Shown here: positions 1 to 64,000 of the stretch, piece by piece
Layout: each line of letters begins with the position of its first letter
Position numbering within the stretch: position 1 is the stretch's first letter
DNA from: Bradyrhizobium sp. AZCC 2262
GTDB taxonomy: Bacteria; Pseudomonadota; Alphaproteobacteria; Rhizobiales; Xanthobacteraceae
Length of the DNA stretch: 64,000 nucleotides
Assembly: GCF_036924535.1 (NCBI RefSeq)
Contig: NZ_JAZHRT010000001.1
Span: forward strand, 7,440,001-7,504,000
Direction of reading: 5' to 3'
Notes under the pieces: generated by a model
What the model saw: only the letters and a program-made list of their open reading frames with translations
What the model was told of the DNA's origin: nothing
Databases searched by the model: none
Position numbers and translations under genes: made by a program

Positions 1-884
1 AATCCCGCGTAATGCACGCGAAATTCGCCAACCAGCGGATCGAACGGCACCATTTCGGCGGCGTAATCCGGCGGCACCTGCACGGCTTCCTTCGAGGCAA
101 GGATGTAGAATTCGCCGGGATCGAGGATAAGGCTGCCGTCTGATCGAGCCGGAATCGGCTCCCAGAATTCGCCGACGGCGTAACCGCCACGGCGGTCGAT
201 ATCGACCACGCCGGTGTGGCGCTTGGCGCGGTAACCGACGAAGCCTGATGTGTTCGCGCCGGAGAGATCGACGGATAGCGCCACGCCATTGGCCAAATCT
301 GCGTCGTCGATATCGACCAGCCGCTCAGCACCGTGCAGCGCGTCGAGCTCGTCGGCGTCGAGGATGGCATCGCCGGTGCGGAATCGCACCTGAGAGAGCC
401 GGGAGCCCTCGCGCAGCAACACAGGAAACGTCTTCGGACTGATCTCGGCATAGAGCGGGCCGTGATAGCCGGCGCCAATCATGTCGAAGCGGCGGGTGCC
501 GTCGGCGATCACGCGGGTGAAGACGTCAAGCCGCCCGGTGGAGCTCTTCGGATTGGCGGCCGCCACGATCGACGACGGCAGCGCGAGACTCTCCAGCAAC
601 GGCACGATGTAGACGCAGTTGGTCTCCAGCACCGCGCCGTCCGAGAGGTCGATCTCGTGGAGCTTCAACTCGTCAATGCGCTCGGCAACGGTGGCGCCGG
701 GACCGGGCAGGAAACTCGCGCGCACCCGGTAGGCGATGTTGCCCAGCCGCAAATCGAGGCTCGCCGGCTGGATCTGGCTTTCGACAAAGGGATATTCCGG
801 CAGGATCAGGCCCGCATCCGCCATCGCCGCGATCATGCGGTCCGGCAGAATCCCGTTGGCGTCGGGCGGAAGCGTGAACGGCAC
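1..884 (-). CDS. dcd: 2'-deoxycytidine 5'-triphosphate deaminase, 3' end cut by the window
   Basis: Deaminates dCTP to dUTP, feeding dTMP synthesis in the cytoplasm. About 294 codons are visible and the reading frame is still open at base 1, so the C-terminus lies outside. The dCTP-deaminase signature is clear: QPASLDLRLG near residues 39-48 and NPKSSTGR near 111-118, where the Ser and Arg belong to the trimeric active site. The visible part already exceeds the roughly 190 residues of the enterobacterial enzyme and fits the long alphaproteobacterial form (about 360 residues). I chose the GTG at 884, with a GAGGA-like Shine-Dalgarno nearby. The only in-frame alternative upstream is a TTG, and a stop codon lies just beyond it. 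It is divergent from metZ. Confidence 0.88.
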   Translation of the reverse strand, partial: MPFTLPPDANGILPDRMIAAMADAGLILPEYPFVESQIQPASLDLRLGNIAYRVRASFLPGPGATVAERIDELKLHEIDLSDGAVLETNCVYIVPLLESLALPSSIVAAANPKSSTGRLDVFTRVIADGTRRFDMIGAGYHGPLYAEISPKTFPVLLREGSRLSQVRFRTGDAILDADELDALHGAERLVDIDDADLANGVALSVDLSGANTSGFVGYRAKRHTGVVDIDRRGGYAVGEFWEPIPARSDGSLILDPGEFYILASKEAVQVPPDYAAEMVPFDPLVGEFRVHYAG

Positions 885-961
885 GGCGCGATCCTCAATA
901 CGGCCCAAAACTCATCCAAACCTCTTATATATGGGCTTTTAGGGGTTATCCGATGGCCGCC

Positions 962-990
962 TTGACGGGAAGGGCGGGAGGTAATATCAG
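962..990 (+). promoter_or_regulatory. Probable sigma-70 promoter of metZ
   Basis: TTGACG (962-967) and TATCAG (985-990) are separated by 17 bases. This places the transcript start near 997-1000, immediately before the riboswitch aptamer. The -35 box is strong and the -10 box weak. Position relative to the riboswitch is the main support. Confidence 0.5.
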
Positions 991-1002
991 CATGACTTAT
1001 CC

Positions 1003-1057
1003 CGTGGTGATTTGAGCCGGCCGGCTTGCAGCCACGTTAAATAAGTCGCTAAACAGG
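1003..1057 (+). promoter_or_regulatory. SAM-II riboswitch (metA motif) upstream of metZ
   Basis: The P1 stem is CGTGG (1003-1007) with CCACG (1032-1036). The conserved loop begins TGATTTG and ends CTTGCAG, and the 3' pseudoknot strand carries TTAAAT and GCTAAA (1048-1053). This matches the SAM-II consensus known from alphaproteobacterial methionine genes. S-adenosylmethionine binding should stabilise the pseudoknot and lower expression of the sulfhydrylase. A terminator hairpin follows, pointing to transcriptional control. A second hairpin, CCGGG (1058-1062) with CCCGG (1075-1079), overlaps the left arm of that terminator and could be the antiterminator. Confidence 0.92.
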
Positions 1058-1075
1058 CCGGGGACACGTGTGATC

Positions 1076-1109
1076 CCGGCCTGTGGAAATTTTTCCAGGC
1101 CGGTTTTTT
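1076..1109 (+). terminator. Intrinsic terminator in the metZ leader
   Basis: CCGGCCT (1076-1082) pairs with AGGCCGG (1097-1103). An inner GGAAA/TTTCC stem continues the hairpin, and six T residues follow (1104-1109). It lies between the SAM-II aptamer and the metZ start, so it is the likely expression platform. Confidence 0.82.
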
Positions 1110-1145
1110 GTGACCATTTTCCAAGATGGTCACGGCGGAGGTCAC

Positions 1146-2339
1146 ATGTCTGAGACTACTTCTACCAAGCGTTATCGTCCCGAAACCCGGCTTGTCCATG
1201 GCGGCACGCTGCGCTCGCAATTCGGCGAGACGTCGGAGGCGCTGTTCCTCACCCAAGGCTATGTCTACGACAGCGCGGAGCAGTGCGAGGCCCGGTTCAA
1301 GGGCCAGGATCCCGGCTTTATCTACTCGCGCTATTCCAATCCGACGATTGAGATGTTCGAGCGCCGCATGATCGAGCTCGAAGGCGCGGAAGCCGCGCGC
1401 TCGACCGCGACCGGCATGGCCGCGGTGACGACCGCTATCCTCGCACCGCTCCGGGCCGGCGACCACGTGGTCGCTTCGAAAGCCCTGTTCGGCTCGTGCC
1501 TTTACGTGGTGCAGGATCTGTTGCCGCGCTACGGCATCGAGACAACGCTGGTCGACGGTCTTGATCTCGACCAGTGGCGGCGCGCGTTGCGGCCGAACAC
1601 CAAGTCCTTCTTCCTGGAGAGCCCGACCAATCCGACGCTCGACGTGCTCGACATCCCGGCGATTGCCGAGATCGCGCACAGTGGCGGCGCACGGCTGATC
1701 GTCGATAACGTCTTCGCCACGCCGATCTGGCAGAGCCCGCTTTCGCTTGGCGCCGACGTCGTGGTCTACTCCGCGACCAAGCATATCGACGGCCAGGGCC
1801 GCTGCCTGGGCGGCATCATCCTGTCGTCGGAAGCTTTCATCACCGAGCACATCCACAACTTCATGCGCCAGACCGGGCCGTCGCTCTCGCCGTTCAATGC
1901 CTGGGCCCTGCTCAAGGGCCTGGAGACGCTTGGCGTGCGCGTGCGCGCGCAGACCGAAACGGCGGGCAAGGTCGCCGACGCGCTCGCGTCGCACCCGAAG
2001 ATTTCGCGGCTGATCTATCCCGGCCGCGCCGATCACCCGCAGGCCGAGCTGGTGAAGAAGCAGATGCGCGCGGGCTCGACGCTGATCGGCTTCGAGGTCA
2101 AGGGCGGCAAGCAGGCCGCGTTCCGCTGCCTCAACGCGCTGCGGATCGCGCGCATCTCCAACAATCTCGGCGACGCCAAGAGCCTCGTCACCCATCCCGC
2201 GACCACGACGCATCAAAGGCTGACGCCGGAGGCGCGCGCCGAGCTCGGCATCAGCGAAGGCTTTATCCGCTTCTCCGCCGGGCTCGAGCATGTGGATGAT
2301 CTGATCGAGGATTTTGCGGCGGCGCTGGAGAAGGCGTGA
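1146..2339 (+). CDS. metZ: O-succinylhomoserine sulfhydrylase
   Basis: A cytoplasmic PLP enzyme of the Cys/Met-metabolism family that makes homocysteine from O-succinylhomoserine and sulfide in methionine synthesis. The 397 residues match the family. Visible motifs are YSRYSNPT near residues 60-67, the ATGMAA phosphate-binding turn near 88-93, LIVDNVF near 184-190, and the PLP lysine K212 in SATKH. The frame is open upstream to 1083, but the ATG at 1146 follows a GGCGGAGG Shine-Dalgarno by five bases, and the upstream stretch is the riboswitch terminator. A SAM-II riboswitch controls it, which fits feedback by the pathway end product. cystathionine gamma-synthase-type relatives are possible, but the sequence looks like the MetZ branch. 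Confidence 0.93.
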   Translation: MSETTSTKRYRPETRLVHGGTLRSQFGETSEALFLTQGYVYDSAEQCEARFKGQDPGFIYSRYSNPTIEMFERRMIELEGAEAARSTATGMAAVTTAILAPLRAGDHVVASKALFGSCLYVVQDLLPRYGIETTLVDGLDLDQWRRALRPNTKSFFLESPTNPTLDVLDIPAIAEIAHSGGARLIVDNVFATPIWQSPLSLGADVVVYSATKHIDGQGRCLGGIILSSEAFITEHIHNFMRQTGPSLSPFNAWALLKGLETLGVRVRAQTETAGKVADALASHPKISRLIYPGRADHPQAELVKKQMRAGSTLIGFEVKGGKQAAFRCLNALRIARISNNLGDAKSLVTHPATTTHQRLTPEARAELGISEGFIRFSAGLEHVDDLIEDFAAALEKA

Positions 2340-2360
2340 GCAGGTAACCGCAACACTATC

Positions 2361-2480
2361 GTCGTCCCTGCGAACGCAGGGACCCATAACCACAGGGCGT
2401 TGTGAGTTAGGCAAGGCGTCGACCACTGCCTCTAATTACTAGGGCCGCGGCGTATGGGTCCCTGCTTTCGCAGGGACGAC
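2361..2480. repeat. Dispersed paired palindrome, GTCGTCCCTGCG type
   Basis: Two inverted units, each a GTCCCTGC...GCAGGGAC hairpin, face one another across a spacer containing GGGCGTTGTGAGTTAGGCAA. The same element occurs at 14405, 17812, 29231 and 46727, always between genes. It ends four bases from the stop codon of the next gene and may serve as a bidirectional terminator. Confidence 0.85.
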
Positions 2481-2483
2481 GGT

Positions 2484-3518
2484 TCACATCGGCCGGTACG
2501 CCCGCACGTCGGCGGGCACGTTGACGCCGAGCTTGATCTGGCCGACCGACTTGATGATGTCGTCGCCGAGCAGTTGCGCGAAGCAGGCGTAGCCCCAGTC
2601 GCTCATGTGCAGGCCGTCGGCGATCACGAAATTCTCGATCGGGATCGACTGCTTCTCGTGCCAGTCTTTCATCACCGCAAAGCGCGGGAAAATGCCGACC
2701 TTGCGAAGCTCGGCGGTCTTGTTGAGCAGCGTCATCATCTTGCCGGCGCTCTCGGCGTGCTCGTTGATCCGCGGCGAATATTGCGGATCGATCAGCACGA
2801 CGTCGGCGCCCGCTGCCTGAATGCGCGTGATGCCTTCCTCGACGAGTTTTGCCGTCTCGCCCGGATCGAGGTTGCGCAGCACGGCGTTGGTGCCGACCTG
2901 CCAGATCACCATGTCCGGATGCATGTCGATGACGGCGGTCTGCAGCCGTTTCATCATCTCCGGCGCGTCCTCGCCGCCCTTGCCGGCGTTAACGACAGAG
3001 ATGTCGGCCGTCGGATATTGCCGGCGCAATTGCGCCGCGAGCCGGTTGGGATAGTTGAAATCCGGCGACGTCGCGCCATAGCCGGCGGTCGATGACGAAC
3101 CGAAGGCGATGATCACCACCGGCTGACCCGCGACGAGCTTGCTGGCGACATGCGGCAGCGACCCCATCGATTTGGAGCCGCCCTTTGGCGGCAGGCACGG
3201 AACGCGGCTGAAGATGTCGCCGGCGGATTTAGCGACCTCCTTCACCTTGTCGATCGCCTTGCCGGTGATACCCTTCTGCGCGGCCGGATTGACGGCAACC
3301 GTCTGCGCGGCCTGCGGCGGGGCGCTTTCAGCGGAGGGCTTCTTTTCAGTCTTGTTTTCGGTCTTGGCGTGGTCGGACAGCGCCGCCTGCTGGGCGGTTT
3401 GTTGCGGGGCCGTCTCGGCGTGCAAGGGCGACACCGAGGCAGGCATCAACAGCGCCAGGCTCGCGGCAAAAAAGACGGTCGGCAATGTCGACAAACAAAA
3501 AGGGTAGTGACGGCTCAT
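2484..3518 (-). CDS. Exported SGNH/GDSL-type hydrolase
   Basis: A 344-residue protein with an N-terminal hydrophobic segment (about residues 10-34, probable signal peptide), a low-complexity Ala/Gln/Lys/Glu linker to about residue 110, then an SGNH domain. Block I is GSSSTAG (140-146), block II the NAGKGGED stretch near 177, block III GTN (209-211), and block V DGLH (301-304), so the catalytic Ser, Asn, Asp and His are all plausible. It likely de-esterifies a periplasmic carbohydrate. I chose the ATG at 3518 over upstream in-frame starts because the hydrophobic segment follows directly. It is third in an operon behind an OpgC acyltransferase and a related SGNH-like protein, so a role in acyl decoration of glucans is inferred. 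Confidence 0.78.
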   Translation of the reverse strand: MSRHYPFCLSTLPTVFFAASLALLMPASVSPLHAETAPQQTAQQAALSDHAKTENKTEKKPSAESAPPQAAQTVAVNPAAQKGITGKAIDKVKEVAKSAGDIFSRVPCLPPKGGSKSMGSLPHVASKLVAGQPVVIIAFGSSSTAGYGATSPDFNYPNRLAAQLRRQYPTADISVVNAGKGGEDAPEMMKRLQTAVIDMHPDMVIWQVGTNAVLRNLDPGETAKLVEEGITRIQAAGADVVLIDPQYSPRINEHAESAGKMMTLLNKTAELRKVGIFPRFAVMKDWHEKQSIPIENFVIADGLHMSDWGYACFAQLLGDDIIKSVGQIKLGVNVPADVRAYRPM

Positions 3519-3531
3519 TAACGCTAGTTCC

Positions 3532-4290
3532 CTAATTCTGCTGCGCCTGACCGAGGCGGGCCGCATCGAGCACAAATTTCGACAGCGCGCGGCCGAGACA
3601 GGCATGAACACGTTTGGCCATGTCGGTGCCATGAACGGCACTGAACAGGTCAAAATTTCCGGCGTCGTTCCAGTGACGCATAATGGCGAAGCGGTCGAAC
3701 AGCGGAACATCGTGCTGCTGCGCCGCCACGCGCATATTATCTAGGTATGGCGGCACAGAAATCATCGTCTCCGTGCGCGGGCTGTATTGCAGATTGATCA
3801 GAACCACATCGGTCCCCGCGTTTTGCAGCGCAGCAATCCCGTCGCCGACGGCGCCGCGAAAATCGTCGGGATCGACGGATCGCATAGCATCGACGGTTCC
3901 GGTCTGCCAGATGACCAAAGTAGGCCTTTTTGCTTCCACCAGCTTAACGAGGGTGGTGTCGGTTTCCTCCGCGCTTTTCCCGGGCTGTAGTTCTACGGAT
4001 AGATTGATCGGGATCGAGGGCAGCTTCTCCTTCAGCGCGGCCTGCAATTGGGCGGGATAGGCGCTGTCGGCTGAAGCGGCGATGGTCGAGGAACGGCTGC
4101 CCACCACGAGGATGGTCAGCGGCCGGCCATTCTTGACGGCGTCGGCGACCTTCGGCAGCAGGCTTTCGGTGCTCAGGAGATAGGGCGGCACCTCACAGGT
4201 CTGGGGGGCATCCTCGGCACGCGCCAAACCGGTGGCCGCAAGGCCGGCGAGCAGGGACAGGGCCAGTACGGCTCCAGAACCGGGCCTCAT
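3532..4290 (-). CDS. Exported SGNH-like protein with degenerate active site
   Basis: A 252-residue protein with a signal peptide (about residues 1-25, ending ARA). It is collinear with its downstream neighbour and shares VVGSRSST (63-70), VIWQTGT (126-132), INLQYSPR (165-172) and a FAIMRHW stretch. Two catalytic positions differ: GTN reads GTV (131-133), and the DxxH block reads SAVH (217-220). The Asn and Asp of the SGNH tetrad are therefore missing while the block I Ser may remain. It could be a non-catalytic binding partner or have altered chemistry. Its ATG overlaps the opgC stop by four bases (ATGA), and the next gene starts 13 bases on, so all three are probably one transcript. Confidence 0.72.
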   Translation of the reverse strand: MRPGSGAVLALSLLAGLAATGLARAEDAPQTCEVPPYLLSTESLLPKVADAVKNGRPLTILVVGSRSSTIAASADSAYPAQLQAALKEKLPSIPINLSVELQPGKSAEETDTTLVKLVEAKRPTLVIWQTGTVDAMRSVDPDDFRGAVGDGIAALQNAGTDVVLINLQYSPRTETMISVPPYLDNMRVAAQQHDVPLFDRFAIMRHWNDAGNFDLFSAVHGTDMAKRVHACLGRALSKFVLDAARLGQAQQN

Positions 4291-5528
4291 ACGCTCCCTC
4301 CCGCCATATCGGCATTGCCGCCCGTGCGCTTGGTCTTGGACGCATCTTTGTCGGCCGAATGCTTGTACCACGAAATCACCCACGCCACGCCCCACATGAT
4401 GAGGATTCCGGAAAGGCTGACCAGGGCGTGCAAGAAGGCACCGCCGGAAACTTCGGCCAGCACGAAATGCCCTGCGAAGGCCAGGAAGACGCCGAGACAG
4501 AATATCTCAAGTGAATGCTGGCCACACAGGATCAATGGTCGCAGCCAGGGCGATTTCAGGCCCGACCAATCCCTGGGCAGGAAGCGCACGGTGAGCGCCG
4601 CCAGGGCCAGAAAATGGGCAAACCGCAGCACGTCCAGATCGGTCTTGGTGATCGGGTACATCCACTGTTCGAGCCGCTTCGGCATCAGAAAGCTGAGCTG
4701 CGGGATGTGCCAGGTCAACGTGACGAAGAATGCAAACGTCAGATAGGCGATACAGATCCACATCGTCACCGGCGACGACAGGATCCGCGACATCCGTGCG
4801 GCGCCACCCAGCGCGCACCAGGCGCCGAACACGAACAGCAACTGCCAGGCGAACGGGTTGAAGATCCAGAAGCCGCCGGGATAGGCCGTCAGGTACCAGT
4901 CGAACTGCCAGGTCAGCGCGTACAACAGCACCGAGAGGCCGAGCGACACGTCGGGCCGCCACTTCATCAGCCACAGGATGATCGGCAGAAACAGCATCAG
5001 CACGATGTAGAGCGGCAGCACGTCCATGTTGACGGGGCGGAAGCGCAACAGCAGCGCCTGGACGATGGTGACGTCCGGCTGCTTGAGAAAATCCATGATG
5101 CCCATTTCCTCGCTGTAGAGCGGGTTCTCGAAACGGGTCGCGACATAGGAAATTTCGGCGAGGAAGATCGTGAACAGGAACACATGCGCGACGTAGATCT
5201 GCCAGACCCGGCGCATGATCCGCGCGGTCGCCACCACGAAGCCGGCCTGCAGCATCGCGCGGCCGTAGACGAAGGCGGCGGTGTAGCCGGAGATGAAGAT
5301 GAAGATTTCGGTAGCGTCGGAGAATCCGTAATTGCGGATGGTGAACCAGGTCAGGAAATTGGTCGGCAGATGATCGACGAAGATCAGCCACAGCGCCATT
5401 CCGCGAAACAGGTCGAGCCGCAATTCGCGCTCGCCGGCTACCGGCAGCGCAATCGCCGGCGCGGCGGGCGCCGCGGCCTTGCTATCGCTGAGAGGCGTTC
5501 CGGCAACTGGATCGGCAATGGACGACAT
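4287..5528 (-). CDS. opgC: OpgC-type membrane acyltransferase
   Basis: A 413-residue polytopic inner-membrane protein of the OpgC family. Its members succinylate periplasmic glucans in enterobacteria, and relatives act in many rhizobia. The N-terminus has an Ala-rich cytoplasmic lead, then the family signature LDLFRGMALWLIFVDHLP near residues 38-55 with the acidic and His residues expected in transmembrane helix 1. About ten hydrophobic helices follow and the tail is Lys-rich. It is the first gene of an operon with two SGNH-like exported proteins, suggesting paired addition and removal or transfer of acyl groups on an envelope glucan. The exact substrate cannot be read from sequence. The call is firm for family and moderate for function. 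Confidence 0.82.
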   Translation of the reverse strand: MSSIADPVAGTPLSDSKAAAPAAPAIALPVAGERELRLDLFRGMALWLIFVDHLPTNFLTWFTIRNYGFSDATEIFIFISGYTAAFVYGRAMLQAGFVVATARIMRRVWQIYVAHVFLFTIFLAEISYVATRFENPLYSEEMGIMDFLKQPDVTIVQALLLRFRPVNMDVLPLYIVLMLFLPIILWLMKWRPDVSLGLSVLLYALTWQFDWYLTAYPGGFWIFNPFAWQLLFVFGAWCALGGAARMSRILSSPVTMWICIAYLTFAFFVTLTWHIPQLSFLMPKRLEQWMYPITKTDLDVLRFAHFLALAALTVRFLPRDWSGLKSPWLRPLILCGQHSLEIFCLGVFLAFAGHFVLAEVSGGAFLHALVSLSGILIMWGVAWVISWYKHSADKDASKTKRTGGNADMAGGSV

Positions 5529-5761
5529 CTGGCACCGTTAGTTTAGCTTTTACGCGTGCACGGTCCGGGGAAAGATAATATCGGGCCGCAACTTGCAGAC
5601 AAGATACGCAAACAGATACGGGGCCGGACGCGCGCGGGTGCGCTCTAGAATGGAACTATGTTGAAACCGCGATCAAACACCCGGCAAACCCGGCGGGCCG
5701 GAGATTGTTCCCCCGGCATTCTTGGCTATGATACGGAACAGGATTTCCGAAAGCCGCCCGC

Positions 5762-6154
<393 letters not shown>

Positions 6155-6174
6155 CGAGCGGCGCCGCTCTTTCC

Positions 6175-6296
6175 CCGTCATTGCGAGCGCAGCGAAGCAA
6201 TCCATCTTCTCGCTTGTAGCCCGGATGAGCGAAGCGATATCCGGGGCGGTGTTAGAGTGGTCCCCCGGATGTCGCTTCGCTCATCCGGGCTACGGC
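6175..6296. repeat. Two dispersed palindromic repeats (GCAATCCAT and TAGCCCGGATG types)
   Basis: A single TCATTGCGAGCGCAGCGAAGC unit at 6177 is followed by a near-perfect inverted repeat. Its arms of about 31 bases start at 6215 (GTAGCCCGGATGAGCGAAGC) and end at 6294, with two mismatches. The second element recurs at 17716 and the first at 42290. Confidence 0.8.
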
Positions 6297-6329
6297 TCCT
6301 GACACGATTTCGCGATCTCGCGGCAGATC

Positions 6330-6825
6330 TCGCCCGAGGTTTGCATCTTCGTTTGTCCCTCTTCGAAACAGAGGGCGCAGGGAAGACCGGGTGCTTGCTG
6401 CACCCGCGGTCTCGCGTGCGATTTGCGCAAACAAAACTGCACACGAGCATACAGGGCAGCGGGAGCATTCCGGCCTTCCCTGCGCAATGGCTTTACGACT
6501 TACTTCGTGCTCTTCCCGGAGAACGGCTTTTTTGCCTCCGTCGCCGGCGAGACAGATCCCGCCAACTTAACGCCAGCACCGCGGCGCCCGAACCACACGA
6601 CTTCACCGTACGCTTAAGGCACGTACGTCTCGCGCCATTCACGTCCATCGCATCTCACCGCGCGTTCGTGACGATGGCCAACGCCCCTCATCCGCCGTGA
6701 GACGGGCGGAGATATGCGACTGATTTGCCCGACAAGTTAAGCGGAATATTTTTGTTTCTCGGGCTTGACACGATTTCGGAAAATCAGAAGTGATTTGCCC
6801 CGTCGTGTTATTGCGTTGCAGAATC
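6330..6825. repeat. Long dispersed Bradyrhizobium-type repeat with a spurious reading frame
   Basis: The stretch can be read as a 147-codon frame (6257-6700) with phrases such as GAGKTGCLLHPRSRV, AFPAQWLYDLLRALPGER and RLNAST. I recognise these from memory as a family copied between genes in Bradyrhizobium genomes and often annotated as hypothetical protein. It continues past the frame into a tail with two GATTTGCCC stretches at 6722-6729 and 6791-6799. Codon use and the lack of a Shine-Dalgarno argue against a real gene. The copy number here cannot be checked without the genome. Confidence 0.6.
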
Positions 6826-6828
6826 TAC

Positions 6829-6941
6829 GAACCGAGCAGAACTCGCAGGTCATTTCCACCTTTGTCGTCCCTGACCATCTCGGCAGGGTCCTTCGGCAAG
6901 AAGCTCTTCAGCATCGACGAGACCTCACCACGCGCGATGAG
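6829..6941 (-). pseudogene. Remnant of the 3' end of hslO (Hsp33)
   Basis: Read on the minus strand this gives GEVSSMLKSFLPKDPAEMV, then after a one-base frameshift VEMTCEFCS. The intact hslO in this window has AVSSMLKSF...KDRAEMV and VTCEFCSS at its C-terminus. By eye the DNA is about 75 percent identical to 13374-13480, including 19 identical bases at GAGCAGAACTCGCAGGTCA. Only about 110 bp survive and there is no start. It has the same orientation as the intact gene, on the far side of the accessory segment. Confidence 0.75.
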
Positions 6942-7024
6942 TGACAATTAATCGCCGGCGGCAGGAACCATTGCCCTACGATCCTATTGGCTTCCCGACA
7001 CAACTCCTTTTGAAAAGAGACATT

Positions 7025-7342
7025 ATGAAAAATCTCGCGATCTATCTGGCAGCGGGCGCAAGTGCGCTTCTCATGACGGCCGCTTCAGCCGCGCCGCTTT
7101 CCCCGAATGTATCAGCCGCTCCGGAGAGCAACATTCAAAACGTCCGCATGGTTTGCAATGAGGCAGGCCAATGCTGGCGCGCAGGTGGTGAACGCCGCGT
7201 CATTGTCCGTGAGCCCGGTGATTCATACGGATATGCTCCACGCGGAAAGCGTTATATCGAGCGCGGTGGTTATGGGAACGGTGGCGGCATCGGCATCCGC
7301 GCCCCCGGCGTCAGCGTCGGAATCGGCACCGATCGTTACTGA
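7025..7342 (+). CDS. Small exported protein of unknown function
   Basis: A 105-residue protein with a clear signal peptide (MKNLAIYL..., hydrophobic to about residue 20, cleavage near ASA-AP). The mature part is short, with two Cys in VCNEAGQCW (possible disulfide), an Arg/Tyr-rich middle and a Gly-rich tail (YGNGGGIGIR, VSVGIG). The ATG at 7025 follows AAAAGAGA. An upstream in-frame ATG at 6941 is less likely because it lies in the hslO remnant. A strong terminator follows the gene, so it is probably monocistronic. I do not recognise a named family. Confidence 0.75.
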   Translation: MKNLAIYLAAGASALLMTAASAAPLSPNVSAAPESNIQNVRMVCNEAGQCWRAGGERRVIVREPGDSYGYAPRGKRYIERGGYGNGGGIGIRAPGVSVGIGTDRY

Positions 7343-7370
7343 GAACGCCGACAACAGTCCGAATACGAGC

Positions 7371-7398
7371 AAAGCCGCGGAGAAATCCGCGGCTTTTT
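7371..7398 (+). terminator. Intrinsic terminator of the small exported protein gene
   Basis: AAGCCGCGG pairs with CCGCGGCTT across the loop AGAAAT, followed by a T-run (TTTTT in all). The stem is nine perfect base pairs, 28 bases after the stop codon. Confidence 0.85.
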
Positions 7399-7486
7399 CG
7401 ACTGCAAACTCGAATACGCCCGGAGCGGGTAGTCAGCCGGCATCAACCCGGCACTCCGACATGCGGCGCGCAACTTGCGCCGTTCT

Positions 7487-7609
7487 TCACAGGTGAGGGG
7501 CGTTTGCTCCCCGCAGCCGTTCCACGTACCAGAAGGCCCAGATCATAACGAACGAGAGAACGAAAAATGCTCCGCAGGCCAGGAAAGTCGGCACTGTACT
7601 GGTATCCAT
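7487..7609 (-). CDS. 40-residue single-pass membrane protein
   Basis: The peptide starts MDTSTVPTF, has one hydrophobic helix (about residues 9-30, LACGAFFVLSFVMIWAFWYV) and a short basic tail. The ATG at 7609 is preceded by TGGAGG with good spacing, which decides the start over a longer frame upstream. It lies 103 bases downstream of the DUF1488 gene on the same strand and may share its transcript. No function can be named. Confidence 0.6.
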   Translation of the reverse strand: MDTSTVPTFLACGAFFVLSFVMIWAFWYVERLRGANAPHL

Positions 7610-7712
7610 GACATCCTCCAGGGCTTGATCGCTTGCAGTTTCTGTTCGCGACGAACGAGCACCTGCCCGGTCTGTCACGTCGTCCCGGCTGACCACATCA
7701 AAAGTGTTCGTT

Positions 7713-7973
7713 TCAAAAATTTGCAGCGACCAGATCGTAAGATCCCCGGCCTCCACGGACGTAAACCTTGGCAGCGGCCGCGCATATCGCATCACGGTTG
7801 CGATCGAACACGTTCAGGAAACCGGACTCGTCTTGACGAGCATCTGGCTGAATTCGCCTCAATGCGCCTTCGTCGATGAAGAATGTCGCTTCCAGCGCGC
7901 TGTCGTGCCCCCAGAACCGCACGGCTCGCCGGGTCTGGTCATATGAGCGGCTATGATTTGGAAACTCAATCAT
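7713..7973 (-). CDS. DUF1488 family protein
   Basis: An 86-residue protein that reads like the DUF1488 family: MIEFPNHSRSYD at the start, then AVRFWGHDSALEATFFID, a GALRRIQP segment, FDRNRDAI and a YDLVAANF end. The family is small, soluble and of unknown function, common in rhizobia and Burkholderia. I placed the start at the ATG at 7973, where similarity to the family begins, though the Shine-Dalgarno is weak and the frame extends to 8087. It sits in the accessory segment next to a micro-membrane protein. Confidence 0.65.
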   Translation of the reverse strand: MIEFPNHSRSYDQTRRAVRFWGHDSALEATFFIDEGALRRIQPDARQDESGFLNVFDRNRDAICAAAAKVYVRGGRGSYDLVAANF

Positions 7974-8368
7974 GAGGTTGGGACCGATCAAACGCGCGCC
8001 GGCGAACCACCCGCCGCGTCGGCCTTTGCACGACCTGCACCGCGGTGTGTTCGATGGCCATTGGCTGTCCTGACCGGTGACACGCACACCGTTGCGACGT
8101 GCGGTTGGTCAATGTCGTTGACAAGATTTGGCGTGGCTAGGCTTCGCGCTGCCGCAAAGGCGATGCTGAAGCAATACGATCGCGCTGTCTCTCAAGTGGC
8201 TACTTGGTGTCGCATTACAAGGCTTGTCAGGTCCTGCGCCGAAAACAAACTACGATTGTTCTCGCTATTCGGCCGATGATCACTATATGGTCGATATCAT
8301 CGCGCGCCCCTTGGCTGTTATCGGTGACTGAGAGCTTTGCGCTCCCGCCTAAACCCAAAGGCGGTCAT
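7974..8368. other. Intergenic stretch, no gene recognised
   Basis: The frames here are short and lack ribosome sites or recognisable motifs. The DNA looks less G+C-rich than the housekeeping flanks. It should contain the divergent promoters of the DUF1488 gene and the 34-codon gene, but none is convincing by eye. Confidence 0.5.
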
Positions 8369-8473
8369 ATGCCGAATTCCAGATTCGATCTTCGTGAGTG
8401 GTTGGTACCCCCGGTATTGATGCCGATCTTTCTTGTGCTGCTGGTCGCCGCTGCGATGGTTATTCAATGGTGA
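8369..8473 (+). CDS. 34-residue single-pass membrane protein
   Basis: MPNSRFDLREWLVPP leads into one hydrophobic helix (PVLMPIFLVLLVAAAMVI, about residues 15-32). An AAAGGCGG Shine-Dalgarno lies just before the ATG at 8369. Its stop codon overlaps the start of the next gene (ATGGTGA), so the two are likely translationally coupled. Small proteins of this pattern are common between genes in rhizobia. The function is unknown. Confidence 0.55.
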   Translation: MPNSRFDLREWLVPPVLMPIFLVLLVAAAMVIQW

Positions 8474-8682
8474 CCCGGCGTCGCGCAGTTTCACGGCAGA
8501 AAGAAACCCCATCGACGCTGGCTCGCGATCTGAACGCCGGGGCGGTCGCCGCCCTGGACGAGGCTCGCGAGATGCCGCCGGGGGATGAGCGCACCGAGGC
8601 GATTCACAAAGCAATGGCCTTTCGAAATGCCGCGGAGATCAACCAATTTCTCGGCCGCAAGCGCGGCGCGCCAGACCTGTGA
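8467..8682 (+). CDS. Conserved small protein of unknown function
   Basis: A 71-residue soluble protein: a basic N-terminus, then an Ala/Glu-rich helical core (LNAGAVAALDEAREMPPG) and a tail AAEINQFLGRKRG. Its ATG at 8467 lies inside the end of the preceding 34-codon membrane gene, a seven-base overlap typical of coupled translation. The pattern resembles small rhizobial proteins with a DLNA-ALEEAR-MPPG core that I have seen annotated only as hypothetical. No function is inferred. Confidence 0.6.
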   Translation: MVTRRRAVSRQKETPSTLARDLNAGAVAALDEAREMPPGDERTEAIHKAMAFRNAAEINQFLGRKRGAPDL

Positions 8683-8910
8683 TGAGTGCGCTGGCGGGAG
8701 AACCGCCAAGCGAGTGACACGCAGGAGCAAGCAATCTAGCGCTCGCATCCGGTGAGCGCATTCCGCTGGCCGCGGGCTTAGTCTGTTGGCGGCGGTTTTA
8801 TTGCGTCATTGTTGAGCCGGCGGGGATCATTTGGACAACGAGATGCTTGTCCCAGATGAACACCTATCCAGATCGATCGCCGTTCCCCGTTCCCCGCGAG
8901 CGCCGTTACG

Positions 8911-9294
8911 ATGGTACTTGATCATTCATGCGTTCCCGCCGTCGTTCTCATTGTCGAGGACGAGATGGTGCTCCGCATGCGCGCGGTCGACATGGTGGAA
9001 GACGCCGGATACACACCACTCGAGGCGCTGGACGCGGCGGAAGCCGTTGCCATCCTGGAATCCCGATCGGACGTCGCGCTGATGTGCACGGATATTCAGA
9101 TGCCCGGCCCAATGGACGGCATCGGACTTGCGCATGCCGTCCATGAGCGTTGGCCGACGATCAGGATCATCGTGGTATCGGGGCAATTGAACCTGCCGCA
9201 CCTCGATCTTCCTCCCCGCAGCAGGTTTCTCGGCAAGCCGCTCAATGCCGGGGAAGTGATAGCCGAAATGCGTGACATGATCGGCTACGCCTGA
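8911..9294 (+). CDS. Single-domain response regulator
   Basis: A 127-residue CheY-like receiver with no output domain. Visible are the acidic pair E16-D17 (VEDE), the phosphoacceptor Asp of CTDIQMPG near residue 61, the switch Ser of VVSG near 89, and the conserved Lys in GKPL near 109. It is followed 87 bases later by an HWE-type histidine kinase gene on the same strand, so the pair probably forms a phosphorelay or the receiver is a feedback sink. Receivers of this type often act in general-stress pathways in rhizobia, but no PhyR-type sigma-like domain is present. Confidence 0.82.
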   Translation: MVLDHSCVPAVVLIVEDEMVLRMRAVDMVEDAGYTPLEALDAAEAVAILESRSDVALMCTDIQMPGPMDGIGLAHAVHERWPTIRIIVVSGQLNLPHLDLPPRSRFLGKPLNAGEVIAEMRDMIGYA

Positions 9295-9381
9295 GACGCC
9301 AGCAGTTTGACGCCTAATACGATCCAATCGCGTGATTGCGTACAAAACCGAGCCACCGAAGATCAGTGCGGTACCTAACCC

Positions 9382-10179
9382 ATGGTGATACGATCAACGA
9401 TGTCTGAAAGCGATCTCCGGACGGACCCGCGCCCCGCAAGCAAGGCAGCCCCATATCAGGACGAACTGGCGGCCGAAAACGTCAGCCTGAGGCTTCTGCT
9501 CGCGCAGGCCGAGATCAATGCGCAGAGTCTGCTGGCCACGGCCGGCATCGACGCCAGAGAGCGCGAAGCGGCCGACAAGCTGCAGAGGCTGATCCTCGAG
9601 GAGCTGCACCACCGCATCAAGAATACGCTCGCAACCGTCGGCGCCATCGTCTCGCAAAGCCTGCGCGACCTGCCCGAAGCCAAACACGCACAGCACGCCA
9701 TCGAGGGCCGGCTGCTCGCGCTCGGACGTGCGCACGATTTGCTTTTGCAGGCAAGATGGAGCAGCGCGAACCTTGGCACGATCGTCCGCAGCGCTACCGA
9801 AGCCTTCGACAATCCCGACGAGCCGAAATTCTCGATTTCGGGACCCGATATCCGGATGACGTCGGGCGCCGTTATCGCCATTGCGATGACGCTCAACGAG
9901 CTCTGCACCAACACCACGAAGTTTGGCGCCCTGTCGGTCCCGCAAGGGCGGGTCGACATCAACTGGACGCTGGATCAACAGGCGCAGCGCCTGCGCCTTA
10001 CATGGACCGAGAGGAATGGTGCGGCCGTCCGTCCGCCCAAACAGCGCAGCTTCGGGACACGGCTGATCGAGACGCTTGGCAGGCAACTCCGGGGCGACGT
10101 GCGGCTGACCTATGAGCGAACCGGATTCGTCTACACATTCGACGTGCCGATGGCTTCTTTGACTTCGGTGTCGGCATAA
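9382..10179 (+). CDS. HWE-family sensor histidine kinase, soluble
   Basis: A 265-residue kinase with no membrane segment. Residues about 20-75 form a probable coiled coil (QDELAAENVSLRLLLAQAE). The phosphoacceptor His lies in EELHHRIKNTLATV (about 74-87), the N-box in TLNELCTNTTKFGA, and the WTERNG motif near 206-211 is the W-x-E mark of HWE kinases. The catalytic half ends GTRLIETL...LRGDV. It lacks a sensory domain of its own, so it may receive a signal through its N-terminal coil. The start is uncertain: ATG at 9382 or 9400, neither with a strong Shine-Dalgarno. It is likely paired with the orphan receiver gene just upstream. Confidence 0.8.
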   Translation: MVIRSTMSESDLRTDPRPASKAAPYQDELAAENVSLRLLLAQAEINAQSLLATAGIDAREREAADKLQRLILEELHHRIKNTLATVGAIVSQSLRDLPEAKHAQHAIEGRLLALGRAHDLLLQARWSSANLGTIVRSATEAFDNPDEPKFSISGPDIRMTSGAVIAIAMTLNELCTNTTKFGALSVPQGRVDINWTLDQQAQRLRLTWTERNGAAVRPPKQRSFGTRLIETLGRQLRGDVRLTYERTGFVYTFDVPMASLTSVSA

Positions 10180-10389
10180 GCCCGTATTCGGGCATTGCGG
10201 AAGCCAAATCGCAACCGCATTCGTTCGGACCGCTACGATCTGTCAGGAACGACTTTTGCCCCGCGATTGATGACGTGGTGATTTGTCACCGGAGCTCGTT
10301 ATTCGACCCCTTGATCCCCATATACAGCTCCATCCTCGTCAACCGGAATCGGTCGGATTGCGCGGAGACTTCCAACGAAAGGACGCGGC

Positions 10390-10890
10390 ATGTTTAGACC
10401 TCAGCAGCACCGCGAAAAGGCCGCCGCATACGGCGAACTGATCAAGCATTCGAGCGATCAGGGCGAAAACGACGAACTTCAGAAACTAAGGGATCGCCAC
10501 TCAGCGCTCGCCGATAACGAGCAGGGACTGGCTGATGACTACGACAGCGCCGTGAACGCTGCGGAACAGAATCGCGCTCGCGGCCTGGCCCTTGCGGCCG
10601 AAGAGGAGCACGTCTTGCGATGTCTCGGCGCGGCCGTCATCATGCAATGGAACGCGCTTCCGAAGACGCTGCAACGCGAGATCTTCGACACCGCCGGATC
10701 GGTCGGAAAATTATTGGAGACGGCGGCGCTCCGCGGGCAGATCGCCCGATTTCTGCACAAGCACAAAAACGATGCCGGCCGCAAAAATGTACCCGCGGCG
10801 GATGCGCATCACGACGCAAAATCAGGCGCTGCGGCGTTGTCGCGATGGGACGATGAGGGAGGCGCAGTCCCCGACGGACTGCCGAGATGA
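10390..10890 (+). CDS. Conserved protein of unknown function
   Basis: A 166-residue soluble protein, highly charged and mostly helical. The first 70 residues are rich in Glu/Asp/Gln/Arg (possible coiled coil). A more hydrophobic stretch follows (HVLRCLGAAVIMQWNALPKTLQREIFDTAG, about residues 78-105), then a Lys/His-rich tail. The ATG at 10390 follows GAAAGGA. It is transcribed with the two genes behind it (gaps of 28 and 30 bases), none of which has a recognised family. Homologues I recall from rhizobia are labelled hypothetical. Confidence 0.65.
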   Translation: MFRPQQHREKAAAYGELIKHSSDQGENDELQKLRDRHSALADNEQGLADDYDSAVNAAEQNRARGLALAAEEEHVLRCLGAAVIMQWNALPKTLQREIFDTAGSVGKLLETAALRGQIARFLHKHKNDAGRKNVPAADAHHDAKSGAAALSRWDDEGGAVPDGLPR

Positions 10891-10918
10891 ACCAACGTCG
10901 GCAACAGGAGGATTCCCC

Positions 10919-11320
10919 ATGTCGCCTAAAAATATGTCACGTAAAAACATGTCACTGACAAAATTCGGCATCGATGACGGCCCGCACAACATGGACGGGC
11001 TGCGGGTTCTCGCGCGGGACGGAGCTGAACGGGTCGAAGCGTTCATCGGCCGCAAGGTGATGGACGTCTGGGTCGAATCCATCGAGCACCGGGGAGCACG
11101 ACGGAGTCTGTTCCGCGATCAGTACAACGCGTTGGGCAAGCGCAATCTTGCTGCGATCGAGCGGATCGTGAACGCGAAATACCAGCGCGGCGCCGCACTC
11201 AACCGCCAGCATCCCTATGTCGAGGTGCTGTTCTCGGATATCACGGAAAGCGGCGAGGCCCTGGATCTCGGCGGCCTCGTACGCATGCCCTTGCCGCCGG
11301 AGTTTCTCAGGCTGGGTTGA
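10919..11320 (+). CDS. Conserved protein of unknown function
   Basis: A 133-residue soluble protein. Three in-frame ATGs fall close together (MSPKNMSRKNMSLTKF); the first at 10919 follows GGAGG by seven bases and was chosen. The body reads as a mixed alpha/beta domain (GLRVLARDGAERVEAFIGRK), a helix YNALGKRNLAAIERIVNAKY, and a VEVLFSDITES segment. It lies 28 bases behind another unknown gene and 30 before a third, suggesting a small operon within the accessory segment. The fold is not recognised. Confidence 0.62.
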   Translation: MSPKNMSRKNMSLTKFGIDDGPHNMDGLRVLARDGAERVEAFIGRKVMDVWVESIEHRGARRSLFRDQYNALGKRNLAAIERIVNAKYQRGAALNRQHPYVEVLFSDITESGEALDLGGLVRMPLPPEFLRLG

Positions 11321-11350
11321 GTCGTTATCACAGCAAATCCGAATGACCCC

Positions 11351-11581
11351 ATGATGAAAAAACCTGTCCTCACAATTGACGAACCCGAGCCGAAAAAAGC
11401 GATACGAGCCGACCGGCCTCCGACCGAGGGCTTCGTGACGGTTGTCGACGGCCACTTCAAGTCGGAGTTTGACACTGCCGAGGCAGCCGAAACGGCGGCG
11501 CGGAAATTGAAGTCGGCTTACCCGATGCTCCAGATCGAAATCTATGATGCGGCCAACATGGTCCGCACATTGTTGAGCTAG
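11351..11581 (+). CDS. Small conserved protein of unknown function
   Basis: A 76-residue acidic-basic protein (MMKKPVLTIDEPEPKK...). It contains a possible beta-hairpin FVTVVDGHFKSEFDT followed by a helix AEAAETAARKLKSAYP and a hydrophobic end. It is last in the run of three unknown genes before the repeat that carries the insertion sequence. The Shine-Dalgarno is poor, so ATG at 11351 or the next codon could be used. Confidence 0.5.
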   Translation: MMKKPVLTIDEPEPKKAIRADRPPTEGFVTVVDGHFKSEFDTAEAAETAARKLKSAYPMLQIEIYDAANMVRTLLS

Positions 11582-11607
11582 ACCGTCATACCCGGCGAAA
11601 TAGTAAG

Positions 11608-11692
11608 GTGAGCAAAGGCGCGTTGCGCCGTGCCCACCATCTTTCAACAAATTCGTCCTGAATGGTGGGCACGCTCCGCTTTTCCCACCCTA
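11608..11692. repeat. GTGGGCA-type palindromic repeat, split by the insertion sequence
   Basis: The arms GCGCCGTGCCCACCAT (about 11625) and ATGGTGGGCACGCTCCGC (about 11662) form a hairpin. The element reads on as TTTTCCCACCCTA and is then interrupted. The matching continuation CCCTACGAAACC lies at 13230, beyond the insertion sequence, so the repeat was there first. Confidence 0.75.
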
Positions 11693-13057
11693 GTCGGCCG
11701 TGAAGAATCCTGGATTTTCAGGCTGGATTGACCCGGGGAAGGTGGCGATGATTTGCCACAACAAGAGCCTGAGCCAGCAGATCAGGCGGCGGAAGTTATA
11801 GCCGACGGCGGCGAGGACGGCGTTGATGGCGTCGCCTTCACGATGCCAGAGGTAGTTGCGGCCCATGCGGTGCTCGGATTTGAGGTGGCCGATGACCGGC
11901 TCGACGGCGGAACGCCGTCGCAGCTGGCGCTTGATCTGTGGCGTCACCCGCCGCTTCTGTCCTGAGATGAACACCCTGAACTTGTAATCGGGCGGAGCGT
12001 TGTGGCCGCGATAGCCCTTGTCGAGGAGCGCGCGCTCGATGGTGTTGCCGATCAGCGCCTCCATCTCGGGGATGACGGTTGCAAGTGTGTGGCCGTCATA
12101 GGGGTTGCCGGGCAGCGCCTTCACATGGCTCACGAACTGCCCGCCCTTGGCGTGCGCCAGCGTAGTGGCGACCGAGACCTTGACGCCGAACTCGTAAGGC
12201 CGGTGCGCCTTGCCCTTGCCGATGCATTCCACCTCCGGCGCGTGCAGCGAGTAGAGCTTCGGGCCACGCTGGCGCTGCTTCTGCTCGAGCACTTGTCGCG
12301 CCCGCGCCAGCATGCGCTCCAACACGACCCCCCCGAGCAAGTCGGCGTTGCCGCCGAGTTTGCGGCCTATGTCGCGGATGATGCGGCCGAGATAGATTTT
12401 GAGCTTCTTCAAGGCTCTGTTGGCGCGCTTGAACTGCTTGGCGTGGGCATAACGCTGGTGCTTGATCAGCGCGAACTTGCCCACCCTGGCATAGGACTGG
12501 CGCAGCTTGACACCATATCGCTTCGCCAGCCGGACCAGGATCTCGCGGGCGCGGTTCAGCAGCCTGGCATCGGTCGGGAACATCACGTTCTTGGGCTGCA
12601 CCGTCGTATCAATGATGACCCGATTAAGATCGGCCGGTTTGATCGCCTCGGTCTTGCTGGCCACCGCAAGGCTCTCCTGCAGCAAGGCCTGCAACTTCTC
12701 CTCGCCCATCCGCTGTCGCCAGCGCGTCAGCGAAGAGCGATCGAACACCAACCGGTGCTGGAAGAACTCCTCGCCGCAGAAGAACTGGTAATAGGGGTTC
12801 TCCACCCAGCGCTCGCACAACACCTCATCAGAGAGGTCGTAGGTGTGCTTGAGGATCGCGAGTCCCGCCATCAGGCGGGTCGGCAATGGCGGCCGGCCCG
12901 GCTTGTCCTCATAGACCGCCCCGAACCGCTGCTCCAGGAACGACCAGTCGATCGTCTGTGCCAGCTTCACCAGCGGGTGGCCCATGTCGATGATCGCGTC
13001 CAGCCGCGAGCGCAGAAGATCGGCTTGTCCCGTCTCTCGTCGTTCCCTTGGTCGCAT
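11690..13057 (-). CDS. IS5-like transposase (DDE family)
   Basis: A 455-residue transposase. It has an N-terminal IS5-type domain (LPTRLMAGLAILKHTYDLSD, about 59-78), the first Asp in RVIIDTTVQ near 148, the second in ALLDKGYRG, and the Glu in SAVEPVIGHLKSEHRM, making a DDE triad. A Lys/Arg-rich insert lies between the first two. The ATG at 13057 has a GGAGGGA Shine-Dalgarno. The stop codon TAG (11690-11692) is supplied by the flanking target sequence, not by the element. The frame shows no breaks, so the element may be active. Confidence 0.9.
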   Translation of the reverse strand: MRPRERRETGQADLLRSRLDAIIDMGHPLVKLAQTIDWSFLEQRFGAVYEDKPGRPPLPTRLMAGLAILKHTYDLSDEVLCERWVENPYYQFFCGEEFFQHRLVFDRSSLTRWRQRMGEEKLQALLQESLAVASKTEAIKPADLNRVIIDTTVQPKNVMFPTDARLLNRAREILVRLAKRYGVKLRQSYARVGKFALIKHQRYAHAKQFKRANRALKKLKIYLGRIIRDIGRKLGGNADLLGGVVLERMLARARQVLEQKQRQRGPKLYSLHAPEVECIGKGKAHRPYEFGVKVSVATTLAHAKGGQFVSHVKALPGNPYDGHTLATVIPEMEALIGNTIERALLDKGYRGHNAPPDYKFRVFISGQKRRVTPQIKRQLRRRSAVEPVIGHLKSEHRMGRNYLWHREGDAINAVLAAVGYNFRRLICWLRLLLWQIIATFPGSIQPENPGFFTAD

Positions 13058-13227
13058 CGCTCCCTCCGATGCGATGACGGAATCACGGCTCGCGATTCGA
13101 CGGAATCCTCAAAAATGAAATTGCAAGCTTTTGGGCAGTCAAAGCCCCAAAGCTTGCAATCTCAAAGCCAATCTCGCCCGGAAAATCGATTCTTGATCAA
13201 CCGCTTGGATGGTTCTTCACGGACGAC
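11693..13227 (-). mobile_element. IS5-like insertion sequence, 1535 bp, apparently intact
   Basis: The left end is GTCGGCCGTGAAGAATCC (11693). The right end, reverse complemented, is GTCGTCCGTGAAGAACCA, an imperfect terminal inverted repeat of about 18 bp. ACCCTA occurs at both flanks (11687-11692 and 13228-13233), a probable target duplication. Removing the element with one copy restores a continuous palindromic repeat reading ...CCCACCCTACGAAACC. It encodes one full-length transposase. Confidence 0.85.
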
Positions 13228-13263
13228 ACCCTACGAAACCCAGTCGCCATTCGCGAGGTGCGT

Positions 13264-13288
13264 TCCCTCTCCCCTTGCGGGGGAGGGA
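13264..13288. repeat. Short C/G-rich palindrome (CCCTCTCCCCTTGCGGGGGAGGG)
   Basis: An inverted repeat with the loop TTGC lies 40 bases past the hslO stop. It resembles the purine/pyrimidine hairpins at 57843-57874. It could end hslO transcription, though a T-run is missing. Confidence 0.5.
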
Positions 13289-13329
13289 GCGCATCGAGCG
13301 CGCAGCGACAGCGTGCACAATAGGTCGCC

Positions 13330-14337
13330 CTACTCCTCCACGCCCGCTTCCTGCGGCGTGAACTGGTAGACCGAGGAGCAGAACTCGCAGGTCACGACCA
13401 CCTTGCCGTCCTTCACCATCTCCGCGCGGTCTTTTGCAGCAAAACTTTTCAGCATCGACGACACCGCCTCGCGCGAGCAGGAGCATTGCGCGCGCAACGG
13501 CAGCGGCGTGAACACGCGCACGCCGCGTTCGTGAAACAGCCGGTACAGCAGGCGCTCGCCCGACAGATCAGGATCGATCAGCTCGACATCCTCGACAGTG
13601 CCGATCAGCGACTGGCCCTCGACCCAGGCATCATCCTCGGCAACCGAATGCGTCACCGCACCGTCAGGCGCATCGCCCGGATGCAGGTCGGCCTGCCGCG
13701 CCCGTTCCGGCGCCTTCGGCAGGAATTGCAGCAGCATGCCGCCGGCGCGCCAGCGGTGCTTCGGACCGCTGCCATCACCGCCGCGCCATTCCTCGCCGAC
13801 CGCGAGCCGCACGCGGGTCGGGATCTGCTCGGAGCGCAGGAAATATTCATGCGCCGCGTCCTCCAGGCTGCCGCCGTCGAGCGCCACCAGACCCTGATAG
13901 CGGCTCATGTCCTGTCCCTGGTCGATGGTCATCGCGAGATGACCCTTGCCGAGCAGTTGGCCTGAATCCTGGCCGTCCTTCAGCCGCCTCACGTCATAGC
14001 GCGCATAGGCGCGCAGGCGGTCGGGTGCCTGAAAATCCACGATCAGAAACGACACCGGACCGTCGGTCTGCGTCTGCATGATGAAGCGGCCCTCGAATTT
14101 CAGGGCGGAGCCGAGCAACGTCGCCAGCACGATCGCCTCGCCGAGCAGCTTGCCGACAGCGGGCGGATAATCGTGCTTGGTCAGGATGTCGTCGAGCGCG
14201 GGGCCGAGCCGGGTCAGCCGTCCGCGCAGGTCGAGCTCGGCGACCTCGAACGGCAGCACCGCGTCATCGACGGGAATGGACGAGGGCGCGCGAACGGGCG
14301 CCTCGGTCGTGATTTTGATTTCTGATTGTGAATCCAT
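13330..14337 (-). CDS. hslO: Hsp33 redox-regulated chaperone
   Basis: A cytoplasmic holdase chaperone activated by oxidative unfolding. It has 335 residues, slightly longer than the E. coli protein. The N-terminal substrate domain carries ARYDVRRL and GHLAMTIDQG. The C-terminal zinc switch has C285-S-C287 and C317-E-F-C320, the four Cys that bind zinc when reduced and form disulfides when oxidised. The ATG at 14337 lies in a reasonable context. It follows argF on the same strand after a 215-bp gap filled by a repeat, so it is probably transcribed separately or attenuated. A decayed second copy of its 3' end lies at 6829. Confidence 0.93.
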   Translation of the reverse strand: MDSQSEIKITTEAPVRAPSSIPVDDAVLPFEVAELDLRGRLTRLGPALDDILTKHDYPPAVGKLLGEAIVLATLLGSALKFEGRFIMQTQTDGPVSFLIVDFQAPDRLRAYARYDVRRLKDGQDSGQLLGKGHLAMTIDQGQDMSRYQGLVALDGGSLEDAAHEYFLRSEQIPTRVRLAVGEEWRGGDGSGPKHRWRAGGMLLQFLPKAPERARQADLHPGDAPDGAVTHSVAEDDAWVEGQSLIGTVEDVELIDPDLSGERLLYRLFHERGVRVFTPLPLRAQCSCSREAVSSMLKSFAAKDRAEMVKDGKVVVTCEFCSSVYQFTPQEAGVEE

Positions 14338-14404
14338 GGCGCTTTATCTGGGGTCGGAGAGGGCAAAGTGAAAGGGGGTTGAGAGGCGTGAAATATCTCC
14401 ACGA

Positions 14405-14544
14405 GTCGTCCCTGCCTAGTGCGCAATTGCGCACAAGGCGCAGGGACCCATAACCACAGGGCGTTGTGAGTTAGGCAAGGCGTCAGCCACTGCCTTCAAT
14501 CATTAGGGCCGCGGCGTATGGGTCCCTGCGTTCGCAGGGACGAC
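14405..14544. repeat. Dispersed paired palindrome, GTCGTCCCTGCG type, with nested palindrome
   Basis: Same family and spacer as the element at 2361. In the left hairpin the usual loop is replaced by a perfect 16-bp palindrome GTGCGCAATTGCGCAC (14419-14434), lengthening the stem. It lies between argF and hslO. Confidence 0.85.
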
Positions 14545-14552
14545 GGAGAAGG

Positions 14553-15482
14553 CTACGCCACTTCGTTAAAACACCAGGCCAGAATGCCTTTTTGCGCGTG
14601 CAGGCGGTTTTCGGCCTCGTCGAACACCACCGATTGCGGGCCGTCGATCACTTCATCCGTGACCTCCTCGCCGCGATGCGCGGGCAGGCAGTGCATGAAG
14701 ATCGCGTCCGGCTTGGCCAGCGACATCAGCTTCGCATTGACCTGATAGGGCTTGAGCACGTTGTGGCGATGTTCGCCGTCCTTGTCGCCCATCGACACCC
14801 ACGTATCGGTGACGACGCAATCGGCGCCGCGAACGGCGGCTTCGGGATCATTGCCGAGCACGATGGGCGCCTGGGTCGCCTTGATCCAGTCCTTCATCGC
14901 CTTGTTCGGCGCGAGCTGCGGCGGGGTCGCGACATTGAGCTGGAACTTGAAACGCTCCGCCGCATGCGCCCATGACGCCAGCACGTTGTTGTCGTCGCCG
15001 GTCCAGGCCACGGTCTTGCCCTCGATCGGCCCGCGATGCTCCTCAAAGGTCATCAGATCGGCCATCACCTGGCAGGGATGCGAGCGCCGCGTCAGCCCGT
15101 TGATCACGGGCACGGTCGCGTGCGCGGCCAATTCCAGCAGCGCGTCGTGATTGAGGATGCGGATCATGATCGCATCGACATAGCGCGACAGCACGCGCGC
15201 GGTGTCGGCGATGGTCTCGCCGCGGCCGAGCTGCATCTCCGCGCCGGTCAGCATGATCGCCTCGCCGCCGAGCTGGCGCATGCCGACGTCGAACGACACC
15301 CGCGTGCGGGTCGACGGACGTTCGAAGATCATCGCCAGCGTCTTGCCTTCGAGCGGCTTGTTGCCCTTGTCATGTGCCTTGAGCTTCGCCTTCATGTCGG
15401 CGCTCAGCGCCAGCATGTTGCGCAACTCCATTGGCGGCAGTTCGCTGATGTCTAGAAAGTGACGGACGGATTTGCTCATCAT
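14553..15482 (-). CDS. argF: Ornithine carbamoyltransferase
   Basis: Makes citrulline from ornithine and carbamoyl phosphate in arginine synthesis. The 309 residues are the normal length. The carbamoyl-phosphate site STRTR is near residues 56-60, HPCQ near 135-138, and the ornithine-side [11 protein letters not shown] near 268-278. Two ATGs stand in tandem (15482 and 15479); the first overlaps the argD stop by four bases, so argD and argF are translationally coupled. The stop codon is followed within ten bases by a palindromic repeat that may end the transcript. Confidence 0.95.
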
Positions 15483-16687
15483 CCCGCCGCCTTCTTCAAC
15501 TGATTACCCGACAGTGCGGCGCAGGCGCGCTCCAGCATCTGAACGGACTCGTCGATCTCGGCCTCGGTCACGATCAGCGGCGCCAGGAACCGCACCACAT
15601 TGTCGCCGGCGCCGACGGTGAGCAATTTCTCGCCGCGCAACGCGTTGACGAGATCGCCCGACGGCACCACGGCCTTGACGCCGACCAAAAGCCCCTCGCC
15701 GCGCACTTCCGAGAGCACGGCGGGATAACGATCGACCACGGAGGCCAGTTTCTGTTTGAGCAGCAGCGACATCTTCTGCACATGGTCGAAGAAGCCGGGC
15801 TTTAGCATCACGTCGAGCACGGCATTGGCCGCCGCGATCGCCAGCGGATTGCCGCCGAAGGTCGAGCCGTGCGAGCCGGGCATCATGCCGCTTGCCGCTT
15901 CCGCGGTCGCCAGCACCGCGCCGATCGGAAAGCCGCCGCCGAGCGCTTTGGCCAGCGACATCACATCAGGGGTCACGCCGACGCGCTTGTAGGCAAAGAG
16001 ATCGCCGGTGCGGCCCATGCCGGTCTGCACCTCGTCGAACGCCAGCAGCAGGCCGTGCTCGTCGCAGAGCTGGCGCAGCGCCTTGAAGAAAGATTGCGGC
16101 GCGGAGCGCACGCCGCCCTCGCCCTGCACCGGCTCGATCAGGATGCCCGCGGTGTGCGGACCGATCGCCTTTTTCACTGCTTCGAGATCGCCGTGCGGCA
16201 CCTGGTCAAAACCGTCCATCGGCGGGCCAAAACCTTCGAGATATTTGGCGGAGCCGGTGGCGGCGAGCGTGCCGAGGGTGCGGCCGTGGAAGGCGCCCTC
16301 GAAGGTGATGATGCGATAGCGTTCGGGATGGCCCTTGGAGAATTGATAGCGGCGCACGACCTTGATCACGCCTTCCATCGCTTCCGCGCCGGAATTGCAG
16401 AAGAACACGAGGTCGGCAAAGCTCTGCCCGCACAGCCGCGCGGCAAGCTTCTCGCCGTCCGGACTCTTGAACAGGTTCGACATGTGCCAGAGTTTTGTCG
16501 CCTGCTCCTGCAGCGCCGCGATCAGGTGCGGATGGCAGTGACCCAGCGCATTCACCGCAACACCCGAGGTGAAGTCGAGATAGCGATCGCCATTGGTGGC
16601 GGTCAGCCAACAGCCCTCGCCGCGCTCGAAGCCGAGATCGACCCTGGCAAAGACGGGGAGCAGATGCGACGTGGCGCTATGGGTCAT
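15479..16687 (-). CDS. argD: Acetylornithine aminotransferase
   Basis: A PLP enzyme of class III that converts N-acetylglutamate semialdehyde to N-acetylornithine, and often also serves lysine synthesis. It has 402 residues from the ATG at 16687. The frame stays open upstream to 16747, but family similarity begins at [17 protein letters not shown]. Motifs are [12 protein letters not shown] (about 95-106), FHGRT, the Asp of [13 protein letters not shown] near 218, and the PLP Lys in SLAKALGGG near 247. It is first of the argD-argF operon. A leader of about 125 bases with a perfect ten-pair hairpin precedes it, suggesting attenuation or RNA-level control. Confidence 0.93.
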
Positions 16688-16786
16688 GGCAATCACTGAA
16701 GGTTTGAGACCTGGTTTCAAGACCTGCCGCGGAGCACACGCGTGCATGGGCGCGAACGCGGCAACGGCCGGTCTTGCGAAAACGAA

Positions 16787-16813
16787 ACGTGCCGCCTCTT
16801 AAGGGCGGCACGT
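16787..16813 (-). promoter_or_regulatory. Ten-pair hairpin in the argD leader
   Basis: ACGTGCCGCC (16787-16796) and GGCGGCACGT (16804-16813) are perfect complements around a seven-base loop. On the argD strand the hairpin is followed by TTTCGTTTTCG, a broken T-run. It begins about eight bases after the predicted -10 box, so it would form the very 5' end of the transcript, as an attenuator or stability element. Confidence 0.6.
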
Positions 16814-16820
16814 AAGAGGT

Positions 16821-16848
16821 ATTCTATGTGGGCGGGGAGCGCTGTCAA
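16821..16848 (-). promoter_or_regulatory. Predicted sigma-70 promoter for argD-argF
   Basis: On the minus strand TTGACA (16848-16843) and TAGAAT (16826-16821) are spaced by 16 bases. The start site would be near 16814, leaving a leader of roughly 125 bases before the argD ATG. Confidence 0.6.
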
Positions 16849-16965
16849 CATGCCACGAGGCCGCCTTTCATGCACTGCAAGGCAGGAAATCCGTAGGATT
16901 GCGGTGTGGTGGAAAACACGCAGTGCAATGCCTAGATGTCCGGAACATGTGGACGCGCGGGCCCG

Positions 16966-17112
16966 GACTCTTGCGCCAGAGTCACGCCATATTGTAGCGT
17001 CTGGGTTGTCGGGTACGACATCTCGTGCGGCAGTTCTGATCCCTAGAGTCCATTTTGTGTAAGCGTACACGTTCGGGCGCGATTTTTGCGCCCGGCGAGG
17101 GCTAAGGGATTC
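16966..17112. promoter_or_regulatory. Cluster of four GANTC (CcrM methylation) sites before gcrA
   Basis: GACTC at 16966, GAGTC at 16979, GAGTC at 17046 and GATTC at 17108 all fall in the 505-bp gap between argD and gcrA. GANTC is the CcrM target in alphaproteobacteria, and GcrA acts at promoters with methylated GANTC. The density suggests methylation-sensitive control of gcrA. No convincing -35/-10 pair for gcrA was found by eye. Confidence 0.5.
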
Positions 17113-17192
17113 TGACCGCAGGGATTTTTGAGACGAATGACATCGCCAGCGCTGCCCTGGGTTGGCCGGCGCGACGCGAAGGGAAGAATACG

Positions 17193-17702
17193 ATGACGGT
17201 ATTGACCTGGTCCGACGATCGCGTCGAGCAGCTGAAGAAGCTCTGGGAAGCCGGATTATCGGCCAGCCAGATCGCCGCGGAACTCGGAAATGTGACGCGA
17301 AACGCAGTGATCGGCAAAGTGCACCGGCTGGGCCTGTCCGGCCGCGCCAAGAGCCCCTCCTCGGCAGCCCCACGGCAGCGCAAGGCACGCCCGGCGCAAC
17401 AGATGATGCGGGTCTCACGCCCGGTCTCGCGCGGCAACACCGCGCTGGCGCACGCCTTCGAGGTCGAGATGGAGCCTGATCCGATCGCCTTCGATAACGT
17501 GGTGCCGATGAGCCAGCGGCTGTCGCTGCTCGAACTGAACGAAGCCACCTGCCACTGGCCGGTCGGTGATCCCTCGAGCCCGGAATTCTTCTTCTGCGGC
17601 GGCAAGGCGCTTTCGGGCCTGCCTTATTGCGCGCATCACTCGCGCGTCGCGTATCAGCCGGCAGCCGACCGGCGGAGGCATCAGCCGAAGCCGACGCGGT
17701 AA
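17193..17702 (+). CDS. gcrA: GcrA cell-cycle regulator
   Basis: A DNA-binding transcription factor of alphaproteobacteria that recruits sigma-70 RNA polymerase to promoters with methylated GANTC sites and drives S-phase genes. It has 169 residues. The N-terminal helix-turn-helix reads LTWSDDRVEQLKKLWEAGLS...SQIAAEL and TRNAVIGKVHRLGL, the family signature. A basic linker (about 48-75) and a C-terminal sigma-binding region with Cys/His residues (ATCHWPVGD, FFFCGG, YCAHHSRV) follow. The ATG at 17193 has a GGGAAGA Shine-Dalgarno. It is divergent from argD. Four GANTC sites upstream suggest autoregulation. Confidence 0.95.
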   Translation: MTVLTWSDDRVEQLKKLWEAGLSASQIAAELGNVTRNAVIGKVHRLGLSGRAKSPSSAAPRQRKARPAQQMMRVSRPVSRGNTALAHAFEVEMEPDPIAFDNVVPMSQRLSLLELNEATCHWPVGDPSSPEFFFCGGKALSGLPYCAHHSRVAYQPAADRRRHQPKPTR

Positions 17703-17715
17703 GAGGCGGTTATCG

Positions 17716-17799
17716 TAGCCCGGATGGAGCGAAGCGAAATCCGGGACTATGTCGCTATGGGTTAGATTCCCGGGTTGCGCTTCGCTTCACCCGGACTAC
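17716..17799. repeat. Dispersed inverted repeat, GTAGCCCGGATG type
   Basis: The arms GTAGCCCGGATGGAGCGAAG (17716) and its near-complement CTTCGCTTCACCCGGACTAC (ending 17799) match the family at 6215. The element sits just after the gcrA stop. Confidence 0.8.
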
Positions 17800-17811
17800 G
17801 AACTCAACGTT

Positions 17812-17933
17812 GTCGTCCCTGCGAAAGCGGGGACCCATAACCACCGGCGTTCGTGGTTATGTCACGCTGGAGCTCCAGCTCTCTTCAACAAATTACATCG
17901 GTGGTTATGGGTCTCCGCGTTCGCGGGGACGAC
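17812..17933. repeat. Dispersed paired palindrome, GTCGTCCCTGCG type
   Basis: Same family as at 2361 but with a different spacer (ACCACCGGCGTTCGTGG...). It lies between gcrA and phoB, which converge, so it may act as their shared terminator. Confidence 0.8.
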
Positions 17934-17962
17934 GATGCAATGTGCGGACAACGATAGAGCTA

Positions 17963-18667
17963 TTACGACTCCACCTTCGCGAACCGATCATCCAGCGCAT
18001 ATCCCGCGCCGCGCACGGTGCGGATCGGGTCCTGCTCGCGGCCCGGGTTGAGCAATTTGCGCAGGCGGCCGATGTGGACGTCGACGGTGCGCTCGTCGAT
18101 ATAGATGTCGCGGCCCCAGACGCTGTCGAGCAATTGCTCGCGGCTGAAGACGCGGCCGGGATGCTCCAGGAAAAATTCCAGCAAGCGATACTCGGTCGGG
18201 CCGAGATCGATCTGGCGGCCGGAACGCGCGACGCGTCTTTTCTCACGATCCAGTTCGATGTCGCCATAGGTGAGCACGGTGGCGAGCCGCTCGGGGCTTG
18301 CCCGCCGCAGCAGTCCCTTCACCCGCGCCAGCAGCTCCGGCACCGAGAACGGCTTGACGATGTAATCGTCGGCGCCGGTCGCCAGGCCCCGCACCCGCTC
18401 GCTCTCCTCGCCGCGCGCCGTCAGCATGATGATCGGCAACTGCTTGGTCTCCGGCCGCGCCCGCAGGCGGCGGCACAGCTCGATGCCCGACAGCCCGGGC
18501 AGCATCCAGTCGAGCACGACGAGATCGGGAATGCGTTCCTTCAACCGCGTATCGGCGTCATCGCCACGGGCGACGGTTTCGACATCATAGCCTTCGGCGT
18601 CGAGGTTGTAGCGCAACAGCGTGGTCAGCGCTTCCTCGTCCTCGACCACCATAATGCGCGCGCTCAT
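17963..18667 (-). CDS. phoB: Phosphate regulon response regulator PhoB
   Basis: An OmpR-family activator of the phosphate-starvation regulon. It has 234 residues. The receiver carries acidic EDEE (9-12), phosphoacceptor D53 (VLDWMLPG), T83 and K105 (VKPF). The winged-helix output domain (about 130-230) has LGPTEYRLLEFFLEHPGRV and the recognition-helix region RTVDVHIGRLRKLL, ending TVRGAGYAL. It is last in the phoR-pstSCAB-phoU-phoB order, which is standard in rhizobia. A stem-loop lies between phoU and phoB, so its level may be set apart from the transporter genes. Confidence 0.96.
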   Translation of the reverse strand: MSARIMVVEDEEALTTLLRYNLDAEGYDVETVARGDDADTRLKERIPDLVVLDWMLPGLSGIELCRRLRARPETKQLPIIMLTARGEESERVRGLATGADDYIVKPFSVPELLARVKGLLRRASPERLATVLTYGDIELDREKRRVARSGRQIDLGPTEYRLLEFFLEHPGRVFSREQLLDSVWGRDIYIDERTVDVHIGRLRKLLNPGREQDPIRTVRGAGYALDDRFAKVES

Positions 18668-18700
18668 TCTGCTATCGCCTCTTCTGTTTGACGCGTTTTC

Positions 18701-18727
18701 ACGCAGATAAGTCTACGCAATCTGCGT
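18701..18727. promoter_or_regulatory. Stem-loop between phoU and phoB
   Basis: ACGCAGAT (18701-18708) and ATCTGCGT (18720-18727) are perfect eight-base complements with an 11-base spacer, 34-60 bases before the phoB ATG. It could be an operator, a processing site or a weak terminator of the phoU transcript. Confidence 0.45.
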
Positions 18728-18777
18728 AAACTTGATTGCTATGCGAACCGGTCTCCACTTCGCTTGAAAACGCTGTG

Positions 18778-19494
18778 TCAAGTGTTCGGTACGGTCGTGG
18801 CAAAATTCGTCATGTCGCCCTTCGGGCGCTTGTCGAGCATCTGCTGTCCCTCGATCATGTAGAACACGGTTTCAGCGATGTTGGTGGCATGGTCGCCGAT
18901 CCGCTCGATGTTCTTGGCACAGAACATCAAATGGATGCAGAACGAGATGTTGCGCGGGTCTTCCATCATGTAGGTGAGCAGTTCGCGGAACAGCGAGGTG
19001 CAGATGGCGTCGACTTCCTCGTCGCCCTTCCAGACCGCCATCGCCGCCGGCAGGTCGTGCGCCGCATAGGCGTCCAGCACCGACTTGACCTGCGACAGCA
19101 CCAGGTCGGTCATGTGTTCAAGGCCGCGCATCAGCTTCAAGGGCTGGAAATCGTTCTCCAGCGCCGCGACGCGCTTGCCCATATTCTTGGCGAGGTCGCC
19201 GATCCGCTCCAGATCGGTGGCCACCCGCATCGCGCCGACGATCTCGCGCAGATCGATCGCCATCGGCTGGCGGCGCGCGATGGTCAGCACCGCGCGCTCC
19301 TCGATCAGATGCTGCAGACGGTCGATCTCGACGTCGGTGGCGACGACACGCTTGCCGAGCGCGACGTCGCGACGGACCAGCGCGTCGACGGATTCGGTGA
19401 TCATCCGCTCGACCATGCCGCCCATCTCGGCAACCAGGCGAGTCAGTTCCTGAAGGTCGCTGTCGAATGCCTTGGCGGTGTGTTCAGAAGCCAT
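18778..19494 (-). CDS. phoU: Phosphate transport regulator PhoU
   Basis: A 238-residue helical protein with two PhoU repeats, each with an E/DxxxD-type metal motif: RVATDLERIGDLAKNMGKRV (about 89-108) and FCAKNIERIGDHATNIAETV (about 191-210). It links the PstSCAB importer to PhoR and keeps the Pho regulon off when phosphate is plentiful. The ATG at 19494 follows GAGGAGA. A dispersed repeat separates it from pstB. Confidence 0.96.
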   Translation of the reverse strand: MASEHTAKAFDSDLQELTRLVAEMGGMVERMITESVDALVRRDVALGKRVVATDVEIDRLQHLIEERAVLTIARRQPMAIDLREIVGAMRVATDLERIGDLAKNMGKRVAALENDFQPLKLMRGLEHMTDLVLSQVKSVLDAYAAHDLPAAMAVWKGDEEVDAICTSLFRELLTYMMEDPRNISFCIHLMFCAKNIERIGDHATNIAETVFYMIEGQQMLDKRPKGDMTNFATTVPNT

Positions 19495-19510
19495 GTGCTA
19501 TCTCCTCAAA

Positions 19511-19602
19511 TCAGGATCCGGTTTGAACCGGATCATGATTTTATTTCGCTGTTTGAGCATGATCTCTTCGGAAAACCGGTTTCCACTTTTCCGGATCATG
19601 CT
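19511..19602. repeat. Dispersed palindromic repeat, GAGCATGATC type
   Basis: GAGCATGATCTCTTCGG...CCGGATCATGCTC forms a hairpin around ACCGGT. A shorter GGATCCGGTTTGAACCGGATC unit precedes it. I recognise this as a common Bradyrhizobium intergenic repeat. It abuts the pstB stop codon and fills the pstB-phoU gap. Confidence 0.8.
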
Positions 19603-20424
19603 CTAGCCGAACCGACCGGTGATGTAGTCCTGGGTGCGTCGATCGCTCGGCGAGGTAAAAATCTTGTTGGTATCGTCGAACTCGATCAGCTCACCGAGAT
19701 ACATGAAGGCGGTCTTGTCCGAGACGCGCGCCGCCTGCTGCATGTTATGGGTGACGATGGCGATGGTGTAATCCTCCGCCAGTTCCTGGATCAGCTCCTC
19801 GATCTTGGCGGTCGAGATCGGGTCCAGCGCGGAACAAGGCTCGTCGAACAGGATCACCTCGGGCCGCACCGCGACCGTGCGCGCGATGCAGAGCCGCTGC
19901 TGCTGGCCGCCGGACAGCGACAGGCCGCTTGCATTCAGCTTGTCCTTGACCTCGTTCCACAGCGCGCCGCCGCGCAGCGCCTTCTCGACCCGGCCATCCA
20001 TCTCCGACTTGGAGATCTTCTCATAGAGGCGGATGCCGAAGGCGATGTTTTCGTAGATCGTCATCGGAAACGGCGTCGGCTTCTGGAACACCATGCCGAC
20101 GCGGGCCCGCAGCAAATTGAGATCGAGCTTGGAATCGAGGATGTTGGTCTGGTCGAGCATCAACTGGCCGGTCGCCTTCTGGCCGGGGTAGAGGTCGTAC
20201 ATCCGGTTGAAGATCCGCAGCAGCGTGGACTTGCCGCAGCCGGACGGGCCGATGAAGGCGGTGACGCGGTTGGTGCCGAGCGTCAGGTTGATGTTCTTCA
20301 GCGCATGGTGCTCGCCATAGTAAAAGTTCAGGCCGCGGGCGGTGACCTTGGGCGCGGCCTCGGGCAGCGCCACCTGCGGAACGGGCCCGGTCGCGTTACT
20401 CACGGATACGGAGAGATCGGTCAT
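19603..20424 (-). CDS. pstB: Phosphate ABC transporter ATP-binding protein
   Basis: The ATPase of the high-affinity phosphate importer at the inner membrane. It has 273 residues. Walker A is GPSGCGKST near 59-67, with a Q-loop FQKPTPFPM, the ABC signature LSGGQQQR, Walker [13 protein letters not shown], and the switch His in VTHNMQQA. The N-terminal 25 residues are a variable lead. Its ATG overlaps the pstA stop (ATGA), so the two are coupled. Confidence 0.97.
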
Positions 20425-21266
20425 TTGGATGTCCTCTCGGCGCCAAGAATGCGCGCGCCAATGTTCAAGGCCAATACGGTGAGCGTGATCAGCAGGGCTC
20501 CGCTCCAGGCGAGCTGCTTCCAGTAGACATAGGGGCTCTGCACGAAGTTGTTGATGGTGACCGGCAGGTTCGCCATCGTCTTGGTCAGGTTCAGGCTGAA
20601 GAACTGGTTCGACAGCGCGGTGAACAAGAGCGGCGCGGTCTCGCCGGCGACGCGGGCGGTCGCGAGCAGCACGCCGGTGATCAGGCCCGACCGCGCGGCG
20701 CGATAGGCGATCCGCCGGATCACCAGCGAACGCGGCAGGCCGAGCGCGGAGGCCGCCTCGCGCAGCGGATTGGGCACCAGTCCCAGCATGTCCTCGGTGG
20801 TGCGAACCACCACGGGGATCACGATCACGGCGAGCGCCAGGCAGCCGGCGAAGGCCGAGAAGCCGCCCATCGGCACCACGATGGCGCCGTAGATGAACAG
20901 GCCGATGATGATCGACGGCGCGCTCAGCAGGATGTCGTTGATGAAGCGGATCACCGAGGTGAGCTTGTCGTGCTTGCCGTATTCGGCGAGATACGTGCCG
21001 GCGAACAGGCCGAGCGGCGCGCCGATGCCGACGCCGATCACGGTCATCATGATCGAGCCGATGATGGCGTTGCGCAGGCCGCCATCGGTCGAGCCCGGCG
21101 GCGGCGTATCCTGGGTGAAGACGGCCAGGTTGAGCCCGGAGAGGCCGTTGTAAAACAGCGTGAACAGGATCAGCGCCAGCCAGGTCACGCCGAACAAAGC
21201 GGCGCCCAGGCAGAGGAACTTGATGATGATGTTGTTGCGGCGGCGGGCTACGTAAATCGGGTTCAT
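20421..21266 (-). CDS. pstA: Phosphate ABC transporter permease PstA
   Basis: A 281-residue inner-membrane permease with six predicted helices. The BPD-type EAA loop is [23 protein letters not shown] (about residues 165-187), which docks with PstB. NxxR residues near the N-terminus ([11 protein letters not shown]) fit a cytoplasmic start. It begins four bases after the pstC stop and overlaps pstB. Confidence 0.96.
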
Positions 21267-21270
21267 GATC

Positions 21271-22269
21271 TCAGTTCCCCGCCTTCTTTTCCAGCCGCAT
21301 CAGCATCAGCCTCGCGGCGGCGAGAACGAAGAACGTCAGCACGAACAGCAGCAAGCCGAGCAGGATCAGGCCCGACTGGTGCAAGCCGTCGCTCTCGGCG
21401 AATTCAGAGGCGATCGCCGCCGAGATCGTGGTGCCCGGCGCGAAGATCGAGGACTGGATCTTGAACGAGTTGCCGATGATGAAGGTCACCGCCATGGTCT
21501 CGCCGAGCGCGCGGCCGAGTGCCAGCATGATGCCGCCGATCACGCCGACACGCGTGTAGGGAATGACGACGTTGCGGACGACTTCCCAGGTGGTGCAGCC
21601 GACGCCATAGGCCGCCTCCTTCAGCACTGGCGGCACCGTCTTGAAGACGTCGACCGAGATCGCAGTGATGAACGGCAGCACCATGATCGCCAAAATCAAT
21701 GACGCGTTGAACAGGCTGAGATAGGACGGGGGACCAGCGAAGATCGCGCCAAGCACCGGGACGCCGTCAAACAGGCTGATCATGAACGGCTGGAACGTGT
21801 TGGCCAGGAACGGGCCGAGCACGAAGAAGCCCCACATGCCGTAGATGATCGAGGGGATGCCGGCGAGCAGCTCGACGGCAAGTCCGATCGGGCGGCGCAG
21901 CCAGATCGGGCAGATTTCGGTGAGGAACACCGCGATGCCGAGGCCGACGGGAATGGCGATCATCATCGCGATCACGGAGGTGATCAGCGTGCCGTAGATC
22001 GGGCCGAGCGCACCCAGCACCGGCGGATCGGCCGACGGCGCCCAGCGCTGCGTCCACAGGAAGGCCACGCCGTATTCACGCATCGCGGGAAGAGCGCCGA
22101 CGATCAGCGAAAGGATGATGCCGCCGAGGATGAGGAGAACCGAGATCGCGCAGGCGCGCGTGATCCAATAGAAGGTGACGTCGCCGAGCTTGAACGCGCT
22201 GAGAGCCCTTGCGCGATCATAGGGTCCGGCAGCGTCCATTGCGTCGCTTTCGACCGTCATCTCTGCCAC
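21271..22269 (-). CDS. pstC: Phosphate ABC transporter permease PstC
   Basis: A 332-residue inner-membrane permease, the partner of PstA. It has six helices and an EAA loop [22 protein letters not shown] (about 217-238). I used the GTG at 22269, which follows GGGGATCA closely. An ATG three codons on (22260) is the alternative. A dispersed repeat occupies the 182-bp gap after pstS, which may let pstS be expressed above pstCAB. Confidence 0.95.
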
Positions 22270-22345
22270 GCTGATCCCCTGTACTTATAGCAAGTCCGAA
22301 AAAATGTCGCTTCTGCTCTGAGCGATTCTGTTGACGATTTACCCC

Positions 22346-22432
22346 GCGTCATTCCGGGATGGTCCGGAGGACCAGACCCGGAATCTCGAGATTCCGGGTT
22401 CGCTCGTTTCACTCGCGCCCCGGAATGACCGG
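22346..22432. repeat. Dispersed inverted repeat, CATTCCGGG type, in the pstS-pstC gap
   Basis: CGTCATTCCGGGATGGTCCG and the facing CGCCCCGGAATGACCGG enclose GGAATCTCGAGATTCCGGG, itself a palindrome. Related copies lie at 34873 and 45150. Its place directly after pstS in the operon could create a stable 3' hairpin for the pstS message. Confidence 0.8.
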
Positions 22433-22451
22433 GCGCGCGAAGCCCGCCCGA

Positions 22452-23462
22452 TCAGCTCTTGATCTCAGCCGTCCAGGTCTTTTCGATCAGCTTGACGACC
22501 GATTCCGGCATCGGGATGTAGTCGAGCTCTTCGGCCATCTTGGCGCCCTTCTCGAACGACCATTTGAAGAACTTGATGGCTTCCTGGGACGCCGCCTTGT
22601 CGGTCGCATCCTTGTGCATCAGGATGAAGGTCGCCGCCGTGATCGGCCACGAGGCTTCGCCGGGCTGGTCGGTGAGGATCACGTAATAGCCGGGGGCCTT
22701 GGCCCAGTCGGCGTTGGAGGCGGCCGCCTGGAACGCTTCGATGGTCGGCTGCACGGTCTTGCCGGCCTTGTTGATCATCGCCGCATAGGTCAGCTTGTTC
22801 TGCTTGGCGTAGGCGTATTCGACGTAACCGATCGCGTTCTTGGTCTGGCCGACATTGCCGGCAACGCCTTCATTGCCCTTGGCGCCGACGCCGGTCGGCC
22901 ATTCGACCGCGGTGCCGGAACCGGCCTTGGCTTTCCATTCGGCGTTCGACTTTGACAGATAGTCGGTGAAGTTGAAGGTGGTGCCCGAACCGTCGGAGCG
23001 GCGGACCACGGTGATCGCGTCGGCCGGCAGCTTCAGCTTCGGATTGAGCTTTGCAATCGCGGCATCGTCCCACTTCTTGATCTTGCCGAGATAGATATCG
23101 CCGAGCACTTCGCCCGACAGCACCAGCTCGCCCGGCTTGATGCCTTCGAGGTTCACGACCGGCACGATCGCGCCCATCACCATCGGCCACTGCACCAGGC
23201 CGTCCTTCTCCAGCGTCTCATGCTTGAGCGGCGCGTCGGTGGCACCGAAGGTCACGGTCTTGGCCTGGATCTGCTTGATGCCGGCGCCTGAGCCGATCGA
23301 CTGGTAGTTCAGGCCGTTGCCGGTCTCCTTCTTGTAGGCGTCGGCCCACTTCGAATAGATCGGGAAGGGGAAGGTGGCGCCCGCGCCGGTGATATCGGCA
23401 GCGAAGGCCGACGCCGAAGCGGCGACCAGGCCGGCAGCGACGATTGTCCTGAGGAAATTCAT
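22452..23462 (-). CDS. pstS: Periplasmic phosphate-binding protein
   Basis: A 336-residue secreted binding protein that delivers phosphate to PstCAB. The signal peptide spans about residues 1-21 ([11 protein letters not shown]). The mature part starts [16 protein letters not shown], with GAGATFP binding phosphate. [28 protein letters not shown] and the ATFILM stretch are typical PstS blocks. It is the first gene after the PHO box and the likely highest expressed in the operon. No pstS paralogue occurs in the window. Confidence 0.97.
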
Positions 23463-23560
23463 GGTTGGTCTCCATCTGGTGAGCGAAGCGCCTGTTGCGC
23501 CCGATCGCGCTCACCTGTCGCTCATCTAGGAGCGGTCGATAGAGCTTTTACGAAGGTTCG

Positions 23561-23578
23561 ATGACAGTTGGATGACAC
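23561..23578 (-). promoter_or_regulatory. PHO box before pstS
   Basis: On the minus strand GTGTCAT and CTGTCAT are separated by CCAA, an 11-base repeat spacing that matches the PhoB consensus (CTGTCAT, four bases, CTGTCAT). It lies about 100 bases before the pstS ATG, in the gap after phoR. Confidence 0.88.
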
Positions 23579-23604
23579 AATCAAGCGACTGAAATTGCTT
23601 GTGT

Positions 23605-24906
23605 TTATGCCGATGGCGGGGTTTTGGCCTGGGGAAAACAGGCGGTAAAGACGGCACCGTTTTTCGGCACGCTTTCGATCAAAAGCCGGCCGCGATGGCG
23701 GTTAAGAATATGTTTCACCAAGGATAAACCGAGCCCGGTTCCACCTTGCGCGCGGCTGTCGCCGACATCGACCCGGTAGAAGCGTTCGGTCAGCCGAGGC
23801 AGGTGTTCCGGTGCGATGCCGGGGCCGAAATCCCGGACCATGATACGGACTTCCGGCGCGCCCTCGCCGGAAGTGGCCTGCGTCAGGGAGACGATCACCC
23901 GCCCGCCGGACGCGCCATATTTGAGCGCGTTCTCGATCAGGTTTTCGAACAGCCGCAGCAGTTCCTCGCGATCGCCCGCGATCGTCACCGGCACGGTCGG
24001 CAGATCAATCTCGATTTCGACCTGGCGTTCGCGGGCCAGCGGCTCCAGCCCGTCGGCGACCTGGCGAATGATCGGCACGATGTCGACCGAGGCGTCGGGC
24101 CGGACATGGGCCGACAATTCAACCCGCGACAAGGACAGCAAATCGTCGATCAGCCGCGCCATCCGCGTCGCCTGCGTATGCATGATGCCAAGAAAGCGTT
24201 CGCGTGCCTTGGCGTCCTCCTTGGCCGGACCCTGCAGCGTATCGATGAAGCCGGACAACGCCGCGAGCGGCGTCCGCAGCTCGTGGCTGGCATTGGCGAC
24301 GAAATCGGCGCGCATTTCCTCGACCCGCCGCAGCGGCGTCTGGTCGTGGAAGGTCATCAGCATGCATTTCTCGGTGCCGCCGAACAGCGTCGGCACCGGT
24401 ACCGGCGTGACGATCAGTTCCATCCAGCGATCGACCGGCACCTGGTCCAGATAGCTCGCCCGGCGCGGTTCGCTGGTCGCGATGGCCTCGCGCAACGCGG
24501 TGATGATCTCCGGCGAGCGCAGCGCAAACTGGGCGAGCTCGTTCTTGCGCAAAGCGGGCGCAAGCTGGGCGGCCGCCGCGTTGAGATGCAGGACGCGGCC
24601 GGCGCGGTCGAGCAGCACGGCCGGATCCGGCATGCCGGCAACGACGGCGCTGACGGCGGCCGACTCGACCGGACTGACGGCACGGACATCGTCACGCGAG
24701 GCCGCCACATGATGCAGCCGCCACGGCACCAGCGCTGCGGCAGCGATACAGATGAAAACGGCCATCGCGCGCGCCAGCGAGAGATCGGCCAACACCACGA
24801 GGGCGCAAAGCGCGAGGCCGGCGGCGAGCAAGATGATGGCCGAATGCCGCAACCGGTCCGGCCACGGCGCAAAGAAGGAGGAAGAGCTGGAATCGTCGAT
24901 CGCCAT
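23605..24906 (-). CDS. phoR: Phosphate regulon sensor kinase PhoR
   Basis: A 433-residue membrane histidine kinase. Two N-terminal hydrophobic helices (about 22-40 and 45-62) anchor it without a periplasmic domain. A PAS-like domain follows (about 84-190), then the DHp helix with phosphoacceptor H208 in ASHELRTP, and a catalytic domain with N-box NLIENALKYG, DFGPGI and GGTGLGLSLV. It phosphorylates PhoB under phosphate limitation and is held in check by PhoU and PstSCAB. It stands upstream of the PHO box, so at least part of its expression is independent of the pst promoter. Confidence 0.95.
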   Translation of the reverse strand: MAIDDSSSSSFFAPWPDRLRHSAIILLAAGLALCALVVLADLSLARAMAVFICIAAAALVPWRLHHVAASRDDVRAVSPVESAAVSAVVAGMPDPAVLLDRAGRVLHLNAAAAQLAPALRKNELAQFALRSPEIITALREAIATSEPRRASYLDQVPVDRWMELIVTPVPVPTLFGGTEKCMLMTFHDQTPLRRVEEMRADFVANASHELRTPLAALSGFIDTLQGPAKEDAKARERFLGIMHTQATRMARLIDDLLSLSRVELSAHVRPDASVDIVPIIRQVADGLEPLARERQVEIEIDLPTVPVTIAGDREELLRLFENLIENALKYGASGGRVIVSLTQATSGEGAPEVRIMVRDFGPGIAPEHLPRLTERFYRVDVGDSRAQGGTGLGLSLVKHILNRHRGRLLIESVPKNGAVFTACFPQAKTPPSA

Positions 24907-24950
24907 GGCGCGCGCTTTCTTCCTCTAATCGCGAAGCCCCCGCCGCGTCA

Positions 24951-26012
24951 TCAGGTGCCGGTGTCGCCATGCTTGCGCACATAGACGGCGGCCTCATGCC
25001 TCGTCGGCTCGGCGTCGGCGCCGGGCGTCAATTGGCGCAGCCGCTTTGATCGCGCGCCGAGAATAATCTCCCGAAGCGTCAGCAAGATTACAGATATGAC
25101 AAAAGGACCAATATAGTAGAGGACGCGGAACAGCAGCATGCCGGCGAGCAGTTCCTCCCGGTCCATCTGCCAGAGCCCGACCAGCATGGCGGCATCGAAA
25201 ACGCCAAGCCCGCCCGGCGAGTGGCTGGCAAACCCCAGCAGCGTGGCCGAGACGAAGATGACAGCGACGACGACAAAACCCAGATTGGGCTCGTCCGGCA
25301 CCAGCACATACATCGCCAGCGCGCAGAAGCCGAGATCGACGATGCCGATGGCGATCTGCAGCAGCGTCAGCGGCCCGCCCGGCAGCGTGACCGTCCACGG
25401 CCCGCGGCCGACGCTGCGCGGCTGAGCCCAGACCCAGGCGACATAGCCGACCAGTCCGAGAAGGATGCCGAACGCCGCCACGCGGTTGAACCAGACCGGC
25501 AGCTGATCGATCGAGGCGGCGGCTTCCGGGTGATAGGCGATGCCAAGTCCCAGCACCGCGGCATTGCCGAGCCAGAAGGTCAGCCCGGCGAGGAAACAGA
25601 TCTTGGCGACATCGATCGCGTTCAGCCCCCAGGCCGAATAGATCCGGTAGCGCACCGCGCCGCCGGTGAAGACGCTGGCGCCGACATTGTGGCCGATGGA
25701 ATAGGAGGTGAAGGCGGCAAGCGCGTTGACGCGGTAGGGAATGTGGCCCTGGCCGATCGCGCGAACCGCGAACCAGTCATAGAACGTCAGCGTGAAATAG
25801 CCCGCCGCCACGAACAGGGCCGCCAGCGCGATCTGGCGCGGCTCGGTGCCCTTGATGGCGTCGATCACCTCATCGGTGTCGATGCCGCGAAGCATGTGAT
25901 AGAGCACGTAGCACGCAACGGCGATCACCGTGATGCTGATCAAGACCCCGAGCTTGTGCAGGACCTGCTTCTGGCGCAGAAACGAGATCGCCCTGCGTAT
26001 TGCTTCCAGCAT
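24951..26012 (-). CDS. UPF0104 / MprF-like integral membrane protein
   Basis: A 353-residue polytopic protein with about eight helices, matching the lysylphosphatidylglycerol-synthase transmembrane family (YbhN/UPF0104). Visible blocks include YSIGHNVGASVFTGGAVRYR (about 104-123), typical of the family, FASHSPGGLGVFDAAML (about 261-277) and a VLYYIGPF helix. The family domain is the flippase part of MprF; stand-alone members have no proven substrate here, though lipid translocation is a fair guess. It starts 279 bases downstream of another envelope gene pair on the same strand and ends 44 bases before phoR. Confidence 0.78.
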   Translation of the reverse strand: MLEAIRRAISFLRQKQVLHKLGVLISITVIAVACYVLYHMLRGIDTDEVIDAIKGTEPRQIALAALFVAAGYFTLTFYDWFAVRAIGQGHIPYRVNALAAFTSYSIGHNVGASVFTGGAVRYRIYSAWGLNAIDVAKICFLAGLTFWLGNAAVLGLGIAYHPEAAASIDQLPVWFNRVAAFGILLGLVGYVAWVWAQPRSVGRGPWTVTLPGGPLTLLQIAIGIVDLGFCALAMYVLVPDEPNLGFVVVAVIFVSATLLGFASHSPGGLGVFDAAMLVGLWQMDREELLAGMLLFRVLYYIGPFVISVILLTLREIILGARSKRLRQLTPGADAEPTRHEAAVYVRKHGDTGT

Positions 26013-26291
26013 CTACACCTCGAAATTGCGCTTATGCGACGACGGCAATGGCGTGAACCCCGCCGGCGCTACGCTGCTCCCTTGCCCCTCTGGTAGCGCG
26101 TTTTGAGCCGGAGTGGAATTCGCCTGACGACAAATAAAACACGCTTCTTCAACATATTAGGCGCAGTTGATGACGACGACAGCACAGTTTTGCAGCATTC
26201 CCGCCGCTCCAAGGCAGTTCCGGACCGTAGAACGGTCTGGTCAATAACCCGTGACAAGGATGGCGGTAAAGCTATCCGGCCCATGCTGCGG

Positions 26292-26594
26292 TCAGGCCGA
26301 CGGCGCGCTGCGCGAGACCACCCAGTCGCGCAACCACGATCCGACCGCACAGCCACAAAGATAAAGCGCGAACATGATCAGCCCGAGGTCGAGCCAGTAG
26401 CCGAAGCGGCCAGGCACGACGCGTGCGAGGGCTGCGCCGATCAGCGCCGCGACCAGGGCCGAAAGCGCCCAGCGCAGCTTCCCCGCGACGCCTTCGCCGT
26501 GCTGAACCACGGATATCCAGCCCATGGCGAAGCCGAGCAGCGCCGATGCCAGCAACCAGCCCCAGAAGAATGTGGTCAGATAGGCCATGCTCAC
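26292..26594 (-). CDS. Small inner-membrane protein
   Basis: A 100-residue protein with three hydrophobic helices (about 5-27, 41-60 and 66-88). Its ATG overlaps the stop of the OmpA-family gene upstream (ATGA), so the two are translationally coupled and may act together in the envelope. The sequence shows no catalytic motif. I do not recognise a named family. Confidence 0.7.
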   Translation of the reverse strand: MSMAYLTTFFWGWLLASALLGFAMGWISVVQHGEGVAGKLRWALSALVAALIGAALARVVPGRFGYWLDLGLIMFALYLCGCAVGSWLRDWVVSRSAPSA

Positions 26595-27985
26595 TTCACC
26601 ACGAAATCGATGCGGCGGTTCTGCGCCTTGCCCTGGTCGGTATCGTTACCCGCGATCGGCTGCGTCGGGCCATAGCCGACCGCGCTGAACCGGTCGGCCG
26701 GCAATCCCGCCTTGACCAGATAGTCGGCGACGGCCTGGGCACGCTTCTCGGACAGCGCCTGGTTGGCCGCCTCGTCGCCGTCGGTATCGGTATGGCCTGC
26801 GATCTCGATATTGGCGGTCGGACAGCGCAGCGCGGTTTCGATCAGGCGGTCGAGCAGGCCGGCGGAATCCGCGACAATGTCGGCCTTGCCGGATTCAAAG
26901 CGGATCCGGGCCTTGCCGAGCAGTTCGGCGAATAATTGCTGGCAGACGGTGGCGTCCACCGGCGCCGCAGCCGGCTTGACCGAGATTTCCGGCTTGAACT
27001 GCCAGCCCTGCGGGAAGTCCTTGCCGAGGCCGGCGCGGATCTGGGCGGCGGCGTTTTCATAAAGCGCATCACCCGACAGCTTGACCTGCCGGTCGGAGAC
27101 GACGAGCGTGCCGGTCGACAGCCGCGACAGCGCGCCGAGGGCGGGCACCACCGCGTTGGCAAAGCCTGCGGGCGCGCCGACGCTCTCCTTGAGATTGTCG
27201 ACGACCTTTTCGCTGAAGAATTTGCGTCCCGCCGCCGCCACCAGCGCGGCGTGGACATTGTTGTCCGGCGCGTTGCCGGTCAGCGTCAGCGTCACCGCGA
27301 CCGGATCCTTGTAGGCCTGGAAGATGTAAGGCGGCGCCTTGACCTCGTTGACCGCGACCGAAAAGCCCTCGGGCAGATTTTTCAGCGCGGCGGCGATGGC
27401 TTCGCGGCCGCCGAGTTCGCGCGCCATGCCGGACAGGCTGACCTGAGTGTCCGACAGCGTGATCTTGCCGTCCTTCAGCTTGCCGACCTGGTCGAGCAGC
27501 AGCAGCGCGGCATTGTCGAAACGCGGCGGCGCCCCGCGCGACAGATTCATCCGGTCGACCACTTCGACGCCACCGAGGCCGGCGCGGGCCGCTTCCATCA
27601 GCCGGCCCCTGCTCGCCGGCAGGGGCGAACTGCCCGACAGCGTCACCCGAAGGACGTCGCGTTCCGCCGACCAGACAAACGGCTTGGCTTCGGGAACGAG
27701 CCGGGTTTCGTCGTTAACCAGCCGCACGCCCGGCACCGCTTCCACCGAAGTCACCGCGCTCTGCCGGCCGTCTTCCGAGAATGCGTCCGCCGCGAGGGTC
27801 ACGTCGCGGCCTGCAACCGAGATCCGCCGTTTATCGAGGACGGTGTCCTTGAGGGCTGCGGCCGAACGCTGCGCCAGGTCGGCTTCCAGCGGTTCGGTGC
27901 TCGTCCAGGCCGCGATAGCCCAAAAGATGACCAAAGGAATGACGCCCAGCCACCATTTGCCACTCCACCTGAAAAGTCCGTGCAT
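26591..27985 (-). CDS. OmpA-family protein with BON domains
   Basis: A 464-residue envelope protein. A single N-terminal transmembrane segment or signal anchor (about 11-28, WWLGVIPLVIFWAIAAW) leads into a periplasmic part with two repeated blocks that look like BON domains (about 45-200 and 200-330), and a C-terminal OmpA/MotB peptidoglycan-binding domain with IRFESGKADI, IEIAGHTDTDGD and LSEKRAQAVADYLV. The layout recalls mycobacterial ArfA/OmpATb. I chose the ATG at 27985 directly before the hydrophobic segment; an open frame continues upstream without coding character. It probably tethers inner membrane and cell wall. Confidence 0.8.
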   Translation of the reverse strand: MHGLFRWSGKWWLGVIPLVIFWAIAAWTSTEPLEADLAQRSAAALKDTVLDKRRISVAGRDVTLAADAFSEDGRQSAVTSVEAVPGVRLVNDETRLVPEAKPFVWSAERDVLRVTLSGSSPLPASRGRLMEAARAGLGGVEVVDRMNLSRGAPPRFDNAALLLLDQVGKLKDGKITLSDTQVSLSGMARELGGREAIAAALKNLPEGFSVAVNEVKAPPYIFQAYKDPVAVTLTLTGNAPDNNVHAALVAAAGRKFFSEKVVDNLKESVGAPAGFANAVVPALGALSRLSTGTLVVSDRQVKLSGDALYENAAAQIRAGLGKDFPQGWQFKPEISVKPAAAPVDATVCQQLFAELLGKARIRFESGKADIVADSAGLLDRLIETALRCPTANIEIAGHTDTDGDEAANQALSEKRAQAVADYLVKAGLPADRFSAVGYGPTQPIAGNDTDQGKAQNRRIDFVVK

Positions 27986-28153
27986 TCGAGTTCCCGCCGG
28001 GGTCCGGAACGGAGAGAAAACAAACCCTTGCGAGGCTGTCAAACCCGAAATGTCGCAGGCCCCGAAGGGCTCTGAAATAGGTCCGGCTAACTGTTTCTTC
28101 AGCGGTCTTTCGCTAATTTCTGCCGGCAAATAACCGGGCAGCCCTGCATCTCG

Positions 28154-29212
28154 ATGAAACTGCTTCGCAACACCGTCATTCGCGCCGGACTGGAAGCGCT
28201 GTACTTCTCCGGGGCGCATTACCTGCTGCGACCAATCTTCGCAGGTGTCGGCATCATTTTCATGCTGCACCATGTCCGCCCGCGGCGCGACGGCGCGTTT
28301 CAGCCCAATCACCATCTCGAGGTCGAGCCGGAGTTCCTGCGGGCGATGCTGGCGCATCTTCGCGCGCTCGACGTCGATATCGTCACCATGGACGAGGTGC
28401 ATCAGCGGCTCCAGGCGCGTAATTTCGCCCGACGCTTCGCCTGCTTCACCCTTGATGACGGCTATCGCGACAATCGCGACTACGCCCTGCCGGTGATGCG
28501 TGAATATGACGCGCCCCTCACCGTCTACGTGACGAGCGATTTCGCCGAAGGCACTGGCCGGTTGTGGTGGGTCGCGCTCGAGAGGGCGATCGCCAAGGCG
28601 TCCACGATCGAAGTCCCGATCGGCGGCACAGCCACCCGCCTCGACACCTCGACGCCGGCGGCCAAGCAGGACGCCTTCGACCGCATGCACGACTGGCTGC
28701 GCGCACTGCCGACCGAACACGACTTGCAGCGCGAAATCTCCGCGCTATGCAGGCGACATGACGTGGACGAGACTCCGATCGCCCGCGAGCTCTGCATGTC
28801 CTGGGAGGAATTGAAGGCATTCGCTGATGATCCGCTGGTGACGATCGGCGCGCATACGATCACCCATTGCAATCTGGCGCGGCAGAGCGAGGAGACCGCT
28901 TCGTTCGAACTGGCCACCAGCCGCGCGCGGATCGAAGCGGCGCTGCAGCGACCGGTGCTTCATCTCGCCTATCCCTATGGCGACCGGATCGCGGCGGGCC
29001 GGCGCGAATTCGCCCTGGCGAAAGCCGCCGGATTCAAGACCGCGGTCACGACGCGGCCGGGCATGATTTTTCCGGAAAGCGCCGAGCACTTGACGGCGCT
29101 GCAGCGGGTTTCGCTCAACGGCAATTACCAGGATGCGCGCATCCTCCCGGTCCTGACCTCCGGCGCCGCCACCGCCATGTGGAACGGCTTTAGGCGTATC
29201 GACGCGGCGTAG
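28154..29212 (+). CDS. Polysaccharide deacetylase family protein
   Basis: A 352-residue protein of the NodB-homology (CE4) superfamily. Motif 1 is FTLDDGYRDN (about 98-107) with the metal-binding Asp, and motif 2 is GAHTITHCN (about 237-245) with two His. HLAYPYGD (about 276-283) is a later motif. The N-terminus has a moderately hydrophobic stretch but no clear signal peptide. Members remove N- or O-acetyl groups from glycans or act on other amides. No sugar-synthesis genes flank it, so the substrate is unknown. It is divergent from the OmpA/BON gene. Confidence 0.82.
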   Translation: MKLLRNTVIRAGLEALYFSGAHYLLRPIFAGVGIIFMLHHVRPRRDGAFQPNHHLEVEPEFLRAMLAHLRALDVDIVTMDEVHQRLQARNFARRFACFTLDDGYRDNRDYALPVMREYDAPLTVYVTSDFAEGTGRLWWVALERAIAKASTIEVPIGGTATRLDTSTPAAKQDAFDRMHDWLRALPTEHDLQREISALCRRHDVDETPIARELCMSWEELKAFADDPLVTIGAHTITHCNLARQSEETASFELATSRARIEAALQRPVLHLAYPYGDRIAAGRREFALAKAAGFKTAVTTRPGMIFPESAEHLTALQRVSLNGNYQDARILPVLTSGAATAMWNGFRRIDAA

Positions 29213-29230
29213 GGTTAGCGCAGTGGAGCC

Positions 29231-29349
29231 GTCGTCCCTGCGAACGCAGGGACCCATACGCCGCAGCTCATCCGTTGGGCGATGGAGTAGTCACCTGCCA
29301 AAACAACTAAAGCCGGTGGTTATGTGTCCCTGCGTTCGCAGGGACGACG
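29231..29349. repeat. Dispersed paired palindrome, GTCGTCCCTGCG type
   Basis: Both hairpin units are intact, and the spacer carries CCGCAGCTCATCCGTTGGGC in place of the usual one. It lies between the deacetylase and SDR genes, which run in the same direction. Confidence 0.85.
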
Positions 29350-29416
29350 AAAACAAGCTTCCTTGACTCGAACCCCTCCTCCGCCCAAAACCAGCGGCAA
29401 AGCAATGGAGGAACGC

Positions 29417-30217
29417 ATGTTCAAGGATCTGTTCTCGCTTCAGGGCCGCGTCGCGCTGGTGACGGGCGGCTCGCGCGGCATCGGCAAGATGATCGCGGCC
29501 GGGTTTCTCGCGCAGGGCGCGGCGAAGGTATACATCACCGCGCGCAAGGCCGGGCCCTGCGAAGCAACCGCGAAGGAACTCTCCGCCGCCTATGACGGCG
29601 AATGCATCGCGCTGCCGATCGACATCTCGACCGTCGAAGGCTGCGACAAGCTCGCGGCTGAGATCATCAGGCTGGAGCCGAAGCTCGACGTCCTCGTCAA
29701 CAATGCGGGCGCTGCCTGGGGCGCGGAGTTCGACGAATTCCCGGAAAGCGGCTGGGACAAGGTGATGGACCTCAATGTCAAGTCGCTGTTCTTCCTGACC
29801 AAGGCGCTGGCAAAACCGCTGCGTGCGGCGGCCTCGCATGAACGGCCGGCCAAGGTCATCAACATCGCATCCGTCGACGGCATCTTCGTCAACCCCAGCG
29901 AGACCTATTCCTACGCCGCGAGCAAGGCCGCCGTGATTCATCTGACGCGGCGCATGGCGACGAAACTGGTCAAGGACAATATCAACGTCACCGCGATCGC
30001 GCCGGGCGCATTCAAGTCGGACATGAACCGCGCCGCGCGCGACCACTCGGACGAAGTCGCAAAACGCATTCCGGCGCAGCGTATCGGCACCGACGAGGAT
30101 ATGGCGGGGGTAGCGATCTATCTCGCCTCGCGCGCGGGCGATTACGTGGTCGGCAACACCATCGCCGTCGATGGCGGCGTGGTCTACGCGAATGCGGGGC
30201 TTGAGATCGCGGGGTAG
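29417..30217 (+). CDS. Short-chain dehydrogenase/reductase
   Basis: A 266-residue SDR with the classical cofactor motif TGGSRGIG (about 16-23), NNAG near 95-98, a catalytic Ser in NIASVDG, and YSYAASK (YxxxK) near 164-170. It ends with the IAVDGG strand of FabG-like enzymes. The ATG at 29417 is preceded by GGAGGAACGC and was preferred over 29405 and 29324. The residue after the first strand and the absence of an Asp favour NADP, but this is weak. The substrate is unknown. It sits between two palindromic repeats next to the Box cluster and may be unrelated to it. Confidence 0.85.
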   Translation: MFKDLFSLQGRVALVTGGSRGIGKMIAAGFLAQGAAKVYITARKAGPCEATAKELSAAYDGECIALPIDISTVEGCDKLAAEIIRLEPKLDVLVNNAGAAWGAEFDEFPESGWDKVMDLNVKSLFFLTKALAKPLRAAASHERPAKVINIASVDGIFVNPSETYSYAASKAAVIHLTRRMATKLVKDNINVTAIAPGAFKSDMNRAARDHSDEVAKRIPAQRIGTDEDMAGVAIYLASRAGDYVVGNTIAVDGGVVYANAGLEIAG

Positions 30218-30240
30218 GTCTACGCACGATACTATCGGTC

Positions 30241-30355
30241 GTCATACCCCGCGAATGCGGGGTATCCAGTACGCCGCGGCCCCTGATTGGTTGGTCGCGG
30301 CGTTTCTGCAATTGACGCCGGCGATTACTGGATCACCCGCTTTCGCGGGTGACGA
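30241..30355. repeat. Dispersed paired palindrome, CATACCCCGCGAATGCGGGG type
   Basis: GTCATACCCCGCGAATGCGG and the facing CCCGCTTTCGCGGGTGACGA form two hairpins with the spacer CAGTACGCCGCGG. This is a variant of the GTCGTCCCTGCG family. It lies between the convergent SDR and boxB genes. Confidence 0.8.
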
Positions 30356-30389
30356 CAGCTTGCGGTGAAGGCGCGAGTTTCGCCTTGCC

Positions 30390-31835
30390 TCACGTCTCGA
30401 TTTTCACGTACTCGAAATCGCCGGGCTTGTTGTCGATGCCGACCTTCGGCGGCGAGATCCAGTTGGCGTAGACGCCGGTTTCGGTCACCGGCTTCATCAG
30501 CGAGGCGATGAAGTCGCCGTCCTGCGTCGAAGGCAACCATTCGCTCTTGCGTTGGTTCCAGGTGGCGTCGTCGATCAGGAGGCCTTCCGGTGTGGCGTTG
30601 ATGTCCTTGAACTCGCCGATGTGGCGGTGGAACGCGACATTCGGCAGCGTCAGCTTGTACTGATAGCCGGCGAGCGAAATGATCTTGTTCCAGCGCAGCA
30701 TGCCCTTGACGCAATCCTGCGTGTAGTCGTCGCGCAGCCGCATGTTGAGCGCGGTCAGCGCCGGCTCGTCGACGCGCTTGATCACGCCGTCGACCAGCTT
30801 GAGCACCGGATAGGTGGCGTTCTTGAGCTGATGGTCGTCGTCGATCTGGGTTTCCTTGTAGCGGCCCTTGATGCCGGCATTGAAGGCATTCGCCGCGTTG
30901 GTCGAGACTTCCGAACCGAACAGATCAAGCGACAGCGAGTAATGCAGGTGCAGCTTCTTCTGGATGGTCGGCAGGTCGATGACGCCGAGCGCGCGGACCT
31001 TGGCAACATCCGTGGGGTCGGTGATGCCGGCTTCCTTCATCGCCTCGCACGTGCGCTGCACGACGCGGCTGATGCCGGTCTCGCCGACGAACATGTGATG
31101 CGCCTCTTCGGTCAGCATGAAGCGGCAGGTGCGCGACAGCGGATCGAAGCCGGACTGCGCCAGCGAATGCAGCTGCATCTTGCCGTCGCGGTCGGTGAAG
31201 TAGGTGAACATGAAGAACGACAGCCAGTCCGGCGTCGCCTCGTTGAAGGCGCCGAGCATGCGTGGGCTATCCGCATCACCGGAGCGGCGGCGCAACAAAT
31301 CATCCGCCTCCTCGCGGCCGTCGCGGCCGAAATATTTCTGCAAGAGATAGACCATCGCCCAGAGATGACGGCCTTCCTCGACATTGACCTGGAACAAATT
31401 GCGCAGGTCGTAGAGCGAGGGCGCGGTCTTGCCGAGATGGCGCTGCTGCTCGACGGAAGCGGGCTCGGTGTCGCCCTGGATCACGATCAGGCGGCGCAAC
31501 GTGGCACGGTGTTCGCCGGGGACTTCCTGCCAAGCCGGCTTGCCGTAATTTTCGCCGAACGGAATGACGCGGTTCTCTTCCTGCGGCGCCAGCAAAATGC
31601 CCCAGCGATATTCCGGCATCTTGACGTAGTCGAACTTGGCCCAGCCGCGCGGATCGACCGAATAGGCGGTGCGCAGATACACCAGCGACTGCTGGAAACC
31701 TTCCGGCCCCATGTCGCCCCACCAGTCCATATAACCGGGATGCCAGCCCTCCAGCGCTTTCAGCACCTGGCGGTCTTCGCTGAGATTGACGTTGTTTGGA
31801 ATTTTGGTGCTGTAGTCGACATTCATGAAATTCAT
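30390..31835 (-). CDS. boxB: Benzoyl-CoA 2,3-epoxidase, oxygenase subunit BoxB
   Basis: A di-iron oxygenase that turns benzoyl-CoA into 2,3-epoxybenzoyl-CoA in the aerobic Box pathway. It has 481 residues, the family length. The N-terminus DYSTKIPNNVNLSEDR is a BoxB hallmark. The iron ligands are expected in NVEEGRHLWAM and MLTEEAHHMFVGE (two ExxH motifs). The ATG at 31835 follows AAGGAG by eight bases; a GTG three codons upstream also exists. It lies directly downstream of boxC. The reductase subunit BoxA, which supplies electrons, is not encoded in this window. Confidence 0.96.
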   Translation of the reverse strand: MNFMNVDYSTKIPNNVNLSEDRQVLKALEGWHPGYMDWWGDMGPEGFQQSLVYLRTAYSVDPRGWAKFDYVKMPEYRWGILLAPQEENRVIPFGENYGKPAWQEVPGEHRATLRRLIVIQGDTEPASVEQQRHLGKTAPSLYDLRNLFQVNVEEGRHLWAMVYLLQKYFGRDGREEADDLLRRRSGDADSPRMLGAFNEATPDWLSFFMFTYFTDRDGKMQLHSLAQSGFDPLSRTCRFMLTEEAHHMFVGETGISRVVQRTCEAMKEAGITDPTDVAKVRALGVIDLPTIQKKLHLHYSLSLDLFGSEVSTNAANAFNAGIKGRYKETQIDDDHQLKNATYPVLKLVDGVIKRVDEPALTALNMRLRDDYTQDCVKGMLRWNKIISLAGYQYKLTLPNVAFHRHIGEFKDINATPEGLLIDDATWNQRKSEWLPSTQDGDFIASLMKPVTETGVYANWISPPKVGIDNKPGDFEYVKIET

Positions 31836-31877
31836 GGCGTGCACTCCTTGGATTCGTTCTGGCGTCTTGCTCGACCG

Positions 31878-31977
31878 TCATCCTGAGCAGCGGCGGCTCG
31901 CCGCGTCTCGAAGGATGCTGGCCGGGCTCAAATCATCCTTCGAGGCTCGCTTGCGCTCGCACCTCAGGATGACGGCG
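31878..31977. repeat. Dispersed repeat, GTCATCCTGAG type, between boxC and boxB
   Basis: CGTCATCCTGAGCAGCGGCG at the left and CACCTCAGGATGACGG at the right form the outer arms. An inner pair AAGGATG/CATCCTT lies between. It fills almost the whole 152-bp boxC-boxB gap and may tune boxB expression. Confidence 0.75.
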
Positions 31978-31987
31978 GAAATTCGGG

Positions 31988-33676
31988 CTAAACCCGCGTC
32001 ATATCGAATTGCGCCTTCTGGCCGGTGCCGTAGCGGCGCAGCGCGCCGTCTTCGCCGACCGCGTTGGGGCGCTGGAAGATCCAGTTCTGCCACGCCGTGA
32101 GGCGCGAGAAGATTTTCGATTCCATGGTCTCTGGCCCAACGAAGCGCAAATTGGCTTCCATGCCGGTGAGGCCGTCGGGCGAGAAGGAGGTGCGTTCCTC
32201 CAGGAACACCCGCACCTCGTCGTCCCAGTCGATATCGTCGAGCGCGAAGGTGACGAGGCCGAGTTCTTCGGCCTCCTCCGCATCGAGCGACGTGCCGATG
32301 GTGGCTTCCGCGCGCTCCAGATCGGACGGATCGGCCTGGAAACGCGATTGCAGCCGGGTCAGGCCGTGGCTCATCGGATAGGGGCCGAAATTCATGGCGG
32401 TGAGCTGGATCGCGGGAGGCGCGCGGTTGTCGCCCTGGCGCGAGCCGATCAGCATGTAGGAGCGGTCGGCGGCGAACACGAGTTCGGCGAGCGTGCCGGC
32501 GAAGCAGGAGCCGGGCTCGACCAGCGTCACCAGCGTGCGCGAGGTGACGTCGATGCGCTTCAACACCCGCTTCCAGTAATGCCTGATCTCGTTGACCAGC
32601 CAGTGCGCCTTGTTGGCTTCGAGGAAAGCATCGCAGGCCACCACATTGGCGGCATCGCCATGCGACTTGAACAGCAGCATCGCGATTTCGAGTTCGTTGA
32701 TGCGCAAGTGAAGGATCGCATCATCGAGTTCGCGCGCGACCTGCAGCGGCCAGAACGACGCGCCCTGCGCGATCAGACCATCGATATCGGCCGGCGGGGC
32801 GGCCTCCGGCGCCTTGATCGAGATGGTCGCGATCCGTTGCGCGCGGTCGATGTCGACATTGACAAAACCGTAGCGGATGCCGCTGTCGTCGATGGTGCGG
32901 TTGAGCGGCGCAAGCGTGATGCCCTTGCCGGTGCCGTTGCGCTTCGAGGCGGCGGCAAATTCCTTTGCGCGGTCGGCGACTTTGCCTTCCAGCTTGCTGT
33001 TGGGCACGATCTCGTCGACCAGCCGCCAGGCGACGGCGCGCTTGCCCTTGATGCCTTCCTCGATGGTGCAGAAGAAGTCGGCATGGTCGCGGCGCACCTT
33101 GCGCTTGTCGACGACGCGCGTCAGGCCGCCGGTGCCCGGCAGCACCGCGAGCAGCGGCACTTCCGGCAACGACACAGCGGCAGCGCCGTCATCGGCCAGC
33201 ATGATGTGATCGGTCGCCAGTGCCAGTTCATAGCCGCCGCCGGCCGCGGTGCCGTTGACGACGGTGATGAAGCGCTGGCCGGAATTCTCCGATGAATCTT
33301 CCAGGCCGTTACGGGTCTCGTTGGTGAATTTGCAGAAATTGACCTTGTGGGCGTGGGTGGCGCCCGCCAGCATGCGGATATTGGCGCCGGCGCAGAACAC
33401 GCGGTTCTTACCCGAACGCATCACCACCGCCTTCACTTCGGGATGCTCGAAGCGCAGCCGCTGCACGGCGTCGGCGAGTTCGATGTCGACGCCAAGATCG
33501 TAGGAGTTCAGCTTGAGCTGATAGCCCTCGAACAGGCCCGCATTCTCGTCGACGTCCATGGTGAGCGTCGCGACGTCGCCTTCGACGCCCAGCTTCCAGT
33601 GCCGGTAGCGCGACGGATCGGTTTGAAAATCGATGTATTTCGCTCCCCCCGCAAGGACGCGATCTTCGCCGGCCAT
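31988..33676 (-). CDS. boxC: 2,3-epoxybenzoyl-CoA dihydrolase BoxC
   Basis: Opens the ring of 2,3-epoxybenzoyl-CoA by hydrolysis, giving 3,4-dehydroadipyl-CoA semialdehyde and formate. It has 562 residues, a double-length enoyl-CoA-hydratase fold. The first half has RVFCAGANIRML and GTAAGGGYELALATD (oxyanion hole region); the second carries EPGSCFAGTLAELVFAADR. The start at 33676 (MAGEDRVL) follows a GAGGGTGG Shine-Dalgarno. The frame extends to 33745, but that piece is not family-like. It is first of boxC-boxB. A perfect dyad and TGCA boxes lie upstream. Confidence 0.95.
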   Translation of the reverse strand: MAGEDRVLAGGAKYIDFQTDPSRYRHWKLGVEGDVATLTMDVDENAGLFEGYQLKLNSYDLGVDIELADAVQRLRFEHPEVKAVVMRSGKNRVFCAGANIRMLAGATHAHKVNFCKFTNETRNGLEDSSENSGQRFITVVNGTAAGGGYELALATDHIMLADDGAAAVSLPEVPLLAVLPGTGGLTRVVDKRKVRRDHADFFCTIEEGIKGKRAVAWRLVDEIVPNSKLEGKVADRAKEFAAASKRNGTGKGITLAPLNRTIDDSGIRYGFVNVDIDRAQRIATISIKAPEAAPPADIDGLIAQGASFWPLQVARELDDAILHLRINELEIAMLLFKSHGDAANVVACDAFLEANKAHWLVNEIRHYWKRVLKRIDVTSRTLVTLVEPGSCFAGTLAELVFAADRSYMLIGSRQGDNRAPPAIQLTAMNFGPYPMSHGLTRLQSRFQADPSDLERAEATIGTSLDAEEAEELGLVTFALDDIDWDDEVRVFLEERTSFSPDGLTGMEANLRFVGPETMESKIFSRLTAWQNWIFQRPNAVGEDGALRRYGTGQKAQFDMTRV

Positions 33677-33741
33677 GAAGCCACCCTCTGTCGTTTTCTC
33701 AAGCTTGGTCGTTTTCCCAAGCTTTGCCTGGTTCGTTAGAT

Positions 33742-33812
33742 GCACAATAATGCATGTTTTTTAACAAGTCTAGGCTAAAACGTCGGAACATGCATTTTGT
33801 TTCATGTTCCGA
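33742..33812. promoter_or_regulatory. Operator-like elements upstream of boxC
   Basis: TGCA at 33742 and 33752 are six bases apart (TGCACAATAATGCA). A third TGCA at 33791 sits inside a perfect ten-base inverted repeat TCGGAACATG...CATGTTCCGA (33783-33812, spacer ten). BzdR/BoxR-type regulators of benzoyl-CoA genes are reported to bind TGCA repeats, so the first pair is a candidate BoxR operator. The dyad may belong to the same or a second regulator. Confidence 0.5.
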
Positions 33813-34005
33813 TGGCAGTGGCGAATGCCATCCCATCGGCCTTTCCGAGCTGCGGCTGGGCCAATTTGGCCTTGATGACCGCCGCCAGCGCCCCGACCGG
33901 AAAGCTGTCGGCAAACCCGTCGCCGCCGACACCGCGCCCGCCGAGCGCCTCGAACTCACCGATCGCTTCGCCGAACAGGCGTGACGCGACATGCGGCTTC
34001 TGCAT
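33802..34005 (-). CDS. Short frame with coding-like codon use, possible gene remnant
   Basis: A 67-codon frame whose third positions are strongly G/C and whose translation (SRLFGEAIGEFEALGGRG..., ALAAVIKAKLAQPQLGKAD) looks protein-like, unlike the surrounding gap. It is in frame with the end of the upstream hydrolase gene, separated from it by TAA and a T-rich run. There is no Shine-Dalgarno and its 3' end overlaps the boxC-side dyad. It may be the tail of a lost gene. I do not recognise a family. The rest of the 33677-34041 gap holds only the operator-like elements. Confidence 0.3.
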   Translation of the reverse strand: MQKPHVASRLFGEAIGEFEALGGRGVGGDGFADSFPVGALAAVIKAKLAQPQLGKADGMAFATAIGT

Positions 34006-34041
34006 GCTCAGCCGGGACGCCGCCCCAAAAAAAGAAAAGCG

Positions 34042-34869
34042 TTACGCGGCCCGTCCCTGCGAGCTGTCATTGACGTGCAACACCGCGTTTGCGAATTCCG
34101 AAATCGCATCGAGCGTCGGCCCAGGTGCTTCGCGATGCGGCTGATGTCCCGCGCCCGGGATCACAGTCACATCGACCGGACAGTAGCACTCTTCCTGTGC
34201 GATCTCGACCTGGCGCATGGTTCCATACTGGTCGTCCTCACCCTGCAGGATCGCCACCGGTACGCGGATGTAGGCGAGGTATTCGGAAATATCCCAGTTG
34301 CGGAATTTCGGATCGAGCCAGGCGTCATTCCAGCCATGGAAGGCGTTGTCGACATCCTTGTGCCAGCGCGCCAGCTTCTCCTTCAGGTTCGTGGTCGCGT
34401 AGGCGTCGCGGATCTGCGCAATCGAGGCCACCCCAATATCCTCGACGATGAAATGCGGGGCGATCAACGCGAGGCCCTGCACGCGGTGGTCCTGATGGGA
34501 GCCCGCATAGATCGCCGCGATCGAGGCGCCGTCGGAATGTCCGAGCAGGAGGCCGCGGCGAAAGCCGATCTTGTCGAGCAGTTTCGGCAATACATCAAGC
34601 GCCTCGACATGCATGTAGTCGAGCGGCCGCGGCAGTTTCACCGGCGTCGAATTGCCGTAACCCGCGCGCGAATAGACGAACACGCCGACGCCGGTCGCGG
34701 CCTGAAGTTTTTCGGGAAAGTCGCCCCACAGTCCGGCCGATCCGAGGCCTTCATGCAGCATCACAATGGTCGGCGCGCTCTCGGGCGACGGGCCGATCAT
34801 GCGGTATTCGAGATGCGAAGCACCGACGGTCAGGAAGCCCGAGGGGGTAAGGGTGGTCATTTCGATCAT
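34042..34869 (-). CDS. Alpha/beta hydrolase of the Box cluster
   Basis: A 275-residue cytoplasmic alpha/beta hydrolase. The oxyanion block is IVMLHEGLGS (about 35-44), the nucleophile elbow GHSDGAS (about 109-115), the acid is probably Asp in LQGEDDQYG, and the catalytic His is in PGAGHQPHRE near 240-249. Related hydrolases recur in Box clusters. A CoA-thioesterase or ester-hydrolase role in relieving acyl-CoA build-up is a guess. ATG 34869 follows GGAG; MTTL at 34860 is possible. It lies between benzoate-CoA ligase and boxC, same strand. Confidence 0.75.
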   Translation of the reverse strand: MIEMTTLTPSGFLTVGASHLEYRMIGPSPESAPTIVMLHEGLGSAGLWGDFPEKLQAATGVGVFVYSRAGYGNSTPVKLPRPLDYMHVEALDVLPKLLDKIGFRRGLLLGHSDGASIAAIYAGSHQDHRVQGLALIAPHFIVEDIGVASIAQIRDAYATTNLKEKLARWHKDVDNAFHGWNDAWLDPKFRNWDISEYLAYIRVPVAILQGEDDQYGTMRQVEIAQEECYCPVDVTVIPGAGHQPHREAPGPTLDAISEFANAVLHVNDSSQGRAA

Positions 34870-34872
34870 CTC

Positions 34873-34960
34873 ACTCCGTCATTCCGGACAGATCGCGAAG
34901 CGAGCTGATCCGGAATCTCGAGATTCCGGGTTCGCGCTATCGCACGCCCCGGAATGACGA
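34873..34960. repeat. Dispersed inverted repeat, CATTCCGGA type
   Basis: CGTCATTCCGGACAGATCGC faces CGCCCCGGAATGACGACG around the palindrome GGAATCTCGAGATTCC. It fills the gap between the ligase and hydrolase genes; its edge even contributes the GGAG ahead of the hydrolase ATG. Confidence 0.8.
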
Positions 34961-34963
34961 CGA

Positions 34964-36505
34964 CTATTGGTCCCGCAACTTGAACCGTTGAATCTTCCCC
35001 GTCGCGGTCATCGGCAATGATTCCACGACGTCGATCCAGCGCGGATATTTCCACGGGCCGATCTTCTGCTTGACATGCTCCTTCAGCGATTCAAACAGAC
35101 CGTCGGTGTTGCAATCCGGGCGCAACACCACAAAGGCCTTCGGTTTCAACAACCCATCGGAATCGGCTTCCGGCACGACGGCGGCCTGCAGCACCGCGGG
35201 GTGGGCGATCAACGCGCTCTCGACCTCGAACGGCGAGACCCAGATGCCGGAGACCTTGAACATGTCGTCGGCACGGCCGCAGAAAGTGTAGCGGCCGTCG
35301 GCGTCGCGGGTGTATTTGTCGCCGGTGTAGGTCCAGTGGCCCTGGAACGTCTGCCGGGTTTTGCTGCGCTGATTCCAGTAGCCTTCGGCCGCCGAGGGGG
35401 CTTCGACCAGGAGCTCGCCGACCTCGCCGTCCGGCACTTCTTCGCCCGCTTCGTTCACGAGCCGCACCTTGTAGCCAGGCACCGGACGGCCGGAGCAGCC
35501 GTACTTGATGTCGCCGGGCGCGTTCGACAGGAAGATGTGCAACAGCTCCGTCGAGCCGACGCCGTCGAGGATATCGACACCGAAGCGTGCCTTCCAGGCA
35601 TTGCCGACCGATTCCGGCAAGGCTTCGCCCGCGGAGGTACAGACGCGCAGCCGCGTGCCGGCACGCTCGTGCTTCGCCGCCTCGTCATTCAACATGGAGG
35701 CGAACAGCGTCGGCGCGCCAAAGAAGATGGTGGGGTTGTACTTGTTCAAGAGGTCGTACATCCGGGCCGGTGTCGGCCGCTCCGCATTCAGCACCGTGCT
35801 GGCGCCAACCGACATCGGGAAGGTCAAGGCGTTGCCGAGCCCGTAGGCGAAAAACAGTTTGGCCGCGGAGAGGCAGACGTCGCTCTCCTTGATGCCGAGC
35901 ACTTGCTTGCCATAGGTCTCGGCAGTCGCCTGCAGATTGGAGTGCAGGTGCCGCACGCCCTTGGGCATGCCGGTGGAGCCGGAGGAATAGAGCCAGAATG
36001 CCGGCTCTTCGGCGTGGGTCGGCACGGTCGCGAAGGAATCGGCTTCCTTTGCAAGCTCATCGGAAAGTTTCTTGTGGCCGAACGCATCATTGCCGGACAC
36101 CACGACATGTTCGAGGTCCGGCATGCGTCCGACAATGTCCTTCACGACGGGAAACAGCGCCTCGGATACGAACAGCACGCGCGCACGGCTGTCGGCCAGC
36201 ACATAAGCGTATTGATCCGAGGTCAAAAGCGTGTTGAGCGGCACCGGCACGATGCCGGCGCGGATCGCGCCGAGGAACACGGGAGGGAAATCCACGGTGT
36301 CGAGCATGATCATTGCGACCCGCTCTTCGCGGCGGACGCCGAGCCGGCGCAGCATGTTGGCTGCACGGCAGCTCTGCTTCTGCAGGTCGCCATAGGTGAG
36401 CTCGGAGACGGTATCGGTGAAGGCGAGCTTGGCCCCCCGGCCCTCGTCGATATTGCGATCGAGCAGCCAGGTCACCGCATTGTACGAACCGGACATGCCG
36501 CCCAC
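34964..36505 (-). CDS. bclA: Benzoate-CoA ligase
   Basis: An acyl-adenylate-forming enzyme that activates benzoate (and often close analogues) with ATP and CoA, the entry step of the Box route. It has 513 residues. The AMP-binding loop YSSGSTGMPKG spans 173-183, followed by AKLFFAYGLGN and FGAPTLFASM of the aryl pocket, GSTELLHIFLSN (adenylate site), YTGDKYTRDADG and the catalytic K504 in ATGKIQRF. The frame opens with GTG at 36505, well placed after GGGGAGAA; ATG 36496 is the alternative. It heads the leftward run to hydrolase, boxC and boxB and is divergent from boxR. Confidence 0.93.
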   Translation of the reverse strand: MGGMSGSYNAVTWLLDRNIDEGRGAKLAFTDTVSELTYGDLQKQSCRAANMLRRLGVRREERVAMIMLDTVDFPPVFLGAIRAGIVPVPLNTLLTSDQYAYVLADSRARVLFVSEALFPVVKDIVGRMPDLEHVVVSGNDAFGHKKLSDELAKEADSFATVPTHAEEPAFWLYSSGSTGMPKGVRHLHSNLQATAETYGKQVLGIKESDVCLSAAKLFFAYGLGNALTFPMSVGASTVLNAERPTPARMYDLLNKYNPTIFFGAPTLFASMLNDEAAKHERAGTRLRVCTSAGEALPESVGNAWKARFGVDILDGVGSTELLHIFLSNAPGDIKYGCSGRPVPGYKVRLVNEAGEEVPDGEVGELLVEAPSAAEGYWNQRSKTRQTFQGHWTYTGDKYTRDADGRYTFCGRADDMFKVSGIWVSPFEVESALIAHPAVLQAAVVPEADSDGLLKPKAFVVLRPDCNTDGLFESLKEHVKQKIGPWKYPRWIDVVESLPMTATGKIQRFKLRDQ

Positions 36506-36525
36506 GCGCTTCTCCCCAGTTTTAA

Positions 36526-36537
36526 GAATTATAATTC
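36526..36537. promoter_or_regulatory. Perfect 12-bp palindrome between benzoate-CoA ligase and boxR
   Basis: GAATTATAATTC lies about 20 bases before the ligase start in an otherwise G+C-rich 120-bp divergent gap. It could be an operator or the A+T-rich core of overlapping promoters. No TGCA pair like that before boxC is seen here. Confidence 0.35.
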
Positions 36538-36628
36538 ATACAAAGACACCAGCAGCGCTTGCTGTCAATCCTCATCGGCACTATGTTTCCGAAAACCGTC
36601 CCACACAGGCAAAGCCGAACGAGGCAAA

Positions 36629-37534
36629 TTGACCGAGGCCAGCGACCCCGAAACCGGCTTTCTCGAGCAGCTTGGCCAGCGTGTGCGCACCATGCGCGCC
36701 CTTCGCGGCATGTCGCGCAAGGTGCTCGCCAAGGTGTCGGGCATTTCCGAGCGCTATATCGCGCAGCTTGAGAGCGGCAAAGGCAATGTCTCGATCGTGC
36801 TGCTGCGGCGCGTGTCGAACGCGATGGGCGCGCATCTGGAAGACCTCATTCCCGCAACCGAACCGGCGCCCGACTGGGCCGTTATCCGCGATCTGTTGCG
36901 CAAGGCGACGCCCGCCCAGATCGCGCAGGCCAAGGACGCGCTCGCCGGCAGCGGCCCTTCGGCGCAGCGGCGGATCTCGTTCTCCGGCATCGCCCTGATC
37001 GGCCTGCGCGGCGCCGGCAAATCCACGCTCGGCAGAATGCTGGCAAAACAGATCGGCTGGAGTTTTGTCGAGCTCAACAAGCAAGTCGAGACAGAGAACG
37101 GGCTGTCGGTTGCCGAGATCATCGCGCTCTACGGCCAGGAAGGCTTTCGCCGCATGGAGCAGGCGGCGCTGCGGCAATTGCTGGCGCGGAAAGAGCTGAT
37201 GGTGCTGGCGACCGGCGGCGGCATCGTCTCCGAACCGTTGACGTTCGACCTGATCCTGTCGTCGTTCTACACCATCTGGCTCAAGGCCGAGCCGGAAGAG
37301 CACATGGCCCGCGTCCGCCGCCAGGGCGACCTGCGCCCGATGGCCGACGACCGCTCGGCGATGGCGGAGTTGCGCAACATTTTGGTCAGCCGCGAACCGC
37401 TTTATGCCCGCGCGTCGGCCGTGGTCGACACCGCCGGGCTTTCGGTCGATGCCGCCGCCGCGCGGCTCAGCGATGCGGTGGCGCCGGTGCTGCACGACAA
37501 GCACGCGTTCGGGCTGCGCAGCGCGGCGTCCTGA
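36629..37534 (+). CDS. boxR: BoxR-type transcriptional regulator (HTH + shikimate-kinase fold)
   Basis: A 301-residue repressor with two parts, as in BzdR/BoxR: an N-terminal XRE-type helix-turn-helix (about 13-76, LGQRVRTMRALRGMSRKVLAKV...ISERYIAQLESG) and a C-terminal shikimate-kinase-like domain with P-loop GLRGAGKST (125-133), which in this family senses benzoyl-CoA. The start is a TTG at 36629 with GAGG just before; nearby ATGs are out of frame or inside the HTH. It is divergent from the benzoate-CoA ligase gene and probably controls that gene and boxCB. The family match is firm; the start codon is less so. Confidence 0.9.
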   Translation: MTEASDPETGFLEQLGQRVRTMRALRGMSRKVLAKVSGISERYIAQLESGKGNVSIVLLRRVSNAMGAHLEDLIPATEPAPDWAVIRDLLRKATPAQIAQAKDALAGSGPSAQRRISFSGIALIGLRGAGKSTLGRMLAKQIGWSFVELNKQVETENGLSVAEIIALYGQEGFRRMEQAALRQLLARKELMVLATGGGIVSEPLTFDLILSSFYTIWLKAEPEEHMARVRRQGDLRPMADDRSAMAELRNILVSREPLYARASAVVDTAGLSVDAAAARLSDAVAPVLHDKHAFGLRSAAS

Positions 37535-37571
37535 CGCGAACGGCCGAGCCCGTTGATCTGGCAATGTCCGC

Positions 37572-40500
37572 TCACGTTGCCGTTAGGGTCTTTGCTTCTT
37601 GCTCCGCGGTCGCCGCTTCCTCGTATTGACCTAATTCAGAAAGGATGACCGCTAGATTGTTGAGCGATATCGCCAAGTAACGCGTGAACACCTCGGGCTG
37701 TGCCCGCGCAAGATCGCGATAGAATCCGGTCGCCTCCCCCGCTGTGACGAGCGCTTCCTCGCGCTGGCCAAGTTCGGAGAGCATGGCAACCAGATTGTTG
37801 AGCGACATGGCCAGAGCAGGCGTGAACGCCTCGGGCCTCGCCCGCGCAAGATCGCGACGGATCGCGACGGCCTCCCGCGCCAAGGCGAGCGCCTCCTCGC
37901 GCTGGTCAAGCTCGGAAAACATGTTGGCCAGGTTGTTGAGCGACCCGGCCAGATTAGGCGTGAACGCCTCGGGCCGCGCCCGCGCAAGATCGCGACGGAT
38001 CGCGACGGCCTCCCGCGCCGCGGCGAGCGCCTCCTCGCGCTGGCCAAGCTCGGAAAACATGTTGGCCAGGTTGTTGAGCGACATGGCCAGATCAGGCGTG
38101 AACGCCTCGGGCCGCGCCCGCGCAAGATCGCGATAGATCGCGACAGCCTCCCGCGCCACGGCCAGCGCCTCCTCGCGCTGGCCAAGTTCGGAGAGCATGG
38201 CAGCCAGGTTGTTGAGCGACCCGGCCAGATCAGGCGTGAACGCCTCGGACCGTACCCGCGCAAGATCGCGATAGATCGCGACAGCCTCCCGCGCCACGGC
38301 GAACGCCTCCTCGCGCTGGCCAAGTTCGGAGAGCATGGCAGCCAGGTTGTTAAGCGACCCGGCCAGATCAGGCGTGAACGCCTCGGGCCGCGCCCGCGCA
38401 AGATCGCGATAGATCGCGACAGCCTCCCGCGCCGCGGCGAGCGCCTTCTCGCGCTGGCCAAGTTCGGAGAGCACGTTGGCCAGGTTGTTGAGCGACATGG
38501 CCAGATCAGGCGTGAACGCCTCGGGCCGCGCCCGCGCAAGATCGCGATAGATCGCGACGGCCTCCCGCGCCGCGGCGAGCGCCTCCTCTCGCTGGCCAAG
38601 TTCGGAGAGCCTGCCAGCCAGGTTGTTAAGCGACCCGGCCAGCTCAGGCGTGAACGCCTCGGGCCGCGCCCGCGCAAGATCGCGACGGATCGCGACGGCC
38701 TCCCGCGCCGCGGCGAGCGCCTCCTCGCGCTGGCCAAGTTCGGAGAGCCTGTTGGCCAGGTTGTTGAGCGACATGCCCAGATCAGGCGTGAACGCCTCGG
38801 GCCGCGCCCGTGCAAGATCGCGATAGAACCCGGTGGCTTCCCGCGCCGCGGCGAGCGCCTCCTCGCGCTGGCCAAGTTCGGAGAGCCTGTTGGCCAGGTT
38901 GTTGAGCGAGCCGGCCAGATTTGGCGTGAACGCCTCGGGCAGCGCCCGCACAAGATCGCGATAGATCGCGACGGCCTCCCGCGCCGCGGCGAGCGCCTCC
39001 TCTCGCTGGCCTAGCCGCGAAAGAAAGGCGGAAGCATTGTTCAAGAAAACGGCTCGTCTCGCAGGTTCATCTTCCAGCAAACGGGCGATCGTAAGAGCAA
39101 TCAACGCGGCGAATCCTACCGCCGCGTAGGGCACATCTTCGGTTGCGACGGCGACGAATCGCACAGCCTGCTTCGGATCTCGCTCGATGATCTCGGCGAG
39201 CCGGCTTTCGAGCGATTGGGCTCTCCTTCCCGTGACATCCAGAGCGTCCATATCAAACAAGACGCGGCCTAGCCGATTGCCCAACCCCTCTTCAGCACCT
39301 GTAAACGCTATCGACAGCCAGTGGGATAGCCTTTGGTCTCCATCCGGAAACTTGGCATCGAATAGTTCAGCCCCTAGAAATTCAGCCGCCATCCTATCAG
39401 GCTTCACGGGAGTCAACTGACCGAGTCGCCACCACGGCGTATCCGCGATCTTCCGAATAACCTGGTCTCTCGCCACACCCTCACATAAACCGGCATCAAC
39501 TAGCTTCGCGACAACATCGACATTCAAGCCATTCCCGAGAACACTTAGCGCGAGAAGCCTCCCCAACGTGTTCGGACCGATGCCAAGCCGCTCGGATGTT
39601 CTTCGAACTCGAGCCCGTTCGCGTATTGCGAGATCACGAACGATCGCATTGCCATCAATGCCGAAGGCATTCTCCGGCGCCAAAACAGCGTGAACCGCCG
39701 CGGCCGCTGCAAAGAGGGGCAAGCGATGCAGCGGCGCTTCCATCACCCAAGCATCGGCCCGATCAAGGCGCGGCTTGGGCAACCCGGCGGCAGCCGCGAA
39801 GTTGGTAGCCGCCGTCTCGATCAGTTCCAGAACATTCGCTCGGCTCAGATCGCCCGGATCGGCGATCGGGTGATTGCCGAAGCGGCCTTCCAGATCGATG
39901 GTTTCGGCCTCCCAATGTCTAAAATCCCGCCGCGATAGAAGCAACAGCCGGATCGGGTAGGACGCGCTCTTGGTAACAGCAAGCATCTTGATCAACGCGC
40001 GCATCAGGTCGAGATTTTCCTCGGGGTAGTCGAGAATGAGGAAGAGCCCCTTGGCGCTGCCGGTTGTGACGCGCAACGACGAGGCAGACCTTACAAAGCC
40101 GGCGCTCCAGCCGCGTTCACGCAAAGCGTTGGCAACCGCCGCCGCAAGGCGCGTTTTTCCCGAACCGCCTTCTCCTGTCACCAAACGGGCCGATGGCGGC
40201 CCAAGGTCGCGTTCGGCCCACCCGATAATCTTGGTCAACTCTTCGTTGCGGCCGTACAGTTGCTCGACAAGCCCGTAGTTCCAGCGCAGAGCATCCAACA
40301 GGTTGTAATCACCTGGTTGCACGGCGCTTGCCAGTGATCGCCAGGGAAGTTCCAGATCGGACGAAGGCGACAATTCATCCGAATTGGGAAACACGATCTC
40401 GAAAGTGTCATTGCCCACCGCAATCGAAATGTCGGCGCTTTGCTCCGAACGCTTCAACAAGCTGAGAATATTCTGGGTGTCCGAATTTGTTGCCTGCTGC

Positions 40501-41315
40501 CCACTGAGGAGTTCCTCGGCCAGTTTCTCAATGCGCGGTTTCGGCCGCTCGAATTGATCGAGGACAAACTCCTTCACATGCACATATACTTCATCAGATC
40601 GACTTTTGGGTTTTGCGATGGACCAATGTTCATGGTCAGTCGGCCACGCGCGCACGCGGTACAACGCGGGGTCGGCCGTATCGGGCTTCACGATTGTACC
40701 GAGGATGCGGATCGGCTTTGTCTCTCTCAAGACAAGGTGCGAAATTCCGATGTCTGTCGCCCACACTCGGTACCAGTTATTGAGCCGGCGTAGATTCTCA
40801 TCGTTGCGGACCAGGCACATCGTCGCGGCCGACGGTCGAACAAGGATGCGCAGCCGGTCACCCCAAATCGCCATGTCGGCGCCGGTATGAGGCGTCGCGA
40901 GAAATGCGACCTTGTCTATCCGGTCGAGCAAACTGGCGGCCGCGACGCTGGTGTTTGCTTCCTGTCCCAGTAGCTCGAGGAGTTGTTTGATCACGAGCCC
41001 ACCAAGGCTATGGCCGATCAGAATGACGCGCCCATCCCGTAATCTTGGTTCCTTGATAAGGCGTCCGAGAATGTTCTCGGCACGATCGAGGAGGCCCATC
41101 GCGGTCCCCTCCCAGCGCGAGATTGGCGCTTCGTATCCGACAGACCAAATAGCGTGGCCGTCGATATCCTCGGCAAGCCACCGGGGCCAAAGCGTGCCCT
41201 CGTCAAGCTTAGCCGCCTGCCATGTCAGAAGTGGATGCCCCCCAAGACCGTGAAAGAAAATCACGTTCGCTTTGAGGGCTCCACGACTATTCGATAAACA
41301 ATGAAGATCGGCCAT
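37572..41315 (-). CDS. NLR-like protein: alpha/beta hydrolase + STAND NTPase + TPR array
   Basis: A 1247-residue cytoplasmic protein. Residues 16-255 form a lipase/PGAP1-like hydrolase: VIFFHGLGGH (18-27), nucleophile GHSLGG (101-106), FLATPHTG (138-145), and a likely catalytic His in DHEHWSIAKP (227-236). Residues 340-700 form a STAND NTPase: P-loop GEGGSGKT (381-388), Walker B LFLILDYPE (424-432), sensor arginine in LLLLSRR, and a winged-helix-like stretch. Residues about 765-1247 are ten 46-residue TPRs plus a partial eleventh (LSELGQREEALAAAREAV...). Effector + NTPase + repeat sensor is the layout of Avs/bNACHT defence proteins and of fungal NLRs with a SesB-type lipase. ATG 41315 was preferred to TTG 41342. 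It stands alone, convergent with boxR (37-bp gap). The defence role is inference. Confidence 0.8.
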   Translation of the reverse strand: MADLHCLSNSRGALKANVIFFHGLGGHPLLTWQAAKLDEGTLWPRWLAEDIDGHAIWSVGYEAPISRWEGTAMGLLDRAENILGRLIKEPRLRDGRVILIGHSLGGLVIKQLLELLGQEANTSVAAASLLDRIDKVAFLATPHTGADMAIWGDRLRILVRPSAATMCLVRNDENLRRLNNWYRVWATDIGISHLVLRETKPIRILGTIVKPDTADPALYRVRAWPTDHEHWSIAKPKSRSDEVYVHVKEFVLDQFERPKPRIEKLAEELLSGQQATNSDTQNILSLLKRSEQSADISIAVGNDTFEIVFPNSDELSPSSDLELPWRSLASAVQPGDYNLLDALRWNYGLVEQLYGRNEELTKIIGWAERDLGPPSARLVTGEGGSGKTRLAAAVANALRERGWSAGFVRSASSLRVTTGSAKGLFLILDYPEENLDLMRALIKMLAVTKSASYPIRLLLLSRRDFRHWEAETIDLEGRFGNHPIADPGDLSRANVLELIETAATNFAAAAGLPKPRLDRADAWVMEAPLHRLPLFAAAAAVHAVLAPENAFGIDGNAIVRDLAIRERARVRRTSERLGIGPNTLGRLLALSVLGNGLNVDVVAKLVDAGLCEGVARDQVIRKIADTPWWRLGQLTPVKPDRMAAEFLGAELFDAKFPDGDQRLSHWLSIAFTGAEEGLGNRLGRVLFDMDALDVTGRRAQSLESRLAEIIERDPKQAVRFVAVATEDVPYAAVGFAALIALTIARLLEDEPARRAVFLNNASAFLSRLGQREEALAAAREAVAIYRDLVRALPEAFTPNLAGSLNNLANRLSELGQREEALAAAREATGFYRDLARARPEAFTPDLGMSLNNLANRLSELGQREEALAAAREAVAIRRDLARARPEAFTPELAGSLNNLAGRLSELGQREEALAAAREAVAIYRDLARARPEAFTPDLAMSLNNLANVLSELGQREKALAAAREAVAIYRDLARARPEAFTPDLAGSLNNLAAMLSELGQREEAFAVAREAVAIYRDLARVRSEAFTPDLAGSLNNLAAMLSELGQREEALAVAREAVAIYRDLARARPEAFTPDLAMSLNNLANMFSELGQREEALAAAREAVAIRRDLARARPEAFTPNLAGSLNNLANMFSELDQREEALALAREAVAIRRDLARARPEAFTPALAMSLNNLVAMLSELGQREEALVTAGEATGFYRDLARAQPEVFTRYLAISLNNLAVILSELGQYEEAATAEQEAKTLTAT
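37644..39023 (-). repeat. Ten tandem 138-bp coding repeats (TPR array)
   Basis: Each unit encodes LSELGQREEALAAAREAV-(I/G)-(Y/R)RDLARARPEAF-TPxLAxSLNNLAxx. Units are nearly identical at DNA level, differing mainly at a few codons (AIY/AIR/GFY; NLAxx; N/D/E/A before LA). A partial 23-codon unit ends the gene. The high identity points to recent expansion or gene conversion and to copy-number instability. Units 1 and 10 are the most diverged. Confidence 0.92.
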
Positions 41316-41671
41316 CGATCCAACCAATCCAATTGATCGCAATAAAACGCAATCTTAGCGAGAACGGGGCACATTGACCACAGGCTGCAAGCCCATCTGA
41401 GATTGCACTTCCCCTGATTAGATATCCACAATCCGACGACGAACTCGTCTTCCGCTGCACGGCGAGCACGCTTTCGGACTGCGCCGCGCGGTATCCTGAA
41501 TATTTCGGCGGAACGGGCAACCTGCAGCGAGCCTGGGCCGAGCCCGTGCGCCAGCGGCTGTGGTCGGGGACAACAACTGTCGTTAACCACCGCGCAAGTT
41601 CCATGCGAACGCCCGCTGCAACACACCCTCAAAGTGTGTTACCAAATCGTTAATTGCATGGAGGACAAATC
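41316..41671. other. Intergenic stretch between the NLR-like gene and the PilZ gene
   Basis: The 356 bases are divergently flanked and should hold both promoters. AACACAC/GTGTGTT (41614-41634) forms a seven-pair hairpin just before the PilZ gene. Short frames here have no ribosome site or family match. The part next to the NLR-like gene looks less G+C-rich than the flanks. Confidence 0.5.
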
Positions 41672-42031
41672 ATGCTGGAGCGGCGTCAGCATCCCAGAAA
41701 CCGCGTCTATTACGGCGGAATGGTCGCGTTCAACGCGCGCAATTCGACGCTTGCCTGCACCGTGCGCAATTTCAGCAGGCACGGCGCCAGGATCGAATTC
41801 GACAATTCGACCATGTTGCCCGACCGGATTGATTTCGAGATCGAGCGCAGGGGTCTGTCCTGCCGGGCCCACCTCGTCTGGCGCGATCGAAACGCGGCCG
41901 GCCTGGCGTTTTCAAATGTGCAGGAGACCAGCGACGTCATTCCGCTGGACCTGGCGCGCAAGCTGCGCGCGACCGAACGGGCAAACCGGCAGCTCCAGGC
42001 GCGCCTCGATCAGTTTCTATCCGAACTCTAG
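41672..42031 (+). CDS. PilZ domain protein
   Basis: A 119-residue protein that is almost entirely a PilZ domain. The c-di-GMP motifs are RRQHPRNR (RxxxR type, about 4-11) and VRNFSRHGARI (NxSxxG, about 31-41), both intact. A C-terminal helix (about 95-119, ATERANRQLQARLDQFL) may be a coiled coil. It should bind cyclic di-GMP and act as an adaptor for motility or polysaccharide control. The ATG at 41672 follows GGAGG by seven bases. A small membrane-protein gene begins six bases after its stop, so the two probably form an operon. Confidence 0.85.
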   Translation: MLERRQHPRNRVYYGGMVAFNARNSTLACTVRNFSRHGARIEFDNSTMLPDRIDFEIERRGLSCRAHLVWRDRNAAGLAFSNVQETSDVIPLDLARKLRATERANRQLQARLDQFLSEL

Positions 42032-42037
42032 GGTCGC

Positions 42038-42271
42038 ATGAGCGCAACTGAAAGCGAAGACGCAGCCATCCTTACCGCAGCTGGCGCGCCGAAACCGCGG
42101 CCGCGCCGGCTGCGCGCGGCGTTTGTGGCCGTGCTCACGGCGCAGTACACGCTCGTGGCGCTCGCCGTCGGCGTGACGGTCGCAGGCATCCTTCGCTATC
42201 TGGTGACCCCGCAGATCGTCGCCAAATTCGAGGCGATCGAAGCCGCGCTGAAGCGCTGGCCCGCGCCATAG
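42038..42271 (+). CDS. Small single-pass membrane protein
   Basis: A 77-residue protein: an acidic then Arg/Pro-rich cytoplasmic lead, one transmembrane helix (about 28-52, AAFVAVLTAQYTLVALAVGVTVAG), and a short amphipathic tail FEAIEAALKRW. It lies six bases behind the PilZ gene and is probably co-expressed; a link to c-di-GMP signalling at the membrane is only suggested by this pairing. The family is not recognised. Confidence 0.6.
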   Translation: MSATESEDAAILTAAGAPKPRPRRLRAAFVAVLTAQYTLVALAVGVTVAGILRYLVTPQIVAKFEAIEAALKRWPAP

Positions 42272-42289
42272 CGCCCGGAGACAGGCTCC

Positions 42290-42353
42290 GCGAAGCAATC
42301 CATAGCGCCGCAAGCGGTAAAAATGGATTGCTTCGCTTCGCTCGCAATGACGG
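42290..42353. repeat. Dispersed inverted repeat, GCGAAGCAATCCAT type
   Basis: GCGAAGCAATCCAT (42290) and ATGGATTGCTTCGC (42324) are perfect complements around CCGCAAGCGG, itself a hairpin. CGCTCGCAATGACGG closes the element. A single unit of the family is at 6177. Confidence 0.8.
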
Positions 42354-42401
42354 CGGAGACAATGATGCTTCACCAACCTTCAGCCGCATGGTTCGCCTTG
42401 C

Positions 42402-42890
42402 CTATCCGAGCTTCGCAAAGGCGGAGGCATGCTCGATGATCCCCGTATCTGTCGGAAGATCGCTTTTTCCAAGCAAAAGAGCCATCAGATGCGGCTCTGC
42501 ATAAGGTGAGATAAAGCCGCTCGCCTTGCCGGCATCGAATCCGAAACGCCGATAGAAGGCGGGATCGCCGAGGACGAAAATTCCGAGCCACCCGGCGGCC
42601 TCGCCGCGGGCGATCCCTTCGCTGATAAGGCGGGAGCCAACGCCCATCCGCTGGCGTTCAGGCAGCACCGCGACCGGTGCGAGTGCCAGCGCGGGAAACG
42701 GCGCTTTCATCCTTGAGAACAGCGCATGGCCGACGACCGTCCCGGTATCAACGGCAACCAGCGAGAAAATTGAATCCCCGGCAGTGCGCAGATCATCGAC
42801 CAATCGGGCTTCGGCCGACTGACCGAACGCGGCTTCTTCAACGACGCGGATCGCCGCAATGTCGCCGGGCGTTTCAGGTCGGACAATCAT
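42402..42890 (-). CDS. GNAT family N-acetyltransferase
   Basis: A 162-residue acetyltransferase, close to the YhbS type. The N-terminus IVRPETPGDIAAIRVVEEAAFG is typical. The acetyl-CoA loop is ERQRMGVGSRLI (about 78-89, Q/RxxGxG/A), and FVLGDPAFYRRFGF (about 104-117) is a YhbS-family block. The substrate is unknown. It starts three bases after the IclR-type gene ends on the same strand, so the two are likely co-transcribed, though a shared role is not obvious. Confidence 0.8.
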   Translation of the reverse strand: MIVRPETPGDIAAIRVVEEAAFGQSAEARLVDDLRTAGDSIFSLVAVDTGTVVGHALFSRMKAPFPALALAPVAVLPERQRMGVGSRLISEGIARGEAAGWLGIFVLGDPAFYRRFGFDAGKASGFISPYAEPHLMALLLGKSDLPTDTGIIEHASAFAKLG

Positions 42891-42893
42891 TCG

Positions 42894-43685
42894 TCAGACC
42901 AGCATCGATTTCACCGAGGCCGCAGCCTCGCGCAGGCGCGGCAAGAAGCGTTCGACCATTTCGGCTGACGAGACGCGGTCGACATGCGCGCCCATGTTGA
43001 TGGCGGCGACGATTGCGCCGTCGTAACGGCGGATCGGCACCGAGATCGAACGGAAACCCGGTTCGGCCTCGCGATCGACCAGCGAATAACCTTTCGCGCG
43101 ATCGGCGATGATCGTCTTTTGCAGCAGCTTTTTGTCGGTGACGGTGAACGGCGTCAGCGGCGCAAGGTCCATCTTGTCGAGTACTGCTGCCAGTTCGTCG
43201 TCGGGCTGCTGCGACAGCAGCACGCGGCCAACCGAGGTGCAAAAGGCCGGCAGCCGGTAGCCGATATCGATTCCTGAGGAAAATATCCGCGTCGGGCTGG
43301 CGCGGGCGATGAAGACGACGTCGTTGCCATCGAGGACCGCCATCGACGAGATTTCCTGCGCCTCGCCCGACAGCCGGTCGAGCGCAGGCTGCAGTACCGA
43401 GACGACATGGTTGGAGGCGAGATAGCTGGAGGCCAGCACCAGCACGCGCGGCATCAGGCGGAACAGCTTGCCGTCGGTGGCGACGAAGCCGGCGCGTTCG
43501 AGCGTGAAGAGAATTCGCCGCGCGGTGGCACGCGGCAGGTCGGCCGCCCTGGCAAGGTCGCTCAGCATCATCGGCTGCCGGCTGCCGCCGAACACCTCGA
43601 GCACGCGCAGACCGCGGTCGAGGCTTTCGATGAAATCGGTCGCGCCGCGGTTGTCGCCCTCGCTCTGGCGCTTCAGCTTGGGCAT
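42894..43685 (-). CDS. IclR family transcriptional regulator
   Basis: A 263-residue regulator with an N-terminal winged helix (about 18-80: SLDRGLRVLEVFGG, MMLSDLARAADLPRATARRIL, ERAGFV) and a GAF-like effector domain with the IclR C-terminal pattern (FCTSVGRVLLS, GYSLVDREAEPGFRSISVPI). It most resembles the PcaR/PobR branch that controls aromatic catabolism. ATG 43685 is preceded by GGAGGCAGCG and was chosen. It is divergent from a Rieske oxygenase gene, its most likely target. A GTTC/GAAC dyad lies in the gap. Confidence 0.86.
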   Translation of the reverse strand: MPKLKRQSEGDNRGATDFIESLDRGLRVLEVFGGSRQPMMLSDLARAADLPRATARRILFTLERAGFVATDGKLFRLMPRVLVLASSYLASNHVVSVLQPALDRLSGEAQEISSMAVLDGNDVVFIARASPTRIFSSGIDIGYRLPAFCTSVGRVLLSQQPDDELAAVLDKMDLAPLTPFTVTDKKLLQKTIIADRAKGYSLVDREAEPGFRSISVPIRRYDGAIVAAINMGAHVDRVSSAEMVERFLPRLREAAASVKSMLV

Positions 43686-43741
43686 CGCTGCCTCCATAAT
43701 CCGCTTGCCTAATCCCAAGCCTACGCTAGAATCGCACAAAA

Positions 43742-43756
43742 GTTCAATAGCCGAAC
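43742..43756. promoter_or_regulatory. Candidate IclR operator
   Basis: GTTC (43742-43745) and GAAC (43753-43756) form a short dyad with a seven-base centre in the 96-bp gap between the IclR gene and the Rieske oxygenase gene. It is too short to be sure by eye. Confidence 0.35.
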
Positions 43757-43781
43757 AAATCTGCCTGCGGAGACCCTCGCC

Positions 43782-45140
43782 ATGATGAGCCAGGAAGCGA
43801 ACGACCTGATCACCCGCACCGGCCGCAAGGACCCCTGCGGAAAGCTGATGCGGATGTACTGGCAGCCGGCGGCGCTGGTGGATGAGTTGCAGGGACCTCG
43901 GCCGGTTCGCCCGGTCAAATTGCTCGGCGAGAGCCTCGTTCTGTTTCGCAACGAAGAAGGCCGCTACGGCCTGATCGACCGCCACTGCGCCCATCGCGGC
44001 GCCGACCTCGCCTTCGGCCGTCTGGAAAATGGCGGGCTGCGCTGCAACTTTCATGGCTGGCTGTTCGATGTATCCGGCCAATGCCTGGAAACGCCCGCGG
44101 AGCCAAAGGACTCAAAACTGTGTCAGGGCATCCGTCAGCGCTCCTATCCCGTGGTCGAGAAGAGCGGCATCCTCTGGGCTTATCTCGGCGAAGGCGAGCC
44201 GCCGGCGTTTCCGGAGATCGACTGTTTTGTTGCGCCCGACAGCCATACCTTTGCGTTCAAGGGCCACATCAATTGCAACTGGCTGCAGGCGCTGGAAGTC
44301 GGCATCGATCCGGCGCACGCTTCCTTCCTGCATCGCTTCTTCGAGGACGAGGATACCTCAACTGCCTACGGCAAGCAGTTCCGTGGCGCTTCCGCCGGAA
44401 GCGACATGCCGATGACGAAAATCCTGCGCGAATACGACAACCCGATCATCAATGTCGAGCACACCGAATACGGGCTGCGGCTGATCGCGCTGCGCGAGCT
44501 AGATGCGGAGCGGACGCATGTGCGCGTCACCAACCAGCTCTTCCCGCACGGCTTCGTCATTCCGATGAGTCAGGAGATGACGATCACGCAGTGGCATGTG
44601 CCTGTTGATGACGAGAACTGCTACTGGTACGCGATCTTCACCAGCTACACGGCGCCGGTCGACAAGAAGAAGATGCGCGACCAGCGCCTCGAATTGTATG
44701 AGCTGCCGGATTACAAATCGCGCAAGAACAAGAGCAACGATTACGGTTTTGATCCGCACGAACAGGCGACCGAGACTTATACCGGCATGGGGGCCGACAT
44801 CAACGTCCACGACCAGTGGGCGGTGGAATCGATGGGCGCAATCCAGGACCGCACCAACGAACACCTCGGCACATCAGACAAGGCGATCGTACAGTATCGT
44901 CGCCTGCTGCGGCAGGAGATCGAAAAGGTCGGCGGCGGCGAGAAGCCATTCATGTTTCTCGACGCCGCGCATGCGCGCAGCATCCAGGGCCCGGCCACGA
45001 TGGACGGTATCGGGCCGACGCGCGGCTGGGAAATCTACTGGATGGAAGTCGACGTCAAGCGTCGCCGCGGCGCGCCGTGGGCCGCGCCGGTGCCACGCGA
45101 AATCGTCGGCAAGGTCCCCCACCTGACGGCGGCGGAGTGA
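43782..45140 (+). CDS. Rieske-type aromatic ring-hydroxylating oxygenase, alpha subunit
   Basis: A 452-residue oxygenase related to phthalate 4,5-dioxygenase-type enzymes. The Rieske cluster ligands are C69-x-H71 and C88-x2-H91 (RHCAHRG and CNFHGW). The catalytic iron site is in EVGIDPAHASFLHRFFED (Asp and two His). It starts at tandem ATGs (43782/43785) after GGAGA. No ferredoxin, reductase or beta subunit is adjacent, so electrons must come from elsewhere. It is divergent from an IclR regulator and followed by a glutamine-synthetase-like gene, suggesting one pathway. The substrate is not clear; an N-substituted or carboxylated aromatic would fit. Confidence 0.86.
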   Translation: MMSQEANDLITRTGRKDPCGKLMRMYWQPAALVDELQGPRPVRPVKLLGESLVLFRNEEGRYGLIDRHCAHRGADLAFGRLENGGLRCNFHGWLFDVSGQCLETPAEPKDSKLCQGIRQRSYPVVEKSGILWAYLGEGEPPAFPEIDCFVAPDSHTFAFKGHINCNWLQALEVGIDPAHASFLHRFFEDEDTSTAYGKQFRGASAGSDMPMTKILREYDNPIINVEHTEYGLRLIALRELDAERTHVRVTNQLFPHGFVIPMSQEMTITQWHVPVDDENCYWYAIFTSYTAPVDKKKMRDQRLELYELPDYKSRKNKSNDYGFDPHEQATETYTGMGADINVHDQWAVESMGAIQDRTNEHLGTSDKAIVQYRRLLRQEIEKVGGGEKPFMFLDAAHARSIQGPATMDGIGPTRGWEIYWMEVDVKRRRGAPWAAPVPREIVGKVPHLTAAE

Positions 45141-45149
45141 AGTTTATGG

Positions 45150-45256
45150 CACCGTCATTCCGGGGCGATGCGACAGCATCGAACTACGATGTGCAATTGC
45201 ACATCGGAGAATCTCGAGGTTCCGGGTCTGGTCCTTCGGACCATCCCGGAACGACG
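45150..45256. repeat. Dispersed inverted repeat, CATTCCGGG type, with nested palindrome
   Basis: CGTCATTCCGGGGCGATGCG and the facing GGTCCTTCGGACCATCCCGG/AACGACGG arms belong to the family at 22346. Inserted is a perfect 18-bp palindrome GATGTGCAATTGCACATC (45188-45205), whose core resembles the one at 14419. It lies between the Rieske and GS-like genes. Confidence 0.8.
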
Positions 45257-45276
45257 GCCAGCGGGAGAGCAGCGCG

Positions 45277-46713
45277 TTGAGTTTCGTCGAACGTCACGGT
45301 CTCTGGTCGAAAGAGCAGCAAGAGGCGGCCAGCCGCCTGCGCAAGATCGTCGAAGAGAAAAATCTCGAAGTCATCCGGCTATCGTTTCCTGACCAGCACG
45401 GCATCTTGCGCGGCAAGACGCTGGTAGCATCCGAAGCGATCGCCTCGCTGGAAGGCGGCTGCTCCATCACCACCACGATGCTCGCCAAGGACACCTCGCA
45501 CAAAACGGTGTTTCCGGTGTTCACGGCCGGCGGCGGTTTTGGCATGAAGGAGATGGAGGGCGCCGCCGACGTGCTGATGGTCGCGGACCCTACCACATTT
45601 CGCGTGCTGCCCTGGGCGCCCACTACAGGCTGGCTGCTGTGCGACCTCTATTTCAGCGACGGCCGCCCGGTGCCGTTCGCCACGCGGCATCTCTATCGCA
45701 AGGTGCTCGATCAACTGGGAAGCCGCGGTTACGATTTCGTCGCGGGCCTCGAGGTCGAATTTCACCTCTTCAAGCTCGAAGATGCGCACATGACGCCGGA
45801 GGATGCCGGCCAGCCCGGACGTCCGCCTTCCGTCAGCCTGCTGTCGCACGGCTATCAATACCTGACCGAGCAGCGCTACGACCAGATGGAGCCGGCGCTG
45901 GAAATCATCCGCCGCGACGTGCTGGCGCTCGGCCTTCCCTTGCGATCGGTCGAGGTCGAGTTCGGCCCGAGCCAGTGCGAATTCACTTTTGCGCCGGCCA
46001 AGGGACTGACGCCCGCCGACAACATGGTGCTGTTCCGGTCGGCCGTAAAACAGATCGCGCGACGCCACGGCTATCACGCCACGTTCATGTGTCGGCCGAA
46101 ATTGCCGAACGTATTTGCGTCCGGCTGGCACCTGCACCAGTCGCTGGTGTTGCGCGCGAGCGGCGAGAATGCGTTCATGACCAGGGACGACGGCGAGGCG
46201 CTGAGCGGCTTCGGCCGCGCCTATCTCGCGGGGCTCCTGGAGCACTCCCGCGCGTCCACCGTGTTCACGACGCCGACCATCAACGGCTACAAGCGCTACC
46301 GCACTTACTCGCTGGCGCCCGACCGCGCGATCTGGGGCCGCGATAACAGAGGCGTCATGATCCGCGTGCTCGGCGGACCGGGCGATGCCGCCACGCGACT
46401 GGAAAACCGGATCGGCGAGCCGGCGGCGAACCCCTATCTCTACATGGCCTCGCAGATTCTTTCCGGACTCGACGGCGTCGACCGCAAGCTCGATCCGGGA
46501 CCATCGGCGGATGCGCCGTACGAGACCAAGGCAGAGCTATTGCCGAAGAGCCTGCGCGAGGCGGTTTTCGCGCTGAACGACGATCCGTTCTTCCGGCAGG
46601 CGCTGGGGGCGGAGTTCGTGGATTATTACGTCCACATCAAGAACGCGGAGATCGAACGGTTTCAGGCCGAGGTGTCGGACTGGGAGCACCGCGAGTATTT
46701 CGAGATGTTTTGA
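45277..46713 (+). CDS. Glutamine-synthetase-like ligase
   Basis: A 478-residue member of the GS superfamily (gamma-glutamyl ligases such as PuuA, or gamma-glutamylanilide synthases), not a housekeeping GlnA. The beta-grasp part has IRLSFPDQHGILRGK (about 33-47). The catalytic part has GLEVEFHLF (about 157-165), VEVEFGPSQCEFTF (about 228-241), GWHLHQSL (about 287-294), and ENRIGEPAANPYLYMA (about 382-397). The start is a TTG at 45277 after GGGAGAG; no better ATG exists. It lies behind a Rieske oxygenase gene. In aniline catabolism a GS-like ligase works with a Rieske oxygenase, so an amine substrate is a fair hypothesis. A polyamine role is the main alternative. Confidence 0.82.
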   Translation: MSFVERHGLWSKEQQEAASRLRKIVEEKNLEVIRLSFPDQHGILRGKTLVASEAIASLEGGCSITTTMLAKDTSHKTVFPVFTAGGGFGMKEMEGAADVLMVADPTTFRVLPWAPTTGWLLCDLYFSDGRPVPFATRHLYRKVLDQLGSRGYDFVAGLEVEFHLFKLEDAHMTPEDAGQPGRPPSVSLLSHGYQYLTEQRYDQMEPALEIIRRDVLALGLPLRSVEVEFGPSQCEFTFAPAKGLTPADNMVLFRSAVKQIARRHGYHATFMCRPKLPNVFASGWHLHQSLVLRASGENAFMTRDDGEALSGFGRAYLAGLLEHSRASTVFTTPTINGYKRYRTYSLAPDRAIWGRDNRGVMIRVLGGPGDAATRLENRIGEPAANPYLYMASQILSGLDGVDRKLDPGPSADAPYETKAELLPKSLREAVFALNDDPFFRQALGAEFVDYYVHIKNAEIERFQAEVSDWEHREYFEMF

Positions 46714-46726
46714 GGCACGGTCTCTC

Positions 46727-46850
46727 GTCGTCCCTGCGAACGCAGGGACCCATAACCACCGATGCCAATGATTAGAGGAAGACCATCGACCACCGCCCCA
46801 GATAACGACGGCCGCGGCGTATGGGTCCCTGCGTTCGCAGGGACGACGAC
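46727..46850. repeat. Dispersed paired palindrome, GTCGTCCCTGCG type
   Basis: Both hairpins are intact (GTCCCTGCGAACGCAGGGAC and GTCCCTGCGTTCGCAGGGAC), with the spacer CCACCGATGCCAATGATTAG. It lies between the convergent GS-like and livF genes and could terminate both. Confidence 0.85.
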
Positions 46851-46859
46851 GGAGATAGC

Positions 46860-48355
<1,496 letters not shown>

Positions 48356-48363
<8 letters not shown>

Positions 48364-49303
48364 GGCTCAACCTCCCCAGCAAACCCATGATGCCGCCGCG
48401 CGCGAACAGCACGATCAGCAGCAACAGCGGGCCCATGATCAGCGCCCAGTATTCAGTGAACTGCGACAGCAGCTCTTCCAGCAGCAGAAACACGATGGTG
48501 CCGATAACAGGACCGAACAGCGAGCCCATGCCGCCGAACACCACCATCACCATGAGTTCGCCGGAGCGGGTCCAGTACATTCCGGCCGGGCTGACGAAAT
48601 CGGTATTGTTCGCCAATAGCGCGCCGGCAAGGCCGCAGATGGTGCCTGAGATGACGAAACAGACGAGACGATATCTATTGGCATGATAGCCGATCGCCTG
48701 CATGCGCTGCTCGTTGGAGCGCACGCCCTGCACCACCATGCCGAACCGCGAATTGATGATGCGCCAGATCAGATAGATGCCGCCGAACAGGCAGCCAAGG
48801 CAGAGGTAATAGAACTGCACGCGGTTCGACAGGTCGATCAGGCCGCCGAAAGTGCTGCGCTTGTAGATGGTGAGGCCGTCGTCGCCGCCATAGCGCGAGA
48901 GGCCCGAGGTGACGTAATAGGCCATCTGCGCGAAGGCGAGCGTGATCATGATGAAATAGACGCCGCGGGTGCGCAGCGACAGCGCGCCGATCACGAGCGC
49001 ATACAGCGCCGACGCCGCCAGCGCCACCGGCCACTGGATGAAGCCGGAGCCGATGCCCTCATAGGCGAGGATGCCCACCGCATAGCCGCCGATGCCGAGA
49101 TAGGCAGCATGGCCAAAACTCATCATGCCGCCATAACCCATGATGAGGTTGAGGCTGGCGGCGGCGAGCGCGAAGATGACGATGCGGGTGAACAGCGTCA
49201 GGATGAAGATGTTGCCGGTCAGCGCGGAATAGGCCGGCAACAGCGTGAGGCCAAGCACGACGAGCGCCACGACGACGTTGCGGACGTTGATGTGAGATTT
49301 CAT
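48356..49303 (-). CDS. livM: LivM-type permease
   Basis: A 315-residue inner-membrane permease with about ten helices. The LivM core NLIMGYGGMMSFGHAAYLGIG (about 53-73) is clear, followed by RTRGVYFIMITLAFAQM and the cytoplasmic VQGVRSNEQRMQAIGYHANRYRL loop that contacts the ATPase. The ATG at 49303 overlaps the livH stop (ATGA). The open frame continues upstream in a second phase of livH but that is a shadow. Confidence 0.92.
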
Positions 49304-50217
49304 CGCTTGGCGGCCGGAAACAGCCCCTCCGGCCGCACGACGAGCACAATCGCCATCAGCAGATAGATCAGCATCGACGACAATGCGGGTGCCGCGGTGG
49401 AGGCTGCGGAAGAACTCAACATCATGCGCAGCAGATCCGGCAGGAAGGCGCGGCCGAGCGTATCGATCATGCCGACGAAGATCGCGGCAACGAACGCGCC
49501 GCGGATCGAGCCGATGCCGCCGATCACGATGATCACGAAGGCGAGGATGAGAATGTTCTCGCCCATGCCGATCTGCACGGTAAGGATCGGCGCCTGCATC
49601 AGCCCGGCAAGGCCGGCAAGCGCCGCGCCAAGTCCGAACACCAGCGTGAACAGCAGCTTGATGTTGATGCCGAGCGCGCCGATCATTTCGCGGTTGGAGG
49701 CGCCGGCGCGGATCAGCATGCCGATGCGGGTGCGCATGACGACGAGATAAAGCAGCGCCGCGACCGCGAGCGCGACCACGATGATCGACAACCGATAGGC
49801 CGGATAGAATACGCCAGGAACGACCTGCACCGGCACGGTCAGCCAGGCCGGAAGCGGCAGCGACAGGCCGGCCGGGCCCCAGATCAGCCGCACCGCGTCG
49901 TTGAAAAACAGGATCAGCCCGAAGGTCGCCAGCACCTGATCGAGATGGTCGCGGCCGTAGAGATGCCGGAGCGCGATGAATTCGAGCGCGATGCCCAATA
50001 ACAACGTGGCGCCGAGCGCCAGCAGGATGCCGAGCACAAAACTGTTCGTCCAAGCCACGAAGGTGGCGGCGAAATAGGCGCCCATCATGTAGAGCGAGCC
50101 GTGCGCCAGATTGACGAAATCCATGATGCCGAACACAAGCGTCAAGCCGGCTGCCAGCAGGAACAGCAGCAGGCCGAACTGCAGGCCGTTCAGCGATTGT
50201 TCGATGAGGACGAGCAT
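49300..50217 (-). CDS. livH: LivH-type permease
   Basis: A 305-residue inner-membrane permease, partner of LivM. About eight helices, with GLLLFLLAAGLTLVFGIMDFVNLAHGS (about 15-41) as the LivH signature, the loop TRIGMLIRAGASNREMIGALGI (about 168-189) for ATPase contact, and LPDLLRMM near the C-terminus. It follows livK after 149 bases with no gene, where a promoter or attenuator could lie. Confidence 0.93.
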   Translation of the reverse strand: MLVLIEQSLNGLQFGLLLFLLAAGLTLVFGIMDFVNLAHGSLYMMGAYFAATFVAWTNSFVLGILLALGATLLLGIALEFIALRHLYGRDHLDQVLATFGLILFFNDAVRLIWGPAGLSLPLPAWLTVPVQVVPGVFYPAYRLSIIVVALAVAALLYLVVMRTRIGMLIRAGASNREMIGALGINIKLLFTLVFGLGAALAGLAGLMQAPILTVQIGMGENILILAFVIIVIGGIGSIRGAFVAAIFVGMIDTLGRAFLPDLLRMMLSSSAASTAAPALSSMLIYLLMAIVLVVRPEGLFPAAKR

Positions 50218-50366
50218 GAATCCTTAAACCGTGGGCCTAACAAAACAGCGGCAGCACATCTGCGCCGCCGCCATTTTCTTATTGGGCGGATGATCTGTCG
50301 CAAACCGCCTCGGGGTCAAGCCCGAGGCCGCGTGTTCGCGAGATCATGCACCGGCCATGCCAACAA

Positions 50367-51539
50367 TCACTTCATCGGGCATTTGTCGTGGAAGCGATCC
50401 TGGTCGTCCTTGACGATGGTGGCCACCGTCTTGAGCGAGAGCTGGCCGTCAGCATCCTTGACCACGTCCTGCAGGTAGAAGTTCTGGATCGGGATATGGT
50501 TCTTGCCGTATTTGAACGGACCGCGCACCGATTTGAAGTTGGCCTTCTCCATTTCGGCCTTCATCTCGTCCTTCTTCGCCGTGTCGCCCTTCGCGGCGAC
50601 GACCGCGCTATTGATGAGTTGCGCGGCGTCATAGGACTGCGCGCCGTAATAGGTCGGACGCAGGCCGGTATACTTCTTGCGGTAATCCTCGACGAACTTC
50701 TTGTTCTCCGCGTTCGGCAAGTCGTTCACCCATTCCTGGGCGCCGGGAATACCGATCGCATTGTCCTTCTGCAGTGGCAGCGACAATTCGTCGACGGTAA
50801 ACGCCGTATAGAGCGGCATCTGCGACTTGAGGCCGGCCTGGGCATATTGGTTGAGGAACTGCACGCCGGCGGCGCCGGGATAGAACACGAAGATCGACTC
50901 GGCCTTGGAGTTCTTCGCCTTGGTGAGTTCGGCTGAGAAGTCGAGCTGGCTCGGCCACACCGTATATTCCTCACCGACCACCTCGCCCTTGAAGGTGCTC
51001 TTCAGGCCCGCCAGCATGTCCTTGCCGGCAGCGTAATTCGGCCCGATCAGGAACACCGACTTGACGCCCTTCTGGTTCATGTACTGGCCCATCGCCTGCG
51101 GGGTCTGGTCATTCTGCCAGGAGGTCGAGAACACGTAAGGCGAGCAGAGTTCGCCGGCGAGCTGCGAGGGACCGGCATTGGCCGAGATCAGGAAGGTTTT
51201 TGAATCGACCGCGGTCTTCAGCGAGGCCAAAAGAACGTTCGACCAGATATAGCCGGCGATGAAATCAACCTTGTCGGACTGGATCAGTTTTTCGGTCTTC
51301 TGCTTGCCGACGTCGGGCTTCTGGCCGTCGTCCTCATAGATCACCTCGACCGGCTTGCCCCCCATCTTGCGGCCGAGATGGTCCAGCGCCAGCTCGAACG
51401 AGTTGCGCATGTCGTTGCCGATCACAGCGGTCGGACCGCTGAAGGTCGAGACAAAGCCGATTTTGATGGTGTCGCCAGCCGACGCGGGCTGCGCCAGCGC
51501 CAGAACCGCCGCGCCCGCCAGCCAGAATGCCTTTTTCAT
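50367..51539 (-). CDS. livK: Periplasmic substrate-binding protein of the HAAT importer
   Basis: A 390-residue type I periplasmic binding protein. Signal peptide residues 1-21 (KKAFWLAGAAVLALAQPASAG). The mature protein starts DTIKIGFVSTFSGP, the usual Leu/Ile/Val-binding fold opening; SANAGPSQLAGELCSPYVF and YYGAQSYDAAQLI are further fold blocks. The ATG at 51539 follows GGAGGGG. It heads livKHMGF. The binding pocket is not of the strict LivJ type, and the aromatic gene setting suggests an aromatic ligand; this is inference. Confidence 0.9.
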   Translation of the reverse strand: MKKAFWLAGAAVLALAQPASAGDTIKIGFVSTFSGPTAVIGNDMRNSFELALDHLGRKMGGKPVEVIYEDDGQKPDVGKQKTEKLIQSDKVDFIAGYIWSNVLLASLKTAVDSKTFLISANAGPSQLAGELCSPYVFSTSWQNDQTPQAMGQYMNQKGVKSVFLIGPNYAAGKDMLAGLKSTFKGEVVGEEYTVWPSQLDFSAELTKAKNSKAESIFVFYPGAAGVQFLNQYAQAGLKSQMPLYTAFTVDELSLPLQKDNAIGIPGAQEWVNDLPNAENKKFVEDYRKKYTGLRPTYYGAQSYDAAQLINSAVVAAKGDTAKKDEMKAEMEKANFKSVRGPFKYGKNHIPIQNFYLQDVVKDADGQLSLKTVATIVKDDQDRFHDKCPMK

Positions 51540-51786
51540 AATCACTCCCCTCCTCGTTATCGAACCAGACCCGCCTTGTGACGGGCAGCGCTTGTTTCGC
51601 GCGCCTCTTTATCAGTGAGGTATTTTGTGCGCGAAATCGCCGGTCAGCGGCAAGCATGAACCGGCGGCCCCGCTTAGAACCTTCGGCCCATACCCCAGCG
51701 GCCTGCACCATAATTCGCGAAAGGCGGGGATGGCAAGAACTATAGTTCCGGTTGCCCCGGCAACAATTGTCGCACCGGGGGCCGGT

Positions 51787-52683
51787 TCAGACCGAATATT
51801 CCGCGCCGTCGATCGCGTACGCCGCATGACGGAAATCCCGGATGGTCGCGACCTGGCCAGCCGCCCAGCCCAGCAGCACGAAGTATTTCGGCCCGGCACC
51901 GGGCGCGTTCGGATCGAACACCAGGATGGCGGGACGTCCCTCCACCAGGCCCGGGACCAGATGCCAGTCGTTCACCTTGGAATAATTGCCGAAATAGCGC
52001 GACACTTCTGCCTTGCCGCGTATCTGGGTTCTGCTGACGAGATCGAGCCTGACATCGTCAGAGATCATGGCGCGGATCGCGTCGAAATCGCGCGCGTTGA
52101 AATGGGCGACATAGGCGCCGAGGCGCGCGCGGTCGGCACCCGATAATTGCTGTTGCGGCGTGTCCTCCGGCTCATCGGCGATTACGCGCAATTGCGCGCG
52201 GCCGCGATGCAGCGCGGCCTTGGCCGCAGGCAGGCTGCACTCCATCACCTCGCAGATCTCCGTGAGCGAGCAGCCGAGCACGTCCATCAGGATCACGCTG
52301 GAGCGCTGCGCGACCGGCAGGCGCATGAAGGTGCGCAAGGAGGTGGCGGCGATCTGGCGGCTCTCCACGACATCGAGCTGATCCACGATCATGTCCACCT
52401 CCTCAGCCGAACGGAGCGCCTCCTGACGGTTGCGCCGGCGCAGGAAATCCAGCGCGGTGTTGTGCGCGATCCGGAACAGCCAGCCTTCGGGATTTTCAAT
52501 GGGACTGCCGATCTCGCCGGCGGAGGCATAGGCTTCCACCGCCTTGATCAAGGCCTCCTGCAGCACATCCTCGCCGTCGATGACCGAGCCGACCATGCGC
52601 GCGCAATAGCGATGCAGCCTTGGCCGCATCGCGACCAGAAGTGCGGCGATATCGACGGCTGACGCCACGGGGACCACAGTCAT
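51787..52683 (-). CDS. ECF sigma factor with C-terminal SnoaL-like domain
   Basis: A 298-residue extracytoplasmic-function sigma factor. Region 2 has MVGSVIDGEDVLQEALIKA and EGWLFRIAHNTALDFLRRR (about 31-83). Region 4 has LPVAQRSSVILMDVLGCSLTEICEVM and AAKAALHRGRAQL (about 121-167). An extension of about 110 residues (186-298, YVAHFNARDFDAIRAMISDDVRLDL...) looks like a SnoaL/NTF2 fold, which in such sigma factors takes the place of an anti-sigma factor. It is 21 bases behind a small gene on the same strand. A stem-loop with CCCCGG/CCGGGG arms follows its stop. Confidence 0.86.
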   Translation of the reverse strand: MTVVPVASAVDIAALLVAMRPRLHRYCARMVGSVIDGEDVLQEALIKAVEAYASAGEIGSPIENPEGWLFRIAHNTALDFLRRRNRQEALRSAEEVDMIVDQLDVVESRQIAATSLRTFMRLPVAQRSSVILMDVLGCSLTEICEVMECSLPAAKAALHRGRAQLRVIADEPEDTPQQQLSGADRARLGAYVAHFNARDFDAIRAMISDDVRLDLVSRTQIRGKAEVSRYFGNYSKVNDWHLVPGLVEGRPAILVFDPNAPGAGPKYFVLLGWAAGQVATIRDFRHAAYAIDGAEYSV

Positions 52684-52704
52684 CCTGCCTCCGGCAAGCG
52701 AGCC

Positions 52705-53010
52705 CTAAGGCTCGCCCAACATGCGGTAGTTACCCACGATGATAGCACCCCGGGGCATCGGCGGCTCGACGCAACGCTCCCGAATGCCGCTCTGGAACGC
52801 CTGGAACGCCGCCAGTTTCGGTAGCGGGCTGGAGCCGTCATCCGCGCTCTCCACGAAATGGATGAACGTATCGTCTTCCAGCCGCAGCGTCATGTAGCGC
52901 ACGTCGTCCGGCTGCGCCACCTTCAACTCGGCAAACACCGCCGCAACCAGTTCGGCGTTTTTATCAGCCAGTTCCGGCTTCGTCTTGTATCTGATCAGGG
53001 TCCGTTTCAT
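52705..53010 (-). CDS. Small alpha/beta-barrel-like protein upstream of the sigma factor
   Basis: A 101-residue soluble protein (MKRTLIRYKTKPELADKN, DVRYMTLRLEDDTFIHFVES, LAAFQAFQSGI). The beta-alpha-beta pattern with a FQAFQSGI helix resembles antibiotic-biosynthesis-monooxygenase-type (dimeric ferredoxin-like) proteins. It is probably co-transcribed with the ECF sigma gene and may be a partner or a substrate-handling enzyme of the same response. The function is not proven. Confidence 0.65.
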   Translation of the reverse strand: MKRTLIRYKTKPELADKNAELVAAVFAELKVAQPDDVRYMTLRLEDDTFIHFVESADDGSSPLPKLAAFQAFQSGIRERCVEPPMPRGAIIVGNYRMLGEP

Positions 53011-53063
53011 CGCTGTCTCCCTGGCGCGTCATCGCACCTCGACCCCAAGGACGTTTGGCGACC

Positions 53064-53112
53064 GGCAAAGGATGCGGGACCGCGAAAAATATTTTCGGCC
53101 GCATCCTTTGCC
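53064..53112. promoter_or_regulatory. Perfect 14-bp inverted repeat in a divergent promoter region
   Basis: GGCAAAGGATGCGG (53064-53077) and CCGCATCCTTTGCC (53099-53112) are exact complements around a 21-base A+T-rich centre that is itself nearly palindromic (CGAAAAATATTTTCG). It lies between the sigma-factor operon and the MFS gene, transcribed away from each other, so an operator or regulatory hairpin fits better than a terminator. Confidence 0.6.
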
Positions 53113-53178
53113 CGTTCCGGTTCGTCTCTCGGCTGGAAGCGCCGCTCACGCGGCGGCGCAGGAAAGCGGAGAACGGCC

Positions 53179-54585
53179 ATGCAGGAACCATACAGCCAAG
53201 GCGAAAAATACTGGGTGCTCGGCGTCACGGCGCTGGCATCGTTCATGATGGCGCTGGATGCGATGATCATCACCACGGCGTTTGCCGCCATCCGCGCCGA
53301 TTTCAGCAGCCCGGTCGAGACGCTGCAATGGACCGTCAACGCCTTCAACCTGACCTTTGCCGTTCTGCTCCTGACCGGAGCCGCGCTCGGCGACCGGTTC
53401 GGGCGCCGACGGATGTTCGCAGCCGGCATCGCCCTGTTCACGCTGGCTTCGATCGCGTGTGCGCTCGCAGACACCGCCGTTGCGCTGATCGCGGCGCGCG
53501 CCACGCAGGGCGCCGGCGCCGCGCTGGTTATGCCGCTCGCGATGGCGATCGTCAGCGGCGCCTTCGGGCGCGAGGAGCGCGCGCGGGCGCTCGGCATTTT
53601 CTCTGGAATCACTGGCCTGGCCCTGATCATCGGCCCCGCCATCGGCGGCTTCATCACCGAGAGTTTTGGATGGCGCTGGATCTTCTGGATCAACCTGCCG
53701 ATCGGCCTGATCGCGGTCGCGCTGGTGGCGACGCGGCTGCGCGAAAGCTTTGGTCCCGTGGCGCCACTGGACATTCCGGGACTGCTGCTGGTCGCGGTCG
53801 CGGCTCTGGCGCTAGTATGGGCGCTGCTGCGCGGCAATGTTGCGGGCTGGGGCAGTCCCGAGGTCATTACGGCGCTCGCCGCAGGCCTGCTGTTTGCGAT
53901 CGCCTTCGTCGCCCGGGAGCTATGGGCATCAGCGCCGATGGTGCCGATGCGGTTGTTTGGATCTCGCGCGTTCGCGGCGGGCGTTACCGCCAGCTTCCTG
54001 TTCTATGCCGCGATGTATGGCGTGCTGTTCCTGTTGCCGCAATTTTTGCAAGTCACGCTTGGCTTCGGCCCGTTCGATGCCGGGCTGCGGCTGCTGCCCT
54101 GGACCGCAACGCTGTTCGTGACCGCGCCGATAGCGGGGGCCGCCGTCAGCCGGTTCGGCGAACGGAGGCTGGTGGTGGCCGGATTGTCGATGCAGGCCAT
54201 CGGCCTTGGCTGGATCGCCGGCATCGTCGCGCCCGATCTCAGCTATCTGGCGCTTGTTGCGCCGCTGGTGCTGGCCGGCACCGGCGTTTCGATGGCGATG
54301 CCGGCGGCACAGAACGCGATCCTCGGTTCAGTAGCCGTGACCGAAATGGGCAAGGCCTCCGGTATCTTCAACATGGGGCGTTTTTTCGGCGGCATGTTCG
54401 GCATCGCAGCGCTGGTCGCGACCTTCTCCTCAAACGGCGCGATCGATACACCAGCGCATTTCTCGACCGGCTTCGCCGCGGCGATGACGGTCGCGGCCAC
54501 GCTCTCGCTGCTCGGCGCTTTGGCAGGTCTTTGCCTGCCGGCGCGGCAGCGCGTGCCTGCGTCGCCGAGGCCGCAGAACGCCTGA
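53179..54585 (+). CDS. MFS transporter, DHA2 (14-helix) type
   Basis: A 468-residue inner-membrane drug/H+ antiporter family protein. Motif A-like GDRFGRRRMFAAG (about 73-85) follows helix 2, with motif C-like GPAIGGFI near 155-162 and WRWIFWINLPIG (about 169-180), a DHA2 hallmark. Fourteen hydrophobic stretches can be traced. The ATG at 53179 follows AGCGGAG. It is divergent from an ECF sigma factor operon and may be under its control. It likely exports a toxic organic compound; the substrate is unknown. Confidence 0.88.
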   Translation: MQEPYSQGEKYWVLGVTALASFMMALDAMIITTAFAAIRADFSSPVETLQWTVNAFNLTFAVLLLTGAALGDRFGRRRMFAAGIALFTLASIACALADTAVALIAARATQGAGAALVMPLAMAIVSGAFGREERARALGIFSGITGLALIIGPAIGGFITESFGWRWIFWINLPIGLIAVALVATRLRESFGPVAPLDIPGLLLVAVAALALVWALLRGNVAGWGSPEVITALAAGLLFAIAFVARELWASAPMVPMRLFGSRAFAAGVTASFLFYAAMYGVLFLLPQFLQVTLGFGPFDAGLRLLPWTATLFVTAPIAGAAVSRFGERRLVVAGLSMQAIGLGWIAGIVAPDLSYLALVAPLVLAGTGVSMAMPAAQNAILGSVAVTEMGKASGIFNMGRFFGGMFGIAALVATFSSNGAIDTPAHFSTGFAAAMTVAATLSLLGALAGLCLPARQRVPASPRPQNA

Positions 54586-54698
54586 CATCGCCGGCGATAC
54601 GCTTTCGCTATCGACCGATTGGTAAACACGCCTTGGATCGGGCCTGCGAATGACTACATAATCAGCGTCAGAAGACATCTGAACCGAGGCCGCACCGC

Positions 54699-55973
54699 AT
54701 GACCACAGCGCCGAAACAGCCTCATCACGTGGTGATCGTCGGCGCCGGTTTCGGCGGGCTGGAGGCGGCCTTCGGCCTCGCCGGCGCGCCGGTCAAGATC
54801 ACGCTGATCGATCGCCGCAACCATCATCTGTTCCAGCCGCTGCTCTACCAGGTCGCGACCGCTTCGCTGGCGACGTCGGAAATCGCCTGGCCGATCCGCT
54901 ACCTGCTGCGCGGACGCAAGGAGGTGACGACGCTGTTCGCAAATGTCAGCGGCGTCGATGCTGCGGGCAAGCGCGTGCTGCTCGATGACGGCGATGCGCT
55001 GGCCTATGACACGCTGGTGCTCGCCACCGGCGCCCGCCATGCCTATTTCGGCCACGACGAATGGGAGCCGTTCGCGCCGGGCCTGAAAACGCTGGAGGAC
55101 GCCACGACGCTCCGACGCCGCATCCTTGTCGCCTTCGAGCGCGCCGAGCGCGAGACCGATCCGGCGCGGCGCGCGGCGCTGTTGACCTTCGTCATCATCG
55201 GCGCCGGCCCCACCGGCGTCGAAATGGCCGGAACCATCGCCGACCTCGCCAAGGACACGCTGCCGCCGGATTTTCGCAACATCGACACCCACAAGACCCG
55301 CGTCGTGTTGGTCGAGGCCGGCCCGCGCGTGCTCGCAGGCTTTCCCGAGGATCTCTCCGCCTATGCGCAGCGCTCGCTGGAGGAGATCGGCGTCGAGGTG
55401 GTGCTGGGGCAGCCCGTCACCGAATGCGCCATCGATGGCGTGGTCTATGGCGGCAACAAGCTGGAGGCCAGAACCATCGTCTGGGCCGCCGGCGTGCGCG
55501 CCTCGCGCGCGGCGGAATGGCTGAACGCACCCGCCGACCGCGCCTACCGTTTGAAAGTCGAGCCCGATCTCACCGTGCCCGGCCATCCCGACATCTTTGC
55601 CGTTGGCGATACCGTGACGATCGCAGGCCCCGACGGCAATCCCGTGCCCGGCATTGCGCCGGCGGCGAAACAGCAGGGGCGCTACGTGGCGGCGCTGATC
55701 AAGGCGCGGCTCGGCGGCGGCACGCTGCCGCCGTTCCGCTACAAGCATGCCGGCAGCCTCGCGCAGATCGGCAAGAAAAAGGCGGTGATCGATTTCGGCT
55801 GGATGAAGATGCGCGGCAATCTCGCCTGGTGGATCTGGGGCCTCGCCCACATCTACTTCCTGATCGGCTTGCGCAACCGGCTCAGCGTCGCGCTGAGTTG
55901 GCTATGGATCCACGCCCGCGACCAGCGCGCCGCGCGGCTGATCACGCAGGGCTCGAGCAAGGTCACGGGCTAG
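54699..55973 (+). CDS. ndh: Type II NADH dehydrogenase
   Basis: A 424-residue flavoprotein of the NDH-2 family that passes electrons from NADH to quinone without pumping protons. The FAD motif VVIVGAGFGGLEAA (about 11-24), LFQPLLYQVATASL (about 44-57, a strong NDH-2 mark), the NADH motif FVIIGAGPTGVEMAG (about 166-180), and FAVGDTVTI (FAD ribityl site) are intact. The C-terminal part has WWIWGLAHIYFLIG, a membrane-binding amphipathic region. It is convergent with the tannase gene, with one base between the stop codons. Confidence 0.88.
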   Translation: MTTAPKQPHHVVIVGAGFGGLEAAFGLAGAPVKITLIDRRNHHLFQPLLYQVATASLATSEIAWPIRYLLRGRKEVTTLFANVSGVDAAGKRVLLDDGDALAYDTLVLATGARHAYFGHDEWEPFAPGLKTLEDATTLRRRILVAFERAERETDPARRAALLTFVIIGAGPTGVEMAGTIADLAKDTLPPDFRNIDTHKTRVVLVEAGPRVLAGFPEDLSAYAQRSLEEIGVEVVLGQPVTECAIDGVVYGGNKLEARTIVWAAGVRASRAAEWLNAPADRAYRLKVEPDLTVPGHPDIFAVGDTVTIAGPDGNPVPGIAPAAKQQGRYVAALIKARLGGGTLPPFRYKHAGSLAQIGKKKAVIDFGWMKMRGNLAWWIWGLAHIYFLIGLRNRLSVALSWLWIHARDQRAARLITQGSSKVTG

Positions 55974-55974
55974 A

Positions 55975-57651
55975 TTACGGCGCGCAGGCAAAACTTGCTG
56001 CGCGATTGATTTCTCCCGATTTGTAATGCGGCCATGCCGGCCATTGGCACAAGGGCAGCGCGCGCGTCGCTTCAAACGCCGGCGCTTCGACTTTCTGCTC
56101 GGTCACTTCGAGATCGCCGGGCGCCTTGCCATTCTCGACCCAGTCGACCAGCACGGCCAGCATGTCGACATTGGCGGGCGCGCCGGAGCCGACATGATCG
56201 ACGCCGGGCGCCGTGTAGAGCCGGGCGAATTCCGCCGTCTTCTCCTTGCCCAGCTTGCGCTGCACGTTTTCGAAGTAGCGGATTCCTGCATAGGGGCTCT
56301 GGGCGTAGTCGGCCATGTGCTCGAGGACGACGAGCTTGCCGCCACGCGCGGCAAAGCGGCTCAGATCCGGATTGGTCGAATCCATCAATCGCGACACTTG
56401 AAGCAGGCGCTCCTTGTGCTCTTCAGGCTTGTATGTCGTGACGTCGAGCTTCGGATCGCGCGCAAACACATACTGGATGCCGCCCGCGCCGTAGATCCAG
56501 GCAATGCCGTTGGCCGGCACCGGCGGCTGCGCCGGCGCCGCCTTGCCGACCCACCAGGAAATCCAGCCGCCGGTCGGACCGAAGGCAGGCGTGTTTTCGC
56601 CCGAGACGCCCCAGCCGGGATAATCATCAAGGCCGTTCTCCAGCGCAAAGGAGAACTTGTAGGTCGAATGAAGCGTCTTGATCGCCGCGATCTGCGGATC
56701 GGTCAGGCACGCGTCGCCGCTCTGGCCCGCGGCGCAGCGCAGTGAGTCCGGCTGGAATTTCGCCTTGCAGCCAACCGGATCCAGAACGAGCAAATCCTCG
56801 GCGCCATCGGCCTTGTCGCAAGCCTGCAGCACCGCCTTGGCAACGAGTTCGACCTGGGCAGGACGAATCCAGCCCTCCCCCATCGTTGCGAGCCCCGAGC
56901 GCGTCCCGGCATGCTGCAATCCAACCCAGTTGATGACGGGCACGCGGGCAAAGATGCCGTCAAAGTCGTCCGGATAACGCTGCGCCATCGTCAGCGCCTC
57001 GCGGCCGCCCTCCGACGATCCCATGAAATACAGTTTTGAAGGCGGGTTACCGTAGGCGCGCTCCATCAGCGCAACGGCGGCATCCCGCACCCGCTTGTAG
57101 GATCGATGCGCAAAATTCTCGAACGCCTCGTCGTTGAGCGCAAACACCTGCGGCGGCTCGCCCTGTTTGGTTTCGTGGCCGGAATCCGTGCCGTAGGTGA
57201 CAAAGCCGCGCGCCAGCGGCGAAGGCGCGCCGAACGGATAGGCCGGCGGCAGACCGAGGCCGGTGATCAGCACGCCGTTGAAGCCGCCACCGCCATATTG
57301 CAGCGAGCGGCCGTTCCATTCGACCGGGAGGTTCACCTGGAATTTGATTGGCGGTGCATTCGGATCGGCCGGGGCGATCTGGCCGAGGACTTTGCAGAAT
57401 TCCGGATTGGCCGGGGTAACGCGTGCCGCTGGCGTCGGTCCTCTTTCGATGACTGCAAGCGGTGCAGGTGCGATCATGGAGGCGGATTCGACCCGGACGG
57501 CATTATCGGTCGGCCGGATAAGATCGCTGCAGGTCGCGGCCGGCTCGCCGGTCATTTTCGCGGCCATCGCATCCGCACTAACGAGCGAGGTCGCAGCGAG
57601 CAGCGCGGCCAACTGAGTCCACGCGCGCATATCGAGCTTGAAGTGTTGCAT
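55975..57651 (-). CDS. Exported tannase/feruloyl esterase family protein
   Basis: A 558-residue secreted hydrolase of the tannase/feruloyl esterase family. The signal peptide is about residues 1-30 (SADAMAA). Motifs: LQYGGGGFNGVL (oxyanion region), GTDSGHE, nucleophile GSSEGGREA (GxSxGG), the long lid with paired Cys, and the catalytic His in APGVDHVGSG. It releases hydroxycinnamic or gallic acid from plant esters. ATG 57651 fits the signal peptide. With the feruloyl-CoA synthetase at the window end it suggests use of plant phenolic esters. Confidence 0.85.
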   Translation of the reverse strand: MQHFKLDMRAWTQLAALLAATSLVSADAMAAKMTGEPAATCSDLIRPTDNAVRVESASMIAPAPLAVIERGPTPAARVTPANPEFCKVLGQIAPADPNAPPIKFQVNLPVEWNGRSLQYGGGGFNGVLITGLGLPPAYPFGAPSPLARGFVTYGTDSGHETKQGEPPQVFALNDEAFENFAHRSYKRVRDAAVALMERAYGNPPSKLYFMGSSEGGREALTMAQRYPDDFDGIFARVPVINWVGLQHAGTRSGLATMGEGWIRPAQVELVAKAVLQACDKADGAEDLLVLDPVGCKAKFQPDSLRCAAGQSGDACLTDPQIAAIKTLHSTYKFSFALENGLDDYPGWGVSGENTPAFGPTGGWISWWVGKAAPAQPPVPANGIAWIYGAGGIQYVFARDPKLDVTTYKPEEHKERLLQVSRLMDSTNPDLSRFAARGGKLVVLEHMADYAQSPYAGIRYFENVQRKLGKEKTAEFARLYTAPGVDHVGSGAPANVDMLAVLVDWVENGKAPGDLEVTEQKVEAPAFEATRALPLCQWPAWPHYKSGEINRAASFACAP

Positions 57652-57778
57652 CGTTTCCCCCGCTATCATCTTGCAGCCGCGTTTTGGCCGGCCGTCATGC
57701 CTACAATGGTTCGCGCGATGCGGACGTCAATCGAAATAAGAACGAGCGGCGTCGACGTCTGATATCCGTTATGCGGCG

Positions 57779-57878
57779 CCCCCACCCATAGCCGATGCTT
57801 CGCATCGGCGTCATCTTGAAGAACGGCGGCCAGAGGCCGCCTATGCCTCCCCCGCAAGCGCGGGAGAGGGAGGGGAAG
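57779..57878. repeat. Cluster of short hairpins after the substrate-binding gene
   Basis: GCCGATGCTTCGCATCGGC, GGCGGCCAGAGGCCGCC and CCTCCCCCGCAAGCGCGGGAG/GAGGGAGGGG form three consecutive hairpins right after the stop at 57881. The last is like the palindrome at 13264. Together they probably end transcription. Confidence 0.6.
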
Positions 57879-57880
57879 CG

Positions 57881-59092
57881 TCACTTCACCAGCGAGCAGC
57901 CGCCGTCGGCGAGCGGGCGGAACGCCTGGTCGGCCGGAATGGTCGAAACCAGCTTGTAATAGTCGTACGGATATTTCGACTCTTCCGGCTTCTTTACTTC
58001 GAACAGGTACATCGGGTGAATGACGCGGCCGTCCTGGCGGATGGTGACGTCGCCGAACAATTTGTCCTTGCCCTTGAACTTCTTCATCTCAGGCACCGCA
58101 TCCTTGGCATGATCGCTGCCGGTCGCGGCCACCGCGTTGAGATAGGCGAGCGTCGAGGCATAGACGCCAGCCTGGTTGCCGCTCGGCATCTTGCCGTTCA
58201 TGCCCGGCCGCGCCGCGAAGCGTTTTGCAAACGCGCGGGTATCATCGTCCATGTCCCAATAGAAGGCTTCGAGAAGCTGCAGGCCCTGCGCGACCTTCAA
58301 TCCCATGCCGTGGACGTCGTTGACGAACAGCAGGAACGCCACCATGGTCTGGCCGCTCTGCTGGATGCCGAACTCGTTGGCCTGCTTGACCGCGTTGATG
58401 GTGTCGCCGCCGGCATTGGCAAGACCGATCACCTTGGATTTGGAATTTTGCGCCTGCAGCAGGAAGGAGGCGAAATCCGAGGTGCCGAGCGGATGCTTGC
58501 TCGAACCCAGCACCTTGCCGCCGTGCTTCTCGATGTAGTTGGTGGCTTCCGCCTCGATACCCTTGCCGAGCGCGTAGTCGACCGTGACGAAGTACCAGTC
58601 CTTGCCGCCGCGTGCCATCATCGCCGCCGCTGTCGTGTTGCCGGTCGCCCAGGCGTCGTTGACCCATTGGATGGTGTTGGGCGAACAGGCCTTGCCGGTG
58701 AGATCGGAACTGGCGGTGGACGACGCCAGGAACGTCATCCGCGAATCCCGCAGCAGCGAATTGATGGAAAGACCGACGGCCGAATTCGGCACGTCGACGA
58801 TGGCGTCGACACCTTCGACATCGAGCCATTTGCGCGCGATCGCCTGTCCGACATCGGCCTTGTTCTGGTGATCGGCATAGACGATTTCGACCTTGATGCC
58901 CTTGCCGCCGCCGTTGAAATCTTCCGCCGCCATGCGGGCGGCTTCCACCGAACCCATGCCGTTGGTATCCTGGAAGATGCCGGAGATGTCGTTGAGCACG
59001 CCGACGCGGACGACGTTATCGGAAATCTCCGCACGCGCCGCGTTCGTCGCGAACGACAAGGCCAGCGCCAGACCCAATCCTAAACCCCGCAT
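57881..59092 (-). CDS. Orphan ABC transporter substrate-binding protein (type I fold)
   Basis: A 403-residue periplasmic binding protein. Signal peptide residues 1-19 (LALALSFATNAARAE). The mature part starts VVRVGVLNDISGIFQDTNGMGS and shares its layout with the protein at 61277 (ADHQNKADVG, DVPNSAVGL, LGTSDFASFLLQAQ, GCSLVK at the end). ATG 59092 has a GGAGGAG Shine-Dalgarno. No permease or ATPase genes adjoin, so it must use a remote transporter. Relatives near aromatic genes in Rhodopseudomonas bind aromatic acids such as p-coumarate; an aromatic ligand is likely here. Confidence 0.85.
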   Translation of the reverse strand: MRGLGLGLALALSFATNAARAEISDNVVRVGVLNDISGIFQDTNGMGSVEAARMAAEDFNGGGKGIKVEIVYADHQNKADVGQAIARKWLDVEGVDAIVDVPNSAVGLSINSLLRDSRMTFLASSTASSDLTGKACSPNTIQWVNDAWATGNTTAAAMMARGGKDWYFVTVDYALGKGIEAEATNYIEKHGGKVLGSSKHPLGTSDFASFLLQAQNSKSKVIGLANAGGDTINAVKQANEFGIQQSGQTMVAFLLFVNDVHGMGLKVAQGLQLLEAFYWDMDDDTRAFAKRFAARPGMNGKMPSGNQAGVYASTLAYLNAVAATGSDHAKDAVPEMKKFKGKDKLFGDVTIRQDGRVIHPMYLFEVKKPEESKYPYDYYKLVSTIPADQAFRPLADGGCSLVK

Positions 59093-59198
59093 TGTTTTCT
59101 CCTCCGATGTTGATTGAGCGTTCCCGGACTTTCGCCGGGTTTGCGATTGGCGCGACGCGCCGCTGGAGCTGCCGATCAGATGCCGGGGATGGTATCCG

Positions 59199-60410
59199 TC
59201 AGGCCGCGGAAATAGTGATCGGAAGACTGTCCAGACCACGCAGCGTGTTGTTGTAGCGGCGCTTCACGGGTCCAGTGATCTCGATGCTGCCGACCCGGCG
59301 GGCGATGGCCGCCATCATCACTTCGCCTTCGAGGCGCGCGACAAGCTGGCCGACGCACATGTGAATGCCTGAGCCGTAGCCGACATGGCCCGATGCGCGG
59401 CGGGTGATGTCGTAACGATCGGCATCTTCCCAGCGGCGCGGATCGCGATTGGCGGCCCCAAGGAACATCAGAACCTTCTCGCCCTCGCCGATCACGTGTC
59501 CGCCAAGCTCGACTTCGCGCGTCGTGGTACGGAAGAAGGTCTGCACCGGGCTTTCGAAGCGGACCGCTTCCTCGAAGGCATTGCGTGCCAGCGTGGGATC
59601 GCTGCGCAGCTTTGCCAGTTGTTCCGGAAAACGCGCGAGGCAATAGACGGCGGCACCGATGCCGTAGACGGTGGTATCGAGCCCGGCCGACAGCAGCGAC
59701 CGCACCAGAAGCGGGGCTTCCTCATGGGTGATTTCGCCGGCATCGGCGCGGGCATGGATGCAGGCGCCGAAGCCGCCGGGGACGAGATTCTCGCGTTGGC
59801 ATTGTTCGGCGACATAGGCCTGATGCGGCGCTGAGCGCTCGATCGCCTCCTGGCGCAACTGGTTCGGCGGCCCGAACGCGTTGAACACCAGGCTGGCATA
59901 GGGCAGCAGATGCTCGCGCCCTTCCTGCTTCAGTCCGAGCGCATCGGGGAAGACCGACAAGGGATAAGCTTCCGCAAGATCGGTGATGGCATCGAAGCTG
60001 CCGCGCGAGAGCAGCTTATCGACCTTGGCTTCGGCCAATGCGGTGAAATGAGCGCGCAACGGCTTCATAGCGGTGGCCGACAGCACCTGATTCAGCACCG
60101 CGCGTGTTCGGGTGTGGGCCGGAGGGTCCGCCTCCAGGATGATGCTTTGCGGGCGCCACGGCTTCTCCTTGGCAAAATCGCTTAAACCCACGCCACGGCC
60201 CGAGCAGAACGTCAGGGGATCGTGGAGGACGCCATGCACCTCGGCATAGCGCGCCACGCCATAGATGCCCCACTTGGCGAGCCACACCACTGGTCCGGCC
60301 TCGCGCAAGACCTGGTGAATCGTGTGCATATCGTCGAAGAACCCGGTCGAGAACGGGTCGACGTCGAGGCTCGGGACGCCGGTCGGCGCTGCTTGATCGG
60401 TCGCGCTCAT
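59199..60410 (-). CDS. Cytochrome P450, CYP199A-like
   Basis: A 403-residue soluble P450. I recognise it as close to the CYP199A family, whose members demethylate 4-methoxybenzoate and related para-substituted benzoates. Motifs: I-helix AGLDTT (242-247), ExxR at 281-284 (EAVR), and the heme loop GSGIHMCVGQ with C352. KWGIYGVARYAEV and LILEADPPAHT-like blocks fit CYP199A. ATG 60410 follows CAGGAG. The usual ferredoxin gene beside CYP199A2 is absent; a substrate-binding gene lies downstream instead. It is divergent from a MarR gene. Product 4-hydroxybenzoate would enter ring cleavage. Confidence 0.88.
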   Translation of the reverse strand: MSATDQAAPTGVPSLDVDPFSTGFFDDMHTIHQVLREAGPVVWLAKWGIYGVARYAEVHGVLHDPLTFCSGRGVGLSDFAKEKPWRPQSIILEADPPAHTRTRAVLNQVLSATAMKPLRAHFTALAEAKVDKLLSRGSFDAITDLAEAYPLSVFPDALGLKQEGREHLLPYASLVFNAFGPPNQLRQEAIERSAPHQAYVAEQCQRENLVPGGFGACIHARADAGEITHEEAPLLVRSLLSAGLDTTVYGIGAAVYCLARFPEQLAKLRSDPTLARNAFEEAVRFESPVQTFFRTTTREVELGGHVIGEGEKVLMFLGAANRDPRRWEDADRYDITRRASGHVGYGSGIHMCVGQLVARLEGEVMMAAIARRVGSIEITGPVKRRYNNTLRGLDSLPITISAA

Positions 60411-60490
60411 GTGGGTCTCCTGCATAATGTGCTTGCAGAGCGGTGTGCGCTGTCTCTATGTCTGGAACGCTGGAGCGGCTTCGGAAGAGC

Positions 60491-61021
60491 ATGAGCAGGA
60501 ACAGACAGGCGCGCGTGCCCCGCGCGGGCGCGGCAGGCAGGAGCGGACGGGCCGAACAGGTGCTCGACCTCGACCGTTATGTTCCGGCGCTCATCACCTT
60601 CATCGCCAACAAATTGTCGCGCAGCGCGACCGTGGTCTATCAGAAGCGCTTTGGCGTCAACGTCACGGAATGGCGGATCCTGTCGCTGCTGGCGATCGAG
60701 CCGGAGATTTCCGCGGCCCGCATCTGCCATGTGATCGGCTTCGACAAGGGGCCGGTCAGCCGGACGCTGGGCGGCATGGAGGAGCGCGGGCTGGTCAGCA
60801 TCCGGGCCGACCGGCAGGACGGGCGCACCCATTCGATCTCGCTGACCGCAAAGGGATTTACCACCCACGACCAGGTCATCGCGGTCGCGCTCGAGCGTGA
60901 ACGCCGCCTGCTCTCCTGCCTGAACAAGCCGGAGCGGGAAACCCTGATCGGGCTGCTGCTGCGGGTTCACGGCAATCTCGACGCCGTGAAAGGCGCGGGC
61001 GAAGTCGACACCCGGGACTGA
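60491..61021 (+). CDS. MarR family regulator (next to CYP199A)
   Basis: A 176-residue winged-helix regulator. The core runs from LITFIANKLSRSATVVYQ through VTEWRILSLLAI and the recognition helix KGPVSRTLGGMEERGL to the wing DRQDGRTHSISLTAKG. The start is uncertain; ATG 60491 follows CGGAAGAG, and in-frame starts at 60458 and 60443 would lengthen the basic N-terminus. It is divergent from the P450 gene (80-bp gap), so autoregulation and P450 control are likely. No clear dyad was found in that gap. Confidence 0.85.
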   Translation: MSRNRQARVPRAGAAGRSGRAEQVLDLDRYVPALITFIANKLSRSATVVYQKRFGVNVTEWRILSLLAIEPEISAARICHVIGFDKGPVSRTLGGMEERGLVSIRADRQDGRTHSISLTAKGFTTHDQVIAVALERERRLLSCLNKPERETLIGLLLRVHGNLDAVKGAGEVDTRD

Positions 61022-61194
61022 GCCGAACGCATTGGCCGGGCCTCGCTGAACGCCGCCGCCATCGCATCGCGTACGCAGTACCGCACTGTGTCGTGACGAG
61101 CCGACACGCCCAAGCATCTGTTTCTCCCTGCGCGGCCCGGCAATCTCTGTGCTCTACAATCGGCCGCTTGTCGAAAACAGGCTCGCACAAATTA

Positions 61195-61208
61195 GTTGCC
61201 TTAGCAAC
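61195..61208. promoter_or_regulatory. MarR-like dyad in a convergent gap
   Basis: GTTGC (61195-61199) and GCAAC (61204-61208) flank CTTA, within TTAGTTGCCTTAGCAACAT. The pattern is that of a MarR operator, but the gap lies between the 3' ends of two genes. It may be left from a lost promoter. The rest of 61022-61276 holds nothing recognisable. Confidence 0.35.
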
Positions 61209-61276
61209 ATATACGACGAACCCCCATGGTCGATTTCCGGCTCCCGTCGGTTCCTGCCGGCAGCAAGCCGATCAGA

Positions 61277-62488
61277 TTATTTCTTGACCAGCGGGCAGTT
61301 GCCCTCGCTTTCGGGGCGAAACGCCTGATCACCGGGAATGGTTGCGACGACCTTCAGCAGGTCCCATTTCGACGTGGACTCGTCGGGCTTCTTGACCTCC
61401 AGCAGATAGAACGGATGAATCTTGCGCCCGTCGCTGCGAATAGTTCCCTTGCCGAACAGCGGATCGTCTGTCGGCATCGCCTTCATCGCCGCGACCACGG
61501 CCTTGCCGTCGGCGGCGCCGCCGACCTTGTCGACCGCTTTCAGGTAATGCAGCACGGATGCATAGACGCCGGCCTGCATGTCATTCGGATAATTCTTCTG
61601 CGGATGGCGTTCGGCGAACCGCCTGGCGAAGGCGCGCGTGCCGTCGTTCAAATCCCAGTAGAACGGATTCATGATCTGCGCGCCCTGCGCCGCCTTCAGG
61701 CCGAGCGCGGGAATTCCGTTCATGCCGAGGATCAGCCCGACCAGCTTCTGCTTCTGCGTCAGCCCGAATTCCGCCGCCTGCTTGATCGAGGTGATGGTGT
61801 CGTCGCCCGCATTGGCGACGCCGACGATGTCAGCGCCCGAGGCCTGCGCCTGCAGCAGGAAGGATGCGTAGTCGGCGGTGCCGAGCGGATGGCGTACGGC
61901 GCCGAGCACTTCTCCGCCCGCCGCCTTGACGCCTTCCATCGCCTGCTTCTCCAGATCGTGGCCGAAGGCGTAATCGGCGGTCAGGAAGAACCATTTCTTG
62001 CCGCCCTGCGCGACCACGGCTTTGCCGAGCCCGCGGCCATAGGCGTAGGTGTCGTAGGTCCAGTGCACGGTATTTGGCGTGCACTTTTCGCCGGTGAGCA
62101 GCGCGGTGCCGGCGCCGGAGCCGATGAAGACCTTGTTCTTCTGCTCGCTCATATTGGCGACCGCGAGCGCAATCGCCGAGTTCGGCAGATCGAAGATGGC
62201 GTCGATGTTTTCGGTGTCGTACCAGCGCCGTGCGATGCCGACGCCGACATCGGTCTTGTTCTGGTGATCGGCGGTGATGATTTCGACGGGCTTGCCGGCG
62301 GCCTTGCCGCCATAATCCTCCACGGCCATTTGCGCTGATATGACCGAACCTATGCCCTGATAGGTCGAAAACACGCCCGACTGATCGTTGAGCACGCCGA
62401 TCCGGACGCGATCCTGGCCGAAAGCGGCGCTGACGAAGCTACCGCCGAGCGCGGCAACGAGCATTCCTGTGCGAAACGACTGTCGCAT
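61277..62488 (-). CDS. Orphan ABC transporter substrate-binding protein (type I fold), second copy
   Basis: A 403-residue periplasmic binding protein paralogous to the one at 57881: same length, the same opening RVRIGVLNDQSGVFSTYQGIGS, ADHQNKTDVG, DLPNSAIAL, LGTADYASFLLQAQ and closing GNCPLVKK. Signal peptide residues 1-24 (AAFGQ). No permease or ATPase gene adjoins. It is divergent from a MarR gene, and a perfect dyad lies between them, so it is probably repressed without substrate. The ligand is likely a hydroxycinnamate or benzoate; this is inference from context. Confidence 0.86.
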   Translation of the reverse strand: MRQSFRTGMLVAALGGSFVSAAFGQDRVRIGVLNDQSGVFSTYQGIGSVISAQMAVEDYGGKAAGKPVEIITADHQNKTDVGVGIARRWYDTENIDAIFDLPNSAIALAVANMSEQKNKVFIGSGAGTALLTGEKCTPNTVHWTYDTYAYGRGLGKAVVAQGGKKWFFLTADYAFGHDLEKQAMEGVKAAGGEVLGAVRHPLGTADYASFLLQAQASGADIVGVANAGDDTITSIKQAAEFGLTQKQKLVGLILGMNGIPALGLKAAQGAQIMNPFYWDLNDGTRAFARRFAERHPQKNYPNDMQAGVYASVLHYLKAVDKVGGAADGKAVVAAMKAMPTDDPLFGKGTIRSDGRKIHPFYLLEVKKPDESTSKWDLLKVVATIPGDQAFRPESEGNCPLVKK

Positions 62489-62539
62489 GCATTCCCTCCT
62501 TGTGTGGAAAAGGCGGCCTTCGCGACCACTTCGAAATTA

Positions 62540-62554
62540 CTTATAACTTATAAG
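62540..62554. promoter_or_regulatory. Perfect dyad, probable MarR operator
   Basis: CTTATAACTTATAAG is a perfect seven-base inverted repeat around one C. It lies 51 bases before the substrate-binding gene ATG and 46 before the MarR ATG, in their shared divergent promoter. Its A+T content stands out from the surroundings. Confidence 0.7.
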
Positions 62555-62600
62555 CATTTTGAGGATTGTCAATTCACGTAACGCCAAGCAAGCTGTTGCC

Positions 62601-63116
62601 ATGGGAACAACCGCCAAAGTTTCGACGCGCAAGGCCAACGGGGCAGCCAGTCCGGCCGGGCCGGATGCCGACCAGGAACTCGATCTCACCGCGCTACGGC
62701 AGACCCCGGGATTCATGATCCGGATCCTGCAGTTGCAGAATTTCGAGGCGTTTTATCCGTATTTCGAATCGCTAAAACTCTCGCCGCTCGAATACGCCAT
62801 CCTCATCACGGTGCGCGACAACAAGACGGTGACGCAGAGCGAGCTTGCCGCCGTGCTGAAAATGCAACTGCCCAATTTGGTGAAGATCCTGTCGCGGATG
62901 GAGGAGACCGGCGTTTTGAAGCGCAAGCGGTCCACGCGGGACAAGCGGGCGGTCGAGCTCAGCCTCAGCGCGGCGGGCGAGCGGCGCGCCGACGAGGCCA
63001 GCCGGCTCGGCGAGAGGTTCAATGCGCAGACGCTGTCCGCGCTCAGCAAGCCCGAGCAAACAGCCTTTCTCCAGATGCTGGTGCGGCTGGTCGAAGCGCA
63101 CAAGAACGGATTTTGA
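62601..63116 (+). CDS. MarR family regulator (next to feruloyl-CoA synthetase)
   Basis: A 171-residue winged-helix regulator. A basic, flexible lead (1-30) precedes the fold: FMIRILQLQNFEAFYPYF, LSPLEYAILITVRD, the recognition helix MQLPNLVKILSRMEETGVL, and the wing STRDKRAVELSLSAAGERR. It is in the CouR/FerR-like setting of MarR repressors that sense hydroxycinnamoyl-CoA esters. ATG 62601 lacks a good Shine-Dalgarno; a TTG at 62559 also opens the frame. It is divergent from the second substrate-binding gene with the operator between, and convergent with the feruloyl-CoA synthetase gene (12-bp gap). Confidence 0.85.
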   Translation: MGTTAKVSTRKANGAASPAGPDADQELDLTALRQTPGFMIRILQLQNFEAFYPYFESLKLSPLEYAILITVRDNKTVTQSELAAVLKMQLPNLVKILSRMEETGVLKRKRSTRDKRAVELSLSAAGERRADEASRLGERFNAQTLSALSKPEQTAFLQMLVRLVEAHKNGF

Positions 63117-63128
63117 GGCGACTGCGTC

Positions 63129-64000
63129 TCAGCCGGCGCAACCGATCCATTCGGCCGAGGAATCGTCGTCGAGCGTTGCTACCGCGCCCGCGCGGCGTGT
63201 CAGCACCGCGCGCTGGTTGATGTAGCCCTTGTCGGTGATCTCGCCGCCGTCGACGGAGGCGATTTCAGCCAGCAGCAGCGCCCGCGTGGCGTGGCCGGAT
63301 GAATTGCCGCTTTGCGCCTTCAGTTTCGCAAGGCCTTGCGCAATCGAGCCGCGGACCTTGTCGTGCGAGATGACGTCTTTCACATCGGCGTTGTCGGGCA
63401 ACCCGGCATGCGCCCGGCAGGCGGCGATGTTCGGGAACACCAGGAAACGGACCTCGTCGCCGCCATGGCCGGTCACGACAATATCCTGTGCCAGAGGCGC
63501 CAGTGCCGCGATGCCGGCCACGCGCAAGGTTCCGACGCTGACCCAGGTGCCGGAATTGAGCTTGAAATCTTCCGCGACGCGGCCGTCGAAAAATAATCCA
63601 AGTTCGGGCCGCTCCGGATCGGCAAAGGTCACGGCGTCGCCAATTAAATAGAAGCCTTCCGCGTCGAACGCCTGTGCGGTCAATTCCGGCGCCTTCCAGT
63701 AGCCGGGCGTGACGTTGGGACCGCGCACGCGCACCTCCAGCTTGTCGCCTGACAGCACCAGCTTCAGTTCGGTGCCCGGTATCGGCACGCCGATATTGCC
63801 GGAGCGTTTGGCCTGGAAATGGCAGTCCGTCGCCAGCGGCGAGGTCTCGGTCGAACCCCAGGCCGACACCATCGGCATCGCGCGGCCGATCGTTTTGATC
63901 GAGAGCTCTTCCAGCGCATCCCAGAGATTCTGCGGTAGCGCAGCGCCCGCGTAGAAGGCGAATTTCACTTCGCTGAAGAATTTCTTGCGCAACTCCTCAT
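63129..64000 (-). CDS. fcs: Feruloyl-CoA synthetase, 5' end cut by the window
   Basis: An acyl-adenylate-forming enzyme that activates ferulate and p-coumarate with CoA. About 290 C-terminal residues are visible and the frame runs off at base 64000. Typical blocks are VSAWGSTETSPLATDCHF, GNIGVPIPGTELKL, GPNVTPGYWK, YLIGDAVTFADP, LFFDGRVAEDFKLNSGTWV and EITDKGYINQRAVL near the end. This last pattern is specific to the feruloyl-CoA synthase branch. Next to it are a MarR regulator and aromatic-acid binding proteins; hydratase-lyase genes expected with it may lie outside. Confidence 0.9.
   Translation of the reverse strand, partial: EELRKKFFSEVKFAFYAGAALPQNLWDALEELSIKTIGRAMPMVSAWGSTETSPLATDCHFQAKRSGNIGVPIPGTELKLVLSGDKLEVRVRGPNVTPGYWKAPELTAQAFDAEGFYLIGDAVTFADPERPELGLFFDGRVAEDFKLNSGTWVSVGTLRVAGIAALAPLAQDIVVTGHGGDEVRFLVFPNIAACRAHAGLPDNADVKDVISHDKVRGSIAQGLAKLKAQSGNSSGHATRALLLAEIASVDGGEITDKGYINQRAVLTRRAGAVATLDDDSSAEWIGCAG

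Follow-up and report, generated by a model that had tools for sequence, protein, structure and literature searches.

A serine hydrolase–STAND–TPR gene inserted at the 3' end of boxR in Bradyrhizobium, a candidate NLR-like receptor

The DNA analysed, hereafter called the window, is a stretch of 64,000 nucleotides from the genome of Bradyrhizobium sp. AZCC 2262 (single contig, 9.48 Mb). Among genes for benzoate (benzoyl-CoA) metabolism, identified with NCBIfam as boxB, boxC, the benzoate-CoA ligase gene and the regulator gene boxR, it harbours a large gene present in a single copy in the genome, whose features are collected in Table 1. The open reading frame is intact, with its ATG at position 41315, its stop codon at 37574-37572 and no internal stops. 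An initial annotation, made from the sequence alone, described a single gene joining a GHSLGG hydrolase, a P-loop NTPase and a long TPR array. The reading frame, motifs, alignments, Pfam TPR_10 signature and predicted folds agree with that description, whose coordinates were correct, the strand being minus. Effector, switch and superstructure-forming repeats are thus all found within one chain, as in STAND/NLR-like proteins. The best 25 of the 38 Pfam families matching the protein (E up to 0.032) were considered. The scores of the hydrolase and P-loop regions were under the family cut-offs (Abhydrolase_6, 23.5 bits versus 26.3; AAA_16, 29.0 versus 32.6), and both domains were therefore assigned on the basis of motifs, alignment and fold.

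Table 1. Features of the hydrolase–switch–TPR gene and its insertion site (window coordinates), and of the second Bell-like pair in locus L028 (locus coordinates)
Feature	Position	Strand	Basis
Whole gene: serine hydrolase, STAND switch, TPR array, 1247 aa	37572..41315	-	ORF and profile matches
Predicted alpha/beta serine-hydrolase head, residues 1 to about 260-270	40506..41315	-	conservation, model, fold matches, PADLOC
Putative catalytic Ser103	codon 41009-41007	-	conservation and motif
Putative catalytic Asp215	codon 40673-40671	-	conservation
Putative catalytic His230	codon 40628-40626	-	conservation
Predicted STAND nucleotide-binding core, residues 345-560	39636..40283	-	alignment, fold matches
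P-loop GEGGSGKT, residues 381-388	40175-40152	-	motif
Walker B, residues 424-433	40046-40017	-	motif
Helical and winged-helix-like section of the switch ahead of the repeats, residues 561-753	39057..39635	-	predicted structure; Apaf-1 and MalT alignments cross it
Eleven 46-residue TPR units, residues 754-1247, final unit short	37575..39056	-	Pfam, TRF, unit comparison
Left copy of direct repeat, final 46 bp of boxR (coding copy)	37489..37534	+	39/46 identical to right copy
Right copy of direct repeat, displaced boxR 3' end running into the empty-site flank	41454..41499	+	alignment to relatives
Inserted segment, 3,919 bp, holding the gene plus 37 bp and 138 bp at its sides	37535..41453	.	empty-site comparison and repeat
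Second Bell-like pair P0130/P0131 in L028	10317-10772 and 6163-10224	minus strand of locus	

We compared the boxR region with those of relatives. A boxR match was found in all 117 genomes of the genus (over 59 bp only in G448), and the DNA of the gene was present in none of 29 relatives' boxR loci, which extend 1.5 kb past boxR. In 15 of these 29 relatives, the window flank at 41454-41622 and beyond starts no more than a few hundred bases away from where boxR ends; in L141 and L143, boxR is joined directly to the flank from 41500. The two copies of the 46-bp repeat that border the segment align with a local score of 32, versus a maximum of 18 in 500 shuffles; the repeat was not visible in a search on the two flanks taken separately. 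The right copy continues into AATATTTCGGCGGAAC, bases that also follow boxR in L087 and L089. Together, the repeat copies and the empty sites in relatives indicate that boxR received a 3.9-kb segment at its end without being disrupted, and the gene thus appears to have been gained as a one-gene insertion, in line with its earlier description as a stand-alone gene inserted like cargo beside metabolic genes. Integration at the 3' end of a gene that is kept intact is a habit of known integrating elements. No integrase is encoded in the inserted segment, in which only the two short stretches lie outside the gene. The GC content is 58-59% in 39001-42000, versus 60-65% in most neighbouring kilobases, and reaches 70% in the repeats. 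Such an insertion would represent a receptor moving alone and away from defence islands; searches that rely on such islands would miss genes of this kind. The idea that boxR is an insertion hotspot was rejected, as 19 of 20 relatives lacked a second boxR-end copy scoring above shuffles (L158, 18 versus 15). Flanking repeats above shuffles were not found around the genes of six relatives, save for L030 (19 versus 17), which we did not count. A small ORF at 41654-42031, PilZ-like by eye, is found in 21 of the 117 genus genomes, the source genome included.

In the N-terminal region, the GHSLGG motif begins at residue 101, and Ser103, Asp215 and His230 are unchanged in all 86 aligned homologues. 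Thioesterases, lactonases, aryl esterases and haloperoxidases are among the fold neighbours of the predicted structure of the head (pLDDT 81.5, pTM 0.83), with many rows of the fold search only a few Z units apart. When the hydrolase alignment was used for a PDB profile search, TPR proteins made up most of the hits, because its rows were full-length; one alpha/beta hydrolase, 8hfw, was among the hits (E=0.0041). The head is also matched over residues 8-300 by the PADLOC model PDLC02918 'DUF626_VIII' (E=5.8e-34), whose 'VIII' suffix we take to mean retron type VIII. Conservation and modelling thus point to an intact serine-hydrolase head.

The central region harbours the sequence LILDY at residue 426, LLLSRR at 458 and a putative sensor arginine, R462. 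Consistent with STAND motifs, K387, D429, E432, E433, S461 and R462 are invariant in a 20-row alignment of the switch. Its predicted fold resembles those of NB-ARC proteins, Apaf-1 and MalT, and the alignments extend beyond the ATPase core (Apaf-1 over model residues 319-760, MalT over 321-759), with Z-scores level with those of other AAA+ proteins. The STAND fold that the initial annotation had called for was therefore recovered by the structure comparison, and EfAvs5 was the top Foldseek match. From motifs and model, residues ~345-750 appear to form an intact STAND switch. Neither NB-ARC nor NACHT was found among the best 25 of the 38 Pfam families, and none of the five families matched in PADLOC-DB 2.0.0 (E up to 1) is an Avs profile. 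Membership of the Avs or bNACHT groups was rejected on these profile results. As for the proposed Avs/bNACHT-type order of parts, the NLR-like effector-switch-repeat plan stands, but the membership does not.

Pfam TPR_10 matches 11 stretches of the C-terminal region (E=3.7e-69), and TRF delineates a 138-bp unit in 9.8 copies with 89% matches. The nine full units share a mean amino-acid identity of 83% (range 65-93%), and the array thus appears homogeneous; the criterion given in PMC4986451 for highly conserved NLR repeats, in the part of that paper used here, is more than 85% likeness over at least 100 residues. Positive selection on the array as a whole was not seen, with an overall dN/dS of 0.77 between units. 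The mean entropy is 1.43 at positions matching TPR 2, 5, 9, 12 and 13, described as concave ligand-contact positions in the relevant part of PMC1261162, versus 0.76 elsewhere; 2,250 of 100,000 random position sets reach 1.43, in a test that pooled 24 units from P0001-P0003 with the TPR numbering aligned by eye. Unit identity is 83% inside the window protein versus 76% between it and P0002, the remainder of the two proteins being 88% identical. The units of P0002 itself are merely 72% alike, so that concerted evolution would hold on one side only, and we did not accept it.

Seven further proteins (P0002-P0007 and P0009, at 54-83% identity; P0009 stops short of most of the TPR array) have both hydrolase and switch, which makes the pairing of these domains more than chance. 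Full-length relatives come from metagenomes, Methylobacterium sp. Leaf118 (L030, of the same length and start as P0005) and other sources. The first 740 residues have matches in 25 of 391 genomes of the family and in 18 of 385 genomes of the class; in both sets, hydrolase and switch are found together only in the source genome. Phage records yielded no match to the query, and 30 plasmid records match part of it, none over more than 80%. Gene neighbours were examined in 18 of 33 loci (31 of the 56 found, plus two plasmid loci). As regards the earlier proposal that conserved metabolic neighbours would speak against a defence role, such neighbours are not common to the relatives, and the boxR loci of the 29 relatives compared lack the gene.

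Both halves of the protein also occur in other combinations. The head is present in 88 of the 120 listed homologues, of which 7 have a window-type switch, 15 have any P-loop pattern and 73 have none, indicating that it is mostly found on TPR proteins devoid of a window-type switch. It is also joined to a true NB-ARC domain with TPRs (P0097) and to PIN-type modules (P0105). The same head is encoded by plasmid genes 4.1-4.6 kb long in Enterobacter, Agrobacterium and Lelliottia (L138:8001-12122, L139:8040-12629 and L140:7140-11267), whose neighbours are VapBC, integrases or a type I restriction gene. Conversely, window-type switches carry a trypsin-like head (P0019) or TIR heads (P0109, L040), and many relatives of the switch have no large head at all. 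In the 33 loci, the P-loop lies no further than 120 residues from the start in 17 cases and beyond residue 240 in 13, and three have no such pattern. In a 29-row tree of the switch, all eight switches with a fused hydrolase group together as a single clade (support 100/100) nested in a 23-row group (100/99), the remaining 15 rows of which have no hydrolase; two of the rows scored in this way, P0010 and P0011, may have truncated N-termini. The tree is midpoint-rooted and the forks around the hydrolase-fused clade are open, so that it does not set gain against loss of the hydrolase.

When devoid of hydrolase, the switch-TPR module can open with a short glycine-rich, beta-like motif, as in SITVKNILAFGNVSIS (L029) and VVQIEGDQNTVQIG (L059). 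A gene for a protein of 133-150 residues adjoins the receptor gene, downstream in L028, L029, L034 and L059 and upstream in L033 and L036. These six small proteins have a hydrophobic N-terminus. Without their C-terminal 45 residues they remain related, for instance L028 to L029 (9e-18) and L033 to L036 (7e-18), with L059 weakly so, the E-values being from a six-sequence database. This layout matches the BASS/Bell pairs as described in the part of PMC7889193 used here, and we regard the partners as putatively Bell-like. In L031, L032, L046, L049 and L071, the neighbouring small protein has transmembrane-like stretches by eye. No Pfam family was above cut-off for the small partners, a homologue search returned merely four close copies, and neither the window nor L030 harbours a partner homologue at E up to 0.1.

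We then paired the first 50 residues of the receptors with hand-picked stretches of their own neighbours in 11 loci. L049 is almost a copy of L046 and was excluded from the permutation; over the remaining ten loci, the summed score was 304, which none of 20,000 random pairings reached (maximum 297); much of this sum is due to L046 and L071. Among the 720 possible pairings of the six Bell-like loci, the true one ranks first. Taken singly, three pairs stand out clearly (L046, L049 and L071, 0-1 of 1000 shuffles), three are fair (L029, L034 and L059, 17-28) and two weak (L028, 78; L033, 85), while L036 (896), L031 (378) and L032 (348) are not above shuffles. The L029 motif scores higher with the L034 partner than with its own (37 versus 33).

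In L028, on a plasmid of Rhizobium ruizarguesonis, a second Bell-like gene, P0130, adjoins the gene of a large ATPase of another kind, P0131; these two genes stand back to back with the first pair. The small partner family is thus found beside another ATPase as well. In Rhizobium sp. SL42 (L029:15837-22553), genes annotated as caspase, EAD1-containing protein and GASH form a conflict-system cluster beside the receptor-partner pair. In two class relatives, L163 and L167, an era-like GTPase gene lies directly upstream of the short-motif receptor gene, and no small partner adjoins the latter.

The window protein, whose build recalls the immune receptors of plants as well as fungi, resembles several known systems. 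Like fungal SesB-like/NB-ARC/TPR NLRs such as Podospora Pa_2_10340, as they appear in the part of PMC4986451 used here, it has a putative lipase, a nucleotide switch and a TPR array of near-identical repeats in this order; however, it is bacterial, NB-ARC is absent among its best 25 of 38 Pfam families, and the likeness is one of part order. The nearest experimentally tested parallel found for the mechanism proposed below is PLP-1, a fungal receptor of patatin-NB-ARC-TPR build, which needs both its lipase and its nucleotide site to cause cell death according to the portion of PMC12881547 used here. Avs5 proteins share the plan of effector, STAND and C-terminal repeats, TPR in some (extracts of PMC12931631), and EfAvs5 ranks first in Foldseek, but the window protein has a hydrolase where Avs5 has SIR2, and no Avs model matched. 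In the fungal PNT1-HELLP-SBP and HET-eN/SESA/SESB clusters, a shared amyloid motif allows a single NLR to drive both a HeLo-like killer and a lipase (extracts of PMC5485727). Relatives of the window switch similarly carry either a fused hydrolase or a motif and a small partner, whereas the window gene has its hydrolase fused, and a Bell-like partner gene was not found in the window. The six Bell-like loci resemble in layout the bacterial BASS/Bell NLR pairs, described mainly in actinobacteria and cyanobacteria in the part of PMC7889193 used here; the window gene differs from them by its hydrolase head in place of a short motif and partner. The best matches in the open-licence literature included no paper on this switch family or on a bacterial hydrolase-switch fusion. 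The NLR plan itself is known; what is new here is a switch-TPR module devoid of hydrolase, with a short motif and a small partner with a seemingly similar motif in several loci.

The initial reading of the gene is right in outline. We favour, as the fairly probable explanation, an NLR-like STAND receptor, horizontally gained as a one-gene insertion, whose activation would turn on a cell-damaging esterase or phospholipase against invaders, so that infected cells would probably be halted or killed. We infer that, at rest, the switch would have ADP bound and be held closed by the TPRs. A ligand from an invader or from stress would bind the TPR groove, whereupon the switch would swap to ATP and assemble. 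Once clustered, the hydrolase heads would begin to act on an ester in the cell, membrane lipid being the likeliest, and the infected cell would stop or die ahead of phage release. The small, probably membrane-acting partners of the relatives argue for membrane attack by the window hydrolase, by analogy only. If this is true, a bacterial protein built on the fungal lipase-NLR-TPR plan could be studied in ordinary laboratory bacteria with phages; according to part of a review, the stimuli of many of the fungal receptors are unknown.

An unlikely alternative, yet compatible with the presence of thioesterases, lactonases, aryl esterases and haloperoxidases among the fold neighbours and with the closeness of many Z-scores in the fold search, is that the receptor is correctly identified but its hydrolase leaves membranes alone and acts on a small substrate (ester, thioester, lactone or amide), so as to produce a signal or use up a metabolite. 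A non-defence NLR, active in stress, allorecognition or lysis control, seems rather improbable; its model would be the CARD-NLR-like system LypABC, by which Caulobacter controls the release of gene transfer agents (extracts of PMC13236601), an example of alphaproteobacterial NLR-like TPR proteins controlling host lysis rather than phage defence, but LypB belongs to a three-gene system, whereas the window gene stands alone and is recently inserted. A MalT-like regulator of the adjacent box genes, suggested by the fold match to MalT, itself a STAND-TPR protein, and by the neighbours, is very improbable and was rejected because the boxR loci of 29 relatives are empty, the gene being an insertion and a DNA-binding domain being absent among its best 25 of 38 Pfam families.

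Within the favoured reading of an NLR-like receptor against invaders, we tentatively propose that one alphaproteobacterial switch-TPR module may be connected to cell killing along two routes: through a serine hydrolase fused to it, as in the window gene and seven homologues in a single clade, or in trans, where an adjacent Bell-like or transmembrane killer has the same short prion-like motif. On this view, the window gene would be an amyloid-signalling receptor in natural cis form, spread as a cassette of one gene, with the hydrolase as functional equivalent of the membrane-attacking partner. Fused and split versions of one switch family would offer a direct test of amyloid motifs as a mere alternative cable from sensor to killer. 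Elsewhere in the window, ARAGORN reported a tRNA-like match with an unresolved anticodon at 22351-22427.
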